Assembly: GCA_018402205.1 (NCBI GenBank)
Contig: JAGYIX010000003.1
Coordinates: 124,001 to 188,000, forward strand
DNA: 64,000 bases
Direction: 5' to 3'
DNA from: Flavobacteriaceae bacterium
Lineage (GTDB): Bacteria; Bacteroidota; Bacteroidia; Flavobacteriales; Flavobacteriaceae
This document shows, in pieces, positions 1 through 64,000 of this stretch (positions are counted from its first letter, which is position 1; each line of letters begins with the position of its first letter). A program made the position numbers and the translations under genes. Below the pieces are notes generated by a model. It saw only the letters and a list, made by a program, of their open reading frames with translations, had not been told where the DNA came from and made no database searches.

Positions 1-2
1 AT

Positions 3-701
3 GTCCGCAATAAGGTACTTACAGATATAGAGGAGCAAATTCCTAATACTAAGGCTCGTCTTTTGCACAGTCTAGGGTATTTCAAGCAATTGAATGAGTT
101 AACTATTGCTTATCGAAAACACTTAGAAAAAACTATCGTACGAAGCAGATCTAATTGTCAGGCCTATGCCATTAATGGTATAGTTGAATTGCACCCTTTA
201 AGTCTTCATTTAAGGCTATTATTTGAGCCATTTGGATTTGCTGATTTTTCTACTATTGAGCATTTGTTAGTTGCTGAAAACGGTAAAGAGATTCTTTCGG
301 CTACCTATAGATTGGTGAAATTTGAAGAAGAACTGCTTCTTGGAAAAATAGATTCGTTAAAGCCTAGGCTTAGGGCTAATTTTAGGGATGTACTCCCACG
401 AGATATAGCGCAATCGCAAGTGGTTTATACTCTAGAAGTAAGAGACAGTATTGCAGCAGCATCTACTTTAGAGGTGCGCTTATGGAATTCAGAAGACAGC
501 ATTAAACTAAAAGGACAAGACAAAACCAAAAAGGTATCCAAATATTTGCGAGACTTAAAGATCGACCCAATTACCAAATCATCCGTTCAGATACTCCTAA
601 GCGAAGACCGTTTAGTGGCTATTCTGGGATTTGCTATAGATGCAGATTTTAGTCCTCTTTCAACAGACTCTTCTAAAGTTATCAAGATATGGCACGAATA
701 A
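3..701 (+). CDS. tilS: tRNA(Ile)-lysidine synthase, C-terminal part (5'-truncated by window edge)
   Basis: Frame is open from base 3 (VRNKVLTDIEEQIPNTKARLLHSLGYFKQ...). C-terminal TilS-like pattern KKVSKYLRDLKIDPITKSSVQILLSEDRLVAILGFAIDADF. Confidence 0.8.
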   Translation, partial: VRNKVLTDIEEQIPNTKARLLHSLGYFKQLNELTIAYRKHLEKTIVRSRSNCQAYAINGIVELHPLSLHLRLLFEPFGFADFSTIEHLLVAENGKEILSATYRLVKFEEELLLGKIDSLKPRLRANFRDVLPRDIAQSQVVYTLEVRDSIAAASTLEVRLWNSEDSIKLKGQDKTKKVSKYLRDLKIDPITKSSVQILLSEDRLVAILGFAIDADFSPLSTDSSKVIKIWHE

Positions 702-2626
702 TACAGCTTTGTATAGGACTGTTTTTTTCAGCCCAGTTAGTTGCCCAATTTAGCGCACCACAAGTGCAGTGGAATACTTATAGTGTTTTACAAGACGACA
801 CGAGCTATCTACTTGTTTTTGAAGCTAGTATAGATAAAGATTGGTATATATTTTCTCAAACATCTCCTGAGGGAGGTAGCCAGCCAGCTTTTTTTGATTT
901 TACAGAAAATAAGAGGTATAGACGCATCGGAAAAGTGGAAGAAACAACACCCGAACCTTATTACAATGCGGTTTTTGGAGTTACCGAGCAAATTTTTAGA
1001 GAAAGCGCTCGTTTTGAGCAACGAATAGAAATCATAGATCCGATCGACCGCATTGAAGTATCCCTTTATTTTCAGGTGTGCAAAGAAGTGTGTATTTCTG
1101 CGGCAGAAGATTTTGTGTTCATTTTAAACGATACTGCGCCATTAGATCAGACGAATATATCTGTAGACGACACCCTTAAATCTTCGGACGAATTGCTGAT
1201 CGAAGTAAAAAATAAATCTTTATTAACCATTGGCAATCCTGAGGCCACTTCTTCATTATGGAAGCTTGTTCTTTTCGGATTTCTCGGAGGACTAATCGCT
1301 CTATTTACCCCGTGTGTTTTACCACTAATTCCTTTAACCGTTTCGTACTTTAATCAACGTACAACACTAAAAGGTTTGGCTTTCTTTTATGGCTTAGCTA
1401 TTGTTGTATTATACCTACTTGTGGGTCTTCCTTTTGTGCTGGGTAATCAGGCTGATCCACAACTTTTTAATGAAGTGGCCAGTCATCCAGTGACTAACTT
1501 TTTACTCTTTAGCATACTGCTGGTTTTTGCATTATCCTTTATCACCGGGGTGGATATTACTTTGCCTCAACGATGGATTAATTTTACCGATCAACGAAGT
1601 GAACGCTCTAAAGGACTGCTTTCTGTTTTCTTTATGGCTGCCACCTTGGTATTGCTATCCTTTTCTTGTACCGGTCCGATTTTAGGAGGGGTATTAGGTA
1701 CTCTAGCTACTCAGTCTATGTCTGAGTCGTTTGGATTGAGCTTATTTGTTGTACTTGGTTCGTTTGGGCTAGCTCTTGCTATTCCCTTTGTTTTATTTGC
1801 GCTGTTTCCAAAGGCACTTCAAAGGCTCCCACGCTCAGGTACATGGATGGTTGATTTAAAATTTTTTCTAGGAATAGCCGAATTATTATTGGCATTTAAA
1901 TTTCTTTCAAATACCGATTTGGTCGCTCAGTGGTCGTTTTTTAAGTACGAGGTAATCATTTCTATTTGGATAGCGATTAGTCTTGTAGCGCTGATCTATC
2001 TCATCGTTCGATTTGTACATCGCCCTGAAGGACGATTTTTTAGAGGGGTTATTATAATCGTTCTTGGGTTCTTTCTAATTGTTAGTATCCGTGCCCTGAA
2101 AGAGCCAGTTTCTGGCGGCTATCTAAATACCTTTGCGCCTCCTTTGTACTACTCCCTTAATTCCTCAGCCAAAGAATGCCCATTGGGATTAGATTGTTAC
2201 CGCAGTTTAGACGAAGGTCTAGCTGCAGCCAAGAAATTATCTAAACCCTTGCTTCTCGACTTTACCGGTTACTCTTGTGTGAATTGCCGCAGAATGGAGA
2301 GTGAGGTCTGGAGTGATCCGCGGATTTATAAATTGCTCAAAGAACGCTTTGTTGTGGTGAGCTTATACGTCGATGATAGGTCGCCATTAGAGGCATCTAA
2401 AAACGGCCTATATCAATTGCCTAACGGAAGAACCAAAACCATTCGTACCCAAGGACAATACTGGTCCTTGTTTCAAGCAGTTAACTTTGAATCTATCTCT
2501 CAACCTTATTATATCGTTCTTTCAGACGATTTGGCACTGCTAAACGGAGCTATTCAATTCGCTTCTAAGCCACAGTTCTTGGCGTGGTTGACAGACGCAC
2601 TAGTAAATGATCTTAAAACCAATTGA
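689..2626 (+). CDS. dsbD: Thiol:disulfide interchange protein DsbD-like (N-terminal DsbD domain, TM domain, C-terminal thioredoxin domain)
   Basis: Membrane domain with LFTPCVLPLIPLTVSYF; C-terminal thioredoxin-like LLLDFTGYSCVNCRRME. Confidence 0.9.
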   Translation: MARIIQLCIGLFFSAQLVAQFSAPQVQWNTYSVLQDDTSYLLVFEASIDKDWYIFSQTSPEGGSQPAFFDFTENKRYRRIGKVEETTPEPYYNAVFGVTEQIFRESARFEQRIEIIDPIDRIEVSLYFQVCKEVCISAAEDFVFILNDTAPLDQTNISVDDTLKSSDELLIEVKNKSLLTIGNPEATSSLWKLVLFGFLGGLIALFTPCVLPLIPLTVSYFNQRTTLKGLAFFYGLAIVVLYLLVGLPFVLGNQADPQLFNEVASHPVTNFLLFSILLVFALSFITGVDITLPQRWINFTDQRSERSKGLLSVFFMAATLVLLSFSCTGPILGGVLGTLATQSMSESFGLSLFVVLGSFGLALAIPFVLFALFPKALQRLPRSGTWMVDLKFFLGIAELLLAFKFLSNTDLVAQWSFFKYEVIISIWIAISLVALIYLIVRFVHRPEGRFFRGVIIIVLGFFLIVSIRALKEPVSGGYLNTFAPPLYYSLNSSAKECPLGLDCYRSLDEGLAAAKKLSKPLLLDFTGYSCVNCRRMESEVWSDPRIYKLLKERFVVVSLYVDDRSPLEASKNGLYQLPNGRTKTIRTQGQYWSLFQAVNFESISQPYYIVLSDDLALLNGAIQFASKPQFLAWLTDALVNDLKTN

Positions 2627-2660
2627 TACTGCACATTTAATGCGGTAGATCGAGATTAAT

Positions 2661-4076
2661 TTGCACTATATGGTGCATAAAGTTAAAACCTTTGTTAAGG
2701 TAGATCTCGATTTACGATCAAGCCTTATGTCGTTAACCCTAACGAAGGGTTTTGGAGCTAAGTGTTCAGGTATGCCTCAACATATGCTTCGCGACCAATT
2801 TGATCGCTTGAGGGTTTTATTGCATCAGCGAAAACAACAGTTGAAAGGGATGAGATATGTCTTTCAAAGCCAAATTACCGCATCGGCTAAACACCATCAA
2901 ACATCAGAAATGGCAATAGCTGCTCTGCTAATAGCCTCTTGTGCAAAAGAAGCGGTGAATCACATAGAACAGACATATTTTGTAGGCTCATTTGATTTAC
3001 AAGGAAGAGCAATACCTTTAGATTACCCTCATGAATATTATGTCGCGGCACTGAGTGTGGGTTGCGAATATTTTGTTCTCCCACTAGAAAATATTAAGGA
3101 TCTTCCTGTCGAAATAGCGCCTAAATCTATAGGTATTCAATCAATAGATGAGCTAATTAATTACGTGTTAAGGTGCTCATATTCTTCGGTTTACAAAGAA
3201 TCCGAATGTATAAATACCACACATGAAAGTGTGTTTTATTACGATCAACCCCATGCTTCACGCGCATTAGAACTTTCGATTGTTGGCCGTCATCATTTAT
3301 TGCTATTCGGTGAACCAGGAATCGGCAAGTCAACATTGATTGATCATTATGCTAAAACGCTTCCGCTTTTAACTAGGGAGCAAAAGTTGAGTTTATGGCC
3401 CATTCAGGTAAAGCGTATGAAACGATTGTCGTATCAACTACCAGTAGAGCACATGAAGGTAAATACCTCTATAGCTGAGCTCTATGGAGGAGGGGTGAAG
3501 CCTTATCCGGGTTACATATCTCTAGCGCACCATGGAATTTTAGTGGCAGATGAAATTGATCAATATTCGCGATCTGTATTAGAGGCTCTAAAGCCTTCAT
3601 TAGAATGGAAAGAGGTGCTATTAGAAAGAAATAACTACTCCATTTCCTATCCTTCCGAGTTTACCTTAATAGGAAGTTGCAATACCGATCTTGAAAATAC
3701 CCACAATGGTCTTTTCTCTGACTCTTTTATAGATCGTATAGACCTCATGGTTAAACTGCAAAAGCCCGACATTGGTCAGAAACCAAAACCCTTCAATTAC
3801 ACTCAAATTTCTCAACGCCTCGAACAAGCGTTACTTTATAAAACATCTATTACCTCTAGTTTTGGGGGCGCTCAACCGCTAGATTGTTTGCATAGAATAC
3901 CCATCACGAAAGAAGGAATGAAAATGGTGCAGCAACTCAAAAGCAGAGATAAAACCTCCGTTCGGCGCATTAACCGTTGGCTGTCTACGGCTCTTTCACT
4001 GCTCTATATAGATCAGCTAAGCAGTTTAAATGAAGGAATACTTTCTGAAGCTTTGAGTTTTAGAAAATGGAATTAA
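2661..4076 (+). CDS. Divergent ComM/YifB-like Mg-chelatase-family AAA ATPase
   Basis: Walker A GEPGIGKST, YGGGVKPYPGYISLAHHGILVADEID, LFSDSFIDRIDL; layout matches ComM/YifB but the NPCPCG motif is missing. True start may be downstream of 2661. Confidence 0.65.
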   Translation: MHYMVHKVKTFVKVDLDLRSSLMSLTLTKGFGAKCSGMPQHMLRDQFDRLRVLLHQRKQQLKGMRYVFQSQITASAKHHQTSEMAIAALLIASCAKEAVNHIEQTYFVGSFDLQGRAIPLDYPHEYYVAALSVGCEYFVLPLENIKDLPVEIAPKSIGIQSIDELINYVLRCSYSSVYKESECINTTHESVFYYDQPHASRALELSIVGRHHLLLFGEPGIGKSTLIDHYAKTLPLLTREQKLSLWPIQVKRMKRLSYQLPVEHMKVNTSIAELYGGGVKPYPGYISLAHHGILVADEIDQYSRSVLEALKPSLEWKEVLLERNNYSISYPSEFTLIGSCNTDLENTHNGLFSDSFIDRIDLMVKLQKPDIGQKPKPFNYTQISQRLEQALLYKTSITSSFGGAQPLDCLHRIPITKEGMKMVQQLKSRDKTSVRRINRWLSTALSLLYIDQLSSLNEGILSEALSFRKWN

Positions 4077-6190
4077 CTGATATAACTCCATAGAATTTTA
4101 CCCTTGAGCATCATGTGCATAGGCTTTAGCATACAATCGTGAATACTATTTTTTAAATCAGGGTCGTTTTCTAATATTTGCTGCACTTGAGAGCGAACGG
4201 TAAAAAGCAGTTCACCATCTTCAATGAGATCTGCAAACTTCAGTTGAAGACTGCCACTCTGCTGAGTTCCCATAATATCTCCTGGCCCCCTTAAACGCAA
4301 ATCAATTTCAGAAAGCTCAAATCCACTGCTGTGCTTTACCATACTAGTCATGCGCACCATTGCGTCGTCAGAAAGTTGCTTTTTGGTCATCAGTAAACAA
4401 TAGGATTGATTAGTTCCACGCCCCACTCTTCCTCTAAGCTGATGCAGTTGAGCTAATCCAAACCTTTCGGCACTTTCAATAACCATTACCGTGGCATTTG
4501 GCACATTTACACCTACCTCAATAACCGTAGTGGCTACCATAATCTGAGTAACACCCCTTTCGAATTGACGCATTTCATAGTTCTTGGCTTCAGCGCTCAT
4601 TTGGCCATGAAGAATAGAAATTGCGTATTGCGGAGCTGGAAATTCGCGACTTATACTCTCGTATCCGTCCATTAAGTCTTTATAATCTAAAGCTTCGGAT
4701 TCTTTAATGAGCGGGTACACTACATAAATCTGACGTCCTAATGCAATCTGTTCCTTTAGAAAAGAGAAGATCCTTAGTCGAGCACCATCGTTTCTATGCG
4801 TAGTGATAATTGGTGTTCTGCCAGGAGGCAACTCATCAATTACAGAAACATCTAGGTCACCATAGACACTCATCGCAAGGGTGCGAGGTATTGGTGTTGC
4901 GGTCATTACCAATATGTGAGGAGGTATGTGGGCTTTTCGCCAAAGCTTAGAACGCTGAGCTACACCAAAACGGTGTTGCTCATCTATGATCGCAAGTCCG
5001 AGGTCGCAAAACACCACTTGTTCTTCAAAAATAGCATGTGTTCCTATCAACAGATGTAGAGCTCCACTCAAGAGTGCCTGATGTATTTCTTTTCGATCTT
5101 TTTTTGAAGTAGACCCGGTTAAAAGCTCCACTTTAATTCCTAAAGGAACTAATTGGCTACTCAAATCTTCAAAGTGTTGTTGGGCTAGAATTTCAGTTGG
5201 TGCAACTAAACAAGCTTGAGACTTGTTACCAATGGCTATTAAGCATGAAAGTAGAGCCACCATGGTCTTTCCCGATCCCACATCTCCCTGAAGTAATCGA
5301 TTCATTTGGAGACCGGATCCTATATCATTGCGAATTTCGCGTAAAACTCTTTTTTGAGCACTAGTGAGTTCGAAGGGCAATGCAGTTTGGTAGTACTTTA
5401 GAAATAATTCGCCAACGATTTCAAACTTTCTACCCTTTATGGACTGTTTTCGATGTTGCTTTTTGATAAGCAATCCAAGCTGCATATAAAAAAGCTCTTC
5501 GAACTTAAGTCTGTCTAACGCCGATTGGGTCTGCTCTAGGGTTTCGGGACGATGAATATGCCTAAGTGCCAGGGTCTTTGAAGTATAGTTATGTGCTTTT
5601 AATATATACTCAGGAAGTGTTTCGGCTAAGGCAAAATCTTTAGCCTCTACAATAGATTGTAAAATAGTGCGAAATAAGCGCTGAGAAATTCCCACCTTCT
5701 GAAGTTTTTCAGGAATGGGGTAGATGGGCTCAATATCTCCTTTAAATATTTCGGTTGGCAGCTCACTGATTGGAGAAAGTTCAGGGTGTACTATAGAAAA
5801 GCGATCATGAAAGCGATTGACCTTTCCAAATACCCTGACACGCTGATTCTCTCTTAACTGTTTTTCTATGTACTGATATCCTTTAAACCAAACAAGTTCA
5901 ATTTGGTCGGTATTATCAACGAGATCGGCGGTTAATCTATAGCCCTTTGATTGCGGAATAAGACGAATATTGGATAGAATCCCTGCAGTTTGCACTACTG
6001 TGTTTTCAAGCTTTATGGCCGAAATAGGACTAAGGGATCTTTTGTCAATGTAGCGGGAGGGGGTGAAGAGTAATAGGTCGTAGATGGAAGATATATTCAA
6101 TTCGCTCCTAATCATTGCAGCACGCTTTGGCCCTAAACCTTTAATCGTCGAAATAGGAAACTCTAAGAACGAAGAAGTGCGCATACGCAC
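4073..6190 (-). CDS. recG: ATP-dependent DNA helicase RecG
   Basis: LLQGDVGSGKTMVALLS, IIDEQHRFGVAQR, VMTATPIPRTLAMSVYGDLDVSVIDELPPGR, QLRGRVGRG. Confidence 0.97.
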   Translation of the reverse strand: MRMRTSSFLEFPISTIKGLGPKRAAMIRSELNISSIYDLLLFTPSRYIDKRSLSPISAIKLENTVVQTAGILSNIRLIPQSKGYRLTADLVDNTDQIELVWFKGYQYIEKQLRENQRVRVFGKVNRFHDRFSIVHPELSPISELPTEIFKGDIEPIYPIPEKLQKVGISQRLFRTILQSIVEAKDFALAETLPEYILKAHNYTSKTLALRHIHRPETLEQTQSALDRLKFEELFYMQLGLLIKKQHRKQSIKGRKFEIVGELFLKYYQTALPFELTSAQKRVLREIRNDIGSGLQMNRLLQGDVGSGKTMVALLSCLIAIGNKSQACLVAPTEILAQQHFEDLSSQLVPLGIKVELLTGSTSKKDRKEIHQALLSGALHLLIGTHAIFEEQVVFCDLGLAIIDEQHRFGVAQRSKLWRKAHIPPHILVMTATPIPRTLAMSVYGDLDVSVIDELPPGRTPIITTHRNDGARLRIFSFLKEQIALGRQIYVVYPLIKESEALDYKDLMDGYESISREFPAPQYAISILHGQMSAEAKNYEMRQFERGVTQIMVATTVIEVGVNVPNATVMVIESAERFGLAQLHQLRGRVGRGTNQSYCLLMTKKQLSDDAMVRMTSMVKHSSGFELSEIDLRLRGPGDIMGTQQSGSLQLKFADLIEDGELLFTVRSQVQQILENDPDLKNSIHDCMLKPMHMMLKGKILWSYIS

Positions 6191-6233
6191 AAACTTATCT
6201 ATTTTAGTGCATGGAATAAAATCCTAGCCATTT

Positions 6234-7118
6234 ATGCGTGCAATAGTTATTTCGGGAGGTGGAAGTAAGGGCGCATTTGCAGGAGGTGTTGCTCAGTATC
6301 TGATTGAGCGCCAACAAAGAAATTACGATCTTTTTGTAGGAACGTCTACAGGAAGCTTGCTATTAATTCATTTAGCGCTGCATAAAATCGAGAAGCTACA
6401 TTCGGTCTACAAAGAGGTGAATGCGACTAAAATATTCAATTTAAATCCTTTTTATACCCATAAAAAAGGGGGAATAGTGCAATTGCATATCAATCACTTT
6501 AATGTGCTTAGAAGTTTTATTAGAGGAAACAAAACTTTTGGCGAGAGTAAAAGTTTAAGAGAATTTTTAGGGCAGCATATTACGGCGTTTGAATTTGAAT
6601 CGGTAAAACAAAGTGATAAAGAGATTCTAGTAACCGTTTCTAATCTCAGTAAAAATCAAGTAGAGTACAAGTCAATTAAGGACTGTAGTTATGACGATTT
6701 TCTAGACTGGATATGGATTTCGGCCAATTATATTCCGTTCATGTCTTTAGTCTCTAAAGAAGGGTACGAATATGCTGATGGGGGTCTAGGAAGTATAGTT
6801 TCTGTTGAAAAAGCAATAGAAGCTGGGGCAACAGAGATAGATGTCATTGTTTTGCGCCAAGAGAACAAACAGAGATACCGACTTCCCACAACTAACGCTT
6901 TTGACCTTATGCTCAGCATGTTTGGATTTTCTTTGGATCAAATAGAAGAACACAATATCTCCTTAGGATCTCTTAAAGCCAAATCCGATGGGGTTAAACT
7001 TAATTTTATTTATACCCCAACATTACTTACTCAAAACCCATTGCTGTTTGATCAAAAAAGAATGGTGCGATGGTGGCAGCGCGGATTTCTTCATGCACAA
7101 AAGCAGTTCGAATCTTAA
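6234..7118 (+). CDS. Patatin-like phospholipase family protein
   Basis: GGGSKGAFAGG oxyanion loop, GTSTGS nucleophile elbow, YADGG. Confidence 0.85.
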   Translation: MRAIVISGGGSKGAFAGGVAQYLIERQQRNYDLFVGTSTGSLLLIHLALHKIEKLHSVYKEVNATKIFNLNPFYTHKKGGIVQLHINHFNVLRSFIRGNKTFGESKSLREFLGQHITAFEFESVKQSDKEILVTVSNLSKNQVEYKSIKDCSYDDFLDWIWISANYIPFMSLVSKEGYEYADGGLGSIVSVEKAIEAGATEIDVIVLRQENKQRYRLPTTNAFDLMLSMFGFSLDQIEEHNISLGSLKAKSDGVKLNFIYTPTLLTQNPLLFDQKRMVRWWQRGFLHAQKQFES

Positions 7119-7119
7119 A

Positions 7120-7845
7120 TTACTTTATAAGCTCTCTAATCGTAAGGTAGAATTTTTCGTGATTCGGGTGGAGTCTAATGTATAATGTGTCTGAACTAGA
7201 ATGCGGAGAAAACAGGAATCGCTCAGGGGTGTGCTCAAAATTACCAGTAAAAAGGGTATAAATACGCTCAGCTAAGGGGAGTGTTTTAGAGTTAGTAAGA
7301 AATCTGAGTTGATAAAACTCATGTGCTCTAAGCGCTGAATCCAAACTTTTAATGCGACTATCTAAATGCAAGGAATCTAGGGACGTTTCGCGATTGACTA
7401 TGAAGGGAAACTTAAGACCTCCTACCTCTAAAACCATTCCTCTGGCCTTTGAAATAACCGGACGCAACTTTTTAAGCGTTTCAATGAGAACAGAATCGTG
7501 TTGGGTAATTGTTCCTTTAAGTTGTTGATTTTGTTTTTCAAGCGACCTCATACTTTCAATTTGGTCTCCGATATTCATAATATTTGCCACTGACTGATTA
7601 GTGAATTTGCTCAGCCGGTCCATGAGGGCCTTATTGGTTGACTTTAAGTTATCCGTTTCGAACTTATAGGTTTCATTCAACGACTCTACACGCGTGATCT
7701 GCTGCTTAAGTTCGCGAATAGTAGACTCGTTTCTTTCTACTAGGGCATTTAAAGATTTATTGTCTTCTAGTAAATCCGATTTTTTTTGGGCAGAGCCTGC
7801 TTCAAAAACAAGAAAGAAAAGTGTAAAAAGTATAGAGTAGCGCAT
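7120..7845 (-). CDS. Secreted/periplasmic coiled-coil protein of unknown function
   Basis: N-terminal signal peptide-like stretch then long heptad-rich region. Confidence 0.6.
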   Translation of the reverse strand: MRYSILFTLFFLVFEAGSAQKKSDLLEDNKSLNALVERNESTIRELKQQITRVESLNETYKFETDNLKSTNKALMDRLSKFTNQSVANIMNIGDQIESMRSLEKQNQQLKGTITQHDSVLIETLKKLRPVISKARGMVLEVGGLKFPFIVNRETSLDSLHLDSRIKSLDSALRAHEFYQLRFLTNSKTLPLAERIYTLFTGNFEHTPERFLFSPHSSSDTLYIRLHPNHEKFYLTIRELIK

Positions 7846-9134
7846 TTATGATTTCGCGTTTAAAAAGTCTAAAGATAATTGAGTTAATAGCTGTACCCCG
7901 TAAATCATTCCTGATTCATCAATTAAAAAATCTGGCGTGTGATGCGGATAAGGCGTGGTATTTTCTGGAGTCATACCCCCCAAGAAAAAGAAAAAGCCGG
8001 GAACTTCTTTAACGAAGTACGAAAAATCTTCTGCCCCTGTGGTGGCTTTGGTAAGTTGAATGTTTTTTGGCCCAAGAACAGCCTCCATGGTAGGGAGCAT
8101 TTGAGCCACTAGATCAGCATCGTTGTAAGTTATGTCGGTCATTTCTGTGATTTCTATTTGAGCACTTCCTCCAAATGCTTCAGCAATAGCAGGAACCATT
8201 TCGTTTAAACGTTGTTCTATCAAGTCGCGCATATCATAGTCAAGTGTGCGAATAGTACCAATGATTTCGGCTGATTCAGGAATGATATTGAATCGCAACC
8301 CGGCTTTAATTTTACCTACACTTATTACTGCTGCCTCTTTGAGTAGATTAGATTCTCTACTGACTAGCGATTGCAAGCCATTTATAATCTGAGAACTGAT
8401 ATATATGGGGTCTACTCCAGACCATGGCTGAGATCCGTGGGTTTGCTTTCCGTTTACTTGAATAACAAATCGTTGTGCAGAGGCCAACAATCCGCCAGTC
8501 TTGTAACGCACAACTCCGACAGGGGTTTCGGAATTGATATGAAGCCCAAAGATGGCATCTACTTTTGGATGCTCTAAAACGCCCTCTTTAACCATAAGTA
8601 ATGCTCCGCCATCTTCTCCTGGAGGAGGCCCTTCCTCTGCTGGCTGAAAAATAAACTTAACAGAACCTTTGATTTGATCTCTATGAGCAGAGAGAATTTC
8701 AGCTACACCCATAAGAATAGCAGTGTGTGTATCGTGCCCGCAAGCGTGCATTACGCCCGTCTCTTCCCCAAGAATTGAGCCTTAACTGTCGACTTAAAGG
8801 GGAGATCGTTACGCTCTGTTACCGGCAATGCATCTATATCTGCCCGAAGGGCAATAACGGCTCCAGGCATATCGCCTTTTAAAAGGCCAACCACTCCTGT
8901 ATGCGCAACTCCTGTCTGCACCTCAATGCCCAATAATTCCAAGTGTTGAGCTATTTTTTTTGCAGTTTCAAATTCGCGATTGCTCAATTCTGGGTGTTCA
9001 TGAAAATCTCTTCTCCACTCAATTACTTTCGACTCGATTTGATTAAATTCTTCTTGGTCAATTAGTTGCGCGTTAAGTAGGTTTAAACTTATTAGGGCAA
9101 TCAATACTAGAGGTAGGTGCTGAAGTCTGTACAT
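7846..9134 (-). pseudogene. M20 family amidohydrolase/carboxypeptidase interrupted by a -1 frameshift (ORFs 8751..9134 and 7846..8751)
   Basis: Upstream ORF ends ...LPFKSTVKAQFLGKRRA*; next frame reads EETGVMHACGHDTHTAILMG..., the continuous M20 sequence. Break lies at C4 on + strand (8766-8769). Confidence 0.85.
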
Positions 9135-9229
9135 TTAAAAAACGGTTAAAACTTGTTACTAAATATATAAAGAAGAAAGAGCAAGGCCTCAGCAAATTCA
9201 ATAAATTCACGAGTATAAAGCGAATTTGA

Positions 9230-11557
9230 TTGATGAAGTATTTAGAAGCTTTAAACCAAGCCCAAAGAGAGGCGGTATTACATAAAGAAGGGCCGTTGAT
9301 AGTTATCGCAGGGGCCGGGTCGGGTAAAACCCGAGTGTTAACCTATAGAATTGCTCATCTAATAGATTCTGGGGTTGATGAATTCTCTATTCTCGCCTTA
9401 ACCTTTACTAATAAGGCCGCTAAAGAGATGAAAACCCGTATCGCCTCATTGGTTGGCGAAAGTGAGGCTAAAAATCTTTGGATGGGAACATTTCATTCGG
9501 TTTTCGCACGCCTGCTAAGGGCCGACGGTCATTACCTTGGCTTTCCGAGTAATTTTAGCATTTACGATACACAAGATTCACAGCGACTTATTAGTTCTAT
9601 TATAAAAGAAATGGGGCTAGACAAAGATGTCTATAAGTACAAGCAGATTCAACAGCGAATATCTTCTTTTAAAAATAACTTGATTACGGTTAAGGCCTAT
9701 TTTCAAAACCCTGAGCTGCAAGAAGCAGATGCGATAGCGCGTAGGCCTCGAATTGGAGACATCTATAGAGAGTATGTAGATCGTTGTTTCAGGGCAGGAG
9801 CTATGGACTTTGACGATCTTTTGTTGCGAACAAATGAGCTTTTAAGTCGATTCCCAGAGGTTTTAATCAAATATCAAGAGCGTTTCAGATATATTTTGGT
9901 AGACGAGTACCAAGATACCAACCACTCGCAGTATTTAATAGTTAGGGCCTTGTCAGATCGATTTCAAAACATCTGTGTAGTAGGAGATGATGCTCAAAGC
10001 ATATATTCTTTTAGAGGAGCAAATATTGATAATATGCTCAATTTTCAGCGAGATTACGATGGGGTTGCGGTATATCGTTTAGAGCAAAATTATCGGTCAA
10101 CTGCTACCATTGTAAGTGCAGCAAATTCAGTAATAGCGAAGAACAGAGACCAATTAGAAAAAAATGTTTGGACACATAATACCCTTGGAAATAAGATAAT
10201 TGTTCATCGAAGTCCGACCGATGCTGACGAGGGTCGTTTTGTAGCGAGTACCATCTTTGAAAGTAAAATGAATGAACAGCGATACAATCATGACTTTGCA
10301 GTGTTGTATCGAACCAATTCGCAATCTAGAGCGATTGAAGATGCCTTGAGAAAAAGAGATATACCTTATCGTATATATGGAGGCTTATCGTTCTATCAAC
10401 GCAAAGAGATTAAAGATTTACTAGCTTATCTCAGGTTAGTTGTTAATCCAAACGACGAAGAGGCTTTTATGCGGGTAGTTAATTTTCCGGCGCGAGGAAT
10501 TGGTCAATCAACACTGGAGAAAATAACGGTGGCCGCAAATGCTAAAAGTATAAGTGCGTTTGATTTTATTGAAGACCCCATCTCACTTTCTGCTGCCTCT
10601 GTAGGCGCGTCAATACGCAACAAGTTAAGTCAGTTTTGCACCATGATTCGAAGTTTTCAGGTGGTTAATGCCCAACAGAATGCCTTCGAAGTCGCTGAGC
10701 ATGTAGCACGTAAGACCGGCCTTATTCAAGAATTCAAGAAAGATGGCACACCTGAAGGAGTGGCGCGATTAGAGAATTTAGAGGAGCTCTTAAATGGTAT
10801 GCAAGATTTTGTAGAAGGACAAAAAGAACTAGATGAAGCGACGGGTTCGTTAAATGAATTTCTGGAAGATATAGCGTTAGCTTCTGACTTAGATAAGGCA
10901 ATAGATAATGATGATCGCGTAGCCCTAATGACCATTCACTTGGCTAAAGGATTAGAGTTTAAACACGTTTTTGTGGTTGGCTTAGAAGAAGATTTGTTTC
11001 CGTCAGCAATGAGTATGAATACCCGATCAGAGTTAGAAGAAGAGCGGCGGTTATTCTATGTAGCGCTCACTCGGGCAGAAGAGCAAGCATACCTCACTTA
11101 CACTATCAATAGGTATCGCTGGGGTAAATTAATTGATGCTGAGCCCAGTAGATTTATCAGTGAGATTGATTCCCAATACATTGATAACCGTGTGGTAGAT
11201 GCGGGTGGATCTTACAGAAGGTTTGTAGACCCCTCTTTGTTTGGAGAAGTGGATCATTCTAAATTAAGACAAATGAAGCCTCAGGGCGACCGTTCCACAG
11301 TTCGAAATAAGCCTTCGGAGGAGCAGTTAAGAAAATTAAGAAAGATAAAGCCTCAACATGCTTCTGCTGCTGTGGAGAATGCCCTTTTATATAACCATTT
11401 ATCTATAGGTGCCCAGGTTAGTCATGAGCGCTTTGGCAGGGGTATTGTAAAGGCTATAGAGGGCGTCGGAGCTGAGAAAAAGGCAGAAATTGAATTTGAA
11501 ACCGGGGGTATCAAGAAATTGTTACTGCGATTTGCTAAACTTCAAGTAATATCATAA
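9230..11557 (+). CDS. UvrD/PcrA/Rep-family ATP-dependent DNA helicase
   Basis: LNQAQREAVLHKEGPLIVIAGAGSGKTRVLTYRIAHLI, VDEYQDTNHSQY, DDAQSIYSFRGA, LMTIHLAKGLEFKHVFVVGLEE. Confidence 0.95.
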   Translation: MMKYLEALNQAQREAVLHKEGPLIVIAGAGSGKTRVLTYRIAHLIDSGVDEFSILALTFTNKAAKEMKTRIASLVGESEAKNLWMGTFHSVFARLLRADGHYLGFPSNFSIYDTQDSQRLISSIIKEMGLDKDVYKYKQIQQRISSFKNNLITVKAYFQNPELQEADAIARRPRIGDIYREYVDRCFRAGAMDFDDLLLRTNELLSRFPEVLIKYQERFRYILVDEYQDTNHSQYLIVRALSDRFQNICVVGDDAQSIYSFRGANIDNMLNFQRDYDGVAVYRLEQNYRSTATIVSAANSVIAKNRDQLEKNVWTHNTLGNKIIVHRSPTDADEGRFVASTIFESKMNEQRYNHDFAVLYRTNSQSRAIEDALRKRDIPYRIYGGLSFYQRKEIKDLLAYLRLVVNPNDEEAFMRVVNFPARGIGQSTLEKITVAANAKSISAFDFIEDPISLSAASVGASIRNKLSQFCTMIRSFQVVNAQQNAFEVAEHVARKTGLIQEFKKDGTPEGVARLENLEELLNGMQDFVEGQKELDEATGSLNEFLEDIALASDLDKAIDNDDRVALMTIHLAKGLEFKHVFVVGLEEDLFPSAMSMNTRSELEEERRLFYVALTRAEEQAYLTYTINRYRWGKLIDAEPSRFISEIDSQYIDNRVVDAGGSYRRFVDPSLFGEVDHSKLRQMKPQGDRSTVRNKPSEEQLRKLRKIKPQHASAAVENALLYNHLSIGAQVSHERFGRGIVKAIEGVGAEKKAEIEFETGGIKKLLLRFAKLQVIS

Positions 11558-11590
11558 AAAAAGCCCTCCATTAAGAGGGCTTTTGTTTAA
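11555..11590. terminator. Bidirectional intrinsic terminator between the helicase and the OmpA-family gene
   Basis: AAAAAAAGCCCTC-CATTAA-GAGGGCTTTTGTTT: perfect stem with A/T tracts on both sides, between convergent genes. Confidence 0.9.
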
Positions 11591-11604
11591 TAAAAACGAC
11601 TACT

Positions 11605-12468
11605 CTATTGAATAGACGGATCTTTCATGCCATCTTCAATCATAGAATAGAACTGATCTAGCTTAGGCAACACAACAATGCGCGTTCTTCTGTTACGAGA
11701 TCTATTCTCTGTAGAATTGTTCTCAACTAAAGGAACATAGTAGCTTCTTCCAGCAGCAGTCATACGCTTAGGATCAACTTTAAACTCGTTTTGAAGAATA
11801 CGAACAATAGCTGTAGCTCGTTTAACTGATAAATCCCAATTGTCTTTAATTTCGACATTCGTCTTATAGGGTACGTTGTCGGTATGCCCTTCAACCATAA
11901 ATTCAAAATCAGGCTTTGCATTAACTACTGTGGCCACTTTTCCTAAAACACGCTTAGCCTCGTCAGAGACATTGTAGCTACCACTTCTAAATAAAAGCTT
12001 GTCTGCAATAGAAACGAATACAACCCCTTTCTCTACATTGATCTCTATATCTTGATCGTTGAGGTTTCCAAGAGCTCCTTTGAGACTAGCAACAAGGGCA
12101 AGGTTCACTGAATCTCTTCTTGTAATTGCATTTTGAAGTTTATTGATAGTAAGGCCTTTCTCTTTAAGACTTTCAAGAGTCATTTCGAGATTTTCCGCTC
12201 CCTTAGACGTTAAAGTGGTAAAGTTGTCTAGGTTAACAATTAGGTCTTGATTGTTTGACCTTAAAAAATTGTTTTGCTCGGAAAGAGCTTTGACTTGAGC
12301 CTCATACTTTCCAATCTCTGAGGCGTAATCATTCATTGTTCGTTTAGTAGAGGCTAATTCAGCCTTCGCACTTTCGAGATCTTTATTTACCGTATTAAAC
12401 CTTTTAGACGATACACATGATCCCAAGGTAAGTGCTATAAAAGCAATAGATAAAAGTTGTAATTTCAT
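11605..12468 (-). CDS. OmpA family lipoprotein with coiled-coil N-terminus
   Basis: Lipobox-like LTLGSC; OmpA-like FMVEGHTDNVPYKT...DLSVKRATAIVRIL...RNRRTRIVVLPK. Confidence 0.9.
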   Translation of the reverse strand: MKLQLLSIAFIALTLGSCVSSKRFNTVNKDLESAKAELASTKRTMNDYASEIGKYEAQVKALSEQNNFLRSNNQDLIVNLDNFTTLTSKGAENLEMTLESLKEKGLTINKLQNAITRRDSVNLALVASLKGALGNLNDQDIEINVEKGVVFVSIADKLLFRSGSYNVSDEAKRVLGKVATVVNAKPDFEFMVEGHTDNVPYKTNVEIKDNWDLSVKRATAIVRILQNEFKVDPKRMTAAGRSYYVPLVENNSTENRSRNRRTRIVVLPKLDQFYSMIEDGMKDPSIQ

Positions 12469-12531
12469 AATTATTGGTTTTTCAACATTAAAAGTAGCAA
12501 ATACTTTGCCAAACCGCAGAATGATTGCCTA

Positions 12532-13527
12532 CTATTTTTGAATCTTTTTTCTAGCGCATATAAAGTGTTCATATACTATTGAAAACGGAGTGCGCTTAGT
12601 TTTCAATGGGCGTAATTGCTTTCTCTTCTTTAATAATTCAGGTAGCGAACAGTAAAATTTGAAGTGCGCCCTTATAACTGCTAAAGTGTGTAGGGGCTTG
12701 CCCTGGAACACAAACAGGAGCCCGGCTATTCCATCGAGAATCAATCGAATAGACAGAACAGAAAAAAATTCTAAATAAGGAAGGTTTTTAAATAAGGTAA
12801 ATAGGGAGTTTCGGAAATTGAGATACGTTTTGAAAGGGTTTGAATTGGTCAGGGTTGATCCTCCGAGATGGTAAACGTGGCTTTTCGAGGTATACCATGA
12901 TTCTAAATTCTTGTGCCGGGCTCTCCAACAAAAGTCAATTTCTTCTTGGTGCGCGAAATATGAAGGATCAAATTGACCTACGAGGTAAAAAACCTCTTTT
13001 TTCATAAATAGGCATGCACCAGTGGTCCAAAATACGGGCAACTCGTCATCGTACTGACCCTGGTCTTTTTCTATAGATTGAAATAACCTTCCTCTGCAGT
13101 AAGGATAGCCTAGCCAATCTAAAAATCCGCCAGCAGCACCAGCATATTCAAAGTATTCGTGATGATGTTCGCTCAAAATTTTTGGCTGAACAAGTCCGAT
13201 TACAGGATTGTTTTTTAAAAGCTCTATTGGTCTTTTTGTGTAATCAGGGGTTACCCGAATATCCGAGTTAAGCAGACACCAAAAAGGCTCTTGGATTTGC
13301 TGTAGCCCTCTGTTATACCCTTCAGCAAATCCATAATTTTGGTCAAGAATTATACATTTCACAGAAGTATTGAAATGATCAGCTAACCATTCTATCGAGT
13401 CGTCGTTGGAGTGGTTGTCGATTACATATATCTGAGCATTAGTTGAAAATTCGATAACCGAGGGCAGAAAACGCTCTAATAAGGATCGGCCATTGTAATT
13501 TAAGATGACCACTGCAAGCTCTTTCAT
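12532..13527 (-). CDS. Glycosyltransferase family 2 protein
   Basis: VVILNYNGRSLLERFLPSV, VIDNHSNDDSIEWL, CLLNSDIRVTPDY, FDPSYFAHQEEIDFCWRA. Confidence 0.92.
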   Translation of the reverse strand: MKELAVVILNYNGRSLLERFLPSVIEFSTNAQIYVIDNHSNDDSIEWLADHFNTSVKCIILDQNYGFAEGYNRGLQQIQEPFWCLLNSDIRVTPDYTKRPIELLKNNPVIGLVQPKILSEHHHEYFEYAGAAGGFLDWLGYPYCRGRLFQSIEKDQGQYDDELPVFWTTGACLFMKKEVFYLVGQFDPSYFAHQEEIDFCWRARHKNLESWYTSKSHVYHLGGSTLTNSNPFKTYLNFRNSLFTLFKNLPYLEFFSVLSIRLILDGIAGLLFVFQGKPLHTLAVIRAHFKFYCSLPELLKKRKQLRPLKTKRTPFSIVYEHFICARKKIQK

Positions 13528-13533
13528 TAAACG

Positions 13534-13983
13534 CTATAAATTTTCAGGTAAATATTTGATTTGATGATAATTAGACTCTAAAATATGCCATTGAAAAATG
13601 AGGTGTTGTAAGCCGTTGGTTAAAACTAAAAACTCGGGTTTCAATTCATAGGCATAGCGCTGCATTTGATAAGCAGCTTCTTCGTTTAATTTAATTTCAC
13701 TCGACTTACATTCAACAACGATTGAAAAGTTTTCGGAATCGGCGATTACAGCAATATCAAATCGTGATCGCTTTTGGGCCGTACGCACCTTTCGCTCTAT
13801 AAGAATTCGGCTTCTAGCTACACTTTTGTGATTTATTAGGTAATGCACAAAATGCTGTCTTACCCATTCTTCAGAGGTTAGAGGAAGGTATTTTTTTCTA
13901 ATTATATCCCATATTAGCCAGTGGTTTTCGGTATTTTTAACCTTTAGACTAGCGGGAGGTAAATTGAGTACAGTTTGCTCCAT
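13534..13983 (-). CDS. Type I restriction R-subunit N-terminal-like (HSDR_N) PD-(D/E)XK domain protein
   Basis: SRFDIAVIADSENFSIVVECKSSE fits the PD-(D/E)XK pattern; stand-alone 149 aa. Confidence 0.75.
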   Translation of the reverse strand: MEQTVLNLPPASLKVKNTENHWLIWDIIRKKYLPLTSEEWVRQHFVHYLINHKSVARSRILIERKVRTAQKRSRFDIAVIADSENFSIVVECKSSEIKLNEEAAYQMQRYAYELKPEFLVLTNGLQHLIFQWHILESNYHQIKYLPENL

Positions 13984-14010
13984 ACATGCCTACAATATTA
14001 CCAAATTCCT

Positions 14011-15012
14011 ATGCGATTCGAACGCCTTAAGTCTCATTTAATCCATGAAAAGTTTGCTCCCTGCTATTTTGTTTATGGGGAGGAGTCGTTTTTTATTGAT
14101 GAAGTAGGTTTATGGTTTGAACAGGTAGTAATATCTGAAGATTTGCGTGACTTCAATCAAACTATTCTATACGGACCTGATAGCAGCATGTCTGAAGTTA
14201 TTGAGCGTGCAAGACAGCTACCTATGATGTTTCAAAGAACACTGGTACTTGTGCGTCAGGCGCAGTCACTTTTGCGTCAGTTAGCAGAATTAGAATCGTA
14301 TATAAATCATCCTAACCCCCAATGTGTATTAGTGTTTTTAATGCACAACTCTGGCCTTGACCGAAGGAAAAAAGTTATTAAAGTAATTGAAAGTCATGAA
14401 GGGCTATATGAGTGTAAAAAGTTATATGAAAACGAATTAGCGGGTTTTTTAGATAACGAACTTCATAGGTCTGGAATTTATTTTGAGGATAAAGCAAAAC
14501 AGCTTTTTTTGGCTGCTATTGGTAATGACCCAAGGAGGTTAAAAAGTGAACTTGAAAAAATTCAACTCGCCCAAGAAGGCATTAGGCAGATTGAAGTTGA
14601 ACATGTAGAAAAGTATACAGGCATTCATCGTACGTTCAATGTTTTTGAGCTACAAAAAGCTATAAGTACTGGAAAAATGGACAAGGCTTCTGGAATTTTG
14701 GCCTTTTTTGCAGATAACGCAAAAGATCACCCAATACAGATGACTATTCCTGTACTGTTTTCTTTTTTTAGTAAAGTTTTTAAGTACCACGCTGTCAAAA
14801 ACAAGTCTGAAGCTGCTAAGGCTTTAGGTGTTTCGCCTTATTTTCTTAAGGATTATCAAACTGCGGCTAGAATATATTCTATGAAACGCTTAACTGTTTT
14901 GATAGCTGATCTAAAACGTATCGATCTTAGGTCAAAAGGGGTAGGACAACTGTCTTCTGCGCACATAACGGCAGAATTATATCAGGCACTTGCGATAGCT
15001 CTTATTCCTTAA
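14011..15012 (+). CDS. holA: DNA polymerase III subunit delta
   Basis: FAPCYFVYGEESFFIDEVG..., ...RLKSELEKIQLAQ..., overall HolA pattern; start chosen at ATG 14011 (MRFERLKSH) rather than 13975. Confidence 0.88.
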   Translation: MRFERLKSHLIHEKFAPCYFVYGEESFFIDEVGLWFEQVVISEDLRDFNQTILYGPDSSMSEVIERARQLPMMFQRTLVLVRQAQSLLRQLAELESYINHPNPQCVLVFLMHNSGLDRRKKVIKVIESHEGLYECKKLYENELAGFLDNELHRSGIYFEDKAKQLFLAAIGNDPRRLKSELEKIQLAQEGIRQIEVEHVEKYTGIHRTFNVFELQKAISTGKMDKASGILAFFADNAKDHPIQMTIPVLFSFFSKVFKYHAVKNKSEAAKALGVSPYFLKDYQTAARIYSMKRLTVLIADLKRIDLRSKGVGQLSSAHITAELYQALAIALIP

Positions 15013-17405
15013 AAAATAAGCGGATAGCGCTGAGGATTTGATTCGTGCATCATGTTGTAAAGTGTTCTAAAGATATCTTCTGCATTGGGTTTGGAGAAGT
15101 AATCCCCATCAGAACCGTAAGCTGGACGGTGTTCTTTGGAACAAAGGGTCACGGGTTTGCTGTCTAAGTAGCGATAACCCTCTTGCTTTTCTAATATTTG
15201 TTGAAGAAGATAACCGGAGTATCCTCCCGGAACATCTTCATCAATAATTGCAAGTCGATTGGTTCTTTTAATACTTTTTACACAATCGTTAGCGATGTCA
15301 AAGGGCCAAAGCGTTTGCACGTCTATTAAATCGATAGAAATTCCTTTTGTCTCTAGTAACGGAATAACCTCTTGAACAATGCGCAAAGTAGAACCGTAAC
15401 TCACCACGGTGATATCTGATCCTTTTGATAAAAGCTCGACCATCCCAATAGGTACCGTAAATTTTCCTAGATTTTCGGGCAATTTTTCTTTTAATCTGTA
15501 AGCGTTAAGGGGTTCGATTATAAGTCCGGGTTCGTTGGCCATGAGTAGCGCATTATACATGCCAGCCGCCTGCGTCATATTTCTAGGAGACAGTATATAA
15601 ATACCTCTGAGTAGGTGTACGAGTGCTCCCATCGGAGAACCTGAATGCCATATACCTTCTAAGCGATGTCCTCGGGTACGTATAATTAATGGAGCAACCT
15701 GCTGACCAACAGATCTATACCTAAGGGTTGCTAAATCGTCAGTTAAGATATTTATAGCGTAAAAGATGTAATCTAAATACTGGATTTCAGCTATGGGTCG
15801 CAGTCCGCGCATTGCCATACCTATACCTTGGCCTATAATGCTTGCTTCTCGAATACTAGTATCAAATACGCGACTTTCTCCAAATAACTCTTGAAGCCCT
15901 TCTAAAGCCTTATTAACACCACCTATTTTGCCGGTATCTTCTCCAAAAATAAGTACCCTAGGATCATTGTGCATGAGCTCTTTAAAGTTTTCTAGCAGAA
16001 TCTGTCTTCCGTCTACAAGAGGAGCATTCGCTGCATATGTAATTTCAGTTCCCGCAATACGACGAAGCGAATTAGCAGAATCATCGATTAGTTCTGAGCT
16101 ATAGTTATTAGCCTCTACATTCTTTATGTTTTCAATTAATCGAACTATATCAGACTTCCACTTTAGGCTATTTTCAGCTTGAACATGGGTTAATACTCCC
16201 TGAGCTAACGAAAGAACATCTCTTTTTAAAACCAGCTTCTTAACCTTTAGAGACCTGTAGGCGTCTATCAAGCTTAGCGGTAACTTAAGAGAATGATCGT
16301 TAATAATTTGATGCAGTTGGTCTCTGTATATTCTAGCTGGCTCTTGGAACTCTTCAAAAGCATCTTTTTTGGCTGAGGTCACCATTAGTGTTAAATCGTT
16401 CTCTAGCTGCTGTAACTCATGTTCTGAAGAAAATTCTTTAGCAATAATCCATTCCTTAAACCTTTTCAAGCAATCGTTATCTCGCTCCCATACTAAACGC
16501 TTTTCCGTTTTATAGCGTTCGTGAGAACCAGACGTGCTGTGTCCTTGAGGCTGAGTTAGTTCAGTAACATGAACCAAAACTGGTGTATGGGATGTTCGGC
16601 ACCAATTCTCGGCTTGTTGATAGGCTTGAATAAGCGCCCCGTAATCCCAACCTTTAACCTCTATAATTTCTAGACCGGCAGATTTATCTGTGCGTTTAAA
16701 GCCTTTTAAGGCTTTAGAAATACTTTGTTTTACCGTGTGGTATTCTGACGAAACAGAGATGCCGTATTCGTCATCCCATACACTCATTATTATGGGTACC
16801 TGCATAACCGCCGCCGCATTCATCACTTCAAAAAAGAGTCCTTCCGATGTAGAGGCGTTTCCAATAGTACCCCAGGCTATTTCATTCCCTTCAACAGAGA
16901 ATTTATCGGGTTTTAATACCTCGTAGTGCTCCCTGTAAAAAGAAGAGGCTTGTGCAAGACCTAAAAGCCTAGGCATTTGTCCAGCCGTTGAAGAAATATC
17001 GGAAATAGAGTTATAGCGATCTGTTTGATTGAGCCATCCTTTTTCTTTATGCCACATTGCACTAGAGAAATGACCCGTCATTTGACGACCACCGTGCATA
17101 GGTTCTAGAGCAGTGTCGGTAGTGCCAAAAAGAGTGTGAAAAAAAGATTTTGGATCAAGAAGTCCCTGGGCAAGATGTAAGGTTTGATCTCTGTAGTATC
17201 CGCTTCGGTAATCTCCTTTTTTAAAAAACTTACTCATAGCAATCTGAGGTAGTTCTTTTCCGTCACCGAATATGCCAAATTTTGACCTTCCTAGAAGCAC
17301 TTCTTTGCGTCCGAGGACACTGCATACACGACTAGTATAAGCTATCCTATAATCATTGAGAATTTCGCTTTGAAATTCCTGGAATGTAATCTCGCTATTT
17401 CCCAT
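15009..17405 (-). CDS. Fused alpha/beta 2-oxoacid dehydrogenase E1 component (thiamine diphosphate-dependent)
   Basis: Alpha half: YRSGYYRDQT...HGGRQMTGHF; beta half: ILLENFKELMHNDPRVLIFGEDTGKIGGVNKALEGLQELFGESRVFDTSI. ATG at 17405 favoured (MGNSEITF). Confidence 0.88.
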   Translation of the reverse strand: MGNSEITFQEFQSEILNDYRIAYTSRVCSVLGRKEVLLGRSKFGIFGDGKELPQIAMSKFFKKGDYRSGYYRDQTLHLAQGLLDPKSFFHTLFGTTDTALEPMHGGRQMTGHFSSAMWHKEKGWLNQTDRYNSISDISSTAGQMPRLLGLAQASSFYREHYEVLKPDKFSVEGNEIAWGTIGNASTSEGLFFEVMNAAAVMQVPIIMSVWDDEYGISVSSEYHTVKQSISKALKGFKRTDKSAGLEIIEVKGWDYGALIQAYQQAENWCRTSHTPVLVHVTELTQPQGHSTSGSHERYKTEKRLVWERDNDCLKRFKEWIIAKEFSSEHELQQLENDLTLMVTSAKKDAFEEFQEPARIYRDQLHQIINDHSLKLPLSLIDAYRSLKVKKLVLKRDVLSLAQGVLTHVQAENSLKWKSDIVRLIENIKNVEANNYSSELIDDSANSLRRIAGTEITYAANAPLVDGRQILLENFKELMHNDPRVLIFGEDTGKIGGVNKALEGLQELFGESRVFDTSIREASIIGQGIGMAMRGLRPIAEIQYLDYIFYAINILTDDLATLRYRSVGQQVAPLIIRTRGHRLEGIWHSGSPMGALVHLLRGIYILSPRNMTQAAGMYNALLMANEPGLIIEPLNAYRLKEKLPENLGKFTVPIGMVELLSKGSDITVVSYGSTLRIVQEVIPLLETKGISIDLIDVQTLWPFDIANDCVKSIKRTNRLAIIDEDVPGGYSGYLLQQILEKQEGYRYLDSKPVTLCSKEHRPAYGSDGDYFSKPNAEDIFRTLYNMMHESNPQRYPLIF

Positions 17406-17450
17406 AACGTCGCTTGCGATGCGCCACGCAAAAATAAGCAAATAAAGGGC

Positions 17451-20249
17451 TTAGAATAGGGAGCGTGTGAACAATCTACTTAGGGTTTCAAACTGTAGAG
17501 TTAGAACAAAGCGGATCTTGCTAGAATAGTCTGCATCAAAGGTTTCAAATCCATTATGACTGTGAACGGGAAAATAAATCTCCAGGTAGTCAGGCACTAA
17601 GTTTAATCTAAAACCTGATCCATATAAGTACTGTGCCGCTTGGTCTTGATTCTTGATCAGGCCCAGTTCTGTATATATCTCAATGAAACGCCATAAATTA
17701 ATGGCAGCGTTGGTAGAAAGGATAGCCCGGTTTGAAAGTCCCTGATCTACTTTGGCTACAAACCCGCCCTCGGCACGGATCAATTGTTGGGCAGAAAAAC
17801 CTTCAGTTTCAGAGCGCCCGATAAGGCTATAATCATAGAGGTAGTCGTTTGGCCTACCAATAGAAAAACTAAAGAAATCATTAGGGTTGGTATTTCTTAA
17901 AAATAAACCTCCAAAGAACCTCAAACTGATTTGCGTATTGTTATCAAAAAGTCTTCTATACTCTGCAGAAGAAGTTACTTTTATAAAGGATTCAGAGAAC
18001 TGCAAGTCAGCCAGCAAGCTTTTAAAGTTAAAGAGGCTTTGTTTTACTTTTTGATAGCGAAAATTGAGGACTACATAATCTGGGTTCTCTAGGGTAAGCA
18101 TGCCTTGAGCCTCTCGATCAAGCGATCTTGAAACTGCTCTTACTCTTGCAAAAAAGGATTGATTGGTCCGAGAAGTTATGCCCTCAACATTTTGGTTCAA
18201 TCTTAGGTACGGGGTAACTGTAGTGTATCGTGAGTTTATATCAAAATGCTGAGTCAATCCAAAAATTCCTGCGGTTAAGCGACTGCGATTTTCATCATTT
18301 AACCAGTGGTTTGAGGCGATATTAAAGGCTCCTATAAGCGATTTTTCTTTACTGGAATAAAAAGGGGAAAATTGATATTCAATAGGTTTAGTAACTAGAG
18401 ACTCGTTGGTAATTTGTGCACCAAAAGAAACCCCGTCGTATATATTAAAAAGTGTCTGTGGCGTAACATAAAGCTGAGCGTATCTCAAGTCGTCAAGATC
18501 AGTAAACGGAAGTATCTTAATAGGGCTTTTGAACAAACTGCTTCGCGGGTTGTACCTATTATTTGAGCTATTAAATTCGGGAGTTTCTAAATAGGGATTT
18601 ACAATGTATCGCGCTTTAGAATTAGAATCAAAGCTCACCCAAGTTTCATGGGAAGAATTATTGACCCATTGATGTGCCACTTCTTTAGAGCTGACAAATT
18701 GAGAAATTTTAACAGGCATTGGGTAAATACCGGTATAACTAACAAGTAACGAATCTACTTGATTAGAGCGCTTAAAATCTTTAATTCTAAAATCAGTGCG
18801 TTCGCGAGAAGTGATCAAGCGATCAGACACTATGGGAGCGTTGGTGCCAGGAGGTAAAAACCATTTTAGGTCAAAACCTGATACGCCAGATCTCAAGTAG
18901 GATGATTTTTGAAAGTCTTGAATAGCTTTTAAGTTGTCTGAAGCATTACTCGGATTAAAGCTCATGCGAAACAACTGAGAAGCCTTAATGGGGTTGGCAA
19001 TGCTGTAATTGTAATTCAAAAGCTTAGTCGAGGGCGTAAGAAGGGGTTGATCAAGATTCTGGTTATCAATAAATCTACCCAACCACTTGAAATGCTCATT
19101 AACAGTGATTTCTCCTAGACGATAACGATTAAAGGGCCAGATATCACCGAATTTCCCTATCAATTTTAGGTTTTCGTATCTAAGGGCTATATAATTCTCT
19201 AGTTGATACTGAACAAATCCATCGAGATAAAAGTGTTCTCTTTGCATGTTACTATCAAAGCCTAGTAACAACTGTTTGCGCATAAGGGTTTTCAACACCC
19301 TTAACTCCTGCACAAACTCATCAGGATACGGAGATAAAATGCTCGGAAAGTCAGTCACTAATTTAATGGGGCTTTCATTGTATTCGCTATAAGTAAGAAC
19401 CAGATTACTGGTATCGAGCATAGGAGATACTTGATTGGTAAATGCTATTAATCTCTCTAAGGTCTGAATGGGGTCAGCTAGATTTTTAGCCATTTTAGAA
19501 TCTAGGTGAACCGACCATTTTGGAGTTGTGTAATGAAGTAAACTGCTATCGTTATGATCGATAACGAAAATAGGGGGGGTGGCTGTTATTCCTGAAAAAT
19601 CAAAGTAGGAATTAGACTCTAGGTCGCTATGAATAAAGTGATTGTCGCCACGATCAAATGAAATACTATAATGCACCAAACCAGTGTGTTGATTGCCATG
19701 GTTGTTATTATGATATATTTCGTGTTTTGCTCCCTCAAGCGGAATGGGAAGAATAAAACTGTTCTTTAACCACAACGCTTCGTTTTGATCTATTCCATAT
19801 CCATTGAATTTAGTAGACGGAAGTTTGAGCGTATACGTAAGGTTTAAGGTTATAGAATCGCTTTTTACACGCTGAGGAAGAGCCACTTCAATAACATCGT
19901 AATTTATACGTCTGTAATCAAGAGTTTCTGAGTCAAGTGCAATGATTAAGTCATTAGTAACGCCTCTATCTTCCTCTTTAGCTAAATGAAAACTGCGATC
20001 AAAGCGTTGTTGAAAAGAAATGCCTATTGGGCTATTCTTAGACGAAAAAGAGTGATTCCAGTCGTATAAATAGAGAGTGCGAGATTTGGCGAAATCATTT
20101 TTATTAAAAGTAAGTTTGCTTTTAACAGAAAGACTGCTGTTGGCATGATTCCAATAAAGGTGAGCGCTTATTTTAGACGGCGCGTTTTGGGAGAATAAAA
20201 GCGTAGTACTAAGAGAAAAAACAACGTAAACGAAAAGCCTAAAGTGCAT
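17451..20249 (-). CDS. M1/gluzincin-like secreted protein without recognisable HEXXH, with beta-rich C-terminal part
   Basis: Signal peptide; ...FYLDGFVQYQLENYIALRYENLKLIGKF resembles the post-HEXXH 'EGFA.Y' helix of M1-like proteins; C-terminus ends in F. Confidence 0.5.
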   Translation of the reverse strand: MHFRLFVYVVFSLSTTLLFSQNAPSKISAHLYWNHANSSLSVKSKLTFNKNDFAKSRTLYLYDWNHSFSSKNSPIGISFQQRFDRSFHLAKEEDRGVTNDLIIALDSETLDYRRINYDVIEVALPQRVKSDSITLNLTYTLKLPSTKFNGYGIDQNEALWLKNSFILPIPLEGAKHEIYHNNNHGNQHTGLVHYSISFDRGDNHFIHSDLESNSYFDFSGITATPPIFVIDHNDSSLLHYTTPKWSVHLDSKMAKNLADPIQTLERLIAFTNQVSPMLDTSNLVLTYSEYNESPIKLVTDFPSILSPYPDEFVQELRVLKTLMRKQLLLGFDSNMQREHFYLDGFVQYQLENYIALRYENLKLIGKFGDIWPFNRYRLGEITVNEHFKWLGRFIDNQNLDQPLLTPSTKLLNYNYSIANPIKASQLFRMSFNPSNASDNLKAIQDFQKSSYLRSGVSGFDLKWFLPPGTNAPIVSDRLITSRERTDFRIKDFKRSNQVDSLLVSYTGIYPMPVKISQFVSSKEVAHQWVNNSSHETWVSFDSNSKARYIVNPYLETPEFNSSNNRYNPRSSLFKSPIKILPFTDLDDLRYAQLYVTPQTLFNIYDGVSFGAQITNESLVTKPIEYQFSPFYSSKEKSLIGAFNIASNHWLNDENRSRLTAGIFGLTQHFDINSRYTTVTPYLRLNQNVEGITSRTNQSFFARVRAVSRSLDREAQGMLTLENPDYVVLNFRYQKVKQSLFNFKSLLADLQFSESFIKVTSSAEYRRLFDNNTQISLRFFGGLFLRNTNPNDFFSFSIGRPNDYLYDYSLIGRSETEGFSAQQLIRAEGGFVAKVDQGLSNRAILSTNAAINLWRFIEIYTELGLIKNQDQAAQYLYGSGFRLNLVPDYLEIYFPVHSHNGFETFDADYSSKIRFVLTLQFETLSRLFTRSLF

Positions 20250-20932
20250 TAGAAGTTTGGTCTTAAATCTCGCCCTTTATAGAATGCCAAAACAATAGAA
20301 ACTACCTCTTCTGCAGTGTCAACTACTTTAAATAAATCGAGATCTTCTTTAGAAATCGTTTTTTCTCTGACTAGTGTTTCTTTAATCCAGTCTATAAGTC
20401 CACCCCAAAACTTAGTTCCGACCAAAATAATAGGAAAGCCTTTTATTTTATGTGTTTGAATCAAAGTTAACGCCTCAAATAACTCGTCTAAAGTTCCGAA
20501 ACCACCCGGCATCACCACAAAGCCCTGGGCATATTTCACAAACATGACTTTGCGAACAAAAAAATAATCAAAGGAAAGACTTTTATCTGCGTCAATGAAT
20601 TCGTTGGGATACTGCTCAAAAGGAAGTTTAATATTTAAACCTACCGATATGCCTTTTGCTTCTTGCGCCCCCTTGTTAGCAGCTCTCATTACTCCGGGCC
20701 CACCACCCGTTATAATTCCAAATCCTTGCAAAGAGAGCTTATTCGCAATTTCAACAGAAAGATCAAAAGTCGATTGGTCTTCTCTTGTTCGTGCAGAGCC
20801 GAAAATAGATACACATGGCCCTATCTTTGCCATTCTATCATATCCTTCTACAAATTCTCCCATAATCTTGAAGAGGGCCCAGGAATCGTTAGACTTAATG
20901 TCGTTCCAAGTTTTTGCTGAATGCGATATCAT
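20249..20932 (-). CDS. TIGR00730/LOG family Rossmann-fold protein (lysine decarboxylase-like, putative nucleotide phosphoribohydrolase)
   Basis: ITGGGPGVMRAANKGA, VVMPGGFGTLDELFEALTLIQT. Confidence 0.92.
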   Translation of the reverse strand: MISHSAKTWNDIKSNDSWALFKIMGEFVEGYDRMAKIGPCVSIFGSARTREDQSTFDLSVEIANKLSLQGFGIITGGGPGVMRAANKGAQEAKGISVGLNIKLPFEQYPNEFIDADKSLSFDYFFVRKVMFVKYAQGFVVMPGGFGTLDELFEALTLIQTHKIKGFPIILVGTKFWGGLIDWIKETLVREKTISKEDLDLFKVVDTAEEVVSIVLAFYKGRDLRPNF

Positions 20933-23766
20933 GATACTTCAAGCGATTTAAACGAAACTAATTCATTTTTTAGGAACGCGGCAGTCAAACCCTCAGAAGA
21001 TGCTGAAATTTGTTCAGGTGTTCCTTTGGCTACAATACATCCTCCTGCATAACCTCCTTCTGGTCCTATATCTATGATGTAATCGGCTTGCCTAATTACA
21101 TCGAGATTGTGTTCGATAACAACCACTGTATTTCCTTTGTCTACAAGCTTATTTAAGACATCTAATAAGATGCGAATATCTTCAAAGTGTAAGCCTGTAG
21201 TGGGCTCATCTAAAATATATATAGTGTTTCCGGTATCTCTTTTTGCAAGTTCGGTAGCGAGCTTTACCCGCTGCGCTTCACCTCCTGATAAGGTGGTTGA
21301 CGATTGCCCTAGAGTTATATATCCAAGACCTACTAAATCTAAGGTTTTTAGAATGCGATGAATTTTTGGAATAGCGTCAAAAAAAAGACTTGCCTCTTCA
21401 ATAGTCATTTTCAATACATCGGAAATAGTTTTCCCTTTATATCTAATTTCAAGTGTCTCGCGATTAAAGCGCTTACCTCTGCAGGTTTCACAGTCTACCA
21501 AAACATCGGGCAAAAAATTCATTTCAATGACTTTTTGACCACCACCACCGCATGTTTCACACCTACCTCCAGCTACATTGAAACTAAAACGCCCTGCCTT
21601 ATACCCTCGAATAACTGCTTCAGTTGTTTTTGCAAACAATGCCCTTATCTCTGAAAAAACACCAGTGTAGGTTGCCGGGTTAGAGCGAGGGGTTCTTCCG
21701 ATGGGAGATTGATTCACGTCAATAACTTTGTCGCAATAGTTTATTCCTTTTACGCTCTTATAGGGCAATGGCTTCTGCACCCCATTAAAGTATTCTGCAT
21801 TTAGGATAGGGTATAGAGTTTCATTGATCAAAGAAGATTTTCCGCTACCCGACACCCCTGTAATTAGAGTTAGGGTGCCCAATGGAATTTTAAGATGGAC
21901 TTCTTTTAGGTTATTGCCAGAGCATCCAAGTACTTCAATATACTTCTGAGTTCCCTTTCGTCTTTTCAATGGGGTAGGAATGCTTTTTTTGTATTGCAAG
22001 TATTCTGAGGTTAAAGTGTTTTGATTTTTCATCAAATCTGGACTTCCTTCGAAAACAATTTGTCCGCCATGTCTTCCAGCACCTGGACCAATATCAATAA
22101 CGTGATCAGCACACTGTATCATATCGCGATCATGTTCTACCACAATTACCGAGTTGCCAATATCTCTTAGCTCTTCTAAAGCTTTAATAAGGCGCATGTT
22201 ATCTCGCTGATGTAGTCCTATACTGGGTTCGTCTAAAATATAGAGTACACCCATCAATTGAGATCCAATCTGCGTAGCCAAACGAATGCGTTGTGCTTCA
22301 CCACCAGACAACGAGCGTGCAGTGCGATTTAAGGTTAAATAGTTGAGTCCTACATTATCTAAGAATGCCAGACGAGAGCGAATTTCTTTAACCACTTCAC
22401 TGGCGATTCTAGCTTTAGTTGGCTCTAATCGCTCTTCAATTGCATCAAAAAATTGCAAGAGTTCGGCTACAGAACAATTTACTAAAGAGGAGAGGGTTTG
22501 CTCGTCTATCTTAAAGAATTTTGCTTCAGGTTTAAGCCTTGAGCCGTTGCAGCTATGACAAATTTTATCCTCAAGAAAGTCTGCCGCCCATCTTTTGATG
22601 GTGGCCGAGCCAGACTCATTATACTGATAAAGGATGAATTTCTCTATGCCGTCGTAATCAATCGCGTATTCTCGAGAGACGCCGAGAGATTTAGAAGGGA
22701 TAACTACGCGCTGTTTTAGTCCAGTTAGAATAGCGTTTCGGGCTTCCTCTGAAAGAGATTTAATTGGGCTGTCAAGGGTGAAATCAAAAAGATATCCGAT
22801 ATGCTCTATTTGTGTGAAGGCCCAATTTTTCTTGTATAAACCAAGCGGTGCTATTCCTCCTTTTCGAATAGTTAACGATTCATCTACAAATATTTTTCGC
22901 AGATCTAACTCCTTTAGTTGTCCAAGACCCTTGCACTCAGGACACATGCCTTTTGGAGAATTAAAAGAAAAGCTATTGGGCTCAGGTAGGTCTAGGGAGA
23001 CTCCAGATTCAGGACACATTAAAGCAGAACTATAGTAGTGTATTTCTCCTTCAGCTGTTTCTACCATCAGCACTGAATTTCCGCGTTTTAAGGCGAGCTC
23101 GACACTTTGCCGCAATCGCTTATTATCTTGACTAGGAGAAACAGTTAGCCTATCAATGACAATCTCTATATCGTGTATTTTATAGCGATCAAGTTTTAAT
23201 CCTGGCTCAATAGAACGAATTTGTCCGTCTACCCTAACTCTTAAAAATCCTTGTTTTTGAACAGTTTCGAAAAGCTCTCTGTAGTGTCCCTTTCTAGACC
23301 TAATGATGGGAGCCAACAGCGTAATAGTTTGCCCGCTAAATTGTTCACTCAATAACTGAATAATCTCTTCATTGGAATAGCTCACCATTTGCTTGCCAGT
23401 TACCGGTGAGTAGGCCTCAGATGCTCTTGCGTAGAGAAGACGCAAAAAATCATAGATTTCTGTTATAGTTCCGACCGTAGAGCGCGGAGATCTCGAAGTT
23501 GTTTTCTGTTCGATAGCAATAACCGGAGAAAGCCCTTCGATAGAGTCAACATCAGGTCTCTCTAAATTGCCTAAAAATTGACGGGCGTAGGCAGAGAATG
23601 TTTCTATATAGCGCCTTTGACCTTCTGCATAAATAGTGTCAAAGGCAAGAGAAGATTTACCACTACCTGATAATCCAGTAATAACCACTAATTTCTCGCG
23701 TGGAATCTCCAAAGAAACCCCTTTTAAATTGTGGGTTCTGGCATTATTAATCACAATTTTCGACAC
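20929..23766 (-). CDS. uvrA: Excinuclease ABC subunit UvrA
   Basis: VVITGLSGSGKSSLAFDTIYAEGQRRYIETFSAYARQFL, two ABC signatures (RSLSGGEAQRIRLA, TTLSGGEAQRVKLA), CETCGGGGQKVIEMNFLPDVLVDCETC. Confidence 0.98.
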   Translation of the reverse strand: MSKIVINNARTHNLKGVSLEIPREKLVVITGLSGSGKSSLAFDTIYAEGQRRYIETFSAYARQFLGNLERPDVDSIEGLSPVIAIEQKTTSRSPRSTVGTITEIYDFLRLLYARASEAYSPVTGKQMVSYSNEEIIQLLSEQFSGQTITLLAPIIRSRKGHYRELFETVQKQGFLRVRVDGQIRSIEPGLKLDRYKIHDIEIVIDRLTVSPSQDNKRLRQSVELALKRGNSVLMVETAEGEIHYYSSALMCPESGVSLDLPEPNSFSFNSPKGMCPECKGLGQLKELDLRKIFVDESLTIRKGGIAPLGLYKKNWAFTQIEHIGYLFDFTLDSPIKSLSEEARNAILTGLKQRVVIPSKSLGVSREYAIDYDGIEKFILYQYNESGSATIKRWAADFLEDKICHSCNGSRLKPEAKFFKIDEQTLSSLVNCSVAELLQFFDAIEERLEPTKARIASEVVKEIRSRLAFLDNVGLNYLTLNRTARSLSGGEAQRIRLATQIGSQLMGVLYILDEPSIGLHQRDNMRLIKALEELRDIGNSVIVVEHDRDMIQCADHVIDIGPGAGRHGGQIVFEGSPDLMKNQNTLTSEYLQYKKSIPTPLKRRKGTQKYIEVLGCSGNNLKEVHLKIPLGTLTLITGVSGSGKSSLINETLYPILNAEYFNGVQKPLPYKSVKGINYCDKVIDVNQSPIGRTPRSNPATYTGVFSEIRALFAKTTEAVIRGYKAGRFSFNVAGGRCETCGGGGQKVIEMNFLPDVLVDCETCRGKRFNRETLEIRYKGKTISDVLKMTIEEASLFFDAIPKIHRILKTLDLVGLGYITLGQSSTTLSGGEAQRVKLATELAKRDTGNTIYILDEPTTGLHFEDIRILLDVLNKLVDKGNTVVVIEHNLDVIRQADYIIDIGPEGGYAGGCIVAKGTPEQISASSEGLTAAFLKNELVSFKSLEVS

Positions 23767-23801
23767 TGTACCCGATTAAAATTCAAAAATACGCCATATA
23801 C

Positions 23802-23836
23802 ATTGGAATAATTCCCAATTGATTAGGAATTAATCC
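23802..23836. promoter_or_regulatory. Two operator-like inverted repeats in the uvrA / XRE-S24 divergent intergenic region
   Basis: ATTGGAAT-A-ATTCCCAAT (23802-23819) and GATTA-GGAAT-TAATC (23821-23835), sharing GGAAT half-sites. Confidence 0.45.
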
Positions 23837-23849
23837 TTACTTTTAACCC

Positions 23850-24620
23850 ATGAGTAAATTTAATACCGCGCAACGTTTTGCTTTGCTTCGCAAAGAATTA
23901 GGTTTTACTCAAACTGAGTTTGGAGCCTATTTAGGTTTGTCTGGATCTAGTGCAGACATAGAGCGCGGCAAGACCAAAGTACCAGGCTTTGTGGTAGCTA
24001 AGTTGTTCGAAGAACACCAAATTAATCCTTCATGGCTTTTCGAATCTAGTGAACAGATGCGTTTAGTTAACGAATCGCTCTCGTTCGTTCCAAAAGTAAT
24101 TACGGTTAATTCAGAGAACAAAGAAAATGTATTACTAGTTGAAACTAAAGCGGCAGCAGGCTATCCGCAAAATATCTTAGATAGAAGTTGGTACGAAAAA
24201 CTCCCTGCATTTGACCTGCCGCTAAAAGAGTTTAGAAATGCCTCTTATCGCGGCTTTCAAGTCGAGGGTGAAAGTATGCTTCCGTCACTAAACCCTGGCG
24301 ACTGGGTGTTAGCTAGAGCCGTAGAATCTATTCATTCTTTGCGTTCATCAAAAATTTATGTGGTAGTTCTCGAAGACAGCGTTATGGTAAAAAAGATAGA
24401 GGTGAAACCAAATAGCAACCGACTATCTCTGATATCGGTAAATCCAAATTATGAATCTTACGATATACACGCTTTTCAAATTCAAGAATTATGGGAGGTC
24501 AGCAGTAAGATAACCTTTGTTATCGAACAAGACCAAAGCCTACAATTACTCAATGATCTAAAAGATTCTATGCGTGAATTAAAAGACCGCCTTTCTTCTA
24601 ATAAATTAAAGCAAGCTTAA
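23850..24620 (+). CDS. XRE family transcriptional regulator with C-terminal S24/LexA-like peptidase domain
   Basis: N-terminal HTH (LRKELGFTQTEFGAYLGLSGSSADIERGKTKVP); AAAGYP cleavage-like site; FQVEGESMLPSLNPGDWVLA; MVKKIEV. Confidence 0.88.
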   Translation: MSKFNTAQRFALLRKELGFTQTEFGAYLGLSGSSADIERGKTKVPGFVVAKLFEEHQINPSWLFESSEQMRLVNESLSFVPKVITVNSENKENVLLVETKAAAGYPQNILDRSWYEKLPAFDLPLKEFRNASYRGFQVEGESMLPSLNPGDWVLARAVESIHSLRSSKIYVVVLEDSVMVKKIEVKPNSNRLSLISVNPNYESYDIHAFQIQELWEVSSKITFVIEQDQSLQLLNDLKDSMRELKDRLSSNKLKQA

Positions 24621-24626
24621 ACCGAT

Positions 24627-26306
24627 CTAAAACCCAGATGCGGCTTCATCACCTCTAGAATCAGCTCCGGCTTCTAGGCCTTTAGTTGGGTGTACTTTAA
24701 TGGCGTTTACCTTTCCTATAATTCGGTTCGTTTGCTCTGAAATAGTATGGCCTTTTTCTTTCAATCGATCTACCAGATATTCCTCATATCGATTGGGTTC
24801 GAGTATAAGTCGATCGGGCATCCATTGGTGATGAAAGCGCGGAGCATCTACTGATTCTTGCATGGGTTGATCGTAATAAGCTGCGCGCATAAATGTTTGG
24901 GCCACAGCCGTTATAATGGTAGATCCTCCAGGGGTTCCTAGCACCATGAATAGTTCACCTTCTTTTTCTACAATTGTAGGAGTCATACTGCTTAACATTC
25001 TCTTTCTAGGAGCAATCTCATTAGCGCTAGATCCGACCAATCCGAACATATTTGGCACTCCGGGCTTTGCGCTGAAGTCGTCCATTTCGTTGTTGTAGAA
25101 AAACCCTAATTCTTCGTGGTAAAGTTTAGACCCGTATCCTCCATTTAGGGTGGTGGTTACTGAAACCGCGTTACCAAAAGAATCGATAATAGAATAGTGT
25201 GTGGTTTCTTCCGATTCTAAACCGTAAAACTCTCCGTGACTGATTTCTTCTGAAGGGGTAGCTGTCTCGGGGTCAAATGATTCCATACGAGACTTTAAGT
25301 AGGTTGTAGCGGTAATTTTGTCCTCTGGAATAGCAACAAAGTCTGGGTCTCCTAGAAAGTGATTTCTGTCGGCATAAGCTCTTCTGAACGTTTCTGTAAG
25401 TAGATGTATGTATTCCTCGCTGTCTAGAGTAAGATCGTCCGTTACAAAAGGTTCTAACATGCCAAAAATTTGCTTCATAGTTAAACCTCCGCTGCTGGGC
25501 GGAGCCATTGAAATAAGATCAAAGTTTTTGAATGAGAATAGGATAGGGTCTCTAAATACAGCGCGATAGGCCTTTAAGTCTTCTAGTGTAATAACCCCGC
25601 CATTACGTTGAATAAAAGAAGTTATTTTTTCTGCCATTTTGCCTTCGTAAAAACCTGCTCTTCCCTTATCTCGTATCAATTCTAGTGTTTTCGCAAGTTC
25701 GATGTGTTTAATGGTATCGCCGGCTGAGACTCCTGAAAACTTATGGAGTACCCGCTGATTAACGAGCGTAAAAAGAGAGTCGTAATAAGCTAATCGCCTA
25801 GATTGGTTTGTGGTAACCACAACCCCCTTTCTTGCCAAGTCTATAGCCGGCTGAATGAGTCTTTCAAAAGGCAAGGAGGCTAGTGAATCGTATACGGCAA
25901 ATATTCCGGCTACTGTACCTGGAATGCCTACGGCATTGGCTCCGAGAGTGCTTTTATCTGTAATTACACTTCCCTCAGCATCCAGAAAGAAATCAGATTT
26001 TGCCGCCATGGGGGCCATTTCACGATAATCTAGGCTACCTGCTGATCCGTCTGCTTTTCTGAAAACCATGAATCCTCCGCCCGAAATGTTGCCAGCGAAT
26101 GGGTAGGCTACTGCTAAAGCTAATTCAGTGGCAATCATAGCGTCAAAAGCGTTACCGCCTTCTTTTAGAATCTGCACACCTATTTCAGAGGCTTCTATAC
26201 GTGAGCTAACCAATGCTGCCTTTTTGAAATACACATATTCAGAGGGTGACTTTTGTTGACAACTAGATAAGAGAAGTACCCACAGAGCACAAAGTAAAAC
26301 ACGCAT
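24627..26306 (-). CDS. ggt: Gamma-glutamyltransferase
   Basis: GGNAFDAMIATELALAVAYPFAGNISGGGFMV, EETTHYSIIDSFGNAVSVTTTLNGGYGSKL, MLSSMTPTIV, LGTPGGSTIITAV. Confidence 0.95.
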   Translation of the reverse strand: MRVLLCALWVLLLSSCQQKSPSEYVYFKKAALVSSRIEASEIGVQILKEGGNAFDAMIATELALAVAYPFAGNISGGGFMVFRKADGSAGSLDYREMAPMAAKSDFFLDAEGSVITDKSTLGANAVGIPGTVAGIFAVYDSLASLPFERLIQPAIDLARKGVVVTTNQSRRLAYYDSLFTLVNQRVLHKFSGVSAGDTIKHIELAKTLELIRDKGRAGFYEGKMAEKITSFIQRNGGVITLEDLKAYRAVFRDPILFSFKNFDLISMAPPSSGGLTMKQIFGMLEPFVTDDLTLDSEEYIHLLTETFRRAYADRNHFLGDPDFVAIPEDKITATTYLKSRMESFDPETATPSEEISHGEFYGLESEETTHYSIIDSFGNAVSVTTTLNGGYGSKLYHEELGFFYNNEMDDFSAKPGVPNMFGLVGSSANEIAPRKRMLSSMTPTIVEKEGELFMVLGTPGGSTIITAVAQTFMRAAYYDQPMQESVDAPRFHHQWMPDRLILEPNRYEEYLVDRLKEKGHTISEQTNRIIGKVNAIKVHPTKGLEAGADSRGDEAASGF

Positions 26307-26375
26307 AACAGAACAGATTTAAGTCTCCTAAAATAATTGAAAACTAAGGTATCTTTGAAAGAATTTCTATGGATT

Positions 26376-27764
26376 ATGACATTAATTAAATCAATTTCTG
26401 GGCTTAGAGGCACTATTGGTGGAAAGCCCGGAGAAAACCTCACGCCATTAGACATCGTTAAGTTCACTTCGGCCTATGGCCAGATGATAAGAAAGTCTTG
26501 GTCCGAAACCTTTTCCCCTAAGGTGGTGGTAGGTCGTGATGCACGCATTTCTGGCGAAATGGTATATGAGTTAGTAATTCAAACTCTTTTAGCCCAGGGT
26601 ATTGATGTAATAGATCTAGGCCTGTCTACCACACCTACGGTTGAATTTGCTACGGTTAACGAGAAAGCTCAGGGGGGTATTATTTTAACTGCTAGTCACA
26701 ATCCTTCTGAGTGGAATGCGCTCAAATTACTAAATGATCAAGGTGAATTTTTTAGCGCAGAAGACGGCAAACATCTTCTTGAGCTTGTGGATCTTCTCGC
26801 TTTTGATTACGCCACAGTAGATAAGTTAGGTACCCGTTATCGGATTGCTGATTACATTCAAAAGCATATAGAAAAAATTAAAGGTTTGCGCTTTATAGAT
26901 GCGGATATAGTTCGTAAAAAAAAGCTCAAAGTTGTTGTAGATAGTGTGCACTCTACTGGGGGAATTTCTGTACCTCCTTTATTAAAAGCTTTTGGTGTAG
27001 AGGTCGTAGAACTCTATTCGGAACCTCACGGAAGATTTCCGCATGATCCTGAACCTTTAGAGAAAAACTTGGGCGAACTGATGAAAAGAGTTGTCGTTGA
27101 AAAGGCAAATTTTGGTATTGCTGTTGACCCAGATGTAGATAGATTGGCCTTTGTCGATGAAAACGGCGCTATGTTTGGCGAAGAGTACACCCTTGTTGCC
27201 TGTGCCGACTTTATACTTTCAAAAACACTCGGTCCTTGTGTCTCTAATCTATCTTCAACACGAGCCCTTAGAGATATCGCGGGCCACTATGGTGTCGCCT
27301 ATTATGCCGCCGCAGTAGGAGAGGTCAATGTGGTTAATAAAATGAAGCAGGTGGGTGCGGTGATCGGAGGGGAAGGAAATGGCGGAGTAATTTACCCTGA
27401 GAATCACTATGGTCGAGATGCACTAATGGGAATCGCATTGTTTTTAATGCTCATAAGCGAAAGAAACATATCTGTCTCTGCACTGCGTAAAACCTACACC
27501 AGCTATCACATGGCTAAAGAAAAAGTCATTTTGCAGCTTAACGACAGTGAATTAGATGTTGTTTTAGGTCAAATAGCAGACAAGTATTCAAAATGGTCTC
27601 CTAATTGTATAGACGGTGTAAAGATTGATTTTGAAGCATCATGGGTTCACCTGAGAAAGTCAAACACAGAACCCATTATACGTATATACACCGAAGCCAA
27701 AACGGCTAAAGAAGCAACTACATTAGCCACTCGATTTATAGAAGAGCTTAGCGCGTTATCTTGA
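26376..27764 (+). CDS. glmM: Phosphoglucosamine mutase/phosphohexomutase family
   Basis: SISGLRGTIGG, GGIILTASHNPSEWNALKLL, VDPDVDRLAFVDENG, GEGNGGVIYP, RKSNTEPIIRIYTEA. ATG at 26376 favoured over TTG 26337. Confidence 0.88.
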   Translation: MTLIKSISGLRGTIGGKPGENLTPLDIVKFTSAYGQMIRKSWSETFSPKVVVGRDARISGEMVYELVIQTLLAQGIDVIDLGLSTTPTVEFATVNEKAQGGIILTASHNPSEWNALKLLNDQGEFFSAEDGKHLLELVDLLAFDYATVDKLGTRYRIADYIQKHIEKIKGLRFIDADIVRKKKLKVVVDSVHSTGGISVPPLLKAFGVEVVELYSEPHGRFPHDPEPLEKNLGELMKRVVVEKANFGIAVDPDVDRLAFVDENGAMFGEEYTLVACADFILSKTLGPCVSNLSSTRALRDIAGHYGVAYYAAAVGEVNVVNKMKQVGAVIGGEGNGGVIYPENHYGRDALMGIALFLMLISERNISVSALRKTYTSYHMAKEKVILQLNDSELDVVLGQIADKYSKWSPNCIDGVKIDFEASWVHLRKSNTEPIIRIYTEAKTAKEATTLATRFIEELSALS

Positions 27765-27776
27765 AGTTCTGCGCAG

Positions 27777-28655
27777 TTAAAGAGGCTTTTCGTGTTTAAA
27801 GCGTCTGTGTGTCCATAAGTAATATTCTGGCTGCTGATATATGCTCTGCTCTGCTATGGCCAAAAAATCTTTGGTTATTTGAAAGGGGGCTTTAGAAACT
27901 GCATTATCGGTAAGTAAAGTGAATGACGCTTTGTAATGAGATCGCTTTACTTTTTCTAGATGCATATAGAATACAGCCATATCGTGTTCTCGCGCTAGTT
28001 CTTCTGCCCCAGTATGCGCAGGTACATGTCGATTTAAATAAGTAGTCCACAATTTGGTCTTTTTAAGCGTTGGAGATTGATCACTAAGAAACCCGTATAG
28101 GGCTACCTTTCTATCTTCTTGATGTTGCTTTAGGGTTTCTTTTGTAAGGTAGGTCGGAAGCAGATGAAGACCCGTTCTAGCTCTATTTCTGCGCATAAAA
28201 GAGTCAAAGTACTTATTATTTAATTGCTGATAAATAGCGTAAAATGGATACTTCGTGTATAAAGAGAGTGCTGAAGTCCATTCCCAATTATTGAGGTGCG
28301 CGGCCATAATGATCACTGATTTTCCACTATTCAAAATGCGCTCTACTTCTTCAAGTGTTTCCACTTCAAAGCGACGTTTGAATTCTTTGTTACGCATCGT
28401 GATTCCTTTTAAGATTTCTATAAATAAATCGGCGAAGTGCTTATAAAAAGATTGAGAAATTGTTTTGATGTCGTTGCTGTTGATACCAGGAAAAGCCTTT
28501 TTAATATTTTCCTCCACTAATGCCCTCCTATATTTAAAAACGTGGTAAAAGAATATAGATACCGCAGAAGAGAGCGCATGTAAAAGACGAAAGGGTAATA
28601 AAGACCAAAAATACACCCAAGGAATTACCGCAATAAAGAGAATTAGTGCCCCCAT
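27777..28655 (-). CDS. Lysophospholipid/lipid A acyltransferase family (LpxL/HtrB-like)
   Basis: IIMAAHLNNWEWTSAL (HX4-5 motif), YQQLNNKYFDSFMRRNRARTGLHLLP. Confidence 0.85.
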   Translation of the reverse strand: MGALILFIAVIPWVYFWSLLPFRLLHALSSAVSIFFYHVFKYRRALVEENIKKAFPGINSNDIKTISQSFYKHFADLFIEILKGITMRNKEFKRRFEVETLEEVERILNSGKSVIIMAAHLNNWEWTSALSLYTKYPFYAIYQQLNNKYFDSFMRRNRARTGLHLLPTYLTKETLKQHQEDRKVALYGFLSDQSPTLKKTKLWTTYLNRHVPAHTGAEELAREHDMAVFYMHLEKVKRSHYKASFTLLTDNAVSKAPFQITKDFLAIAEQSIYQQPEYYLWTHRRFKHEKPL

Positions 28656-28705
28656 ATAAGGCCTTAAAGATAAGTATATTTGCTACCTAGATACCGAGCT
28701 TTCAT

Positions 28706-29344
28706 TTGATACCGCCTTATATACTTTTACTTATTTTAATTGCGTTAATCTCCTTAAAAGGCTTTAACGATAAAGAATGGTTTGAACGTTATTCGTTTCA
28801 GATCAACGAAATCAAAACCGGTCAGTGGTATCGCATGATTACTTCTGGGTTTCTTCACGTAGGGTTTTGGCATCTACTAGTAAATGGTATTAGTTATTAT
28901 TTCTTTGCTCCAACGGTTTATCAATTATTGGGCAGTGTTTCCTTTTTTCTCTTGTTTTTATGTGCGCTTATCGCAGGCAACCTATTTACTCTATGGGTGC
29001 ATAAAAACGAGCCCTATTACGCTGCTGTCGGCGCCTCAGGGGCTGTGTCGGGTATTGTTTATTCTTCTATTTTGCTCTATCCAGGAATGCAATTGATGAT
29101 CTTACCTATTCCCATACCTATTCCGGCTCCTTTATTTGGCTTTGGCTTCTTGATGTATTCTGTATATGGAATGTATAAAAACAGTGATAAAATTGGACAT
29201 GCGGCCCACTTCGGTGGCGCTATTGGCGGATTTGTGCTTACCGCAGCTCTAAAACCCAATCTCTTTTTAAATAACCCCACCTTAATTTTAGCATTACTTA
29301 TACCTTTATTGCTATTTATTTGGGTTTTAAAGCGCCGCAATTAA
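28706..29344 (+). CDS. Rhomboid family intramembrane serine protease
   Basis: TSGFLHVGFWHLLVNG, AAVGASGAVSGIVYS (GASG), HAAHFGGAIGG. Confidence 0.93.
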   Translation: MIPPYILLLILIALISLKGFNDKEWFERYSFQINEIKTGQWYRMITSGFLHVGFWHLLVNGISYYFFAPTVYQLLGSVSFFLLFLCALIAGNLFTLWVHKNEPYYAAVGASGAVSGIVYSSILLYPGMQLMILPIPIPIPAPLFGFGFLMYSVYGMYKNSDKIGHAAHFGGAIGGFVLTAALKPNLFLNNPTLILALLIPLLLFIWVLKRRN

Positions 29345-29345
29345 A

Positions 29346-32240
29346 ATGATACAGTCTGTCTTGTTTAATGATCTGAAACCTAGATTTAAAGGTGAGTTGC
29401 TTGAGGATGAACTCTATAGAGCCATATACGCAACAGATGCCTCGGTATACCAAATGAGCCCTTTGGGAGTGGCGTTTCCAACAAACGAAAGCGACCTTCA
29501 AGAGATTGTTAAATGGGCTAATACCAACGAGATAGCATTAATTCCTAGGGCTGCAGGCACCTCTTTAGCAGGACAATGCGTAGGTGAGGGCGTGGTGGTA
29601 GATACTTCAAAGTATCTTAATAAAATTCTCGATTTTGATGAAAAAGGCCGAAAAATTAGAGTTCAACCCGGGGTTATTAGAGACGAGCTTAATGCCTACC
29701 TAAAACCTTATGGATTATTTTTTGGCCCTAATACGTCTACAGCTAATAGGTGTACAATGGGCGGAATGGTGGGTAATAATAGTTCAGGAACCACCTCTAT
29801 TCGTTACGGAGTTACTCGCGACAAGGTGTCTGTTTTAAGGGCTGTTTTGTTTGATGGGTCTATTCATGAATTTGGTAGAGATTCGTCTGGATTACAGCAA
29901 AGCGAACAAGGAATAGCCATTGAGCAGCAACTGCTAGAAATGCTTTCTCAGCCAGGGGTAAAAGAAGAAGTACATGCACATTTTCCAAAAGCAGAAATCC
30001 ACAGAAGAAACACTGGATACGCGATAGATGCTCTTTTAAACGATCTTGATCTAGTAGATGGTAATAAACATTGGAATATCGCTAAACTATTATGCGGAAG
30101 CGAGGGAACTTTAGCGTTTACCTCAGAAATTGAACTTGATTTAGACGAAATACCTCCAGTACATGGCGCTATGGTGGTTACCCATTACAGCTCTTTAGAA
30201 GGTTGCCTAACGGATGTAGAAACAGTTATGAAACATCAGCTCTATACCTGTGAGATGATGGATAAGGTTATTTTAGATTGTACTAAAGGAAATAAACTGT
30301 ATAGTAGTACGAGAGATTTCGTCGAGGGAGACCCTCAAGCCCTGTTAATGCTCGAGATAAGAGCTCACACACACGAGGATCTAGAACTGCAAGTTGCTAG
30401 TTTATTAAGTTACCTAAAGCAACACAGCGCCAGTTACGCCTCTCCGGTACTCCAAGGAGAGTCTATCCAAAAGGCACATGAGTTACGAAAAGCTGGGCTG
30501 GGCCTATTAGGAAATATGATCGGTGATCAGAAGGCTGTTGCTTGCATAGAAGATACAGCTGTTGCGCTGTCTGACCTTAAGCCATTTATCATGGAGTTCT
30601 CTGCGCTTATGGAACGCCACAAACAACGCGCGGTTTATTATGCGCATGCTGGTGCCGGAGAATTACACTTAAGGCCCATACTCAATCTTAAAAAGTCTGA
30701 AGATGTCGTCCTTTTTAGGGCCATCACAACCGATGTCATGCATTTGACTAAAAAATACAAGGGCAGCTTTAGTGGTGAGCATGGAGACGGAATTGTTCGA
30801 GCTGAATTTTTACCTGAACTTGTCGGAGAAGCTAACTATCAATTATTCCAAGACATAAAGCGCTTATTTGACCCTAAGGGTATATTCAATCCAGGTAAAA
30901 TTGTGAACCCTTATCCAATGGATAAGTCACTTCGCTATGAGCCAAATCGTCAAGAGCCCAAACTAGAAACCTTTTTAGATTTTTCAGATTCACAAGGGTA
31001 TTTAAGAGCTATAGAGCAGTGTAATGGCAGTGGAGATTGTCGAAAAACCGAAGAGTCTCATGGAGGTATGTGCCCTAGCTATCACGCGAGTAGAGATGAA
31101 AAAGACACGACAAGAGCCCGCGCTAATGCTCTGCGCATGTTTATCACCCAACCAAACGAGCTGAGTGCCTTTGCCCATGAAGAGGTGGTGGAAGCCCTAG
31201 ACCTCTGCCTCAGCTGTAAGGCATGTGCAAGTGAGTGCCCATCTAATGTAGATATGGCCACTCTTAAGGCAGAATATCTATTTCAATATCAAGAAAAAAA
31301 AGGGTACAGTCTTCGAAGCCGCTTCTTTGCCTACAGTACGCATCTAAACAAGTTAGCTTCAAAGGTGTCTGTTATTTCTAATGCTCTATTTGCTAGTCCA
31401 GCGAGCTATCTGCTCAAAGGGTTATTGGGGGTAGCCAAAGAGCGGTCGCTGCCAAAGGTCTATTCCTTTAACTACCAAGAATATTACAGACAATTAACAC
31501 CGCCGGTAACTCCAGTAAAAGAAGTAGTGCTTTATATAGATGAGTTCAGTAGATACCTAGACGCCCCTTTGGTAAGAGCGGCTATAGAAACTTTAAATAG
31601 ACTAGGGTATAAGCTTCATTTGATATACACCGAAAGTGGAAGGGCTTTTATTTCTAAAGGATTCTTAAGACAGGCCAAACAATGTGCTCAACAAAGTATA
31701 GACGTGTTTAAGCCCTATCTCGATCAGCATTTAGAAATTATTGGATTAGAGCCTTCTGCTATTCTTAGTTTTAGAGATGAGTATGCCCGTTTGCTCCCAG
31801 AAGATCTGTACATTAAAAAACTGGCGACTAGCAGCCTTCTAATAGAAGAATTCTTGGTGAGAGAACTAAATGAAGGCCGAATAGACCCTTCTATTTTTAC
31901 CAAAGAGTCGAAGATTATTAAGGTGCATGTACATTGCCATCAAAAGGCGCATTCTAATCAAAAGGTCACTTTTGACCTGATTAATGCCGTACCTAATTAT
32001 AAGGTCACACTGATGGCAACAGGCTGCTGCGGTATGGCCGGATCTTTCGGTTATGAAAAAGAACACTACGACCTATCTATGCGCATTGGTGAATTAAAGC
32101 TGTTTAAGGCAGTGAGAAAAGCCAATAAAGACACACTAATTGTTGCTAACGGCACTAGTTGTAGGCATCAAATAAAAGATGGGGCGCAACGGCTTGCTTT
32201 ACATCCTATTGAGGTAATTGCTCAGGCTATCAATTCCTAA
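29346..32240 (+). CDS. FAD-linked oxidase with C-terminal Fe-S/heterodisulfide-reductase-like domain (D-lactate dehydrogenase/GlcD-GlpC-like)
   Basis: LIPRAAGTSLAGQCVGEGVVVD (FAD_binding_4), FSGEHGDGIVRAEFL, CLSCKACASECPSNVDM, HCHQKAHSN..., GCCGMAGSFGYE. Confidence 0.92.
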   Translation: MIQSVLFNDLKPRFKGELLEDELYRAIYATDASVYQMSPLGVAFPTNESDLQEIVKWANTNEIALIPRAAGTSLAGQCVGEGVVVDTSKYLNKILDFDEKGRKIRVQPGVIRDELNAYLKPYGLFFGPNTSTANRCTMGGMVGNNSSGTTSIRYGVTRDKVSVLRAVLFDGSIHEFGRDSSGLQQSEQGIAIEQQLLEMLSQPGVKEEVHAHFPKAEIHRRNTGYAIDALLNDLDLVDGNKHWNIAKLLCGSEGTLAFTSEIELDLDEIPPVHGAMVVTHYSSLEGCLTDVETVMKHQLYTCEMMDKVILDCTKGNKLYSSTRDFVEGDPQALLMLEIRAHTHEDLELQVASLLSYLKQHSASYASPVLQGESIQKAHELRKAGLGLLGNMIGDQKAVACIEDTAVALSDLKPFIMEFSALMERHKQRAVYYAHAGAGELHLRPILNLKKSEDVVLFRAITTDVMHLTKKYKGSFSGEHGDGIVRAEFLPELVGEANYQLFQDIKRLFDPKGIFNPGKIVNPYPMDKSLRYEPNRQEPKLETFLDFSDSQGYLRAIEQCNGSGDCRKTEESHGGMCPSYHASRDEKDTTRARANALRMFITQPNELSAFAHEEVVEALDLCLSCKACASECPSNVDMATLKAEYLFQYQEKKGYSLRSRFFAYSTHLNKLASKVSVISNALFASPASYLLKGLLGVAKERSLPKVYSFNYQEYYRQLTPPVTPVKEVVLYIDEFSRYLDAPLVRAAIETLNRLGYKLHLIYTESGRAFISKGFLRQAKQCAQQSIDVFKPYLDQHLEIIGLEPSAILSFRDEYARLLPEDLYIKKLATSSLLIEEFLVRELNEGRIDPSIFTKESKIIKVHVHCHQKAHSNQKVTFDLINAVPNYKVTLMATGCCGMAGSFGYEKEHYDLSMRIGELKLFKAVRKANKDTLIVANGTSCRHQIKDGAQRLALHPIEVIAQAINS

Positions 32241-33116
32241 TCAATCGTCATCGACCGAGCTGTCTTCGACGATTTCTATGTCACGTAGTCCTTCTTCTTT
32301 TTTTGTGATAGAAGCAATTAGTTCTTCTATATTCATTTCTTTGAGATCTTCATCTACAAAGAATGGCGAGAGCTTATCCTCACTGTACTGATATAATTTC
32401 CACCGCTTAAAGCTGTATTCTAACGCGGTTAGATTCTCTACCCAATCGCCGGAGTTTAAATAGGTGGTTTTTCCTTTGCTGTTTTGAAATACCTCCTTTT
32501 TTGGTTGATGAATATGGCCGCAAATCACATAGTCGTATTCGTTATCAATGGCCAATTCTGCAGCTACCCGCTCAAAGTTTTGAATGTATTTAACGGCTCC
32601 TTTTACGCTATTTTTAATGCGTTTAGATAGGGAATATTTTTCTCTACCCAACTTCAGTAAAGCCCAATTGACCGTCTGATTAAGAACAATTAGCAAATCG
32701 TAGCCCCATCCGCCTAGTTTAGCTAGCCACTTTGCGTTTTGTATAGAAATGTCAAAGACGTCTCCATGAAAAATCCACGCTTTTTCATTTCCAAGATCTA
32801 AGACCAGTTTATCACATATTTTAAAGCGCCCCATGGTATTACCTGAGAATTTTCGCAGCATTTCATCATGATTTCCTGTGATGTAATAAACGTCTGTGCC
32901 TTTAGAAGCCATTCCTATTATCTTTTTAAGCACTTTAAGGTGCGAAGACGGAAAGTAGCGCTTGCGAAATTGCCAGATATCGATGATATCTCCGTTCAAT
33001 ATGAGCTTTTTGGGCTCGATACTATTTAGATAGGTGATAAGTTCATCGGCGTGGCATCCGTAGGTTCCCAAATGAACATCTGAAATAATAGATATGTCAA
33101 TTTTTCGTTTCTTCAA
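32241..33116 (-). CDS. Calcineurin-like phosphoesterase, UDP-2,3-diacylglucosamine diphosphatase-like
   Basis: ISDVHLGTYG, LILNGDIIDIW, YYITGNHDEMLR, VICGHIHQPKKEVF. Confidence 0.85.
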   Translation of the reverse strand: MKKRKIDISIISDVHLGTYGCHADELITYLNSIEPKKLILNGDIIDIWQFRKRYFPSSHLKVLKKIIGMASKGTDVYYITGNHDEMLRKFSGNTMGRFKICDKLVLDLGNEKAWIFHGDVFDISIQNAKWLAKLGGWGYDLLIVLNQTVNWALLKLGREKYSLSKRIKNSVKGAVKYIQNFERVAAELAIDNEYDYVICGHIHQPKKEVFQNSKGKTTYLNSGDWVENLTALEYSFKRWKLYQYSEDKLSPFFVDEDLKEMNIEELIASITKKEEGLRDIEIVEDSSVDDD

Positions 33117-33262
33117 AACAAACTCGTGTCTACCTACGAATGTAAGGCAGTCTTTGGTACATAAAACTTAACTAATCGTGAACACTGTGATAATAAAAGG
33201 TTAAGGATAAAGTCTAGAAAAAGAGCGCTATTTTAGCCGCACAATCCTTAAATTCAAGGAAT

Positions 33263-34327
33263 ATGGCCTCAAATAGTTTCGGTTCTATCTTTAAATTAAC
33301 CTCTTATGGCGAATCTCATGGTCTAGCATTAGGAGGAATTATTGACGGTTGTCCGGCAGGTGTGCCAATCGATGAAAGTTTAGTGCAAATAGATCTAGAT
33401 CGCCGAAAGCCTGGCCAATCAAAAATAACCACCCAGCGAAAAGAGGCAGACAAAGTGGTTTTTCACTCAGGTATATTTGAAGGAAAAACTACCGGAACTC
33501 CTATTGGCTTTAGTATAGAAAACACGAATCAGCGCTCTAATGACTATTCGCATATTAAAGATTCCTATCGACCTTCTCATGCCGATTTTGTTTACGATAA
33601 AAAATATGGGGTGCGCGATTATAGGGGTGGAGGCCGCTCTTCGGCTAGAGAAACAGTTGCTCGGGTTGTTGCCGGCTCTATTGCTAAACAATTTATTGCT
33701 CCCATACATATTCAAGCCTACGTAAATCAAGTGGGGACACTACGACTAGATCAGCCATATACTACCCTAGATATAACCCAAGGAGAAGAAAACATAGTAA
33801 GGTGTCCTGACCCTATTATGGCCGAAAAAATGATCAATTATATCAGTGAGATCAAGAAAAAAGGAGATACCGTAGGCGGGGTGATTCGCTGTGTGGTTAA
33901 ACACGTTCCAGTTGGGCTAGGGGAGCCCGTTTTTCAAAAACTTCACGCTAATCTAGGGGCCGCAATGCTCTCTATCAATGCCGTCAAGGCCTTTGCTTAC
34001 GGAAGTGGTTTTGAGGGTGCTGCCATGTTCGGAAGTGAGCATAATGACTATTTCAATGCCGACGGAACCACAAAGACCAACTACAGCGGAGGTATTCAAG
34101 GAGGTATATCTAATGGTATGGATATTTATTTTGATGTGGCATTTAAGCCAGTTGCTACTATTTTACAGCCCTATGAATCGCTAACCACTGAAGGAACTTT
34201 AGAAGAAACCCACGGCAAAGGAAGGCATGACCCTTGTGTTGTGCCCAGGGCGGTTCCGATTGTTGAGGCAATGGCCGCACTCGTTTTCGCTGATCATTTG
34301 CTTATGAACAGAAATACAAAAATCTAG
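33263..34327 (+). CDS. aroC: Chorismate synthase
   Basis: [84 protein letters not shown]. Confidence 0.98.
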
Positions 34328-34333
34328 CGTACT

Positions 34334-35653
34334 ATGGCACTGCATTGGAAGATAGTTATTGGAATGGTAATGGGACTGCTTTTCGGGTTTTCCATGACTT
34401 TTTTCTCTTGGGGTAATGGTTTTGTGACCAATTGGATACTACCTATTGGAACCATTTTTGTACGGCTTCTTAAGCTCATTGCAGTACCTCTTATTTTGGC
34501 CTCTTTAATAAAGGGCATCTCAGATTTAAAAGATATCGCCAAATTTAAAGACATGGGGCTAAAAACCTTTGGCCTTTACATGATGACTACGCTAGTGGCT
34601 ATTTTTATAGGCCTTTCACTAGTAAACATTTTTGTTCCTGGTGATGGTATTAGTCCAGAAACCGTTGAAAAATTGACTGCCACCTACGCAAACGATAGTG
34701 GAGTCACTTCAAAAATCGCTTCGGCCAGCGCCCAACAACAAGCAGGGCCGTTGCAGTTTGTGATAGACATGGTACCTGATAATGTCTTTTATGCGTTATC
34801 CGATAATGGATTGATGTTACAGGTTATCTTTTTTGCTATTTTCTTCGCTATTTCTATGCTACTAATTGGCGAACAGAGAGCTAAACCTATCAAACAGTTT
34901 TTTGACACTCTAAATGAGGTAATTCTTAAAATGGTAGACTTAATAATGCTTACAGCTCCTTATGCTGTTTTTGCCTTACTTTCAAGTGTTGTCGTTTCTA
35001 GTAATAACCCGGAATTGTTAATAGCACTCATGAAGTATTCCGGTCTTTTAGTATTCGGATTGTTCTTGATGATTCTGTTTTACATGATGCTCATAAAGGT
35101 GGTGGTGAAAATGGATCCGTTTTGGTTTATTACTAAGATTAGTCCAGCTCAATTATTGGCGTTTTCAACTTCATCTAGTGCAGCTACACTACCGGTTACC
35201 ATGGAGCGCCTTGAGGAGCACGTAGGTGTAGACCAAGAGGTTAGCAGTTTTGTTTTGCCGGTAGGAGCAACCATAAATATGGATGGAACAAGTGTATATC
35301 AGGCTATTGCAGCTGTTTTTATTTCTCAAGCGCTTGGCTTTGATTTAACCTTGGGAAATCAATTAACCATTATCTTAACGGCGTTGTTAGCCTCTATTGG
35401 TGCTGCTGCAGTTCCAGGTGCGGGCATGGTAATGTTGGTTATTGTATTAGAGTCTGTGGGGTTTCCGGCAGATAAGTTAGCTATAGGATTGGCGCTAATT
35501 TTTGCCGTTGATCGCCCATTAGACATGTGTAGAACAGTAGTCAATGTTACAGGAGACGCTACGGTGGCGACAATAATTGCAAAGAAATTAAACAAATTAA
35601 ACACCCCTAAACCCAAAAATTGGGATGATCACCTAGACGGCCTTAAGAATTAA
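34334..35653 (+). CDS. Dicarboxylate/amino acid:cation symporter (DAACS family)
   Basis: STSSSAATLPVTMERLEE, GATINMDGTSVYQAIAAVFISQA, DRPLDMCRTVVNVTGDA. Confidence 0.95.
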   Translation: MALHWKIVIGMVMGLLFGFSMTFFSWGNGFVTNWILPIGTIFVRLLKLIAVPLILASLIKGISDLKDIAKFKDMGLKTFGLYMMTTLVAIFIGLSLVNIFVPGDGISPETVEKLTATYANDSGVTSKIASASAQQQAGPLQFVIDMVPDNVFYALSDNGLMLQVIFFAIFFAISMLLIGEQRAKPIKQFFDTLNEVILKMVDLIMLTAPYAVFALLSSVVVSSNNPELLIALMKYSGLLVFGLFLMILFYMMLIKVVVKMDPFWFITKISPAQLLAFSTSSSAATLPVTMERLEEHVGVDQEVSSFVLPVGATINMDGTSVYQAIAAVFISQALGFDLTLGNQLTIILTALLASIGAAAVPGAGMVMLVIVLESVGFPADKLAIGLALIFAVDRPLDMCRTVVNVTGDATVATIIAKKLNKLNTPKPKNWDDHLDGLKN

Positions 35654-35670
35654 AATTAACCTTTCACCCT

Positions 35671-36702
35671 ATGCATATTTGTTTTCTGATGTACCCTTGG
35701 GAGAACATCAATCCAGAAAGAGACACTACACTCACTTTCATTCATGAGTGCGTGCTCAGGGGGCATAAAGTTGCCCTTTGTACACCAGGAAACCTTACCA
35801 TTCGCGATAGAGTCACCTCGGCCTTTTGTCAAGTGATTAACCAACCCGCCAAAGTTTCTCTAAGTATTAAGAACTTTTACAAGGGGTGCACGTTTAAACA
35901 TCAAATGCTTCCTTTAGCAGGTTTTGATTGCATTTTTATGCGGGCTAATCCGCCCATGGACCCTTTAATGTTGAACTTTCTAGACAGTGTTAAAGACGAT
36001 GTATTCATTTTAAATTCTATTGAAGGCTTAAGAGAGGCGAACAATAAGTTATATACAGCTGCTTTTGGAAATATTCACGAAGATATTATTCCCAATACAC
36101 ACGTTTCTAAAAATAAAGAATACCTCATTCGACAAATTGAAGATTCGCCGTCGGACAAGATGATTCTTAAGCCGTTAAATGGGTACGGTGGTTCAGGAGT
36201 GATTTTAATAGAGAAATCAGCCATGAAAAACATCAATTCCCTGTTAGACTTTTACCTGACCAACTCAGACGGATCGGTTAATTATGTCATTTTACAGGAG
36301 TATGTAGAAGGAGCAGAGAAGGGAGACATTCGTATTTTATTATTAAATGGAGAGCCCATTGGGGCGGTTAGACGTGTTCCGGATGCTAATGATTACAGAT
36401 CAAACCTTTCGGCGGGTGGGTCTTACCAAAAGCACACCTTAACTAAACACGAAATCAATATTTGTAAAAGAATTGGCCCAAAGCTGGTTAATGACGGACT
36501 CTACTTTGTTGGCATTGATGTGATAAACGGAAAATTGATTGAAGTAAATGTGCTGTCACCTGGTGGGGTAGTGCCTGTGAATAAAATGAACAAAACTAAA
36601 GTACAACGCAAAGTAATAGATTTCATAGAGGAGAAGGTCAATGATATGCTTTTTAAAATTCATCGCCGCTCTAAGTTGCGTTCAGAGGTTCAAGATTCTT
36701 AA
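35671..36702 (+). CDS. ATP-grasp protein, glutathione synthetase-like
   Basis: FMRANPPMDP, MILKPLNGYGGSGVILI, ILQEYVEGAEKGDIRILLLNGEPIGAVRRVP, YFVGIDVINGKLIEVNVLSPGG. Confidence 0.9.
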   Translation: MHICFLMYPWENINPERDTTLTFIHECVLRGHKVALCTPGNLTIRDRVTSAFCQVINQPAKVSLSIKNFYKGCTFKHQMLPLAGFDCIFMRANPPMDPLMLNFLDSVKDDVFILNSIEGLREANNKLYTAAFGNIHEDIIPNTHVSKNKEYLIRQIEDSPSDKMILKPLNGYGGSGVILIEKSAMKNINSLLDFYLTNSDGSVNYVILQEYVEGAEKGDIRILLLNGEPIGAVRRVPDANDYRSNLSAGGSYQKHTLTKHEINICKRIGPKLVNDGLYFVGIDVINGKLIEVNVLSPGGVVPVNKMNKTKVQRKVIDFIEEKVNDMLFKIHRRSKLRSEVQDS

Positions 36703-36717
36703 GCCTATGAACTTGGG

Positions 36718-37524
36718 ATGGTAGCAGCGTTGAACATAAAAGAGATAATAGCGCTTATAGATAGAAAAGTACCCTTCGAGGCCATTGAAGAAAGTGGTTG
36801 CTTCTATATCAAAATCGATCGTTATGTTCCGATGTTAGCTGCCGCTATTCACGACGGGCATCATTTACCAGAAGATCTTAGCAAACAATGTGCATTATCA
36901 GAGGTCGAGCGGTTATATGAAGAAGATCCGCATACTGCGACCTTTATTAAAGATTGCCCTATTGTTTTTGTTGGGCTTGATAGTCGGTACTATTATGATC
37001 TCAACCGAATGCCCAATGAAGCTCTTTATGAGGTAGCTTGGGGAAAGCCTGTTTGGAAGATTCCCTTAAGCGAGGCTCAAAAAACTGAAGCAATGGAACG
37101 CTATTTTCGATGCTACCGCGTTGTTCACCATCTTATTACTTCTTTGGAGCAGGTTTTTGTCGATCAACCACTGTTAGTATTTGATATCCATAGCTACAAC
37201 TATAAACGCTGGGAGAGGAAAGTTCCAGAAATAAATATAGGCACTTCTCAAATTGACCATGCCCGCTGGGGGCATTATATTGAGCGTTATATAAACCTAT
37301 TATCTAATGCTTTTGACTCCTTTTGGGTAGCAGAGAATAACACCTTTTTTGGTAAAGGTGCATTTTTAAAACAATTAATGGATCAGCACTCTAGTTGCTT
37401 GGTATTCGCCACCGAGTTTAAAAAATACTTTTGTGACGAGCTAACAGCAGTGGTCTATACCGATAAAGTAGAAGAAACCACGTTTAGACTTAAAAGCGTT
37501 ATTGACAAAATGCTTACACCCTAA
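36718..37524 (+). CDS. N-formylglutamate amidohydrolase family protein
   Basis: AAIHDGHHLPEDL, VFVGLDSRYYYDLNR, LLVFDIHSYNYKRW..PEINIGTSQID. Confidence 0.82.
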   Translation: MVAALNIKEIIALIDRKVPFEAIEESGCFYIKIDRYVPMLAAAIHDGHHLPEDLSKQCALSEVERLYEEDPHTATFIKDCPIVFVGLDSRYYYDLNRMPNEALYEVAWGKPVWKIPLSEAQKTEAMERYFRCYRVVHHLITSLEQVFVDQPLLVFDIHSYNYKRWERKVPEINIGTSQIDHARWGHYIERYINLLSNAFDSFWVAENNTFFGKGAFLKQLMDQHSSCLVFATEFKKYFCDELTAVVYTDKVEETTFRLKSVIDKMLTP

Positions 37525-37527
37525 CAT

Positions 37528-38676
37528 ATGAGTGCATCATTTACAAAACTTCATCAAATTGATCTACGACTTTACCAATTACTAAATAAAGTCGAATTAT
37601 TGCTCTACATAAACCCTATAAATGCAGAAAAAGAGCGGCAAAAATTTTACAAGAGCAAGTACCATACAAACCCTGTTTTTAGATACCCCAAATGCACATT
37701 AAACGTGCGTGCTATCCGAAAGGAGCTATTTAAACTCAAAATGCAAAATATTGAAAATGAAGCTATTGCAGAGATGTATGAGCAAGTTCGTTGGTATTTT
37801 AGCGGTATTCTGGATTGTATTGAGCATGTAGGCAAAACCGAACTGTTTCTGCGTTCGAGTCTAAAAACATTTGGCGCACCCTCTGAATTAGACATCAAAC
37901 GGGCAAGGATAATTATAAAGGCGTCCATGAATAAGTTAGATTCAAAGCGCGATAATAGCCTTCATTCTACCGAAGAAGCGCTACACTATATGAAGGCGTT
38001 TGTGAATAAATATGGTTTTGAGGTGAGTGTTAAGTCGGCTATGCACATAAGCTCCAAGGCTATGGTAAGTAATAGTAAAAAGTCAGTGATACTTAAAAGA
38101 GGTGAGCGCTTTTCGGCTTTAGAGCTAGAGGCTCTAGCCAACCACGAAATTGGCGTGCATTTAGTAACCACCTTTAATGCGGATAATCAGAAGCTTAAAC
38201 TATTTAGTTTGGGATTTCCGTTCAATGTTCAAACACAAGAAGGTTTGGCTGTTTTGGCGGAGTATAACGCGGGTACCTTAGATTTTAATAGAATTTTTGA
38301 ATTAGCTGTAAGGGTAGTACTTGCAGACAATGTTATTAAAGGACACTCGTTTGCTAAAAGTTTTGATCAACTAGTTGAAGACTTCAAACTTCCTAGAGAC
38401 CATGCCTTTAAACTTGTAACACGTCTATACAGAGGTGGAGGATTTACAAAAGATCGTTTGTATCTACCTGGTTTTCTTGACCTGTTTCACCAAGGTGTAG
38501 ATAGTAAATTTATAGATTGGTTACTGGCCGGTAAGACCGCTTCTGAATACTATTACGTCAAGCCTATTTTAGAGGAGCATGAGTTACTGCTTCCCAATAA
38601 ATACCAAAGTGGCTCCTTTACCACCGTAAAAGCACTAAACAAAGAAGTAACTCAATTACTCCATCGTCTGAAATAA
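37528..38676 (+). CDS. Flavohemoglobin expression-modulating QEGLA motif protein (DUF1704; tyrosine carboxypeptidase-like metallopeptidase)
   Basis: LEALANHEIGVHLVTTFN (HExxxH) and NVQTQEGLAVLAEY (QEGLA). Confidence 0.92.
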   Translation: MSASFTKLHQIDLRLYQLLNKVELLLYINPINAEKERQKFYKSKYHTNPVFRYPKCTLNVRAIRKELFKLKMQNIENEAIAEMYEQVRWYFSGILDCIEHVGKTELFLRSSLKTFGAPSELDIKRARIIIKASMNKLDSKRDNSLHSTEEALHYMKAFVNKYGFEVSVKSAMHISSKAMVSNSKKSVILKRGERFSALELEALANHEIGVHLVTTFNADNQKLKLFSLGFPFNVQTQEGLAVLAEYNAGTLDFNRIFELAVRVVLADNVIKGHSFAKSFDQLVEDFKLPRDHAFKLVTRLYRGGGFTKDRLYLPGFLDLFHQGVDSKFIDWLLAGKTASEYYYVKPILEEHELLLPNKYQSGSFTTVKALNKEVTQLLHRLK

Positions 38677-38698
38677 GACACTAGCATGTAGCCCAAAT

Positions 38699-38998
38699 CT
38701 AAAAAGAATAAGGGAACACACTAAAGAGAAAAGACCACCATGGCTTAGGGCTCAAGTGCCTGCAAATTTCACTTATAGCCTCGGATCTTATAAACCAGCC
38801 CTCGCCGGGTTTAATAAGTATTAATGTTTTATCTGCCAATCGTGCGTCTATTCCCCTTTCTTTTAACCATATAGCTGTTTGATTAGAGCCTGAAGACTCG
38901 AATGCAAAGTGCTGTCTCTGATCTCTTTTTGCCACCCAATCTATAGATGCGGTACAAAAGTTGCATTTCGCATCGTAAATAATAGTGGGCTTGTTCAT
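38699..38998 (-). CDS. Thiol-disulfide oxidoreductase DCC family protein (DUF393)
   Basis: IIYDAKCNFCTASIDWVAKRD: D-x-x-C-x-x-C at N-terminus. Confidence 0.85.
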   Translation of the reverse strand: MNKPTIIYDAKCNFCTASIDWVAKRDQRQHFAFESSGSNQTAIWLKERGIDARLADKTLILIKPGEGWFIRSEAISEICRHLSPKPWWSFLFSVFPYSF

Positions 38999-39004
38999 GG
39001 TGAC

Positions 39005-41158
39005 TTAATGTTTTTCCAATTTAGATAGATGCACTTTGGTAGTAAACATTCCGTAATTGACTGTGGCAATCTCTTTTTCAATAGTGTCTATGGTTCCTGT
39101 AGATTTACTGTCTTCTAAACGCACTTTATCACCCACTTTAAAACTAGAAATATCTGGTTTCGCCTTAACTTTTTTCTTAACTACGGCGTTTTTAGTAACT
39201 GGTAAAGTCTTTAAATCGTCTTTAAGTTCAGATTCTTGTGCTTGTTTTGATTTACGCTCGTTTTTGACCGTCTCGACATTCTTTTTCTTTCGCTTGCTAT
39301 TTTCAGTCTCTACTAGGTGAATAAGGCTACCTATTAAGTTGCGCTTCTTTTGATCTACAAAATAGCGCTCTGATAGCTCATCGAGTTTTTGACCAAGCTG
39401 TATCATGCGCTGGTGGTAATCGTAAAGCTGCTGGTAGTTTTTTAATTTGTCGTCTAATTTTTCATTTAGTTTTTCGAGTTTTTCAGCTTCACTCTTGGCG
39501 CGTTTAGATTGCTCTTCTAAAACTGACTCTGTTTTGGTCATTTTAGACCGCTCTTTTTGCAGCTTAGCAATTGTCTGATCAAATCGAACTTTACCGCCTT
39601 CAATCTTTTTCTTGGCTCGATTTAAAAAGCGATAGGGAATGCCATTCTTTTCAGCCACCTCGAAGGTAAAAGAACTTCCGGCTTCTCCAAGAACGAGCTG
39701 GTAGGTGGGCTCTAAACTGGAATTATCAAAAAGCATGTTTGCATTAGTAGCGTGTGCTAATTCATTGGCTAATAGCTTCAGATTAGAGTAATGCGTGGTT
39801 ATAACACCGTATGCAAGACGTTCATAGAATTCTTCAAGAAAAACCTCAGCTAAAGCTCCACCTAACTCTGGGTCAGAGCCCGTACCAAACTCATCGATTA
39901 AAAACAAGGTAGTGTCGTCACACTTATGCAAAAATTGCCGCATATTCTTTAAGCGGTAGCTATACGTGCTTAAGTGGTTCTCAATAGATTGATTATCCCC
40001 TATATCTGTCAAAAAATTCTCAAATAAACAAACTGTGCTTGCCCGGTGAACCGGAATTAGAACCCCCGCCTGTAACATAAGCTGAAGTAAGCCCACAGTC
40101 TTTAAAGTGATGCTTTTTCCTCCTGCATTTGGCCCTGAAATAACAATGATTCGGTTCTCTGGGTGCAGTTCAATGGTTTGTGGCTTGGTTAATCGATTTT
40201 CTTTTTTATTCTGAAGCAGTAGTAACGGGTGGTAGGCATCTTTTAAAAACAGTCTACGCCCATTATTTAGCGTGGGCATAATACCTCCAATTTTTTGCCC
40301 GTATTTGGCTTTAGCGGCAATGACATCAGTATGCACTAAGTAGTCAACATAAAGCTCAATATCGCGTTTTGAAGGGCGGATAAAATTGGTAAGTTCCACT
40401 AAAATTCTGCGGATCTCTTGTGTTTCTTCGTAGACTAAATCAGCGAGATCTCTAGAATACTTCTGTGTAGATTCGGGTAAAATATATACTATAGAGCCTG
40501 TTTTTGAATTCCCTAAAAGCGACCCCTTTACCTTTCGTCTATACATAGATTTAACCGCGAGAACACGTTGATTTTCGATAACCGATTCACGAATTTCATC
40601 TAAATAGTCTAGCTTGGTGTACTGATTAAGGGCAGCGCCAAAGCTTTGATTGATCTTTGATCTTACCTCATTTATACTTCGTCTTAAGTCTATTAAAACC
40701 GGAGAGGCATTGGATTTAATTACCCCAAAACGGTCAATCACCAAGGCGATTTGCTTTTTTATCTCTGGTTGATACACTAATGCATCTAATCGCGTAGACA
40801 GGGTAGGATAGTAGTCGTTAAACTTTTTAAAGAACTTGTGATGCGCCTCAAAAAGTTCGCAAACCTGAGCTATGCGCTGAAACCCTTCGGGCTCTATCGC
40901 GGTATTTTCTATTCTAAGTAAACTTAATTCTTCATTTATGGGCTCAAAACCATGATTGGGGATGCGATTTTCATTATCAAAACTCGACAAGTATTCCGAA
41001 CTGTAGCTCAGTGCCTGAAACACTTCAGATTCCGAAAAATAAATAGGCAAATCTTTTACTAAATCACGCCCCTTCTCGGTGTGACAAAGTAAAGCGATTT
41101 GTTCACAGACCGTAGTGAATTCGAGATCGGCTATCGCCTTATGAAAAAGTGAGTTCAT
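39005..41158 (-). CDS. mutS2: MutS2-family ATPase
   Basis: VISGPNAGGKSITLKTVGLLQLMLQAGVLIP, FLIDEFGTGSDPELGGALAEVFLEE, VITTHYSNLK. Start placed at ATG 41158; ORF track begins at GTG 41170. Confidence 0.93.
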   Translation of the reverse strand: MNSLFHKAIADLEFTTVCEQIALLCHTEKGRDLVKDLPIYFSESEVFQALSYSSEYLSSFDNENRIPNHGFEPINEELSLLRIENTAIEPEGFQRIAQVCELFEAHHKFFKKFNDYYPTLSTRLDALVYQPEIKKQIALVIDRFGVIKSNASPVLIDLRRSINEVRSKINQSFGAALNQYTKLDYLDEIRESVIENQRVLAVKSMYRRKVKGSLLGNSKTGSIVYILPESTQKYSRDLADLVYEETQEIRRILVELTNFIRPSKRDIELYVDYLVHTDVIAAKAKYGQKIGGIMPTLNNGRRLFLKDAYHPLLLLQNKKENRLTKPQTIELHPENRIIVISGPNAGGKSITLKTVGLLQLMLQAGVLIPVHRASTVCLFENFLTDIGDNQSIENHLSTYSYRLKNMRQFLHKCDDTTLFLIDEFGTGSDPELGGALAEVFLEEFYERLAYGVITTHYSNLKLLANELAHATNANMLFDNSSLEPTYQLVLGEAGSSFTFEVAEKNGIPYRFLNRAKKKIEGGKVRFDQTIAKLQKERSKMTKTESVLEEQSKRAKSEAEKLEKLNEKLDDKLKNYQQLYDYHQRMIQLGQKLDELSERYFVDQKKRNLIGSLIHLVETENSKRKKKNVETVKNERKSKQAQESELKDDLKTLPVTKNAVVKKKVKAKPDISSFKVGDKVRLEDSKSTGTIDTIEKEIATVNYGMFTTKVHLSKLEKH

Positions 41159-41199
41159 CTTTGAATTCACAAAGATAAAGGCTTTGGCTATCTTTAAGT

Positions 41200-41901
41200 A
41201 TGATTTTTACATTTCCGACTTCCGGATGGGAGGGGCTCTTTAAACAAGCAGAGATCGATCAAATTATCGGCTCTTTATCCTCTTGGCTAATCAAAGAATA
41301 TGACGAAGATCTATGCACCCCAAATCAAGAACACATATTTAGCGCTTTTCAAAATTGCCCTGAGCAGAAGGTAAAAATCGTAATTATAGGACAAGACCCT
41401 TATCCGGCTAAGGGAGTGGCTGACGGAATGGCTTTTTCTACTCAAAAATCAGCGCTTATTCCTGCCTCGCTTAGAAATATCTTAACCGAAAGCAAAAATA
41501 CGCAAGCGAAAAATGGCCATTTAAATTTTTGGGCGAGCCAGGGTGTTCTTTTATTGAACACGGTGCTTACCACTCGGGTCAATAAGGCTAATAGCCATCG
41601 AAATAAGGGTTGGGAGGTATTCACCGAGGCTGCAATTCGCTATTTAGCTGCGAAAAAGCAACCGATGGTTTTTATGCTCTGGGGAAATCAAGCTAAAAAA
41701 CTAGCTAAACCATTAAGAGCGCTAAGTCATATTTTAGTGCTAGAGAGCGGTCATCCTTCGCCCTTGAGTGCCAATAGAGGGCATTGGTTTGGAAACAATC
41801 ACTTTCAACTAGCGAACGATTTTTTACTAAAAAAAGGTTTGGAACCGGTCGAGTGGAACTTATCCGCCGACCCGCTTAACCGTGAACCCACACTCTTTTA
41901 A
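41200..41901 (+). CDS. ung: Uracil-DNA glycosylase
   Basis: VIIGQDPYPAKGVADGMAFS, LLLNTVLTTR, HPSPLSANRG. Confidence 0.97.
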   Translation: MIFTFPTSGWEGLFKQAEIDQIIGSLSSWLIKEYDEDLCTPNQEHIFSAFQNCPEQKVKIVIIGQDPYPAKGVADGMAFSTQKSALIPASLRNILTESKNTQAKNGHLNFWASQGVLLLNTVLTTRVNKANSHRNKGWEVFTEAAIRYLAAKKQPMVFMLWGNQAKKLAKPLRALSHILVLESGHPSPLSANRGHWFGNNHFQLANDFLLKKGLEPVEWNLSADPLNREPTLF

Positions 41902-42198
41902 ATAGCTCATTATCGCATCTCTATAATCCCCTTGAATAATAATACTTTCGTCGCTTACACCTCCACCTACATTAAATTTAGCCTTTAGAGCGCTGCTTAG
42001 GGCTTTGAAATCACTGGCAACACCCTGGTAGTTTTTAATCACCGTGGTAGGTTTTCCTTTGCGCTTTTCGTAAACACAATGCAGTTCTGGGCGTTGATGA
42101 ACATAAAAAGAAAGAGGAGTGCTAGACTTTTCAGGCTGAGCTGATTCGCTTTCTATGTGATCAGGAAATAACTTTTTTAGCTGCTCAGACAAATCCAT
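41860..42198 (-). CDS. SUI1/eIF1-like translation initiation factor family protein (YciH-like)
   Basis: RKGKPTTVIKNYQG...LKAKFNVGGGVSDESIIIQGDYRDAIMSYLKECGFTVKRVGG. Confidence 0.92.
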   Translation of the reverse strand: MDLSEQLKKLFPDHIESESAQPEKSSTPLSFYVHQRPELHCVYEKRKGKPTTVIKNYQGVASDFKALSSALKAKFNVGGGVSDESIIIQGDYRDAIMSYLKECGFTVKRVGG

Positions 42199-42205
42199 AG
42201 TTAGC

Positions 42206-43144
42206 TTATTTCAGTAACCCAAGCTCTCTAAGACGCTCATCTAGAAAGGCTCCTGCGGTTATGTCTTCAAATAATTTAGGCGCTTCTTCACTAATGCAGT
42301 GTTCTAAGACATTCAAGGGCATAGTCATTTTAGGATGCATAAAAAACGGTATCGAATAGCGCGATTGATTCTGTGATTGTTCTGGATTTACTACGCGATG
42401 TATGGTAGATTTCAAACGATTATTGGTGTGACGCGAAAGCATATCTCCTACATTAATCATTAGTTCATCTGGGGCGGCAATTGCATCGATCCACTCGCCG
42501 TCTAAGCGCTGCACCTGCAGTCCTTTGCCGTGAGCGCCCATTAATAGGGTGATCAAATTAATATCGCCATGCGCAGCAGCGCGCACTGCTTTATGCTGGT
42601 TTTCTAGAACAGGAGGGTAGTGAATAGGACGTAAAATGGAATTACCGCCAGTAATAAAGGGATCAAAATAATCCTTTGGTAATGCTAGGTATTCAGACAG
42701 GGCTCTCAACAGCTCTAATGCTGTGTTTTCAAGTGCCTTATACACCAACTCTCCGTATAGATTGAATTCAGGCACTTCATATACCTCTATGTTTGGCGGA
42801 TAGATGGAGTCTGGGTCATAATACTGTCCGAAATGCCAAAACTCTTTTAAATCTGCCACCTTTTGCCCTTTAGCGGTTTCTTTACCGAATGATGTATAAC
42901 CACGTTGCCCGGCTAGTCCTTGAATTTCGTATTTTATTTTCACCTCTTTAGGAAGGGCGAAGAATTGTTTTACGGCCGAATAAAGGTTCTCGCTTAGCTG
43001 TTTGTCTAGATAATGGCCAGAGAGTGCCACAAAACCAATGGTAGAGAATGCTTCGCCAATAGTAGACACGAAATGGTGCTGCTGTGTTTCAGTTCCATGC
43101 GTGTAATGGGAGAGGTTAACAGAAGGTACTTGCAGTAATGACAT
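42206..43144 (-). CDS. Isopenicillin N synthase family 2-oxoglutarate/Fe(II) oxygenase
   Basis: AAHGDINLITLLMGAHGKGLQV, IDAIAAPDELMINVGDMLSRHTNNRLKSTIHRVV, RYSIPFFMHP. Confidence 0.93.
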   Translation of the reverse strand: MSLLQVPSVNLSHYTHGTETQQHHFVSTIGEAFSTIGFVALSGHYLDKQLSENLYSAVKQFFALPKEVKIKYEIQGLAGQRGYTSFGKETAKGQKVADLKEFWHFGQYYDPDSIYPPNIEVYEVPEFNLYGELVYKALENTALELLRALSEYLALPKDYFDPFITGGNSILRPIHYPPVLENQHKAVRAAAHGDINLITLLMGAHGKGLQVQRLDGEWIDAIAAPDELMINVGDMLSRHTNNRLKSTIHRVVNPEQSQNQSRYSIPFFMHPKMTMPLNVLEHCISEEAPKLFEDITAGAFLDERLRELGLLK

Positions 43145-43179
43145 ATTTTCTATTTTACATAATATAAATTATAGGACAA

Positions 43180-44112
43180 CTAAATATTTTTAATCCTGCG
43201 CATAGCCCTTCGCCTTAGGTAAACCGCGGGGCTGCGTCGCATATTTATAAAGTACACCCCGGTAAGTAATACTAATGCCGCAACGATACTTTGCAGGGTA
43301 ACCACTTCATCGAGCACGACTGCACCCAGTATTAAAGCTACAATCGGATTAATATAAGTTGAAGTAGCCACCTTTTCAGGACTTACGGTTTTTAACAAGT
43401 AATTGAAAGAAGTAAATGCTACTAAGCTGCCAAATACAATGAGCCCCAGCATAGACCAAACAACCTCAATGCTCCAGAGCTTTGGATTAATCCATTGTTC
43501 TCTTTTAATGAAACTCATGAATACCAAGGCGCATCCTCCGAAAACCATTTGATAACCTGAATTGACTAGGTAATTCTTGGGCAAGTCTGCTTTACCCACA
43601 AATATGCTAGCATAACCCCAAGTAATAACACATCCTATAATCATAAATATACCGACAAGACTGCTAGCGTCTTGCCGAATCTGTTGCTGGCTAACTAATA
43701 ATGTCATTCCGAACAGGCCAATTGCAACACCTATCCACGATAGTTTTTTAACCGGCTTTTTCTCTACCACTCTTAAAAGCAATAAAACTATTAGAGGCTG
43801 TGAAGCAATAAGTAAAGCAGCAAACCCAGTATCCACATAAGTTAATGCCCAAACAACAACCCCGTTTCCAATGGCTAAAAATAAAAAGCCCGCAATAATA
43901 CTATTCTTGAGCTGTCCTTTACTCATTGAGATACTCTTTCCGAACAGTTTGGCCAGGGTTAGCATAAGACTGCCCGCCACTGTAAACCTAATTCCTGCCA
44001 ACATAAAGGGTGGTAATTCTGATACAGCCACCTTATTTAACATATAGGTTGAACCCCAGATTAAATAGATTGAAAAAAAGGCTAAATACTTGATAATGTT
44101 TGGGTTATTCAA
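43180..44112 (-). CDS. EamA/DMT family transporter
   Basis: IYLIWGSTYMLNKVAVSELPPFMLAGIRF..., two repeats of about 5 TM helices. Confidence 0.92.
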   Translation of the reverse strand: MNNPNIIKYLAFFSIYLIWGSTYMLNKVAVSELPPFMLAGIRFTVAGSLMLTLAKLFGKSISMSKGQLKNSIIAGFLFLAIGNGVVVWALTYVDTGFAALLIASQPLIVLLLLRVVEKKPVKKLSWIGVAIGLFGMTLLVSQQQIRQDASSLVGIFMIIGCVITWGYASIFVGKADLPKNYLVNSGYQMVFGGCALVFMSFIKREQWINPKLWSIEVVWSMLGLIVFGSLVAFTSFNYLLKTVSPEKVATSTYINPIVALILGAVVLDEVVTLQSIVAALVLLTGVYFINMRRSPAVYLRRRAMRRIKNI

Positions 44113-44167
44113 TTTTATTTAATAAAAGGTTTATATTAAATTATAAGATTAATTATTAAACTATAAA

Positions 44168-45580
44168 TTATTCATTATCAGGTATTTCTAAAATTTGACC
44201 ATTAATAATTGCCTTGGATATAACCCCATTGGATTTTAGCAAAAAGGTGCTCTTGTCAAAGGATGTCTCTAGAGAGGGGTATTGGTTATCAATTAACGTA
44301 AGTGCGTACGACTGCCCCCTCCTGCTTTTGAGAGTAAAAGCGAAGCCGTTACTCAATAGCTTATAGTAATGTTCTTCTGAACGGATCTTTTTATTGTAAA
44401 CCTTTGGAACCACTAGTTTATAGCCAGAAGCGTCAAAAGTTTGATACCCATAATACGTGCTCAAATCTCCCCTATCTGCTACGCTTGCCAGCACGCTAAA
44501 CCCTTGATTATTATTAATTTCATTGAGATTGATACCAATATCTAACACATAGGGTGTTCCGTTGTAATCCACCGAGATCTTTTCAATTTTTAAATCAAAC
44601 AACTTGCGATCATTCTCTGGAATACTCCAATAAACTTCTTCAGTCACATTTTTGAAAGAATTCGAGACGATAGATTCCAGAGCAGAACCTATAAGCACAT
44701 AATTCATTAGTCTACCTGTATTCTTTTCGCGATCTCCGGCAAATCCTCCGGTTTCAATAAGCAAAAGACGGGTACCCCAGAGCTGTATGTTGTCTCCAAA
44801 GGCTCTAGGCTCAAAATCATCGCTGTATCTACCTGTGTGACCTGGTATAAATAGTTCGTTAATGTGACGCAAGTAGCCTATAAGTTGAGCAGCATCTCTG
44901 CGCTTTTCATTCATTTCTTTTTCATAGTTATAGGCAGTGGCTAGAAAAGAAATACTTGCCTGCTTTGGCGTTTTATTTACATTGTAATAGCGGCTCTGAT
45001 CGTGTAGATTAAATCCGTAATCTGCATCTAGACTATCTCTAATTCGTTTGAGCATTTGTGCCTCTGGAGAAACTAAACGCAAGGCGTCGCGATTGAGATC
45101 AATTCCTAAAGCATTCTCTCGCTGAAAGTTTTCAGCGCCATCGGGATTAAGCATAGGAATAACGTGAATGCTAAGGGCAGAAAGTATTTTTTGAACTTCG
45201 TCTGAAGAACTATTCAGTGAAAAATAATTAAGAAGGTCAAATAAGGCTCTCGTTGCGGTCGACTCGTTTCCGTGCATTTGTGACCAAAGAAGCACGTTGA
45301 TTGGACCTTGACCAAAACTGATCATTTGAATCGAGCGCCCTTCAACAGAACTGCCAATAAGATTAACTTTGTAAAAAGAAGGATTCTCTTCTTTAACCCG
45401 ATTTATATTTTTAATGACCTCGTCGTGCTTAATGCGCCTTGTGTCAAGGCCTGCAACCTTGTACTCAACGTGATTATTGTGGAGCTTTTTTGCAAAACTG
45501 AAGTCTTGAGCATTCAAGGTAAAAGCGAATACTAAACCGACTAAAAAGGCTGTTCTTTTAAGGCACATCACGAAATCCAT
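44168..45580 (-). CDS. M14 family zinc carboxypeptidase-like protein (secreted)
   Basis: MHGNESTATRALFDLLNYF (HxxE), IPMLNPDGAENFQRENALGIDLNRDA. Confidence 0.88.
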   Translation of the reverse strand: MDFVMCLKRTAFLVGLVFAFTLNAQDFSFAKKLHNNHVEYKVAGLDTRRIKHDEVIKNINRVKEENPSFYKVNLIGSSVEGRSIQMISFGQGPINVLLWSQMHGNESTATRALFDLLNYFSLNSSSDEVQKILSALSIHVIPMLNPDGAENFQRENALGIDLNRDALRLVSPEAQMLKRIRDSLDADYGFNLHDQSRYYNVNKTPKQASISFLATAYNYEKEMNEKRRDAAQLIGYLRHINELFIPGHTGRYSDDFEPRAFGDNIQLWGTRLLLIETGGFAGDREKNTGRLMNYVLIGSALESIVSNSFKNVTEEVYWSIPENDRKLFDLKIEKISVDYNGTPYVLDIGINLNEINNNQGFSVLASVADRGDLSTYYGYQTFDASGYKLVVPKVYNKKIRSEEHYYKLLSNGFAFTLKSRRGQSYALTLIDNQYPSLETSFDKSTFLLKSNGVISKAIINGQILEIPDNE

Positions 45581-46407
45581 TTGTCCTGATCAAAATTTGG
45601 TTTTCTTTTTTCTAAAAAAGCATCTCTTCCTTCTTTTGCTTCATCGGTCATATAAGCTAAACGCGTTGCCTCGCCCGCAAATAACTGCTGGCCTACAAGA
45701 CCGTCATCTGTTAGATTCATCGCGTATTTTAACATTTTTATAGAGGTGGGCGATTTTTCTAAAATTTGCTGGGCCCAAATAACTGCTGTAGGCTCTAATT
45801 CTTGGTGTGATACCACTTTATTTACCATACCCATATCAAAGGCTTCATCTGCAGAGTATGTTTTACCTAGGAAAAAAATCTCTCTCGCCCTTTTTTGTCC
45901 CACCATTTTAGCGAGATACGCAGAACCGTACCCTCCATCGAAAGAGGTGACGTCAGCATCGGTTTGTTTGAATTTGGCATGTTCTTTACTGGCTAAAGTA
46001 AGATCACAGACTACATGAAGGCTGTGACCTCCACCTACTGCCCATCCAGAAACTACTGCGATAACCACTTTAGGCATGAAACGTATAAGACGCTGAACTT
46101 CTAAAATATTCAATCGGTGGGCGCCATCTTCTCCTACATAGCCGCGTTCTCCCCTAGATTTTTGATCTCCACCGCTGCAAAACGCGTAAACCCCATCTTT
46201 AGGTGACGGACCTTCTCCGGTCAATAAAACCACTCCGATAGTTGGATCTTCAGCTACTAGATAAAAAGCATCAACTAGTTCGCTAGTTGTTTTTGGTCTA
46301 AACGCGTTTCTAACCTCTGGGCGATTGATAGCAATTCGAGCAATAGCACCCGAACGCTTAAACGTAATGTCTTCATAAGACTTGACTGTCTCAAAGGATA
46401 TACTCAT
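45568..46407 (-). CDS. menB: 1,4-dihydroxy-2-naphthoyl-CoA synthase
   Basis: DITFKRSGAIARIAINRPEVRNAFRPKTTSEL, FCSGGDQKSRGERGY, VVSGWAVGGGHSLHVVCDLTLAS, GSAYLAKMVGQKRAREIFFLG. Confidence 0.95.
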   Translation of the reverse strand: MSISFETVKSYEDITFKRSGAIARIAINRPEVRNAFRPKTTSELVDAFYLVAEDPTIGVVLLTGEGPSPKDGVYAFCSGGDQKSRGERGYVGEDGAHRLNILEVQRLIRFMPKVVIAVVSGWAVGGGHSLHVVCDLTLASKEHAKFKQTDADVTSFDGGYGSAYLAKMVGQKRAREIFFLGKTYSADEAFDMGMVNKVVSHQELEPTAVIWAQQILEKSPTSIKMLKYAMNLTDDGLVGQQLFAGEATRLAYMTDEAKEGRDAFLEKRKPNFDQDKWIS

Positions 46408-46461
46408 ACCGTTGCTTTCTTAGTGATAGTTAAAGTAAGTAATATCTAGCGTTCAATGAAT

Positions 46462-47974
46462 CTAGGATTCGATCCGGGCATAACATTGTGCCAGCTTGGT
46501 TCTCAATTTTCTGGTGTAATCTTCTTCGAGCCACTCCTTATAATTTTTTGTGGTGTTCATTATGCAATAGGTGTACTGGCGTACTCGATTTTTTACATCG
46601 TCTTCAAGCAATATCATAAGCTGTCTAGCCTCTGTAATACTTTTGCTATTTTCAATGCATATTTGAGCGTGCTGCTCTATACTTTCTTCGAGCACTACTT
46701 TTGGTCGTTTACCCATCGAAAACAATTCTTTATATCGCTCTTTAATATCAAAATCTACTGACTTAGAGTTTAAAAATTTATCCCTTAGCTCTTTAGGCAT
46801 GGAGTACTCGAAGTTGCGCTCAATTTCTTCATCACTTTTAATACTTTCAAGGTAGAAATCGGGGAAGTAAAAGATGTCGTTCCAATCAATTGGATCATTC
46901 CATGCACCAAATCTCAAGGTGTTATTGCCCAGATCAATCACGTTAAATTGCTTTTTATGCTTTAATACTCGAGACCCCCTTCCGATCATTTGAAAATAAA
47001 GAGTAAGTGAGCGCGTTGCACGATTAAGAATTACCGTTTCTACGGTTGGCTCATCGAAGCCCGTAGTTAAAATACTCACAGAGGTAAGAATAGCATCAGG
47101 TGTATTTTTAAACCATAATAGAATCTCCTGTCTTTCGTTAGCCGAATGCTTATTATCTAAATGGCGTACGGGTAAGCCTGCCTGCTTAAAGCTTTCATAT
47201 ACCGCATACGATGCGTTAATACCATTATTGAAGATCAAGGTTTTACTTCCCTTTGCCACCTCATTGTACACACCAAGAAGTTTACCAAGCATGCTGTAGT
47301 TTGAATAAAAGGCATCACTACTTTTTACCGTATAATCGCCATTTATACCAAGTTTTAATCCTTGTAAGCTTAAATCGTATCTATGAACTGAGGCCTGCGC
47401 TAAAAATCCTTTGTCAATTAGAGATTGTATAGATTCTCCTATGATTAATTTCTTGTAGAAATCTTTCATGGGAAGCTTTATGTTTGAGCTCAAAGGGGTA
47501 GCGGTCACTCCTAAAACATAAGGGTGTTCAAAGTATTTAAATAGTTTTCTAAACGAATTATAGTGGGCTTCATCAATAATCACTAACCCTATATTTTCTA
47601 AAACAATTTTATCGTCACTTAAACGGTTATTTAGGGTTTCTACCATAGCGACATAACACATATGGCTATCGTTAGGCTCAATCTCTTTGACCGATGAATT
47701 AATCACTTTATTATTCACGCCGAATTCATCTAGCATCTTTGAGGTCTGGTTGCTAAGCTCGATTCGGTGCGTTAAGACCACCACTTTCTTGTCTCGACTT
47801 TCTATAAATCGCTTAGCAATCTCACTAAACACTACAGTCTTACCTCCGCCAGTAGGAAGTTGATACAATAAATTTGCACCATCCTCTACCTGGTCTAGTG
47901 CATCAAAGATGCGCTGAAGGTCTTTCTTTTGATAAGCATATAGCTCTTTAGTATTTGAACTATTCGTTAGCATG
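46462..47974 (-). CDS. DEAD/DEAH box superfamily 2 helicase
   Basis: LYQLPTGGGKTVVF, LVIIDEAHYNSFRK, LGVTATPLSSN, QMIGRGSRVLKHKK. Start at ATG 47974 favoured over the 48006 extension. Confidence 0.9.
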
Positions 47975-48019
47975 TACAACGAGACTAATTTTGCAAAAAT
48001 AGCCATAAAACCATGCGTA

Positions 48020-48048
48020 TTGGTCGACTTTTCACAATTATATTCTTG
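48020..48048 (+). promoter_or_regulatory. Possible Bacteroidota-type promoter for the sigma factor gene
   Basis: TTG (48020-48022), 18 nt, TATTCTTG (48041-48048), close to the TAnnTTTG -7 element. Confidence 0.3.
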
Positions 48049-48131
48049 GTGATAACTTCTTGATAAACGGAAATCTCACATATTGTCTACCCATTAAGAG
48101 GGTTGTAATATGTATAAAAATTTTAAAACCT

Positions 48132-48995
48132 ATGAGACAGCTTAAAATAGTTAAACAGGTCACCAACAGAGAGTCCAAATCTTTAGATAAATACCTTCAA
48201 GACATTAGTCGTATCGAACTCATAACGGCAGAAGAGGAGGTTGAACTAGCCCAAAGAATAAAAAAAGGAGAACGCGTGGCGTTGGAGACTTTAGTAAACG
48301 CCAATTTAAGATTTGTTGTTTCTGTGGCCAAGCAATACCAAAATCAAGGCCTTACATTACCCGATTTAATCAATGAAGGCAATTTCGGATTGGTAAAGGC
48401 TGCTCAACGTTTTGACGAAACAAGAGGGTTTAAATTTATTTCGTACGCCGTTTGGTGGATTCGTCAAAGCATACTTCAGGCATTAGCTGAACAATCAAGA
48501 GTGGTGCGCTTGCCCTTAAATAAAATAGGTTCAATTAATAAAATCAACAGGACTTTTTCATACCTCGAACAAGCACACGAAAGGCCACCCTCTGCAGAAG
48601 AAATCGCTGAAGAGCTAGGAATGACAGTTACCGAGGTTAAGCAGTCATTAAAGAATTCTGGCAGACATATCTCAATGGACGCCCCTTTTGAAGAAGGAGA
48701 AAATTCTAATTTATACGACGTTCTTTCTTCAGAGGGCTCACCCCTACCAGATAATGATTTAATTAACGAATCTTTGTGTACAGAGATTCATCGTGTTTTA
48801 GAGACTTTGTCTGAACGAGAAGCGAATGTAGTTAGACTGTACTACGGTATTGGGCAAAGTACCACCATGACTTTAGACGAAATAGGTAATGCATTTGATC
48901 TAACGCGCGAACGTGTGAGACAGATACGAGAGAAAGCGATAAGAAAGCTCCGAAAGTCAGGTAAAAACGAGCTGCTTCAATCTTATTTAGACTAA
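48132..48995 (+). CDS. rpoD: RNA polymerase primary sigma factor (RpoD/SigA)
   Basis: [86 protein letters not shown]. Start at ATG 48132 (MRQLKI). Confidence 0.97.
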
Positions 48996-49040
48996 GCCTT
49001 AATTTTTATACCTCTTGCCTAAACTTTAATATTGATCTAA

Positions 49041-49457
49041 ATGTCTACTCGTACAGAAAAACTGCTGCAACAGCGGCCACAAATACCAAATTCTAAAATT
49101 CATGACAATATGAGTCGTGACGAATACTTTCAAAATGCCGTAATTAGGCCAATTTTAAAACTGCAAAACGATTTATTTATTGAGGTTTTCAAAAATTATA
49201 TACGCAAACACAAAAACGTCTTTCACGATCTCAGTATTCTTAAAAAATTCCAGTATATAGAAAATAGTGTACAACGAGATGTTAAATTTAGAAACAACCT
49301 TAAAGGAATGATCTTAGGGCTATTGACCCTTGAAGAATTTGAAGTTTATACCGAAAATTCATCTGCGCTAAATAAACGTATGATGAATTTGCTCATTGAG
49401 CGCCTCAAAGATCAAGTGCAGCTCTTAGAAAAAGATAATCCGGCGCTATCGGCTTAA
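49041..49457 (+). CDS. Conserved small protein of unknown function
   Basis: 138 aa ORF starting shortly after the sigma factor gene; no motif recognised. Confidence 0.65.
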   Translation: MSTRTEKLLQQRPQIPNSKIHDNMSRDEYFQNAVIRPILKLQNDLFIEVFKNYIRKHKNVFHDLSILKKFQYIENSVQRDVKFRNNLKGMILGLLTLEEFEVYTENSSALNKRMMNLLIERLKDQVQLLEKDNPALSA

Positions 49458-49469
49458 GAGTGCTCGCGC

Positions 49470-50933
49470 CTACTCCGCCCCTGAAAAGTAGCTATTGTAC
49501 AAATCATTAAAGGTTGTTTTGTCATCAATACGCGAGCTATTCAACTTATCTTTTGCGACTAAACCCCATAAAATAATCTCTTTATAGAAGTGGATTTCAG
49601 TCTTTGGGCAGTCGGAAAAGTGGGCCTTAAGCAAATCATTTAAAGGTTCTATGCGATCGAGTTCACTTTGAAAAAACTCGTCAGGTGCATCATCTAGCAG
49701 TTCTATGGGATCGTTTTCAAAAAACCATGTGTACAAATTGTCATAGGCCGAAGGACTCCCCTTTTTCTCTAGTTTTTCAATTTTTGGAAAATGCTGCTCA
49801 AACGTTTTAAGTACGGCTTTTTTTATCAATTCTTGAGCCACAAAATCTGCACCCTCTTGCTCTCCTTCATAAACTAATTCTACTTTTCCTGTAATCGCAG
49901 CAGAAATATTCATGATATCTAATACCCTAAGTGCGGTAGTAGACTCGTTGTTCTGAATCATGCGCAGCTCTGCGCCGCTTATAGCATTTTCAAAAGCACT
50001 AATGCTCAGTCTAGCCGACACTCCACTTTTCGAGTCTACATATTCACTTTTTCGTGCTTCAAATGCAATGGCTTCAATGAGGTCACGGGCCGCCTCACTA
50101 ACAAAAAGCCCCTTTACAGGTTGCTTCGCTTCTTGTCTAGTGATTTCTTTGGCAATCTCTATAGATTTCGGATAATGGGTAATTATCTGCGACCCAATGC
50201 GGTCTTTTAAGGGCGTTACAATACTCCCTCTATTGGTATAATCTTCTGGGTTCGCAGTAAAAACAAAGGCTACGTCTAAAGGCAGTTTCATTTTAAATCC
50301 CCTTATCTGAACCTCTCCTTCTTGAAGTATAGAAAATAGGGCGACCTGTATTCTTGCCTGTAAATCTGGAAGCTCATTAATTACAAATAGACAACGATTA
50401 GCCCTGGGAACCATGCCGTAATGGATGACTTCTTCATCTGCATAAGAAAGTTTCAAATTAGCCGCCTTAATTGGATCTATATCGCCGATTAAATCGGCAA
50501 CACTTACATCGGGAGTAGCTAGTTTCTCAAAAAATCGTTCTGAGCGCTCAAGCCATTCAATTGGCGTATTATCTCCTTTTTCAGCTATAAGATCTTTCGC
50601 AAATTTTGAAATAGGTTTAAACGGATCGTCATTTATAGTAGATCCTTTAACCACCGGAATAAATTCATCCAAAAGGGTGGTCATTAGTCGCGCTATACGC
50701 GTTTTTGCCTGACCTCTTAACCCTAACAAATTAATATTGTGTTTGGCTAATATTGCCCGCTTTAGTTGAGGAATTACTGTGTGTTCATATCCTATGATTC
50801 CTTCAAAAATGGGTAGATCGGCTTTTACTTTAGCAATAAGATTGTTTCTGAGCTCATCTTTGATTGACGTATACGCATAACCATGAGCCTTTAGTTCTCC
50901 AATAGTTGTAGGCATTTTAGTAGGTGTACTCAT
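49470..50933 (-). CDS. MoxR/Mg-chelatase I-type AAA ATPase
   Basis: NLLGLRGQAKTRIARLM, LFVINELPDLQARIQVALFSILQEGEVQIRGF, VAFVFTANPEDYTNRGSIVTPLKDRIGSQI. Confidence 0.88.
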   Translation of the reverse strand: MSTPTKMPTTIGELKAHGYAYTSIKDELRNNLIAKVKADLPIFEGIIGYEHTVIPQLKRAILAKHNINLLGLRGQAKTRIARLMTTLLDEFIPVVKGSTINDDPFKPISKFAKDLIAEKGDNTPIEWLERSERFFEKLATPDVSVADLIGDIDPIKAANLKLSYADEEVIHYGMVPRANRCLFVINELPDLQARIQVALFSILQEGEVQIRGFKMKLPLDVAFVFTANPEDYTNRGSIVTPLKDRIGSQIITHYPKSIEIAKEITRQEAKQPVKGLFVSEAARDLIEAIAFEARKSEYVDSKSGVSARLSISAFENAISGAELRMIQNNESTTALRVLDIMNISAAITGKVELVYEGEQEGADFVAQELIKKAVLKTFEQHFPKIEKLEKKGSPSAYDNLYTWFFENDPIELLDDAPDEFFQSELDRIEPLNDLLKAHFSDCPKTEIHFYKEIILWGLVAKDKLNSSRIDDKTTFNDLYNSYFSGAE

Positions 50934-52075
50934 CTTATTTTTCGTTTTCGATTTGCATTGTAATCTTCAAATATCATTTCGCCAAGATGATCTAAGCCAG
51001 TATAAAAAGCTTTGCCGCGGTTGGCCTCCGTGAATTCTCTTACAAACTGCATCAAATACGGATCTTGAGCGATCATAAAAGTGGTGATCTGAATATTGTT
51101 TTTATGGGCTATGCGAGCACGGTTATAGCATTGAGCAACAATGTCAGGATCTAATCCTGCACTATTCTTATAATAAGAGCCGTCTGCTAAATGTAAACAA
51201 CTTGGTTTTCCATCAGTAATCATAAAAATTTGCTTATTCGAATGCTTTTTTCGTGCAAGCATCTTCATGGCAAGATCAAGTCCGGCCACTGTATTGGTAT
51301 GATACGGACCCACATTAAGATATGGAAGTTCTGCTATTTTTATTGGCCAGGCATCGTTGCCAAAAACTAGAATATCCAAGGTGTCTTTGGGATAGCGGGT
51401 GGTAATCATTTCGGCAAGTGCCATGGCTACCTTTTTAGCTGGCGTAATGCGATCTTCGCCATAAAGAATCATGCTGTGGCTAATATCAATCATCAACACC
51501 GTACTCATTTGTGACTTGTGCTCTGTTTGCCTCACTACTAGATCGTCTTCTTGCAATTGGCTTAAATCGAGTCCGTGATTACGCATGGCATTATTAACGG
51601 ATGCTGCCATGTCAATATGTTCTATAGAATCTCCAAAACTGTACGAACGCAAATCGCCAGAATAGTGATCCCCTTGACCTAATATGGATGTTTTATGAGC
51701 GCCTGTTCCCTTCTTTTTGAGATTTCCGAAAAGTTGTTCCAGAGCTCTTTTTCTGAGCTCTCTTTCTAGCTTAGCCGTCATTTTAAGAGCTCTTTTTTGC
51801 TCTTCAGAAGGTTCGGCCCCAGGTGAAGATTTCGTAGGATCAATTTCTTCTTTTAAATAGCCTTTATCTAGCAGATCTTCTACAAAATTGTCAATGGTAT
51901 AATTTTCGTCTGTGAGTTCGTATTCCCTATCTAACTCACGTAACCAATCTATGGCTTCGTCAACGTCGCCAGAGGTGTGTGTGATTAGTTCTTGAAAAAT
52001 ATCATAAAGCTTTTCAAAAGGGGTTTTTTCTTCTGTACCTCCAAGTGTAAAGCGATACCCAGTGTTCAAATTCAT
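50930..52075 (-). CDS. VWA domain-containing protein (partner of the adjacent AAA ATPase)
   Basis: VLMIDISHSMILYGEDRITPAKKVAMALAEMI (MIDAS DxSxS), MITDGKPSC; 4-nt overlap with the AAA gene. Confidence 0.9.
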   Translation of the reverse strand: MNLNTGYRFTLGGTEEKTPFEKLYDIFQELITHTSGDVDEAIDWLRELDREYELTDENYTIDNFVEDLLDKGYLKEEIDPTKSSPGAEPSEEQKRALKMTAKLERELRKRALEQLFGNLKKKGTGAHKTSILGQGDHYSGDLRSYSFGDSIEHIDMAASVNNAMRNHGLDLSQLQEDDLVVRQTEHKSQMSTVLMIDISHSMILYGEDRITPAKKVAMALAEMITTRYPKDTLDILVFGNDAWPIKIAELPYLNVGPYHTNTVAGLDLAMKMLARKKHSNKQIFMITDGKPSCLHLADGSYYKNSAGLDPDIVAQCYNRARIAHKNNIQITTFMIAQDPYLMQFVREFTEANRGKAFYTGLDHLGEMIFEDYNANRKRKIR

Positions 52076-52106
52076 AGCAACCTCTAAATTACAACTTTGA
52101 TAGGGT

Positions 52107-52700
52107 TTACTTATGGCGCGATGCCAATATTTTAGTCACGTCTGAAAGAGTGAATTTTTTAGCTTCTAAAAGAACCATAAGATGAAAAACTAAATCAGCT
52201 GCTTCGTTTAAAAAGAGGTCGTCTTTATTGTCTTTAGACTCTATAACCACTTCAACTGCCTCTTCTCCTACCTTTTGCGCAATTTTATTAAGACCTTTTG
52301 CAAATAACTGACTGACATAACTGTTAGATGAAGGATGCAAATGACGCTCTCGTATAACGTGCGTTAGTTCTGATAGAAAATATAGTGAGTCTGTGTTGTT
52401 TTCGTCAAAACAAGTTTCCTTTCCTGTATGACATACCGGGCCTGTCGGTCTAGCGTAAATTAGTATACTGTCTGCATCGCAGTCTATCTTATAATGACTA
52501 AACTCTAGAGTGTTTGAGCTAGTTTCGCCTTTCATCCAGAGGCGATCTTTAGATCTGGAATAAAACCAAACTTTTTTTGTTTCTAGCGTCTTGTCAAATG
52601 CCTCATTATTCATGTATCCCTGCATGAGTACCACACGTGTGTCAGGATCTTGAACAATAGCAGGCAGTAAAGAATGTTTAGTAAAATCAGGATTACTCAT
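52107..52700 (-). CDS. hisI: Bifunctional phosphoribosyl-AMP cyclohydrolase / phosphoribosyl-ATP pyrophosphatase
   Basis: [41 protein letters not shown]-terminal His[22 protein letters not shown]. Confidence 0.97.
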
Positions 52701-53452
52701 AATCGAACAGGTATTTGTGCATCAGCGAGAAACCGTTTAAGCGAGGTTATTTCTATTTCTGAAAAATGAAAAACACTTGCAGCTAAAGCAGCATCTGCCT
52801 TACCTTTTAAAAATACGTCTTTAAAATGGGTTGGTGTTCCAGCGCCGCCAGAGGCAATTATTGGTATACTCAAGGTTTCAGCTAGAACGGCTAACATGTC
52901 ATTTGCAAAACCATTTTTAGTACCGTCGTGATCCATAGAGGTAAATAGCAACTCCCCTGCCCCGCGCTCTTGACACTCTATTGCCCACGCTAACAGAGTG
53001 TATCGTGTACGTATCTTACCACCTGTAGTATAGACCCACCATTCGCCTTCTTCTTGTTTTGCGTCAACGGCTACAATCAAGCATTGTGATCCGTATGTAT
53101 TCGCTATTTTACTAATAAGTTCTGGATCATTTACAGCAGACGAATTAATCGAAACCTTATCTACCCCATTATGCAATAGACGTGCTACTTTTTCGGTAGA
53201 GCGAATTCCTCCCCCAACAGTGAAGGGTATAGAGAGCTTTTTGGCGACATCGTAAACCAGAGGTTCAAATGCATCTCTTTGCTGTTCTGTTGCTGAAATA
53301 TCTAAAAATACTAGTTCATCGGCTCCCTTTTTACTGTAAAGAGTAGCCAGCTCTATCGGGTCTCCAGCGTCAATGAGATCTATAAAATTCACTCCTTTTA
53401 CCGTTCTTCCCCCCAAAATATCCAAGCAAGGAATGATTCTTTTCGTGATCAT
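52697..53452 (-). CDS. hisF: Imidazole glycerol phosphate synthase subunit HisF
   Basis: [52 protein letters not shown]. Start at ATG 53452. Confidence 0.97.
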
Positions 53453-54180
53453 GTAAGGTGGTATTTTTTGATATCTTCTAAAGAAAGCGTGTGTTCGTAA
53501 ATAGCTTTTCCAACAATAGCGCCGTAACAACCAAGCGCACTGAGTTGCTCTATATCTGAAAGAGATCTGACCCCACCGCTAGCAATAAGATTCCAGTCTG
53601 TCCCCAAAGCCTGAATCAGTTTAGCATAAAGTTCAATAGACGGACCTTGGAGCATACCATCTTTGGCGATGTCAGTAGCTATAACTGTGGTTATTTTCTT
53701 CTGTAAAAAATGTCTTATGAAAGGCTCAATAAACAACGTGGATTGCTCTTGCCAGCCAGATACAGCGATATATTCATCCTTAGAATCGGCACCAAGAATA
53801 ATTCGTTCTGGGGTATATTTATCAATCCAGCGTTCAAATAGCTCAGGATCATTTACAGCTACACTTCCGCCGGTCACTTTCTCAGCCCCGCTTTTAAAAG
53901 CTATTTCAATGTCGGCATCACTTTGGATTCCACCACCAAAATCAATATGCAGTTGTGTTCTAGAGGCTAATAACTCCAGTACCTTATGGTTAATAACTCT
54001 TTTTTCTCGAGCTCCATCAAGATCTACCACATGCAGATGGGTCACGCCTAAATCTTGAAACCGCAGCGCCACATCAAGGGGTTGATTGTCGTAGATCTTT
54101 GCTGATTCATAAGCGCCTTTTGTAAGTCGAACACACTTACCTTCAATAAGATCAATAGCTGGAATAATTTGGGTTTTCAC
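53449..54180 (-). CDS. hisA: ProFAR isomerase HisA
   Basis: [44 protein letters not shown]. Confidence 0.97.
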
Positions 54181-54761
54181 AAGGCTAAAAAGTTTTTAAG
54201 TATCTGCTCCCCATCTTTACCGCTTCGCTCTGGGTGAAATTGCACCCCAAAGAAATTATCTTTTTGCAAAGCGGCACTGTAAGTCGTGCCATAGTGTGTA
54301 CTGGCTATTGTTTGAGTAGACAGAGGTGCAAAATAACTGTGAACAAAGTAAGTGTAGACCGAATTCATCCCTTTAAATAAGGGAGACTTTAGTTCGTCTA
54401 TTTTATTCCATCCTACACACGGAATTTTAGGTACCTCATGAAACTTAATAACATCCACATTAAAAATACCCATCCCAGAGGTATCTCCCTCTTCGGTTTT
54501 TTGACACATGAGCTGCATGCCTAAGCAGATTCCGAGAACCGGCTGTTTCAAATTGGGAAGTAAGGTGTCTAGGTCAAGTCTGGCTAAATATTTAAATGCC
54601 ATTTCTGCATGCCCAACACCTGGAAATATAACATGGGATGCTTGTTGAATACGTTTATGGTCTGACGTTAAAACACCAGAAGACCCTAAACGATCTAAGG
54701 CGAAACTAACACTTTGTACATTACCTAGACCATAGTCAACAATAACTACTTCTTGTCTCAT
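54177..54761 (-). CDS. hisH: Imidazole glycerol phosphate synthase subunit HisH
   Basis: VVIVDYGLGNVQSV, VIFPGVGHAEMAF, PVLGICLGMQLM, FFGVQFHPERSG. Confidence 0.97.
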   Translation of the reverse strand: MRQEVVIVDYGLGNVQSVSFALDRLGSSGVLTSDHKRIQQASHVIFPGVGHAEMAFKYLARLDLDTLLPNLKQPVLGICLGMQLMCQKTEEGDTSGMGIFNVDVIKFHEVPKIPCVGWNKIDELKSPLFKGMNSVYTYFVHSYFAPLSTQTIASTHYGTTYSAALQKDNFFGVQFHPERSGKDGEQILKNFLAL

Positions 54762-55888
54762 AATACTCCTTTAGTGCTTGGTAGCTGCAGATGATTTATG
54801 TCTTTTCTTAAAGCCATTTTTATCGCCTTTGCAAAGGCTTTGAATATAGCCTCTATCTTGTGGTGCTCGTTGGTTCCACTAGCTTGAATATGCAGATTAG
54901 CGCCAGAGGCGTCAGCGAATGATTTGAAAAAATGATAGAACATTTCTGTCGGCATTTCTCCTACCTTTTCACGTTTAAACTCAGCCTCCCAAACCAACCA
55001 TGGCCTACCGCCGAAATCAATAGCAACTTGAGCCAGACAATCGTCCATAGGTAGGCAATACCCGTAGCGTTCGATACCGGCTTTGTTACCTAAAGCCTTC
55101 TTAAAAGCCTCCCCAAGAGCTAAGGCGCAATCTTCAATAGTGTGATGTTCATCAATATGCAAATCTCCTTTACAGCTCAAATCAAGAGCAATTTGTGCAT
55201 GCTTCGCTAGTTGTTCGAGCATATGATCGAAGAAAGAAATCCCTGTATTTATAAGTCCTTCATCTTGTCTATCTAAATCCAGAAATACACAGATATCGGT
55301 CTCTTTGGTGGTGCGCTTGTGCTGTACACTTCGATTCAATCGCGCTAAAGCACTAAAAATAGTGCTCCAGTCGGCAGTCTTTTCATAAATACCCGCCTTC
55401 AGCGCATCTGAAGAAGCTTTAGTTTCTGAAGCTCCATTATTATTAAGATTGAGCGTAATTGCTTGGATACCCAAATTAAGAGCGAGTTCTACATCAGTCA
55501 TGCGATCTCCTATAACAAAGCTATGAGCGCGGTCAAAACCTTCGTGTATATATCCCGACAGCATAGCCGGTGAGGGCTTTCTATTTGGCGATGGTTTTGA
55601 TGCTAAGCTTTCGTCTATAAATACATTTTCAAAGAATATTCCTTCACTTTCAAAAACTCTCATCATTGCATTGTGGGTGGGCCAAAAAGAATCCGCAGGA
55701 AAACTAGCAGTACCTAATCCGTCTTGATTGGTAATCATAACTAGCGTATAACCCAATTGATGCTGAATCTTTTTCAAATTGGAGATTACCCCTTCTAAAA
55801 AATCAAGTTTATCTACCTGATCAATTTGATAATCCTTTGGCTCTTTTATAAGAGTTCCGTCGCGATCTATAAATACGATCTTTTTCAT
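54758..55888 (-). CDS. hisB: Bifunctional histidinol-phosphatase / imidazoleglycerol-phosphate dehydratase
   Basis: N-terminal HAD: VFIDRDGTLIKEP; C-terminal IGPD: GISFFDHMLEQLAKHA, IDEHHTIEDCALALGEA. Confidence 0.97.
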   Translation of the reverse strand: MKKIVFIDRDGTLIKEPKDYQIDQVDKLDFLEGVISNLKKIQHQLGYTLVMITNQDGLGTASFPADSFWPTHNAMMRVFESEGIFFENVFIDESLASKPSPNRKPSPAMLSGYIHEGFDRAHSFVIGDRMTDVELALNLGIQAITLNLNNNGASETKASSDALKAGIYEKTADWSTIFSALARLNRSVQHKRTTKETDICVFLDLDRQDEGLINTGISFFDHMLEQLAKHAQIALDLSCKGDLHIDEHHTIEDCALALGEAFKKALGNKAGIERYGYCLPMDDCLAQVAIDFGGRPWLVWEAEFKREKVGEMPTEMFYHFFKSFADASGANLHIQASGTNEHHKIEAIFKAFAKAIKMALRKDINHLQLPSTKGVL

Positions 55889-55892
55889 CTAA

Positions 55893-58232
55893 TTACTCAA
55901 TTAAAAATTGCAGAAGACGTTTGTTTTCTTCAGGAGTACCTACAGATATTCGCAAGGTATTCTCGCATAAATGTTGCGTGCTTCTGTTTCGCACTACGAA
56001 TTTGTTTTCTAATAGTTCTTGGTACCTTCTATCGGCATCATCAACCTTAATAAGAATAAAGTTAGCGTCTGATGGAAAAACTTGTTTTACCCAAGAAATT
56101 GTTTTTAAGGCCTCAGAAAGCAAATTGCGCTGAACGATTATTTCGTTGATTTCTTTATCTATTATTTCAGGGGATTGAAGTCGATCTAGTGCCTGTTGTT
56201 GACTTAGGCTATTAACGTTGTATGGTGGTTTTATGCGATTCAGCCATTCGATAAGCGTTTTTGAACTTGCGCCCACACCTAATCGAGCACCGGCCAATCC
56301 GTAAGCTTTGGATAGGGTTCTAACCACTATTAAATTCGGATATTGATCAAGCATGTCTATCATCGATTCTTGCTGGCTAAAATCAATATATGCCTCGTCA
56401 ACAACCAATAAAGTGTTTAATACCCCTAGCAATTTTTTTATTACGGTAATGTCAAGGCTATTTCCGGTTGGATTATTGGGCGAGCAAATAAATACCATCG
56501 CCGTCATAGGATCTACCTCCTCTAAAAGCGCATCTATGTCTAATTCAAACATTGGAGACAGTGATGCCGATCTATAGGTCACATTGTATTTATCGGCCAA
56601 AACTTTATACATACCGTAAGACGGATCAATAGCCACTACATTGTGCTGTTTTGGAGTGCAGAGTAACTGAAAAAGCAATTCAAGTAGTTCGTCACTTCCA
56701 TTGCCTATAAATAACCTATCGGGTTCCGTATTCCAAAGTAATCCAATACGTGCTTTTAGGGCTTTTTGATAGGGATCAGGATAGCGATTATACGCTGTCT
56801 TAAAGGGATTTTCATTGGCATCTAACCAAATAAAAGCGCCATTTTCTTGTTCGAACTCATCACGTGCAGAACGATACGGCTTAGCCCCTTTAAGGTGGGG
56901 TCTTACCCTATCATTTATATCGAATAATTCCGTCTTACTTTCTAGTTCTTTTAAAAAGTCTAGTCGAATACTCACGGCGTTTTCGTGAGCTGTTAATCCC
57001 TCTGCTTTGGCCATCAACTCAACATCGGGCCCCATTAGGCGGATACCCTTTGGAGATATGTGCTGAAACGTTATCGATTTCAGGTAGCTATCTAGATTAA
57101 CTCCGCTGTATTGACGCGCAAAACCGTTGGTGGGTAGCGTGTGATTGGTTCCTGAGGCATAATCACCTGCGCTTTCAGGAGTAAAATTTCCTACGAACAC
57201 AGAGCCAGCATTAACTACTGAACTAAGCATAAATTCGGGCTCTTCACTAGCAATTATATAGTGTTCGGGAGCGTAATGGTTAATAAATGCAGCCGCCTCT
57301 TTTTGTGTATCAAATAGCAGTGTGCGACTGTTACTAAGGGCGTCTGTCGCAAATTGCTTTCGATGGAGCTTTTCTATCTGCTTGATTAGTGCAGACTCCA
57401 CAGCATCGGCCACTTTAGAATTAGTGGTAACCAACAAAACTTGACTGTCAGATCCGTGCTCTGCTTGACTCAAGAGGTCAGCAGCTACAAACGATGGAAC
57501 GGAGGTGTCGTCTGCAAAAACAAGCAATTCACTTGGCCCAGCAGGCATATCAATGGCCACTAACGCTCTTGAGGCATACTGTTTTGCTGCCGTTACATAT
57601 TGGTTTCCAGGTCCAAAAATCTTGTACACTTTCGAAATAGTCTCGGTACCTATGGCCATTGCCGCAATCGCTTGAATCCCACCAATAGGGTGAATAGAAG
57701 AAACTCCGCAAATTGAAGCTGCGTATAGAATTTCAGGTGCTATAGAACGATCAGATTGCTGAGGCGTACAGAGCACGATCTCTTTACATCCTGCCAATTG
57801 GGCCGGAATTGCAAGCATTAATACTGTAGAGAATAAAGGTGCTGTACCCCCTGGTATGTAAATGCCAACTTTTTCAATAGGCACTTTTCGCTGCCAACAG
57901 CGAACGCCGGGCTGGGTTTCGACAAATACCTCTTCGGTTCGTTGGGCACTGTGAAACGATCGGATGTTTAGCGCTGCCTGTTGTATTGCTTTTTTCAAAG
58001 GCTCTGATAAAGCGGCTTGCGCCTGATCAATCATCTCATCAGCGATACAAAGTTCTCTGAGATTTGCCTGATCAAACTGTTTCGCAAATTTTAAGAGTGC
58101 TTTATCTCCTTCGAGTTCAACAGCATCGAAAACACTTTTAACCAGCTCATGGTGAACACTATACTCTAGGGTAGGTCTTTGAGCAAGCCTCGGCCAATCT
58201 GCTTGTAATGGATTAGTAAATCGCTTCATCAT
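55893..58232 (-). CDS. hisD: Fused histidinol dehydrogenase (N-term) and histidinol-phosphate aminotransferase (C-term)
   Basis: HisD: GIYIPGGTAPLFSTVLMLAIPAQLAGC, DMPAGPSELLV; HisC: RVRPHLKGAKPYRSARDEF, FIGNGSDELLELL, VVRTLSKAYGLAGARLG. One continuous 779 aa ORF. Confidence 0.95.
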   Translation of the reverse strand: MMKRFTNPLQADWPRLAQRPTLEYSVHHELVKSVFDAVELEGDKALLKFAKQFDQANLRELCIADEMIDQAQAALSEPLKKAIQQAALNIRSFHSAQRTEEVFVETQPGVRCWQRKVPIEKVGIYIPGGTAPLFSTVLMLAIPAQLAGCKEIVLCTPQQSDRSIAPEILYAASICGVSSIHPIGGIQAIAAMAIGTETISKVYKIFGPGNQYVTAAKQYASRALVAIDMPAGPSELLVFADDTSVPSFVAADLLSQAEHGSDSQVLLVTTNSKVADAVESALIKQIEKLHRKQFATDALSNSRTLLFDTQKEAAAFINHYAPEHYIIASEEPEFMLSSVVNAGSVFVGNFTPESAGDYASGTNHTLPTNGFARQYSGVNLDSYLKSITFQHISPKGIRLMGPDVELMAKAEGLTAHENAVSIRLDFLKELESKTELFDINDRVRPHLKGAKPYRSARDEFEQENGAFIWLDANENPFKTAYNRYPDPYQKALKARIGLLWNTEPDRLFIGNGSDELLELLFQLLCTPKQHNVVAIDPSYGMYKVLADKYNVTYRSASLSPMFELDIDALLEEVDPMTAMVFICSPNNPTGNSLDITVIKKLLGVLNTLLVVDEAYIDFSQQESMIDMLDQYPNLIVVRTLSKAYGLAGARLGVGASSKTLIEWLNRIKPPYNVNSLSQQQALDRLQSPEIIDKEINEIIVQRNLLSEALKTISWVKQVFPSDANFILIKVDDADRRYQELLENKFVVRNRSTQHLCENTLRISVGTPEENKRLLQFLIE

Positions 58233-59086
58233 AAAAACATTTTCTCGATACTACTAACTAAAATACCCTCGGCGCCATTTTCTTTTAGCTGTTCAATAAC
58301 CTCCCAAAAGGTATGTTCTTCAATTACCGTGTGCACAGAAACCCAGTTTTCGTTGGCCAATGGAAGCACACTAGGGCTTCGCATGCCCGGAAGAAGCCTA
58401 ATTACAGCTTCTAAACGATCTTTTGGCACATTCATTAAAACGTATTTATGACCTCTGGCTCTTAGTACGCCTCGTAATCTAAATAAGAAATCAGCTACTC
58501 GTTCATCTTCAGAATCAACTACAGGCGAAAGGGCCAAAACGGCCTGACTTTTAAGAAGTACTTCTACTTCTTTAAGATTGTTTTTAAACAAGGTACTTCC
58601 GCTACTAACTATATCACATACTGCATCAGACAATCCAATATTAGGCGCTATTTCAACAGAACCGTTGATGACATGAATGTCTGCTTTTATGCCCTTTTCA
58701 ATTAGAAATCGCTGAACGGTATTGGGGTAAGAAGTAGCAATTCGCTTTTGACTTAAATCATTTATAGATTCGTAACGTGTGCCCTTAGGTACCGCAATAG
58801 AAACCCTGCATTTTGAAAAGCCTAATTGCTCAATAACGGGAATGTGATCGCCTTTTTCTAGGAGTAAATTTTCACCAATAATGGCAAGGTCTACAACCCC
58901 GTCTTTCAAATAATTTGGAATATCTCCGTTTCTGAGGTAGTAGACCTCTAAGGGATAGGTATGAGACTGTACCTTTAGTTGATCTTTACCATTAAACAAA
59001 GAAATACCCGCCTCTTTGAGCAGGGAGATCGAATCTTCGTGAAGCCTGCCTGACTTCTGAATCGCAATTTTTAATCGTTCTTTCAT
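58229..59086 (-). CDS. hisG: ATP phosphoribosyltransferase (long form)
   Basis: LKIAIQKSGRLHEDSISLLKEAGI, VDLAIIGENLLLE, DIVSSGSTLFKNNLKEVEVL. Confidence 0.97.
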   Translation of the reverse strand: MKERLKIAIQKSGRLHEDSISLLKEAGISLFNGKDQLKVQSHTYPLEVYYLRNGDIPNYLKDGVVDLAIIGENLLLEKGDHIPVIEQLGFSKCRVSIAVPKGTRYESINDLSQKRIATSYPNTVQRFLIEKGIKADIHVINGSVEIAPNIGLSDAVCDIVSSGSTLFKNNLKEVEVLLKSQAVLALSPVVDSEDERVADFLFRLRGVLRARGHKYVLMNVPKDRLEAVIRLLPGMRSPSVLPLANENWVSVHTVIEEHTFWEVIEQLKENGAEGILVSSIEKMFL

Positions 59087-59091
59087 GCCTT

Positions 59092-59130
59092 AAAAAATTA
59101 AGGCCCGAATGAGAAACTCAAACGGGCCTT
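59092..59130 (-). terminator. Attenuator terminator hairpin upstream of hisG
   Basis: Minus strand AAGGCCCG-TT-TGAG-TTT-CTCA-TT-CGGGCCTT followed by AATTTTTTA, ending a few nt before hisG ATG. Confidence 0.9.
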
Positions 59131-59154
59131 TAGTGAATATCAAAAACAACACCA

Positions 59155-59208
59155 TTAACTCGCCTGAGCGCAGTAAAAAAAATGATGATGTGCGTGAATC
59201 ATAAACAT
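59155..59208 (-). CDS. His operon leader peptide MFMIHAHHHFFYCAQAS
   Basis: ATG TTT ATG ATT CAC GCA CAT CAT CAT TTT TTT TAC TGC GCT CAG GCG AGT TAA on minus strand; four His in five codons, upstream of a terminator and hisG. Confidence 0.88.
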   Translation of the reverse strand: MFMIHAHHHFFYCAQAS

Positions 59209-59245
59209 GCTGCAAATTTAAACTTCTATTTCGATTTATAAAAGA

Positions 59246-60061
59246 TTAATTATTACCTAAAATTAAGGGCAGGCCACTTTCGCCAGAACCAACTATAACA
59301 ATCTTGCTATTGGGTGATTCTGAAAGCTTAATAGTGGCATCTATACCTTTGTCTTGTAGGATTTTATCGGTTAGTGATGCACTTAAAATAAGATTTGCAT
59401 CAGCCTTTCCCCTTGCCTCAATGCGTTGACGCTGGGCTTCTTTATCAGCAGTTACCAGCCTAAATTCATATTCTAATGTCTCTTGTTCTTGCTTTAATTT
59501 CTTTTCAATAGCCTCTCGTATAGTAGGTGGCAGGGTGACATCTCTAACCAATATTTCATTTAACTGTATATACTGGTCTTCTACATATATTTTGGTCTCG
59601 GCAAATATTTCTTGCTGAATAGCGTCACGTTTAGACGAATATAGTTGCTCTGGAGTGTATCTACCAACCACGCTGCGTGCTGCAGACCGAATAGCCGGAA
59701 GCAAAATACGATTCACATACTGCTCGCTCTTTTCTTGATGCAACTTTCCTAGTGACTCAAAAGTAGGTTGAAACCAGGCAGAGGCATCAATTTGAATTTC
59801 AAGTCCGTTTGAGGAAAGAACCTTCATTTTCTCAAATAACTCTTGCTGACGCACTTCGTAAATAAATACGCGGTTCCATGGGGCTACAACATGAAAACCC
59901 TCTCCTAGTGGTGCTTCGTCAGTAACTACCCCTCCGCCAAAAGTTTTGTACAATACGCCTGCCTGTCCAGATCCAATGGTAATAGCAGATTTAGAAATTA
60001 GAATTACCAAGACAAAAAATCCGAGTAATCCAGGTAATAAATATTTAGGTAATCTTTCCAT
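59246..60061 (-). CDS. Prohibitin/SPFH (band 7) family protein
   Basis: N-terminal TM, GSGQAGVLYKTFGGGV..LGEGFHVVAPWNRVFIYEVR, RSVVGRYTPEQLYSSKRDAIQQEI. Confidence 0.92.
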   Translation of the reverse strand: MERLPKYLLPGLLGFFVLVILISKSAITIGSGQAGVLYKTFGGGVVTDEAPLGEGFHVVAPWNRVFIYEVRQQELFEKMKVLSSNGLEIQIDASAWFQPTFESLGKLHQEKSEQYVNRILLPAIRSAARSVVGRYTPEQLYSSKRDAIQQEIFAETKIYVEDQYIQLNEILVRDVTLPPTIREAIEKKLKQEQETLEYEFRLVTADKEAQRQRIEARGKADANLILSASLTDKILQDKGIDATIKLSESPNSKIVIVGSGESGLPLILGNN

Positions 60062-60073
60062 AGCATTATTTTT

Positions 60074-60817
60074 TTAAGTTAACATTCCTCCATCTACCAA
60101 CAATACCTGACCTGTCACATAAGACGATAAATCTGATGCGAAAAATAAGCAAGCGTTGGCAACATCTTCGACGGTTCCTCCTCGTTTCAAAGGAATACCA
60201 TCTCTCCACTGTTGAACAACGGCCTCGTCTAAACGATCGGTCATTTCGGTTTCAATAAAACCGGGTGCGATCGCATTGGATCGGATATTTCTCGATCCAA
60301 GCTCTAAGGCTATTGACTTGGTAAAACCAATAATACCAGCCTTAGATGCAGCATAATTAGCCTGACCTGCATTGCCCTTAACTCCAACAATAGAACTAAT
60401 ATTAATAATAGAGCCTGAGCGCTGCTTTAGAAAACCGCGCTGAAAAGCTTTTGTCATATTAAACACAGACTTTAAATTTACACGAATAACATCATCAAAA
60501 TCAGCTTCAGTCATGCGCATAAGCAAGTTGTCTTTGGTAATACCTGCATTATTAATGAGCACATCTACTTGGCCAAAATCTTGAGCAATGGCTTCCGCTA
60601 ATTGTTCACAATCTGTAAAATTCGATGCATCGCTTTTAAAAGCTTTGATCTTATTACCGTATTTCTTCAGCTCTGTTTCTAGTTGCTTTGCCGGGGCTTC
60701 ACTTGAACTATATGTAAATGCCACATGGGCTCCCTCACGTGCAAAAACCTCCGCAATTCCCTTACCTATACCTCTACTGGCGCCGGTAATAACCACAATC
60801 TTGTCTTTTAAAAGCAT
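60074..60817 (-). CDS. fabG: 3-oxoacyl-[acyl-carrier-protein] reductase
   Basis: VVITGASRGIGKGIAEVFAREGAHVAFTYSSS, NNAGITKDNLLMRMTEADFDDVI, YAASKAGIIGFTKSIALELGSRNIRSNAIAPGFIETEMTD. Confidence 0.97.
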   Translation of the reverse strand: MLLKDKIVVITGASRGIGKGIAEVFAREGAHVAFTYSSSEAPAKQLETELKKYGNKIKAFKSDASNFTDCEQLAEAIAQDFGQVDVLINNAGITKDNLLMRMTEADFDDVIRVNLKSVFNMTKAFQRGFLKQRSGSIINISSIVGVKGNAGQANYAASKAGIIGFTKSIALELGSRNIRSNAIAPGFIETEMTDRLDEAVVQQWRDGIPLKRGGTVEDVANACLFFASDLSSYVTGQVLLVDGGMLT

Positions 60818-60826
60818 CTATTTTCC

Positions 60827-61699
60827 TTAAGATAAGACTTCTTTAACCCTTTCTCCTATTAATGCTGGAGAATCAACCACATGAATTCCGCATTCGCGCA
60901 TAATTCGCTTTTTGGCCTGCGCTGTATCGTCACTTCCTCCTACTATCGCCCCTGCATGACCCATTGTGCGTCCAGCCGGAGCAGTTTCGCCAGCTATAAA
61001 ACCAATGATGGGTTTTTTAATTCCACTGTTCTTGTACCAATAGGCTGCATCTGACTCTAATTGACCACCAATTTCCCCTATCATAACTACAGCATCGGTT
61101 TGTTCGTCGTTCATTAATAATTCCAGTGCTTCTTTTGTGGTCGTTCCTATTATAGGATCTCCACCTATTCCAATAGCTGTAGATATACCTAGTCCTTGAC
61201 GTACCACCTGATCGGCTGCCTCGTAAGTAAGTGTGCCTGACTTCGAAACCACACCAACACGACCCTTTTTAAAAACAAAACCGGGCATAATTCCCACTTT
61301 GGCCTCATCGGGAGTTATTACTCCAGGGCAATTAGGTCCAATCATTCGGCAATCGTATCCTTTAATATAATCATAAACCTTGACCATATCAGCAACCGGT
61401 ATACCTTCGGTGATCGTAATAATAACCTTTATTCCGGCATTTGCTGCTTCCATAATGGCATCAGCGGCAAAGGCGGGAGGAACAAAAATAATAGAGGTGT
61501 CTGCTTTAGTAGATTCTACGGCCTCACGAACAGTATTGAATACAGGCCGGTCAAGATGCTTTTGCCCTCCTTTTCCAGGAGTAACTCCTCCAACTACTGG
61601 AGATCCATAGGCGATCATCTGTTCGGCGTGAAATGTACCTTCAGTTCCGGTAAAACCTTGCACAATTATTCTAGAATCTTTATTAACGAGTACACTCAT
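60827..61699 (-). CDS. sucD: Succinate-CoA ligase subunit alpha
   Basis: [54 protein letters not shown]. Confidence 0.97.
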
Positions 61700-61755
61700 A
61701 ATGCTAAATTAAATTTGATGCAAAAATACGGAGTAACATCGGATTTAGGATATGA

Positions 61756-62325
61756 TTAAGAGTCTTTAACGCGTTCGATGTAAGTGCCTTTTTCGGTATC
61801 TACCTTGATCTTATCTCCTTCGTTTATAAAAAGCGGAACGTTTATACGAGCACCCGTTTCGAGAATAGCCGGTTTAGTAGCATTTGTTGCGGTATTACCT
61901 TTTACTCCAGGCTCTGATGAGGCTACCTGTAACACCACACTCGCCGGCATCTCAATACTCAATGGCATGTTGTCTTCGGCGCTAAACAATACGGATACTA
62001 CTTCACCTTCTTTAAGTAAATCTGAAGCGTCTAGTAAAGAGCGTTGAAACCCCATCTGATCGTAATCTTCGGTGTTCATAAAATGAAACGTATCTCCCTC
62101 GGCATATAAAAATTGGAAATTACGCGTTTCAACGCGCACGTCTTCAATCTTGTGCCCGGCAGAGAAAGTGTTGTCTAGCACTTTACCATTGGTTACGCTT
62201 CTGAGCTTGGTGCGCACAAAGGCTGGTCCTTTTCCTGGTTTTACGTGCAGAAATTCAATGATTTTATAGATATCATTATTGTAACGAATACATAATCCTT
62301 TACGGATGTCAGAGGTGCTTGCCAT
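61756..62325 (-). CDS. efp: Elongation factor P
   Basis: DIRKGLCIRYNNDIYKIIEFLHVKPGKGPAFVRTKLRSV. Confidence 0.97.
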   Translation of the reverse strand: MASTSDIRKGLCIRYNNDIYKIIEFLHVKPGKGPAFVRTKLRSVTNGKVLDNTFSAGHKIEDVRVETRNFQFLYAEGDTFHFMNTEDYDQMGFQRSLLDASDLLKEGEVVSVLFSAEDNMPLSIEMPASVVLQVASSEPGVKGNTATNATKPAILETGARINVPLFINEGDKIKVDTEKGTYIERVKDS

Positions 62326-62327
62326 AG

Positions 62328-63113
62328 TTAGGAGTGATTAAAGTAACCTTTCATAATTCCGCGCTTTGAAGTGCGTATAAATTCCAATATTACATCGCGT
62401 TCATCGGTAGCCTCCATCTCGGCTTCAATGATTTGAACAGCTTGAGTATTATTATAGTTTTTCTGATATAATATGCGATAAATGTCTTGTATCTCTTTCA
62501 CCTTCTCAGTGGTAAACCCTTTTCTTCTTAAACCAACAGAGTTTACGCCAACAAAAGACAAGGGCTCTCTTGCAGCTTTCACATAAGGAGGAACATCTTT
62601 ACGCACTAAGGCTCCTCCGGTAACAAATGAATATGGTCCTATAGAAACAAATTGATGCACTGCTACCATGCCTGCCATGACTACATTTTTTCCTACATAA
62701 ACATGGCCGGCCAGTGTAGAGTTGTTACTAAATATGCATCCGTCTGAAACAACGCAATCGTGGGCAATATGACAGTAAGCCATAATTAAGCAATGCGAAC
62801 CTACTACGGTTTTATAGCGATCAGTAGTACCCCTATTAATCGTTACACACTCCCTAATAGTAGTGAAATCACCTATCTCTACTGTAGTATCTTCTCCACT
62901 GTACTTGAGATCTTGAGGCGGAGCAGAAATCACTGAACCAGGAAAAATAGTGCAGTTCTTTCCAATTCGAGCACCTTCCATGATGGTGACGTTTGAACCT
63001 ATCCAAGTTCCTTCTCCAATTTCTACGTTGTTATGAATCATCGCAAAGGGTTCGATCACTACATTTTTAGCGATTTTAGCCCCCGGATGCACATAGGCTA
63101 ATGGCTGATTCAT
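62328..63113 (-). CDS. lpxA: Acyl-ACP--UDP-N-acetylglucosamine O-acyltransferase
   Basis: Left-handed beta-helix repeats; VHPGAKIAKNVVIEPFAMI, HIAHDCVVSDGCIFSNNSTLAGHV, HQFVSIGPYSFVTGG. Confidence 0.97.
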   Translation of the reverse strand: MNQPLAYVHPGAKIAKNVVIEPFAMIHNNVEIGEGTWIGSNVTIMEGARIGKNCTIFPGSVISAPPQDLKYSGEDTTVEIGDFTTIRECVTINRGTTDRYKTVVGSHCLIMAYCHIAHDCVVSDGCIFSNNSTLAGHVYVGKNVVMAGMVAVHQFVSIGPYSFVTGGALVRKDVPPYVKAAREPLSFVGVNSVGLRRKGFTTEKVKEIQDIYRILYQKNYNNTQAVQIIEAEMEATDERDVILEFIRTSKRGIMKGYFNHS

Positions 63114-63121
63114 AACTAAAT

Positions 63122-64000
63122 CTATTTGGTTTTAACAATTTGCGCCATGAGTTCAGCCTCTGAGACAAGGCGTTCACCCACAAATGCTGTGGCTCTCATA
63201 TGGCAAATTCCGCGTCTAATGGGGGTAATTAATTCACAATTAAAAATTAAGGTGTCTCCAGGGTTCACCTGGTGTTTGAAACGAACATTATCCATTTTCA
63301 TAAAAAAGGTCAAATAGTTCTCTGGGTCGGGAACCGTGCTCAGTACCAATATGCCTCCGGTTTGAGCCATGGCCTCTACCTGTAAAACTCCGGGCATCAC
63401 TGGAGCTCCTGGAAAATGACCGATAAAATAAGATTCATTCATCGTTACATTCTTGAGTCCCACCACATGGGTGCCACTGAGCTCTAAAATTTTATCAATT
63501 AACAAAAACGGTGGACGGTGCGGAAGCATTTCCATGATCTTCATTGTGTCCATGAGCGGCTCCGCGTAAATATCGATTCTCGGAACTCCTTTTCGCCTTT
63601 CTTCTTTGATTTTTCGATGCATTAATTTTGCAAACTCTGTATTCACGTAATGGCCAGGTTTACAGGCAATTATTCGGCCTTTAAATCGTGTTCCGACTAA
63701 TGACAAGTCGCCTATTACGTCTAATAATTTATGACGAGCAGCTTCATTAGAATACTTTAACTCTAGGTTATTTAAAATTCCATTGGGCGTTACTTCTATA
63801 TCATCGCGATTAAACGCTTTTTTAAGTTTGCTCATGGTAGATTCAGACAGATCTTTATCTACATAAACAATAGCGTTGTTTAGATCTCCTCCCTTAATGA
63901 GCCCGTTATCTAAAAGAGTTTCTATTTCGTGCAAAAAACTAAAAGTACGTGCGTCTGCAATATCGCGAGCAAAATCTCCTAGGTGGTTGAGTGTTGCGTT
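63122..64000 (-). CDS. lpxC: Bifunctional LpxC/FabZ (N-terminus beyond window edge)
   Basis: Frame open to 64000 (NATLNHLGDFARDIADARTFSFLHEIETLL, LpxC); C-terminal FabZ: MLPHRPPFLLIDKI, FIGHFPGAPVMPGVLQVEAMAQTGG. Confidence 0.95.
   Translation of the reverse strand, partial: NATLNHLGDFARDIADARTFSFLHEIETLLDNGLIKGGDLNNAIVYVDKDLSESTMSKLKKAFNRDDIEVTPNGILNNLELKYSNEAARHKLLDVIGDLSLVGTRFKGRIIACKPGHYVNTEFAKLMHRKIKEERRKGVPRIDIYAEPLMDTMKIMEMLPHRPPFLLIDKILELSGTHVVGLKNVTMNESYFIGHFPGAPVMPGVLQVEAMAQTGGILVLSTVPDPENYLTFFMKMDNVRFKHQVNPGDTLIFNCELITPIRRGICHMRATAFVGERLVSEAELMAQIVKTK

Follow-up and report, generated by a model that had tools for sequence, protein, structure and literature searches.

What reaction might bring together a relative of glutathione synthase, a relative of N-formylglutamate amidohydrolase and a relative of the eukaryotic MATCAP carboxypeptidases in three consecutive genes? 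The locus lies in a window of 64,000 nucleotides (the whole stretch of DNA analysed here) taken from a flavobacterial genome of 1.68 Mb that is about 90% complete. Each of the three families is known and their co-occurrence is visible in public annotation. A 2009 comparative genomics survey by Iyer, Aravind and colleagues reportedly covers operons that pair ATP-grasp peptide ligases with peptidases, which the trio resembles generally in joining a ligase and hydrolases in one operon. Our literature search found no paper describing the trio as a system or pathway, with the proviso that the 2009 survey may mention it. The names under which the proteins circulate in public databases, “glutathione synthase” for the ligase and a flavohemoglobin-based name for the peptidase, are both probably misleading.

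Three Genes and Their Surroundings

All three genes are on the + strand. The first (35671..36702, 343 aa; PF02955, PF02951, NF009110) codes for a predicted GshB-like ATP-grasp amide ligase of the PRK12458 subfamily, clade A; the second (36718..37524, 268 aa; PF05013) for a protein with the N-formylglutamate amidohydrolase fold, a putative zinc amidohydrolase or carboxypeptidase-like enzyme hereafter called NFGA; and the third (37528..38676, 382 aa; PF08014) for a predicted zinc metallocarboxypeptidase of the MATCAP/QEGLA (DUF1704) type. By the positions of the open reading frames in the window, 15 nt separate ligase and NFGA and 3 nt separate NFGA and MATCAP. The original prediction of three same-strand genes with these gaps was accurate to the nucleotide, the motifs it quoted (KPLNGYGGSGV, EVNVLSPGG, DIHSYNYKRW, NHEIGVH, and QEGLA) were all located in the three reading frames, and its assignment to the ATP-grasp, N-formylglutamate amidohydrolase-like and DUF1704 families agrees with the Pfam and NCBIfam matches.

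The trio sits in a block (window 29346-41901) composed of an ldh-like FAD/Fe-S protein, a phosphoesterase, chorismate synthase, an SDF-family symporter, the trio itself, a DCC1-like gene, mutS2 and ung, the order of which is maintained across many Flavobacteriaceae. The sodium:dicarboxylate/amino-acid symporter of the SDF family (34334..35653, + strand; PF00375, 406.9 bits) ends 17 nt upstream of the ligase gene and is probably co-transcribed with the trio in the window; as a fourth member of the unit it was rejected, since congeners without the trio retain it at this position. Two other interpretations of the locus were also discarded. A defense system is disfavored by the lack of any PADLOC match and by the stable, housekeeping character of the neighborhood; a RiPP precursor in the cassette is disfavored by the gaps of 15 and 3 nt and by the lack of a conserved small open reading frame, the one candidate, of 111 aa, being present in only 17 of 80 loci, where it lies between a rhodanese-like gene and NFGA. 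Such a rhodanese-like gene stands between ligase and NFGA mainly in the Winogradskyella group (L052-L082 and others).

Inheritance as a Single Unit

Among 41 related genomes, MATCAP was found in 15 and a strong PRK12458 match in the identical 15, with FGase (PF05013) in the same 15 plus one further genome. A sample of 250 Bacteroidota genomes gave MATCAP in 16 and PRK12458 in 16; the two were common to 15 genomes and adjacent in every one of these (15/15), with FGase/NFGA alongside in 13. Fisher's exact test on co-occurrence returned very small values, which overstate independence as the genomes are related; even with this kinship allowed for, the trio co-occurs far beyond chance. Across 80 named loci, nearly all from Flavobacteriaceae, the prevailing order is ligase-(rhodanese)-NFGA-MATCAP, and the median gap between NFGA and MATCAP is -1 nt.

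Within the genus, the trio is absent as a whole from 5 of 13 genomes. The SDF and DCC genes stand 134-139 nt apart in congeners without it vs. 3044 nt in a filled congener; SDF-DCC-mutS2 is kept in all five trio-less congeners, and the four that were read more widely preserve everything from ldh to ung. Exactly three genes are thus missing while the symporter stays; it is therefore the cassette that is gained and lost, to the exclusion of the symporter. The trio is one inherited module, gained and lost, fused and evolving together. The gene-neighborhood and phylogenetic-profile analysis that the original prediction had proposed as a check accordingly found the genes co-inherited and adjacent rather than scattered. 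Rapid evolution of the hydrolases was considered as a sign of genetic conflict and dismissed, their identity within the genus being 56-60% and that of ung and DCC 51-54%.

The Ligase and the Glutathione Label

PRK12458 (NF009110) is the best-fitting subfamily for the ligase (443.9 bits, cut-off 408), which also matches GSH-S_ATP and GSH-S_N in Pfam (PF02955 and PF02951). The PRK05246 glutathione-synthase equivalog is matched at 286.2 bits, above its cut-off of 272, and TIGR01380 at 239.2 bits, below its cut-off of 299. RimK models match as well, the similarity to GshB being far closer than to RimK or to tubulin-tyrosine ligase (TTL), and the closest solved structure is that of E. coli GshB (1gsa, E = 1.3e-38), with which the ligase shares its GSH-S_N plus ATP-grasp architecture.

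The alignment to E. coli GshB, whose reference sequence was that of the 1gsa match apart from a few terminal residues, separates two sides of the active site by the residue roles of the E. coli enzyme. On the presumed ATP/Mg side, K125, K160, Q198, D208, R210, D273, E281, and N283 are kept in clades A and B. The predicted ATP-binding glycine-rich loop KPLNGYGGSGV (36169..36201, + strand) has K167, P168, L169, N170, G171, G173, and G174 invariant in alignment A4, and the putative metal-binding E and N followed by SPGG lie in EVNVLSPGG (36541..36567, + strand), where E. coli GshB has SPTC. On the acceptor side, D9 is replaced by Y in clade A or N in clade B, T288-C289 by GG almost throughout clades A and B, and the N-terminal loop around N15 is altered or shortened; the acceptor side of the E. 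coli enzyme is thus not preserved in the window's ligase.

A profile search for gshA in the window's genome, about 90% complete, covered the two bacterial families, as distinct from the eukaryote-type GCS, and found no protein of PF04107 or PF04262. Likewise, 22 of the 29 trio genomes (15 of the relatives plus 14 of the phylum-wide sample) have neither family; a PF04107 protein is encoded in the remaining seven, and in four of these (G019, G282, G216, G255) its gene adjoins a separate FGase gene. “Glutathione synthase,” which the original prediction had already doubted, is probably the wrong label on this sequence evidence, because no gshA of the tested families is present and the E. coli acceptor side is not kept. 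Since the PRK05246 cut-off is passed, this case is evidence, not proof. Production of glutathione, or of a closely related gamma-glutamyl thiol, from gamma-Glu-Cys that is taken up or made by an unrecognized enzyme would fit the ligase's membership of the GshB family, that passed cut-off and the retention of R86, N114, K125, K160, R225, R233, and N235. We regard it as very improbable all the same: besides the missing gshA families and the changed acceptor residues, the ligase is linked to two hydrolases, one of them, MATCAP, in 15/15 phylum-sample genomes that share both, and the genome of E. coli, the home of gshB, has no MATCAP.

The Two Hydrolases

NFGA belongs to the FGase family (PF05013, 63.7 bits, cut-off 28.9). 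Its AlphaFold2 model (pLDDT 89.3) has as best Foldseek match the N-formylglutamate amidohydrolase 2q7s (TM 0.67), followed by M14 carboxypeptidases, a fold shared by the tubulin deglutamylases. Four motifs are conserved: IHDGH (36847..36861, + strand), a predicted metal/active-site element with H45 and G47 invariant in alignment A2; SRxxxDLNR; DIHSYN (37183..37200, + strand), with D156, H158, S159, Y160, and N161 invariant in the same alignment; and TEFxK. Pfam family and fold (TM 0.60-0.69 to 2q7s and 2odf) are those of the HutG-family enzymes, from which NFGA differs in its low identity (14-17%), its own DIHSYN...PxxNxGT signature, its occasional fusion to MATCAP and its genomic setting: no hut (histidine-degradation) genes lie beside the trio at this locus, the adjacent identified genes being those for chorismate synthase, SDF, DCC1-like, MutS2, and UNG.

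The third protein belongs to PF08014 by score (261.7 bits, cut-off 27), by its HExxxH and EG motifs and by its predicted MATCAP fold, and falls short of the TIGR02421 QEGLA equivalog (281.5 bits, cut-off 338.65), which its homologs from Photobacterium and S. meliloti exceed. The kinship of DUF1704 with MATCAP put forward in the original prediction is borne out by profile comparison with human MATCAP (7z5g, E = 1.7e-12) and by the model (pLDDT 88.4; TM 0.61-0.71 to 7z5g/7z6s). The predicted zinc-binding and catalytic HExxxH motif is NHEIGVH (38140..38160, + strand), with H206, E207, and H211 invariant in 41 sequences, and QEGLA (38236..38250, + strand; Q237, E238, and G239 invariant) would provide a third metal ligand, E238, as the counterpart of EEG in TMCP1/MATCAP1 (PMC10499314). 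MATCAP1/TMCP1 is a proven carboxypeptidase acting on acidic tubulin tails, and its full activity on them needs the glutamates of HExxxH and EEG (PMC10499314), the counterparts of which are invariant in the 41 sequences. Compared with MATCAP1/TMCP1 (KIAA0895L), the human enzyme that removes tyrosine from tubulin, the window's protein has about 18-19% identity, QEG in place of EEG and no tubulin target, being bacterial and encoded in an operon with a ligase. Bacteria are not discussed in the MATCAP preprint, and with the trio its bacterial relatives acquire a defined set of partners and a reaction that can be tested.

Clades, Fusions, and Incomplete Variants

Trees of the ligase and of MATCAP each split into clades A and B and show the same sub-clades within B. 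In three Bacteroidota genomes (G028, G029, G084), NFGA and MATCAP form a single protein; the same fusion occurs in Photobacterium sp. DA100 (L128), where the ligase gene precedes it and overlaps its predicted start. Clade B, hosted by other Bacteroidota, Mesorhizobium, S. meliloti (pSymB), and Roseateles, has the order NFGA - (N-terminal domain + MATCAP) - ligase. Its N-terminal domain matches the NFGA profile with 95% probability, lacks the IHDGH and DxHS motifs, and is probably, judging from sequence, a degenerate copy of NFGA. The rhizobial NFGA/QEGLA/“glutathione synthase” operon (S. meliloti pSymB and Mesorhizobium; also Roseateles) thus has the same three families side by side, but differs from the trio in its clade, its gene order and this fusion. 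The module is spread over Bacteroidota, Vibrionaceae, and rhizobia. In two genomes (G143, G159), ligase and NFGA of clade A occur together with MATCAP and ligase of clade B, and one sub-clade has MATCAP and ligase alone (L004, L017, L019, L123, L124), with MATCAP fused to the degenerate NFGA-like domain.

NFGA is missing from the variants G092, G282, L004, L017, and L019, and a strict cycle of three steps can therefore not be universal. The earlier interpretation of the trio as a single functional module is upheld by co-presence, whole-cassette absence, fusion and congruent trees; an obligatory place for NFGA within it is not. Also counted for the module is the clade-A MATCAP of G019, which has no clade-A ligase or NFGA beside it and in which two of the metal-ligand positions are gone (HEIGVN, QAG); counted against it, besides the passed PRK05246 cut-off, are seven Flavobacteriaceae loci (Arenibacter, Maribacter, Flagellimonas/Allomuricauda) where MATCAP is intact with neither ligase nor NFGA next to it. 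MATCAPs without a ligase partner in Pseudoalteromonas, Legionella, and G226 fall outside clades A and B in the tree.

In Vibrio sp. HDW18 (L127:6140-8131), an NFGA-MATCAP fusion has no adjacent ligase gene; its NFGA part is degenerate (AIHAGS, DMYAYN) and its MATCAP motifs are intact.

Response to Salt in Photobacterium damselae

In P. damselae RM-71, the genes annotated as GshB (A0J47_RS17020) and QEGLA (A0J47_RS17025) were up 38.4-fold and 27.5-fold, respectively, at 1% vs. 3% NaCl, and RimK was up 52-fold (PMC10308900). Annotation, consecutive locus tags and the arrangement in Photobacterium sp. DA100 suggest that RS17020/RS17025 belong to a clade-A module. Expression or mutant results reported for “GshB” may concern a PRK12458-type paralog; the 38-fold salt-regulated gene of P. 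damselae is a likely case.

A Proposed Ligase/Hydrolase Module and Competing Readings

The alignments and models show genetically linked genes with a complete predicted ATP/Mg set in the ligase and conserved putative catalytic motifs in the hydrolases; from these we infer the direction of the reaction, its glutamyl theme and a target molecule shared by ligase and hydrolases. The reading that we prefer, with a probability of roughly 0.55, is a module in which the ligase would act on a glutamyl peptide or tail, making an amide bond there, and the product would be trimmed or reversed by the hydrolases. The ligase would use ATP to attach an amino acid, glutamate or a glutamyl peptide by the themes of the families, to an acceptor carboxylate; NFGA and MATCAP would cut amide bonds beside acidic residues; and together they would yield a glutamyl-type peptide cap that could be adjusted, probably in the cytosol, and that would be independent of glutathione. 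The glutamyl theme is suggested by the substrates of NFGA and MATCAP. As the acceptor we moderately favor a small peptide over a protein tail, because the GshB architecture handles small acceptors.

Were the acceptor a protein, the ligase might add an amino acid to a C-terminus or side chain in the manner of RimK or tubulin-tyrosine ligase, and MATCAP and NFGA might remove it, as in the tubulin tail cycle. The RimK matches of the ligase and the M14 carboxypeptidase fold of NFGA, which tubulin deglutamylases have too, would suit such a cycle, as would the action of MATCAP relatives on protein tails (PMC10499314); we nevertheless judge it unlikely, as the ligase carries a GSH-S_N domain and is far nearer to GshB than to RimK or TTL, and the cassette encodes no conserved target protein. 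In its boldest form, bacteria would have their own version of the tubulin tail cycle: the ligase would add an amino acid to a protein or peptide with an acidic tail, MATCAP with its M14-like partner would remove it, and the result would be an adjustable, salinity-responsive mark. This is a speculation that we hold with still more reserve; if true, MATCAP-type carboxypeptidases would belong to a ligase/peptidase cycle in bacteria too. In a route without any cycle, biosynthetic or scavenging, the hydrolases would act on a peptide that is imported or left as waste, releasing an amino acid or removing an acyl group, and the ligase would assemble a different small peptide for storage, osmotic or redox purposes. 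Such a route draws on the symporter that adjoins the trio in many genomes and on the rise in expression at low salt in P. damselae (PMC10308900). This too seems improbable, given that the symporter persists without the trio and is not adjacent to it in many loci, e.g., in Aquimarina.

Related Arrangements

Stand-alone MATCAPs with the HExxxH variants HEGWVH or HEAYVH (L129, L130, L110) form an outgroup, and the solo MATCAP gene of Legionella adelaidensis lies between dapA, with one small gene intervening, and murI. In a second type of operon, FGase stands beside a PF04107 carboxylate-amine ligase (L029/L020 at G019:C14 about 602000-605000; G282:C12 273433-275165; G216:C42 9793-11599; G255:C5 281408-283239), and the G019 operon also adjoins a RimK-like ATP-grasp protein with an RLAN domain; hydrolases of the FGase fold thus recur with peptide ligases.

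Follow-up and report, generated by a model that had tools for sequence, protein, structure and literature searches.

The region directly upstream of hisG in the window (the whole stretch of Flavobacteriaceae DNA that was analysed, 64,000 nucleotides long) is very probably a ribosome-mediated transcription attenuator of the his operon. A short leader ORF with a run of histidine codons is followed by two mutually exclusive RNA pairings, an antiterminator and a terminator, and the parts, their spacing and their conservation are directly visible in the leaders compared; from these we infer the regulation of the operon in this genome.

Architecture of the his leader

The leader and the genes behind it are arranged as follows, in the order of transcription.

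59220-59213, minus strand: Bacteroidetes -7 promoter box TAAATTTG, at -12 to -5 of the predicted start 59208
59208-59155, minus strand: leader ORF MFMIHAHHHFFYCAQAS, 17 codons plus TAA (ATG 59208-59206, TAA 59157-59155)
59169-59157, minus strand: segment 2, the 5' strand of the antiterminator, GCUCAGGCG-A-GUU, overlapping the final leader codons and the stop
59154-59131, minus strand: inner hairpin enclosed by the antiterminator, weakly conserved
59130-59100, minus strand: terminator hairpin, -20.4 kcal/mol, z -7.7, with arms AAGGCCCG (59130-59123) and CGGGCCTT (59107-59100)
59128-59116, minus strand: segment 3, GGC-C-CGUUUGAGU, common to antiterminator and terminator
59099-59092, minus strand: tail AATTTTTT after the terminator stem, with the U-run TTTTTT at 59097-59092
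59086-58229, minus strand: hisG, first gene of the operon, ATG at 59086
58232-52107, minus strand: remaining his operon, with a hisD-hisC fusion, hisNB, hisH, hisA, hisF and hisIE in this order
58232-55893, minus strand: the hisD-hisC fusion, one ORF of 779 aa

The hisG, hisDC and hisNB genes were identified by Pfam, and the other his genes were named from their sequences. Upstream of the leader, a Band_7/SPFH gene on the minus strand ends with its stop at 59246. ORFs of HisDC size occupy the same place in L002 and L004 (779 aa) and in L003 (819 aa), and separate ORFs are found in L006, L007 and L018. An earlier sequence-only reading had placed the parts of the leader exactly, as rereading of the sequence confirmed, for example for CTCAGGCG at 59168-59161 and CGTTTGAG at 59124-59117.

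The leader ORF contains four histidine codons (CAC, then CAT CAT CAT), in a run that reads CAC GCA CAT CAT CAT. It is the sole ATG-started ORF of 8-30 codons with an HHH motif on either strand of the 64-kb window, and mononucleotide shuffles yield a mean of 0.25 such ORFs per window. The TAnnTTTG promoter box of F. psychrophilum is described as spanning -12 to -5 (PMC9723704), and by this rule the predicted transcription start is therefore 59208, the A of the leader ATG. A start mapped downstream of this base had been named in advance as evidence against the attenuator; none is predicted there. Of the 81 Flavobacteriaceae leaders, 69 have a box of the form TAnnTT(T/C)(G/A) whose end lies 4-10 nt upstream of the leader ATG, compared with 8 of 460 control ORFs (at least 120 codons long, from the same loci and the window). 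The gap between box and ATG is most commonly 7 nt, predicting a 5' UTR of 3 nt, and in a second group of leaders (Lutibacter, Kordia, Gaetbulibacter and others) the box lies about 20 nt further upstream. The leader ORF is thus predicted to be probably leaderless or nearly so. This placement looks to be under selection, because only 5.5% of F. psychrophilum mRNAs are given as leaderless (PMC9723704).

Between the leader ORF and the first structural gene, a hairpin followed by a U-run predicts intrinsic termination. Its stem contains a 2x2 internal loop and is separated from the U-run by AA, and the hairpin is not among the terminators listed by a simple scan. The antiterminator consists of GCUCAGGCG and GUU paired with GGC and CGUUUGAGU. 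It had been proposed as a helix of 8 bp whose partner overlaps the 5' arm and loop of the terminator; the pairing and the overlap hold, with segment 3 shared by both structures, and the helix proves longer, at 12 bp with one A/C mismatch around the inner hairpin. The antiterminator segment folds at -18.5 kcal/mol (z -2.9; whole leader z -4.6), and of 2000 synonymous recodings of the leader, 33 reached the energy observed for the antiterminator. Taken by itself, the window sequence provides moderate evidence for the antiterminator; a single sequence is suggestive only, and therefore the comparison across relatives decides.

Conservation within Flavobacteriaceae

The comparison covered 81 leaders, that of the window and those of 80 hisG loci from other genomes of the family. 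The check on close relatives that the sequence-only reading proposed came out in its favour: in all 80 other loci a leader ORF, 14-19 codons long, precedes the hairpin, and three of these loci have weak histidine runs. Histidine, the end product of the operon, is encoded by a tandem codon run (HHH or HHHH) in 76 of the 81 leaders, and the clearest exceptions are L055, L057 and L061. L057 and L055 keep the competing hairpins with few histidine codons and one tryptophan (MKKQWLHFHNFLNAVKR, MIYIWLHHSKVKPVKR). In L012 and L022, GC-rich palindromic repeats (like ATTCCCGCGAAGGCGGGAAT) lie between the terminator and hisG and push the two about 140 nt apart.

Segment 2 of the family mostly reads GCUCARGCG-A-GGU and covers the final leader codons and the stop; its partner, ACC-CGUUUGAGC, lies within the 5' arm and loop of the terminator. 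When the RNA from behind the histidine codons to segment 3 is folded, the antiterminator is the minimum-free-energy structure in 81 of 81 leaders, and the median energies are -18.5 kcal/mol for the antiterminator and -17.4 kcal/mol for the terminator. What is conserved in the leader tail appears to be the RNA and not the peptide, because 71 of 75 leaders use GCG as their penultimate, alanine codon (in the hisG genes of these loci, GCG makes up 13.6% of the alanine codons). In the last codon AG is retained as the amino acid alternates between arginine and serine, and in L025, L028 and L046 CTTAG replaces CTCAG, so that the peptide stops early and the RNA pairing is retained.

Covariation in both hairpins had been proposed as a check, and it divides between them. 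The terminator pairs covary within the family (0 of 500 shuffles), and the antiterminator helix is nearly invariant there and gave no significant result in the shuffle test, so that its support rests on other lineages. RNAalifold on a MAFFT alignment of all 81 leaders did not return the antiterminator, probably owing to gaps and outliers, and single-sequence folds with pair counts were used in place of its consensus; the pair counts lend weak support to the inner hairpin.

Ribosome position and proposed mechanism

The distance from the last histidine codon of the run to the first paired base is 12-17 nt in 76 of 81 leaders, most commonly 15 or 16 nt. With a ribosome footprint of the size assumed from E. 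coli, the first paired base of segment 2 would sit just past the front of a ribosome stalled on the histidine codons. The stop codon of the leader lies directly 3' of the antiterminator 5' strand in the family. In the 80 leaders that have a histidine run, a modelled footprint at the last histidine codon, with segment 4 not yet made, leaves about 11 bp of pairing between segments 2 and 3, and at least 6 bp in all 80, while a footprint at the stop codon leaves 6 bp in none. In these computations, the antiterminator is freed by a stalled ribosome and covered by one at the stop, and it excludes the terminator. The earlier reading of the leader as a ribosome-mediated attenuator thus gains support from the competing antiterminator of minimum free energy, the fixed spacing of the histidine codons and the stop directly behind.

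The following course of events is proposed. Transcription would begin at the leader ATG or a few bases away from it, and a ribosome would load on the leaderless or almost leaderless 5' end and translate the ORF. When charged His-tRNA is short, the ribosome would stall on the histidine codons with its front edge just before GCUCAGGCG, and the freed GCUCAGGCG would pair with segment 3 (CGUUUGAGU) ahead of the synthesis of segment 4; with segments 2 and 3 paired, no terminator would form and RNA polymerase would continue into hisG. When His-tRNA is plentiful, the ribosome would reach the UAA and cover segment 2, allowing segments 3 and 4 to form the terminator, and transcription in the cell would be expected to halt before hisG, giving the operon its response to histidine. 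In the full transcript at equilibrium the terminator is favoured even with a stalled ribosome, and the model therefore needs co-transcriptional kinetics. Classic attenuator models likewise depend on such kinetics.

Alternative explanations

The same antiterminator could instead serve translational control, in which the hairpin mainly blocks access of ribosomes to the hisG start and is opened by histidine starvation. The gap of only 9-10 nt between the end of the hairpin and the hisG ATG in the window and in L002, together with the AA that interrupts the U-run, would suit such a role. However, the distance from hairpin to hisG has a median of 38 nt and a maximum of 243 nt in the family, and hairpin and U-run are retained over this range. 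Blocking of the hisG start is thereby excluded as a general function: in L012, L022 and L054 the terminator persists though hisG lies 139-243 nt further downstream. As the main function translational control is improbable; as an addition to attenuation in this genome, occlusion of hisG is possible.

A T-box or riboswitch, in which the RNA would sense uncharged tRNA or histidine directly and the ORF would be incidental, might be suspected from a structured 5' element that matches nothing in Rfam, and from L057, which retains the RNA despite few histidine codons. The absence of a match applies equally to the T-box and to any riboswitch, the conserved link to histidine is a codon run at a fixed distance from segment 2, and the RNA sequences differ in other families, which leaves this explanation a very slight probability. 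Equally hard to credit is an unregulated, constitutive promoter-proximal terminator behind an ORF that is rich in histidine by chance. In its favour, the regulation of the his operon is deduced here from sequence comparison; against it stands the conservation over 81 leaders and in several families of Bacteroidia. Ribosome-mediated attenuation accordingly remains the preferred explanation.

Leaders in other Bacteroidota lineages

The hisG gene is present in 258 of 300 genomes of the phylum, and upstream regions were compared from 60 hisG genomes (12 from within the family, 28 from elsewhere in the class and 20 from other classes). All 12 members of the family have a His-rich leader ORF, as do nearly all members of the class; among more distant lineages, such ORFs occur in some families. 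The pairing sequences differ between lineages: GGUAGGCU/AGCUUACC in family f4, GGCAGGUUU/AGGCUUGCC in f8, GAGGUAG or CAGGUAG with CUACCU in f5, CGCCGG/CCGGCG in f34, and GUGUCGG/CCGGCAC in f16. Several other Bacteroidota families thus retain the logic of attenuation with unrelated pairing sequences. In a swap test over 12 lineage representatives, the summed energy of the cognate pairings (-203.5 kcal/mol) was reached in none of 20,000 permutations, in which the permuted pairings had a mean of -146.2 kcal/mol (sd 11.3). This permutation was preferred to ranking cognate against non-cognate terminator arms one by one, which is weak because relatives share arms.

Some leaders depart from this arrangement. 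In f3 (L119, L121, L122, L124, L126, L133 and L138) and in part of f8 (L129, L130, L132 and L137), His-rich leader ORFs precede hisG with no convincing intrinsic terminator, and in most of these the last histidine codons and the stop form, or directly adjoin, a short but strong hairpin, as in L133 (AUCACCAC-CAU-GUGGUGAU). They possibly represent a variant based on Rho or on pausing. In two genomes of f5, the leader ORF follows immediately on the end of a tRNA-Phe gene (257-330 in L118; 249-322, minus strand, in L115), and the leader may therefore be transcribed from the tRNA promoter.

Most of the phylum might regulate the synthesis of histidine through leader-peptide attenuation, its leader ORFs starting at the 5' end or a few bases from it, with f3 and part of f8 forming a second class in which a hairpin at the histidine codons takes the place of the intrinsic terminator, perhaps with Rho or pausing; this generalization is tentative, and we consider it rather doubtful. 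Bacteroidota do not use Shine-Dalgarno initiation, and if the generalization is true, leader ORFs near the 5' end would allow fast loading of ribosomes in such a phylum.

Comparison with known systems

Attenuation is a long-established mode of control for his operons, and the his leader described here is a conserved example of it rather than a switch of a novel type. It shares with hisL of E. coli and Salmonella the His-rich leader ORF, the alternative hairpins, the terminator before hisG and the logic of control. The E. coli hisL peptide has 18 aa with seven histidines (PMC3896937). In contrast to these seven, 3-4 tandem histidine codons are found here; the leader ORF is predicted to be nearly leaderless behind a Bacteroidetes promoter, and the antiterminator segment lies on the final leader codons and the stop. 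The covariance model of His_leader (RF00514) does not match the leader at the gathering threshold nor at E values up to 5, the Bacteroid-trp (RF01692) and T-box models do not match it, and Rfam scans of the window, ten related loci and the trpE locus gave no match.

In the family itself, hisG of F. psychrophilum has been listed with a structured 5' element, conserved in other genera of Flavobacteriaceae and likewise without an Rfam hit (Guérin et al. 2021; PMC9723704). It concerns the same gene and family, and it may be the same RNA. The term "unannotated" in the sequence-only reading holds for Rfam, and not for the literature, given that 2021 report. Leader-peptide attenuation was proposed there from clues upstream of amino-acid operons (PMC9723704), whereas for hisG the main text gives neither a leader peptide nor an alternative pairing. 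As far as the literature searched shows, the additions to this prior art comprise the leader peptide, the alternative pairing, the pairing sequences exchanged between lineages and the predicted near-leaderless start.

Bacteroid-trp RNA (RF01692, Weinberg 2010) is a putative attenuator of a Bacteroidetes amino-acid operon (PMC2864571, PMC6414381), for trp rather than his, and the trpE leader of this genome also falls below the RF01692 cut-off. That leader (L173, 781-900) reads MLKNQFISKWWSWSTFRR; a -7 box, TATATTTG, lies 5 nt upstream of its ATG, and the ORF is followed by a terminator, GCCTGTC-ATCAC-GACAGGC-TTTTTT. No comparable leader was found in the nearest few hundred bases upstream of leuA in this genome. 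In Sinorhizobium meliloti, the attenuator transcript rnTrpL starts at the ATG of its leader ORF (PMC7298713), but this is an alphaproteobacterial trp system, and the his-leader start here is predicted rather than mapped.

Attenuation in bacteria has reportedly also been the subject of a comparative study by Lopatovskaya et al. in 2010. Beside these systems, the present leader offers a precise and testable model for a Flavobacteriaceae element that was previously noted but unexplained, and extends His-leader attenuation over several Bacteroidota families that lack an Rfam model, with a natural set of co-varying pairs. Its near-leaderless ORF would also provide a clean place to study initiation in Bacteroidota without Shine-Dalgarno sequences.
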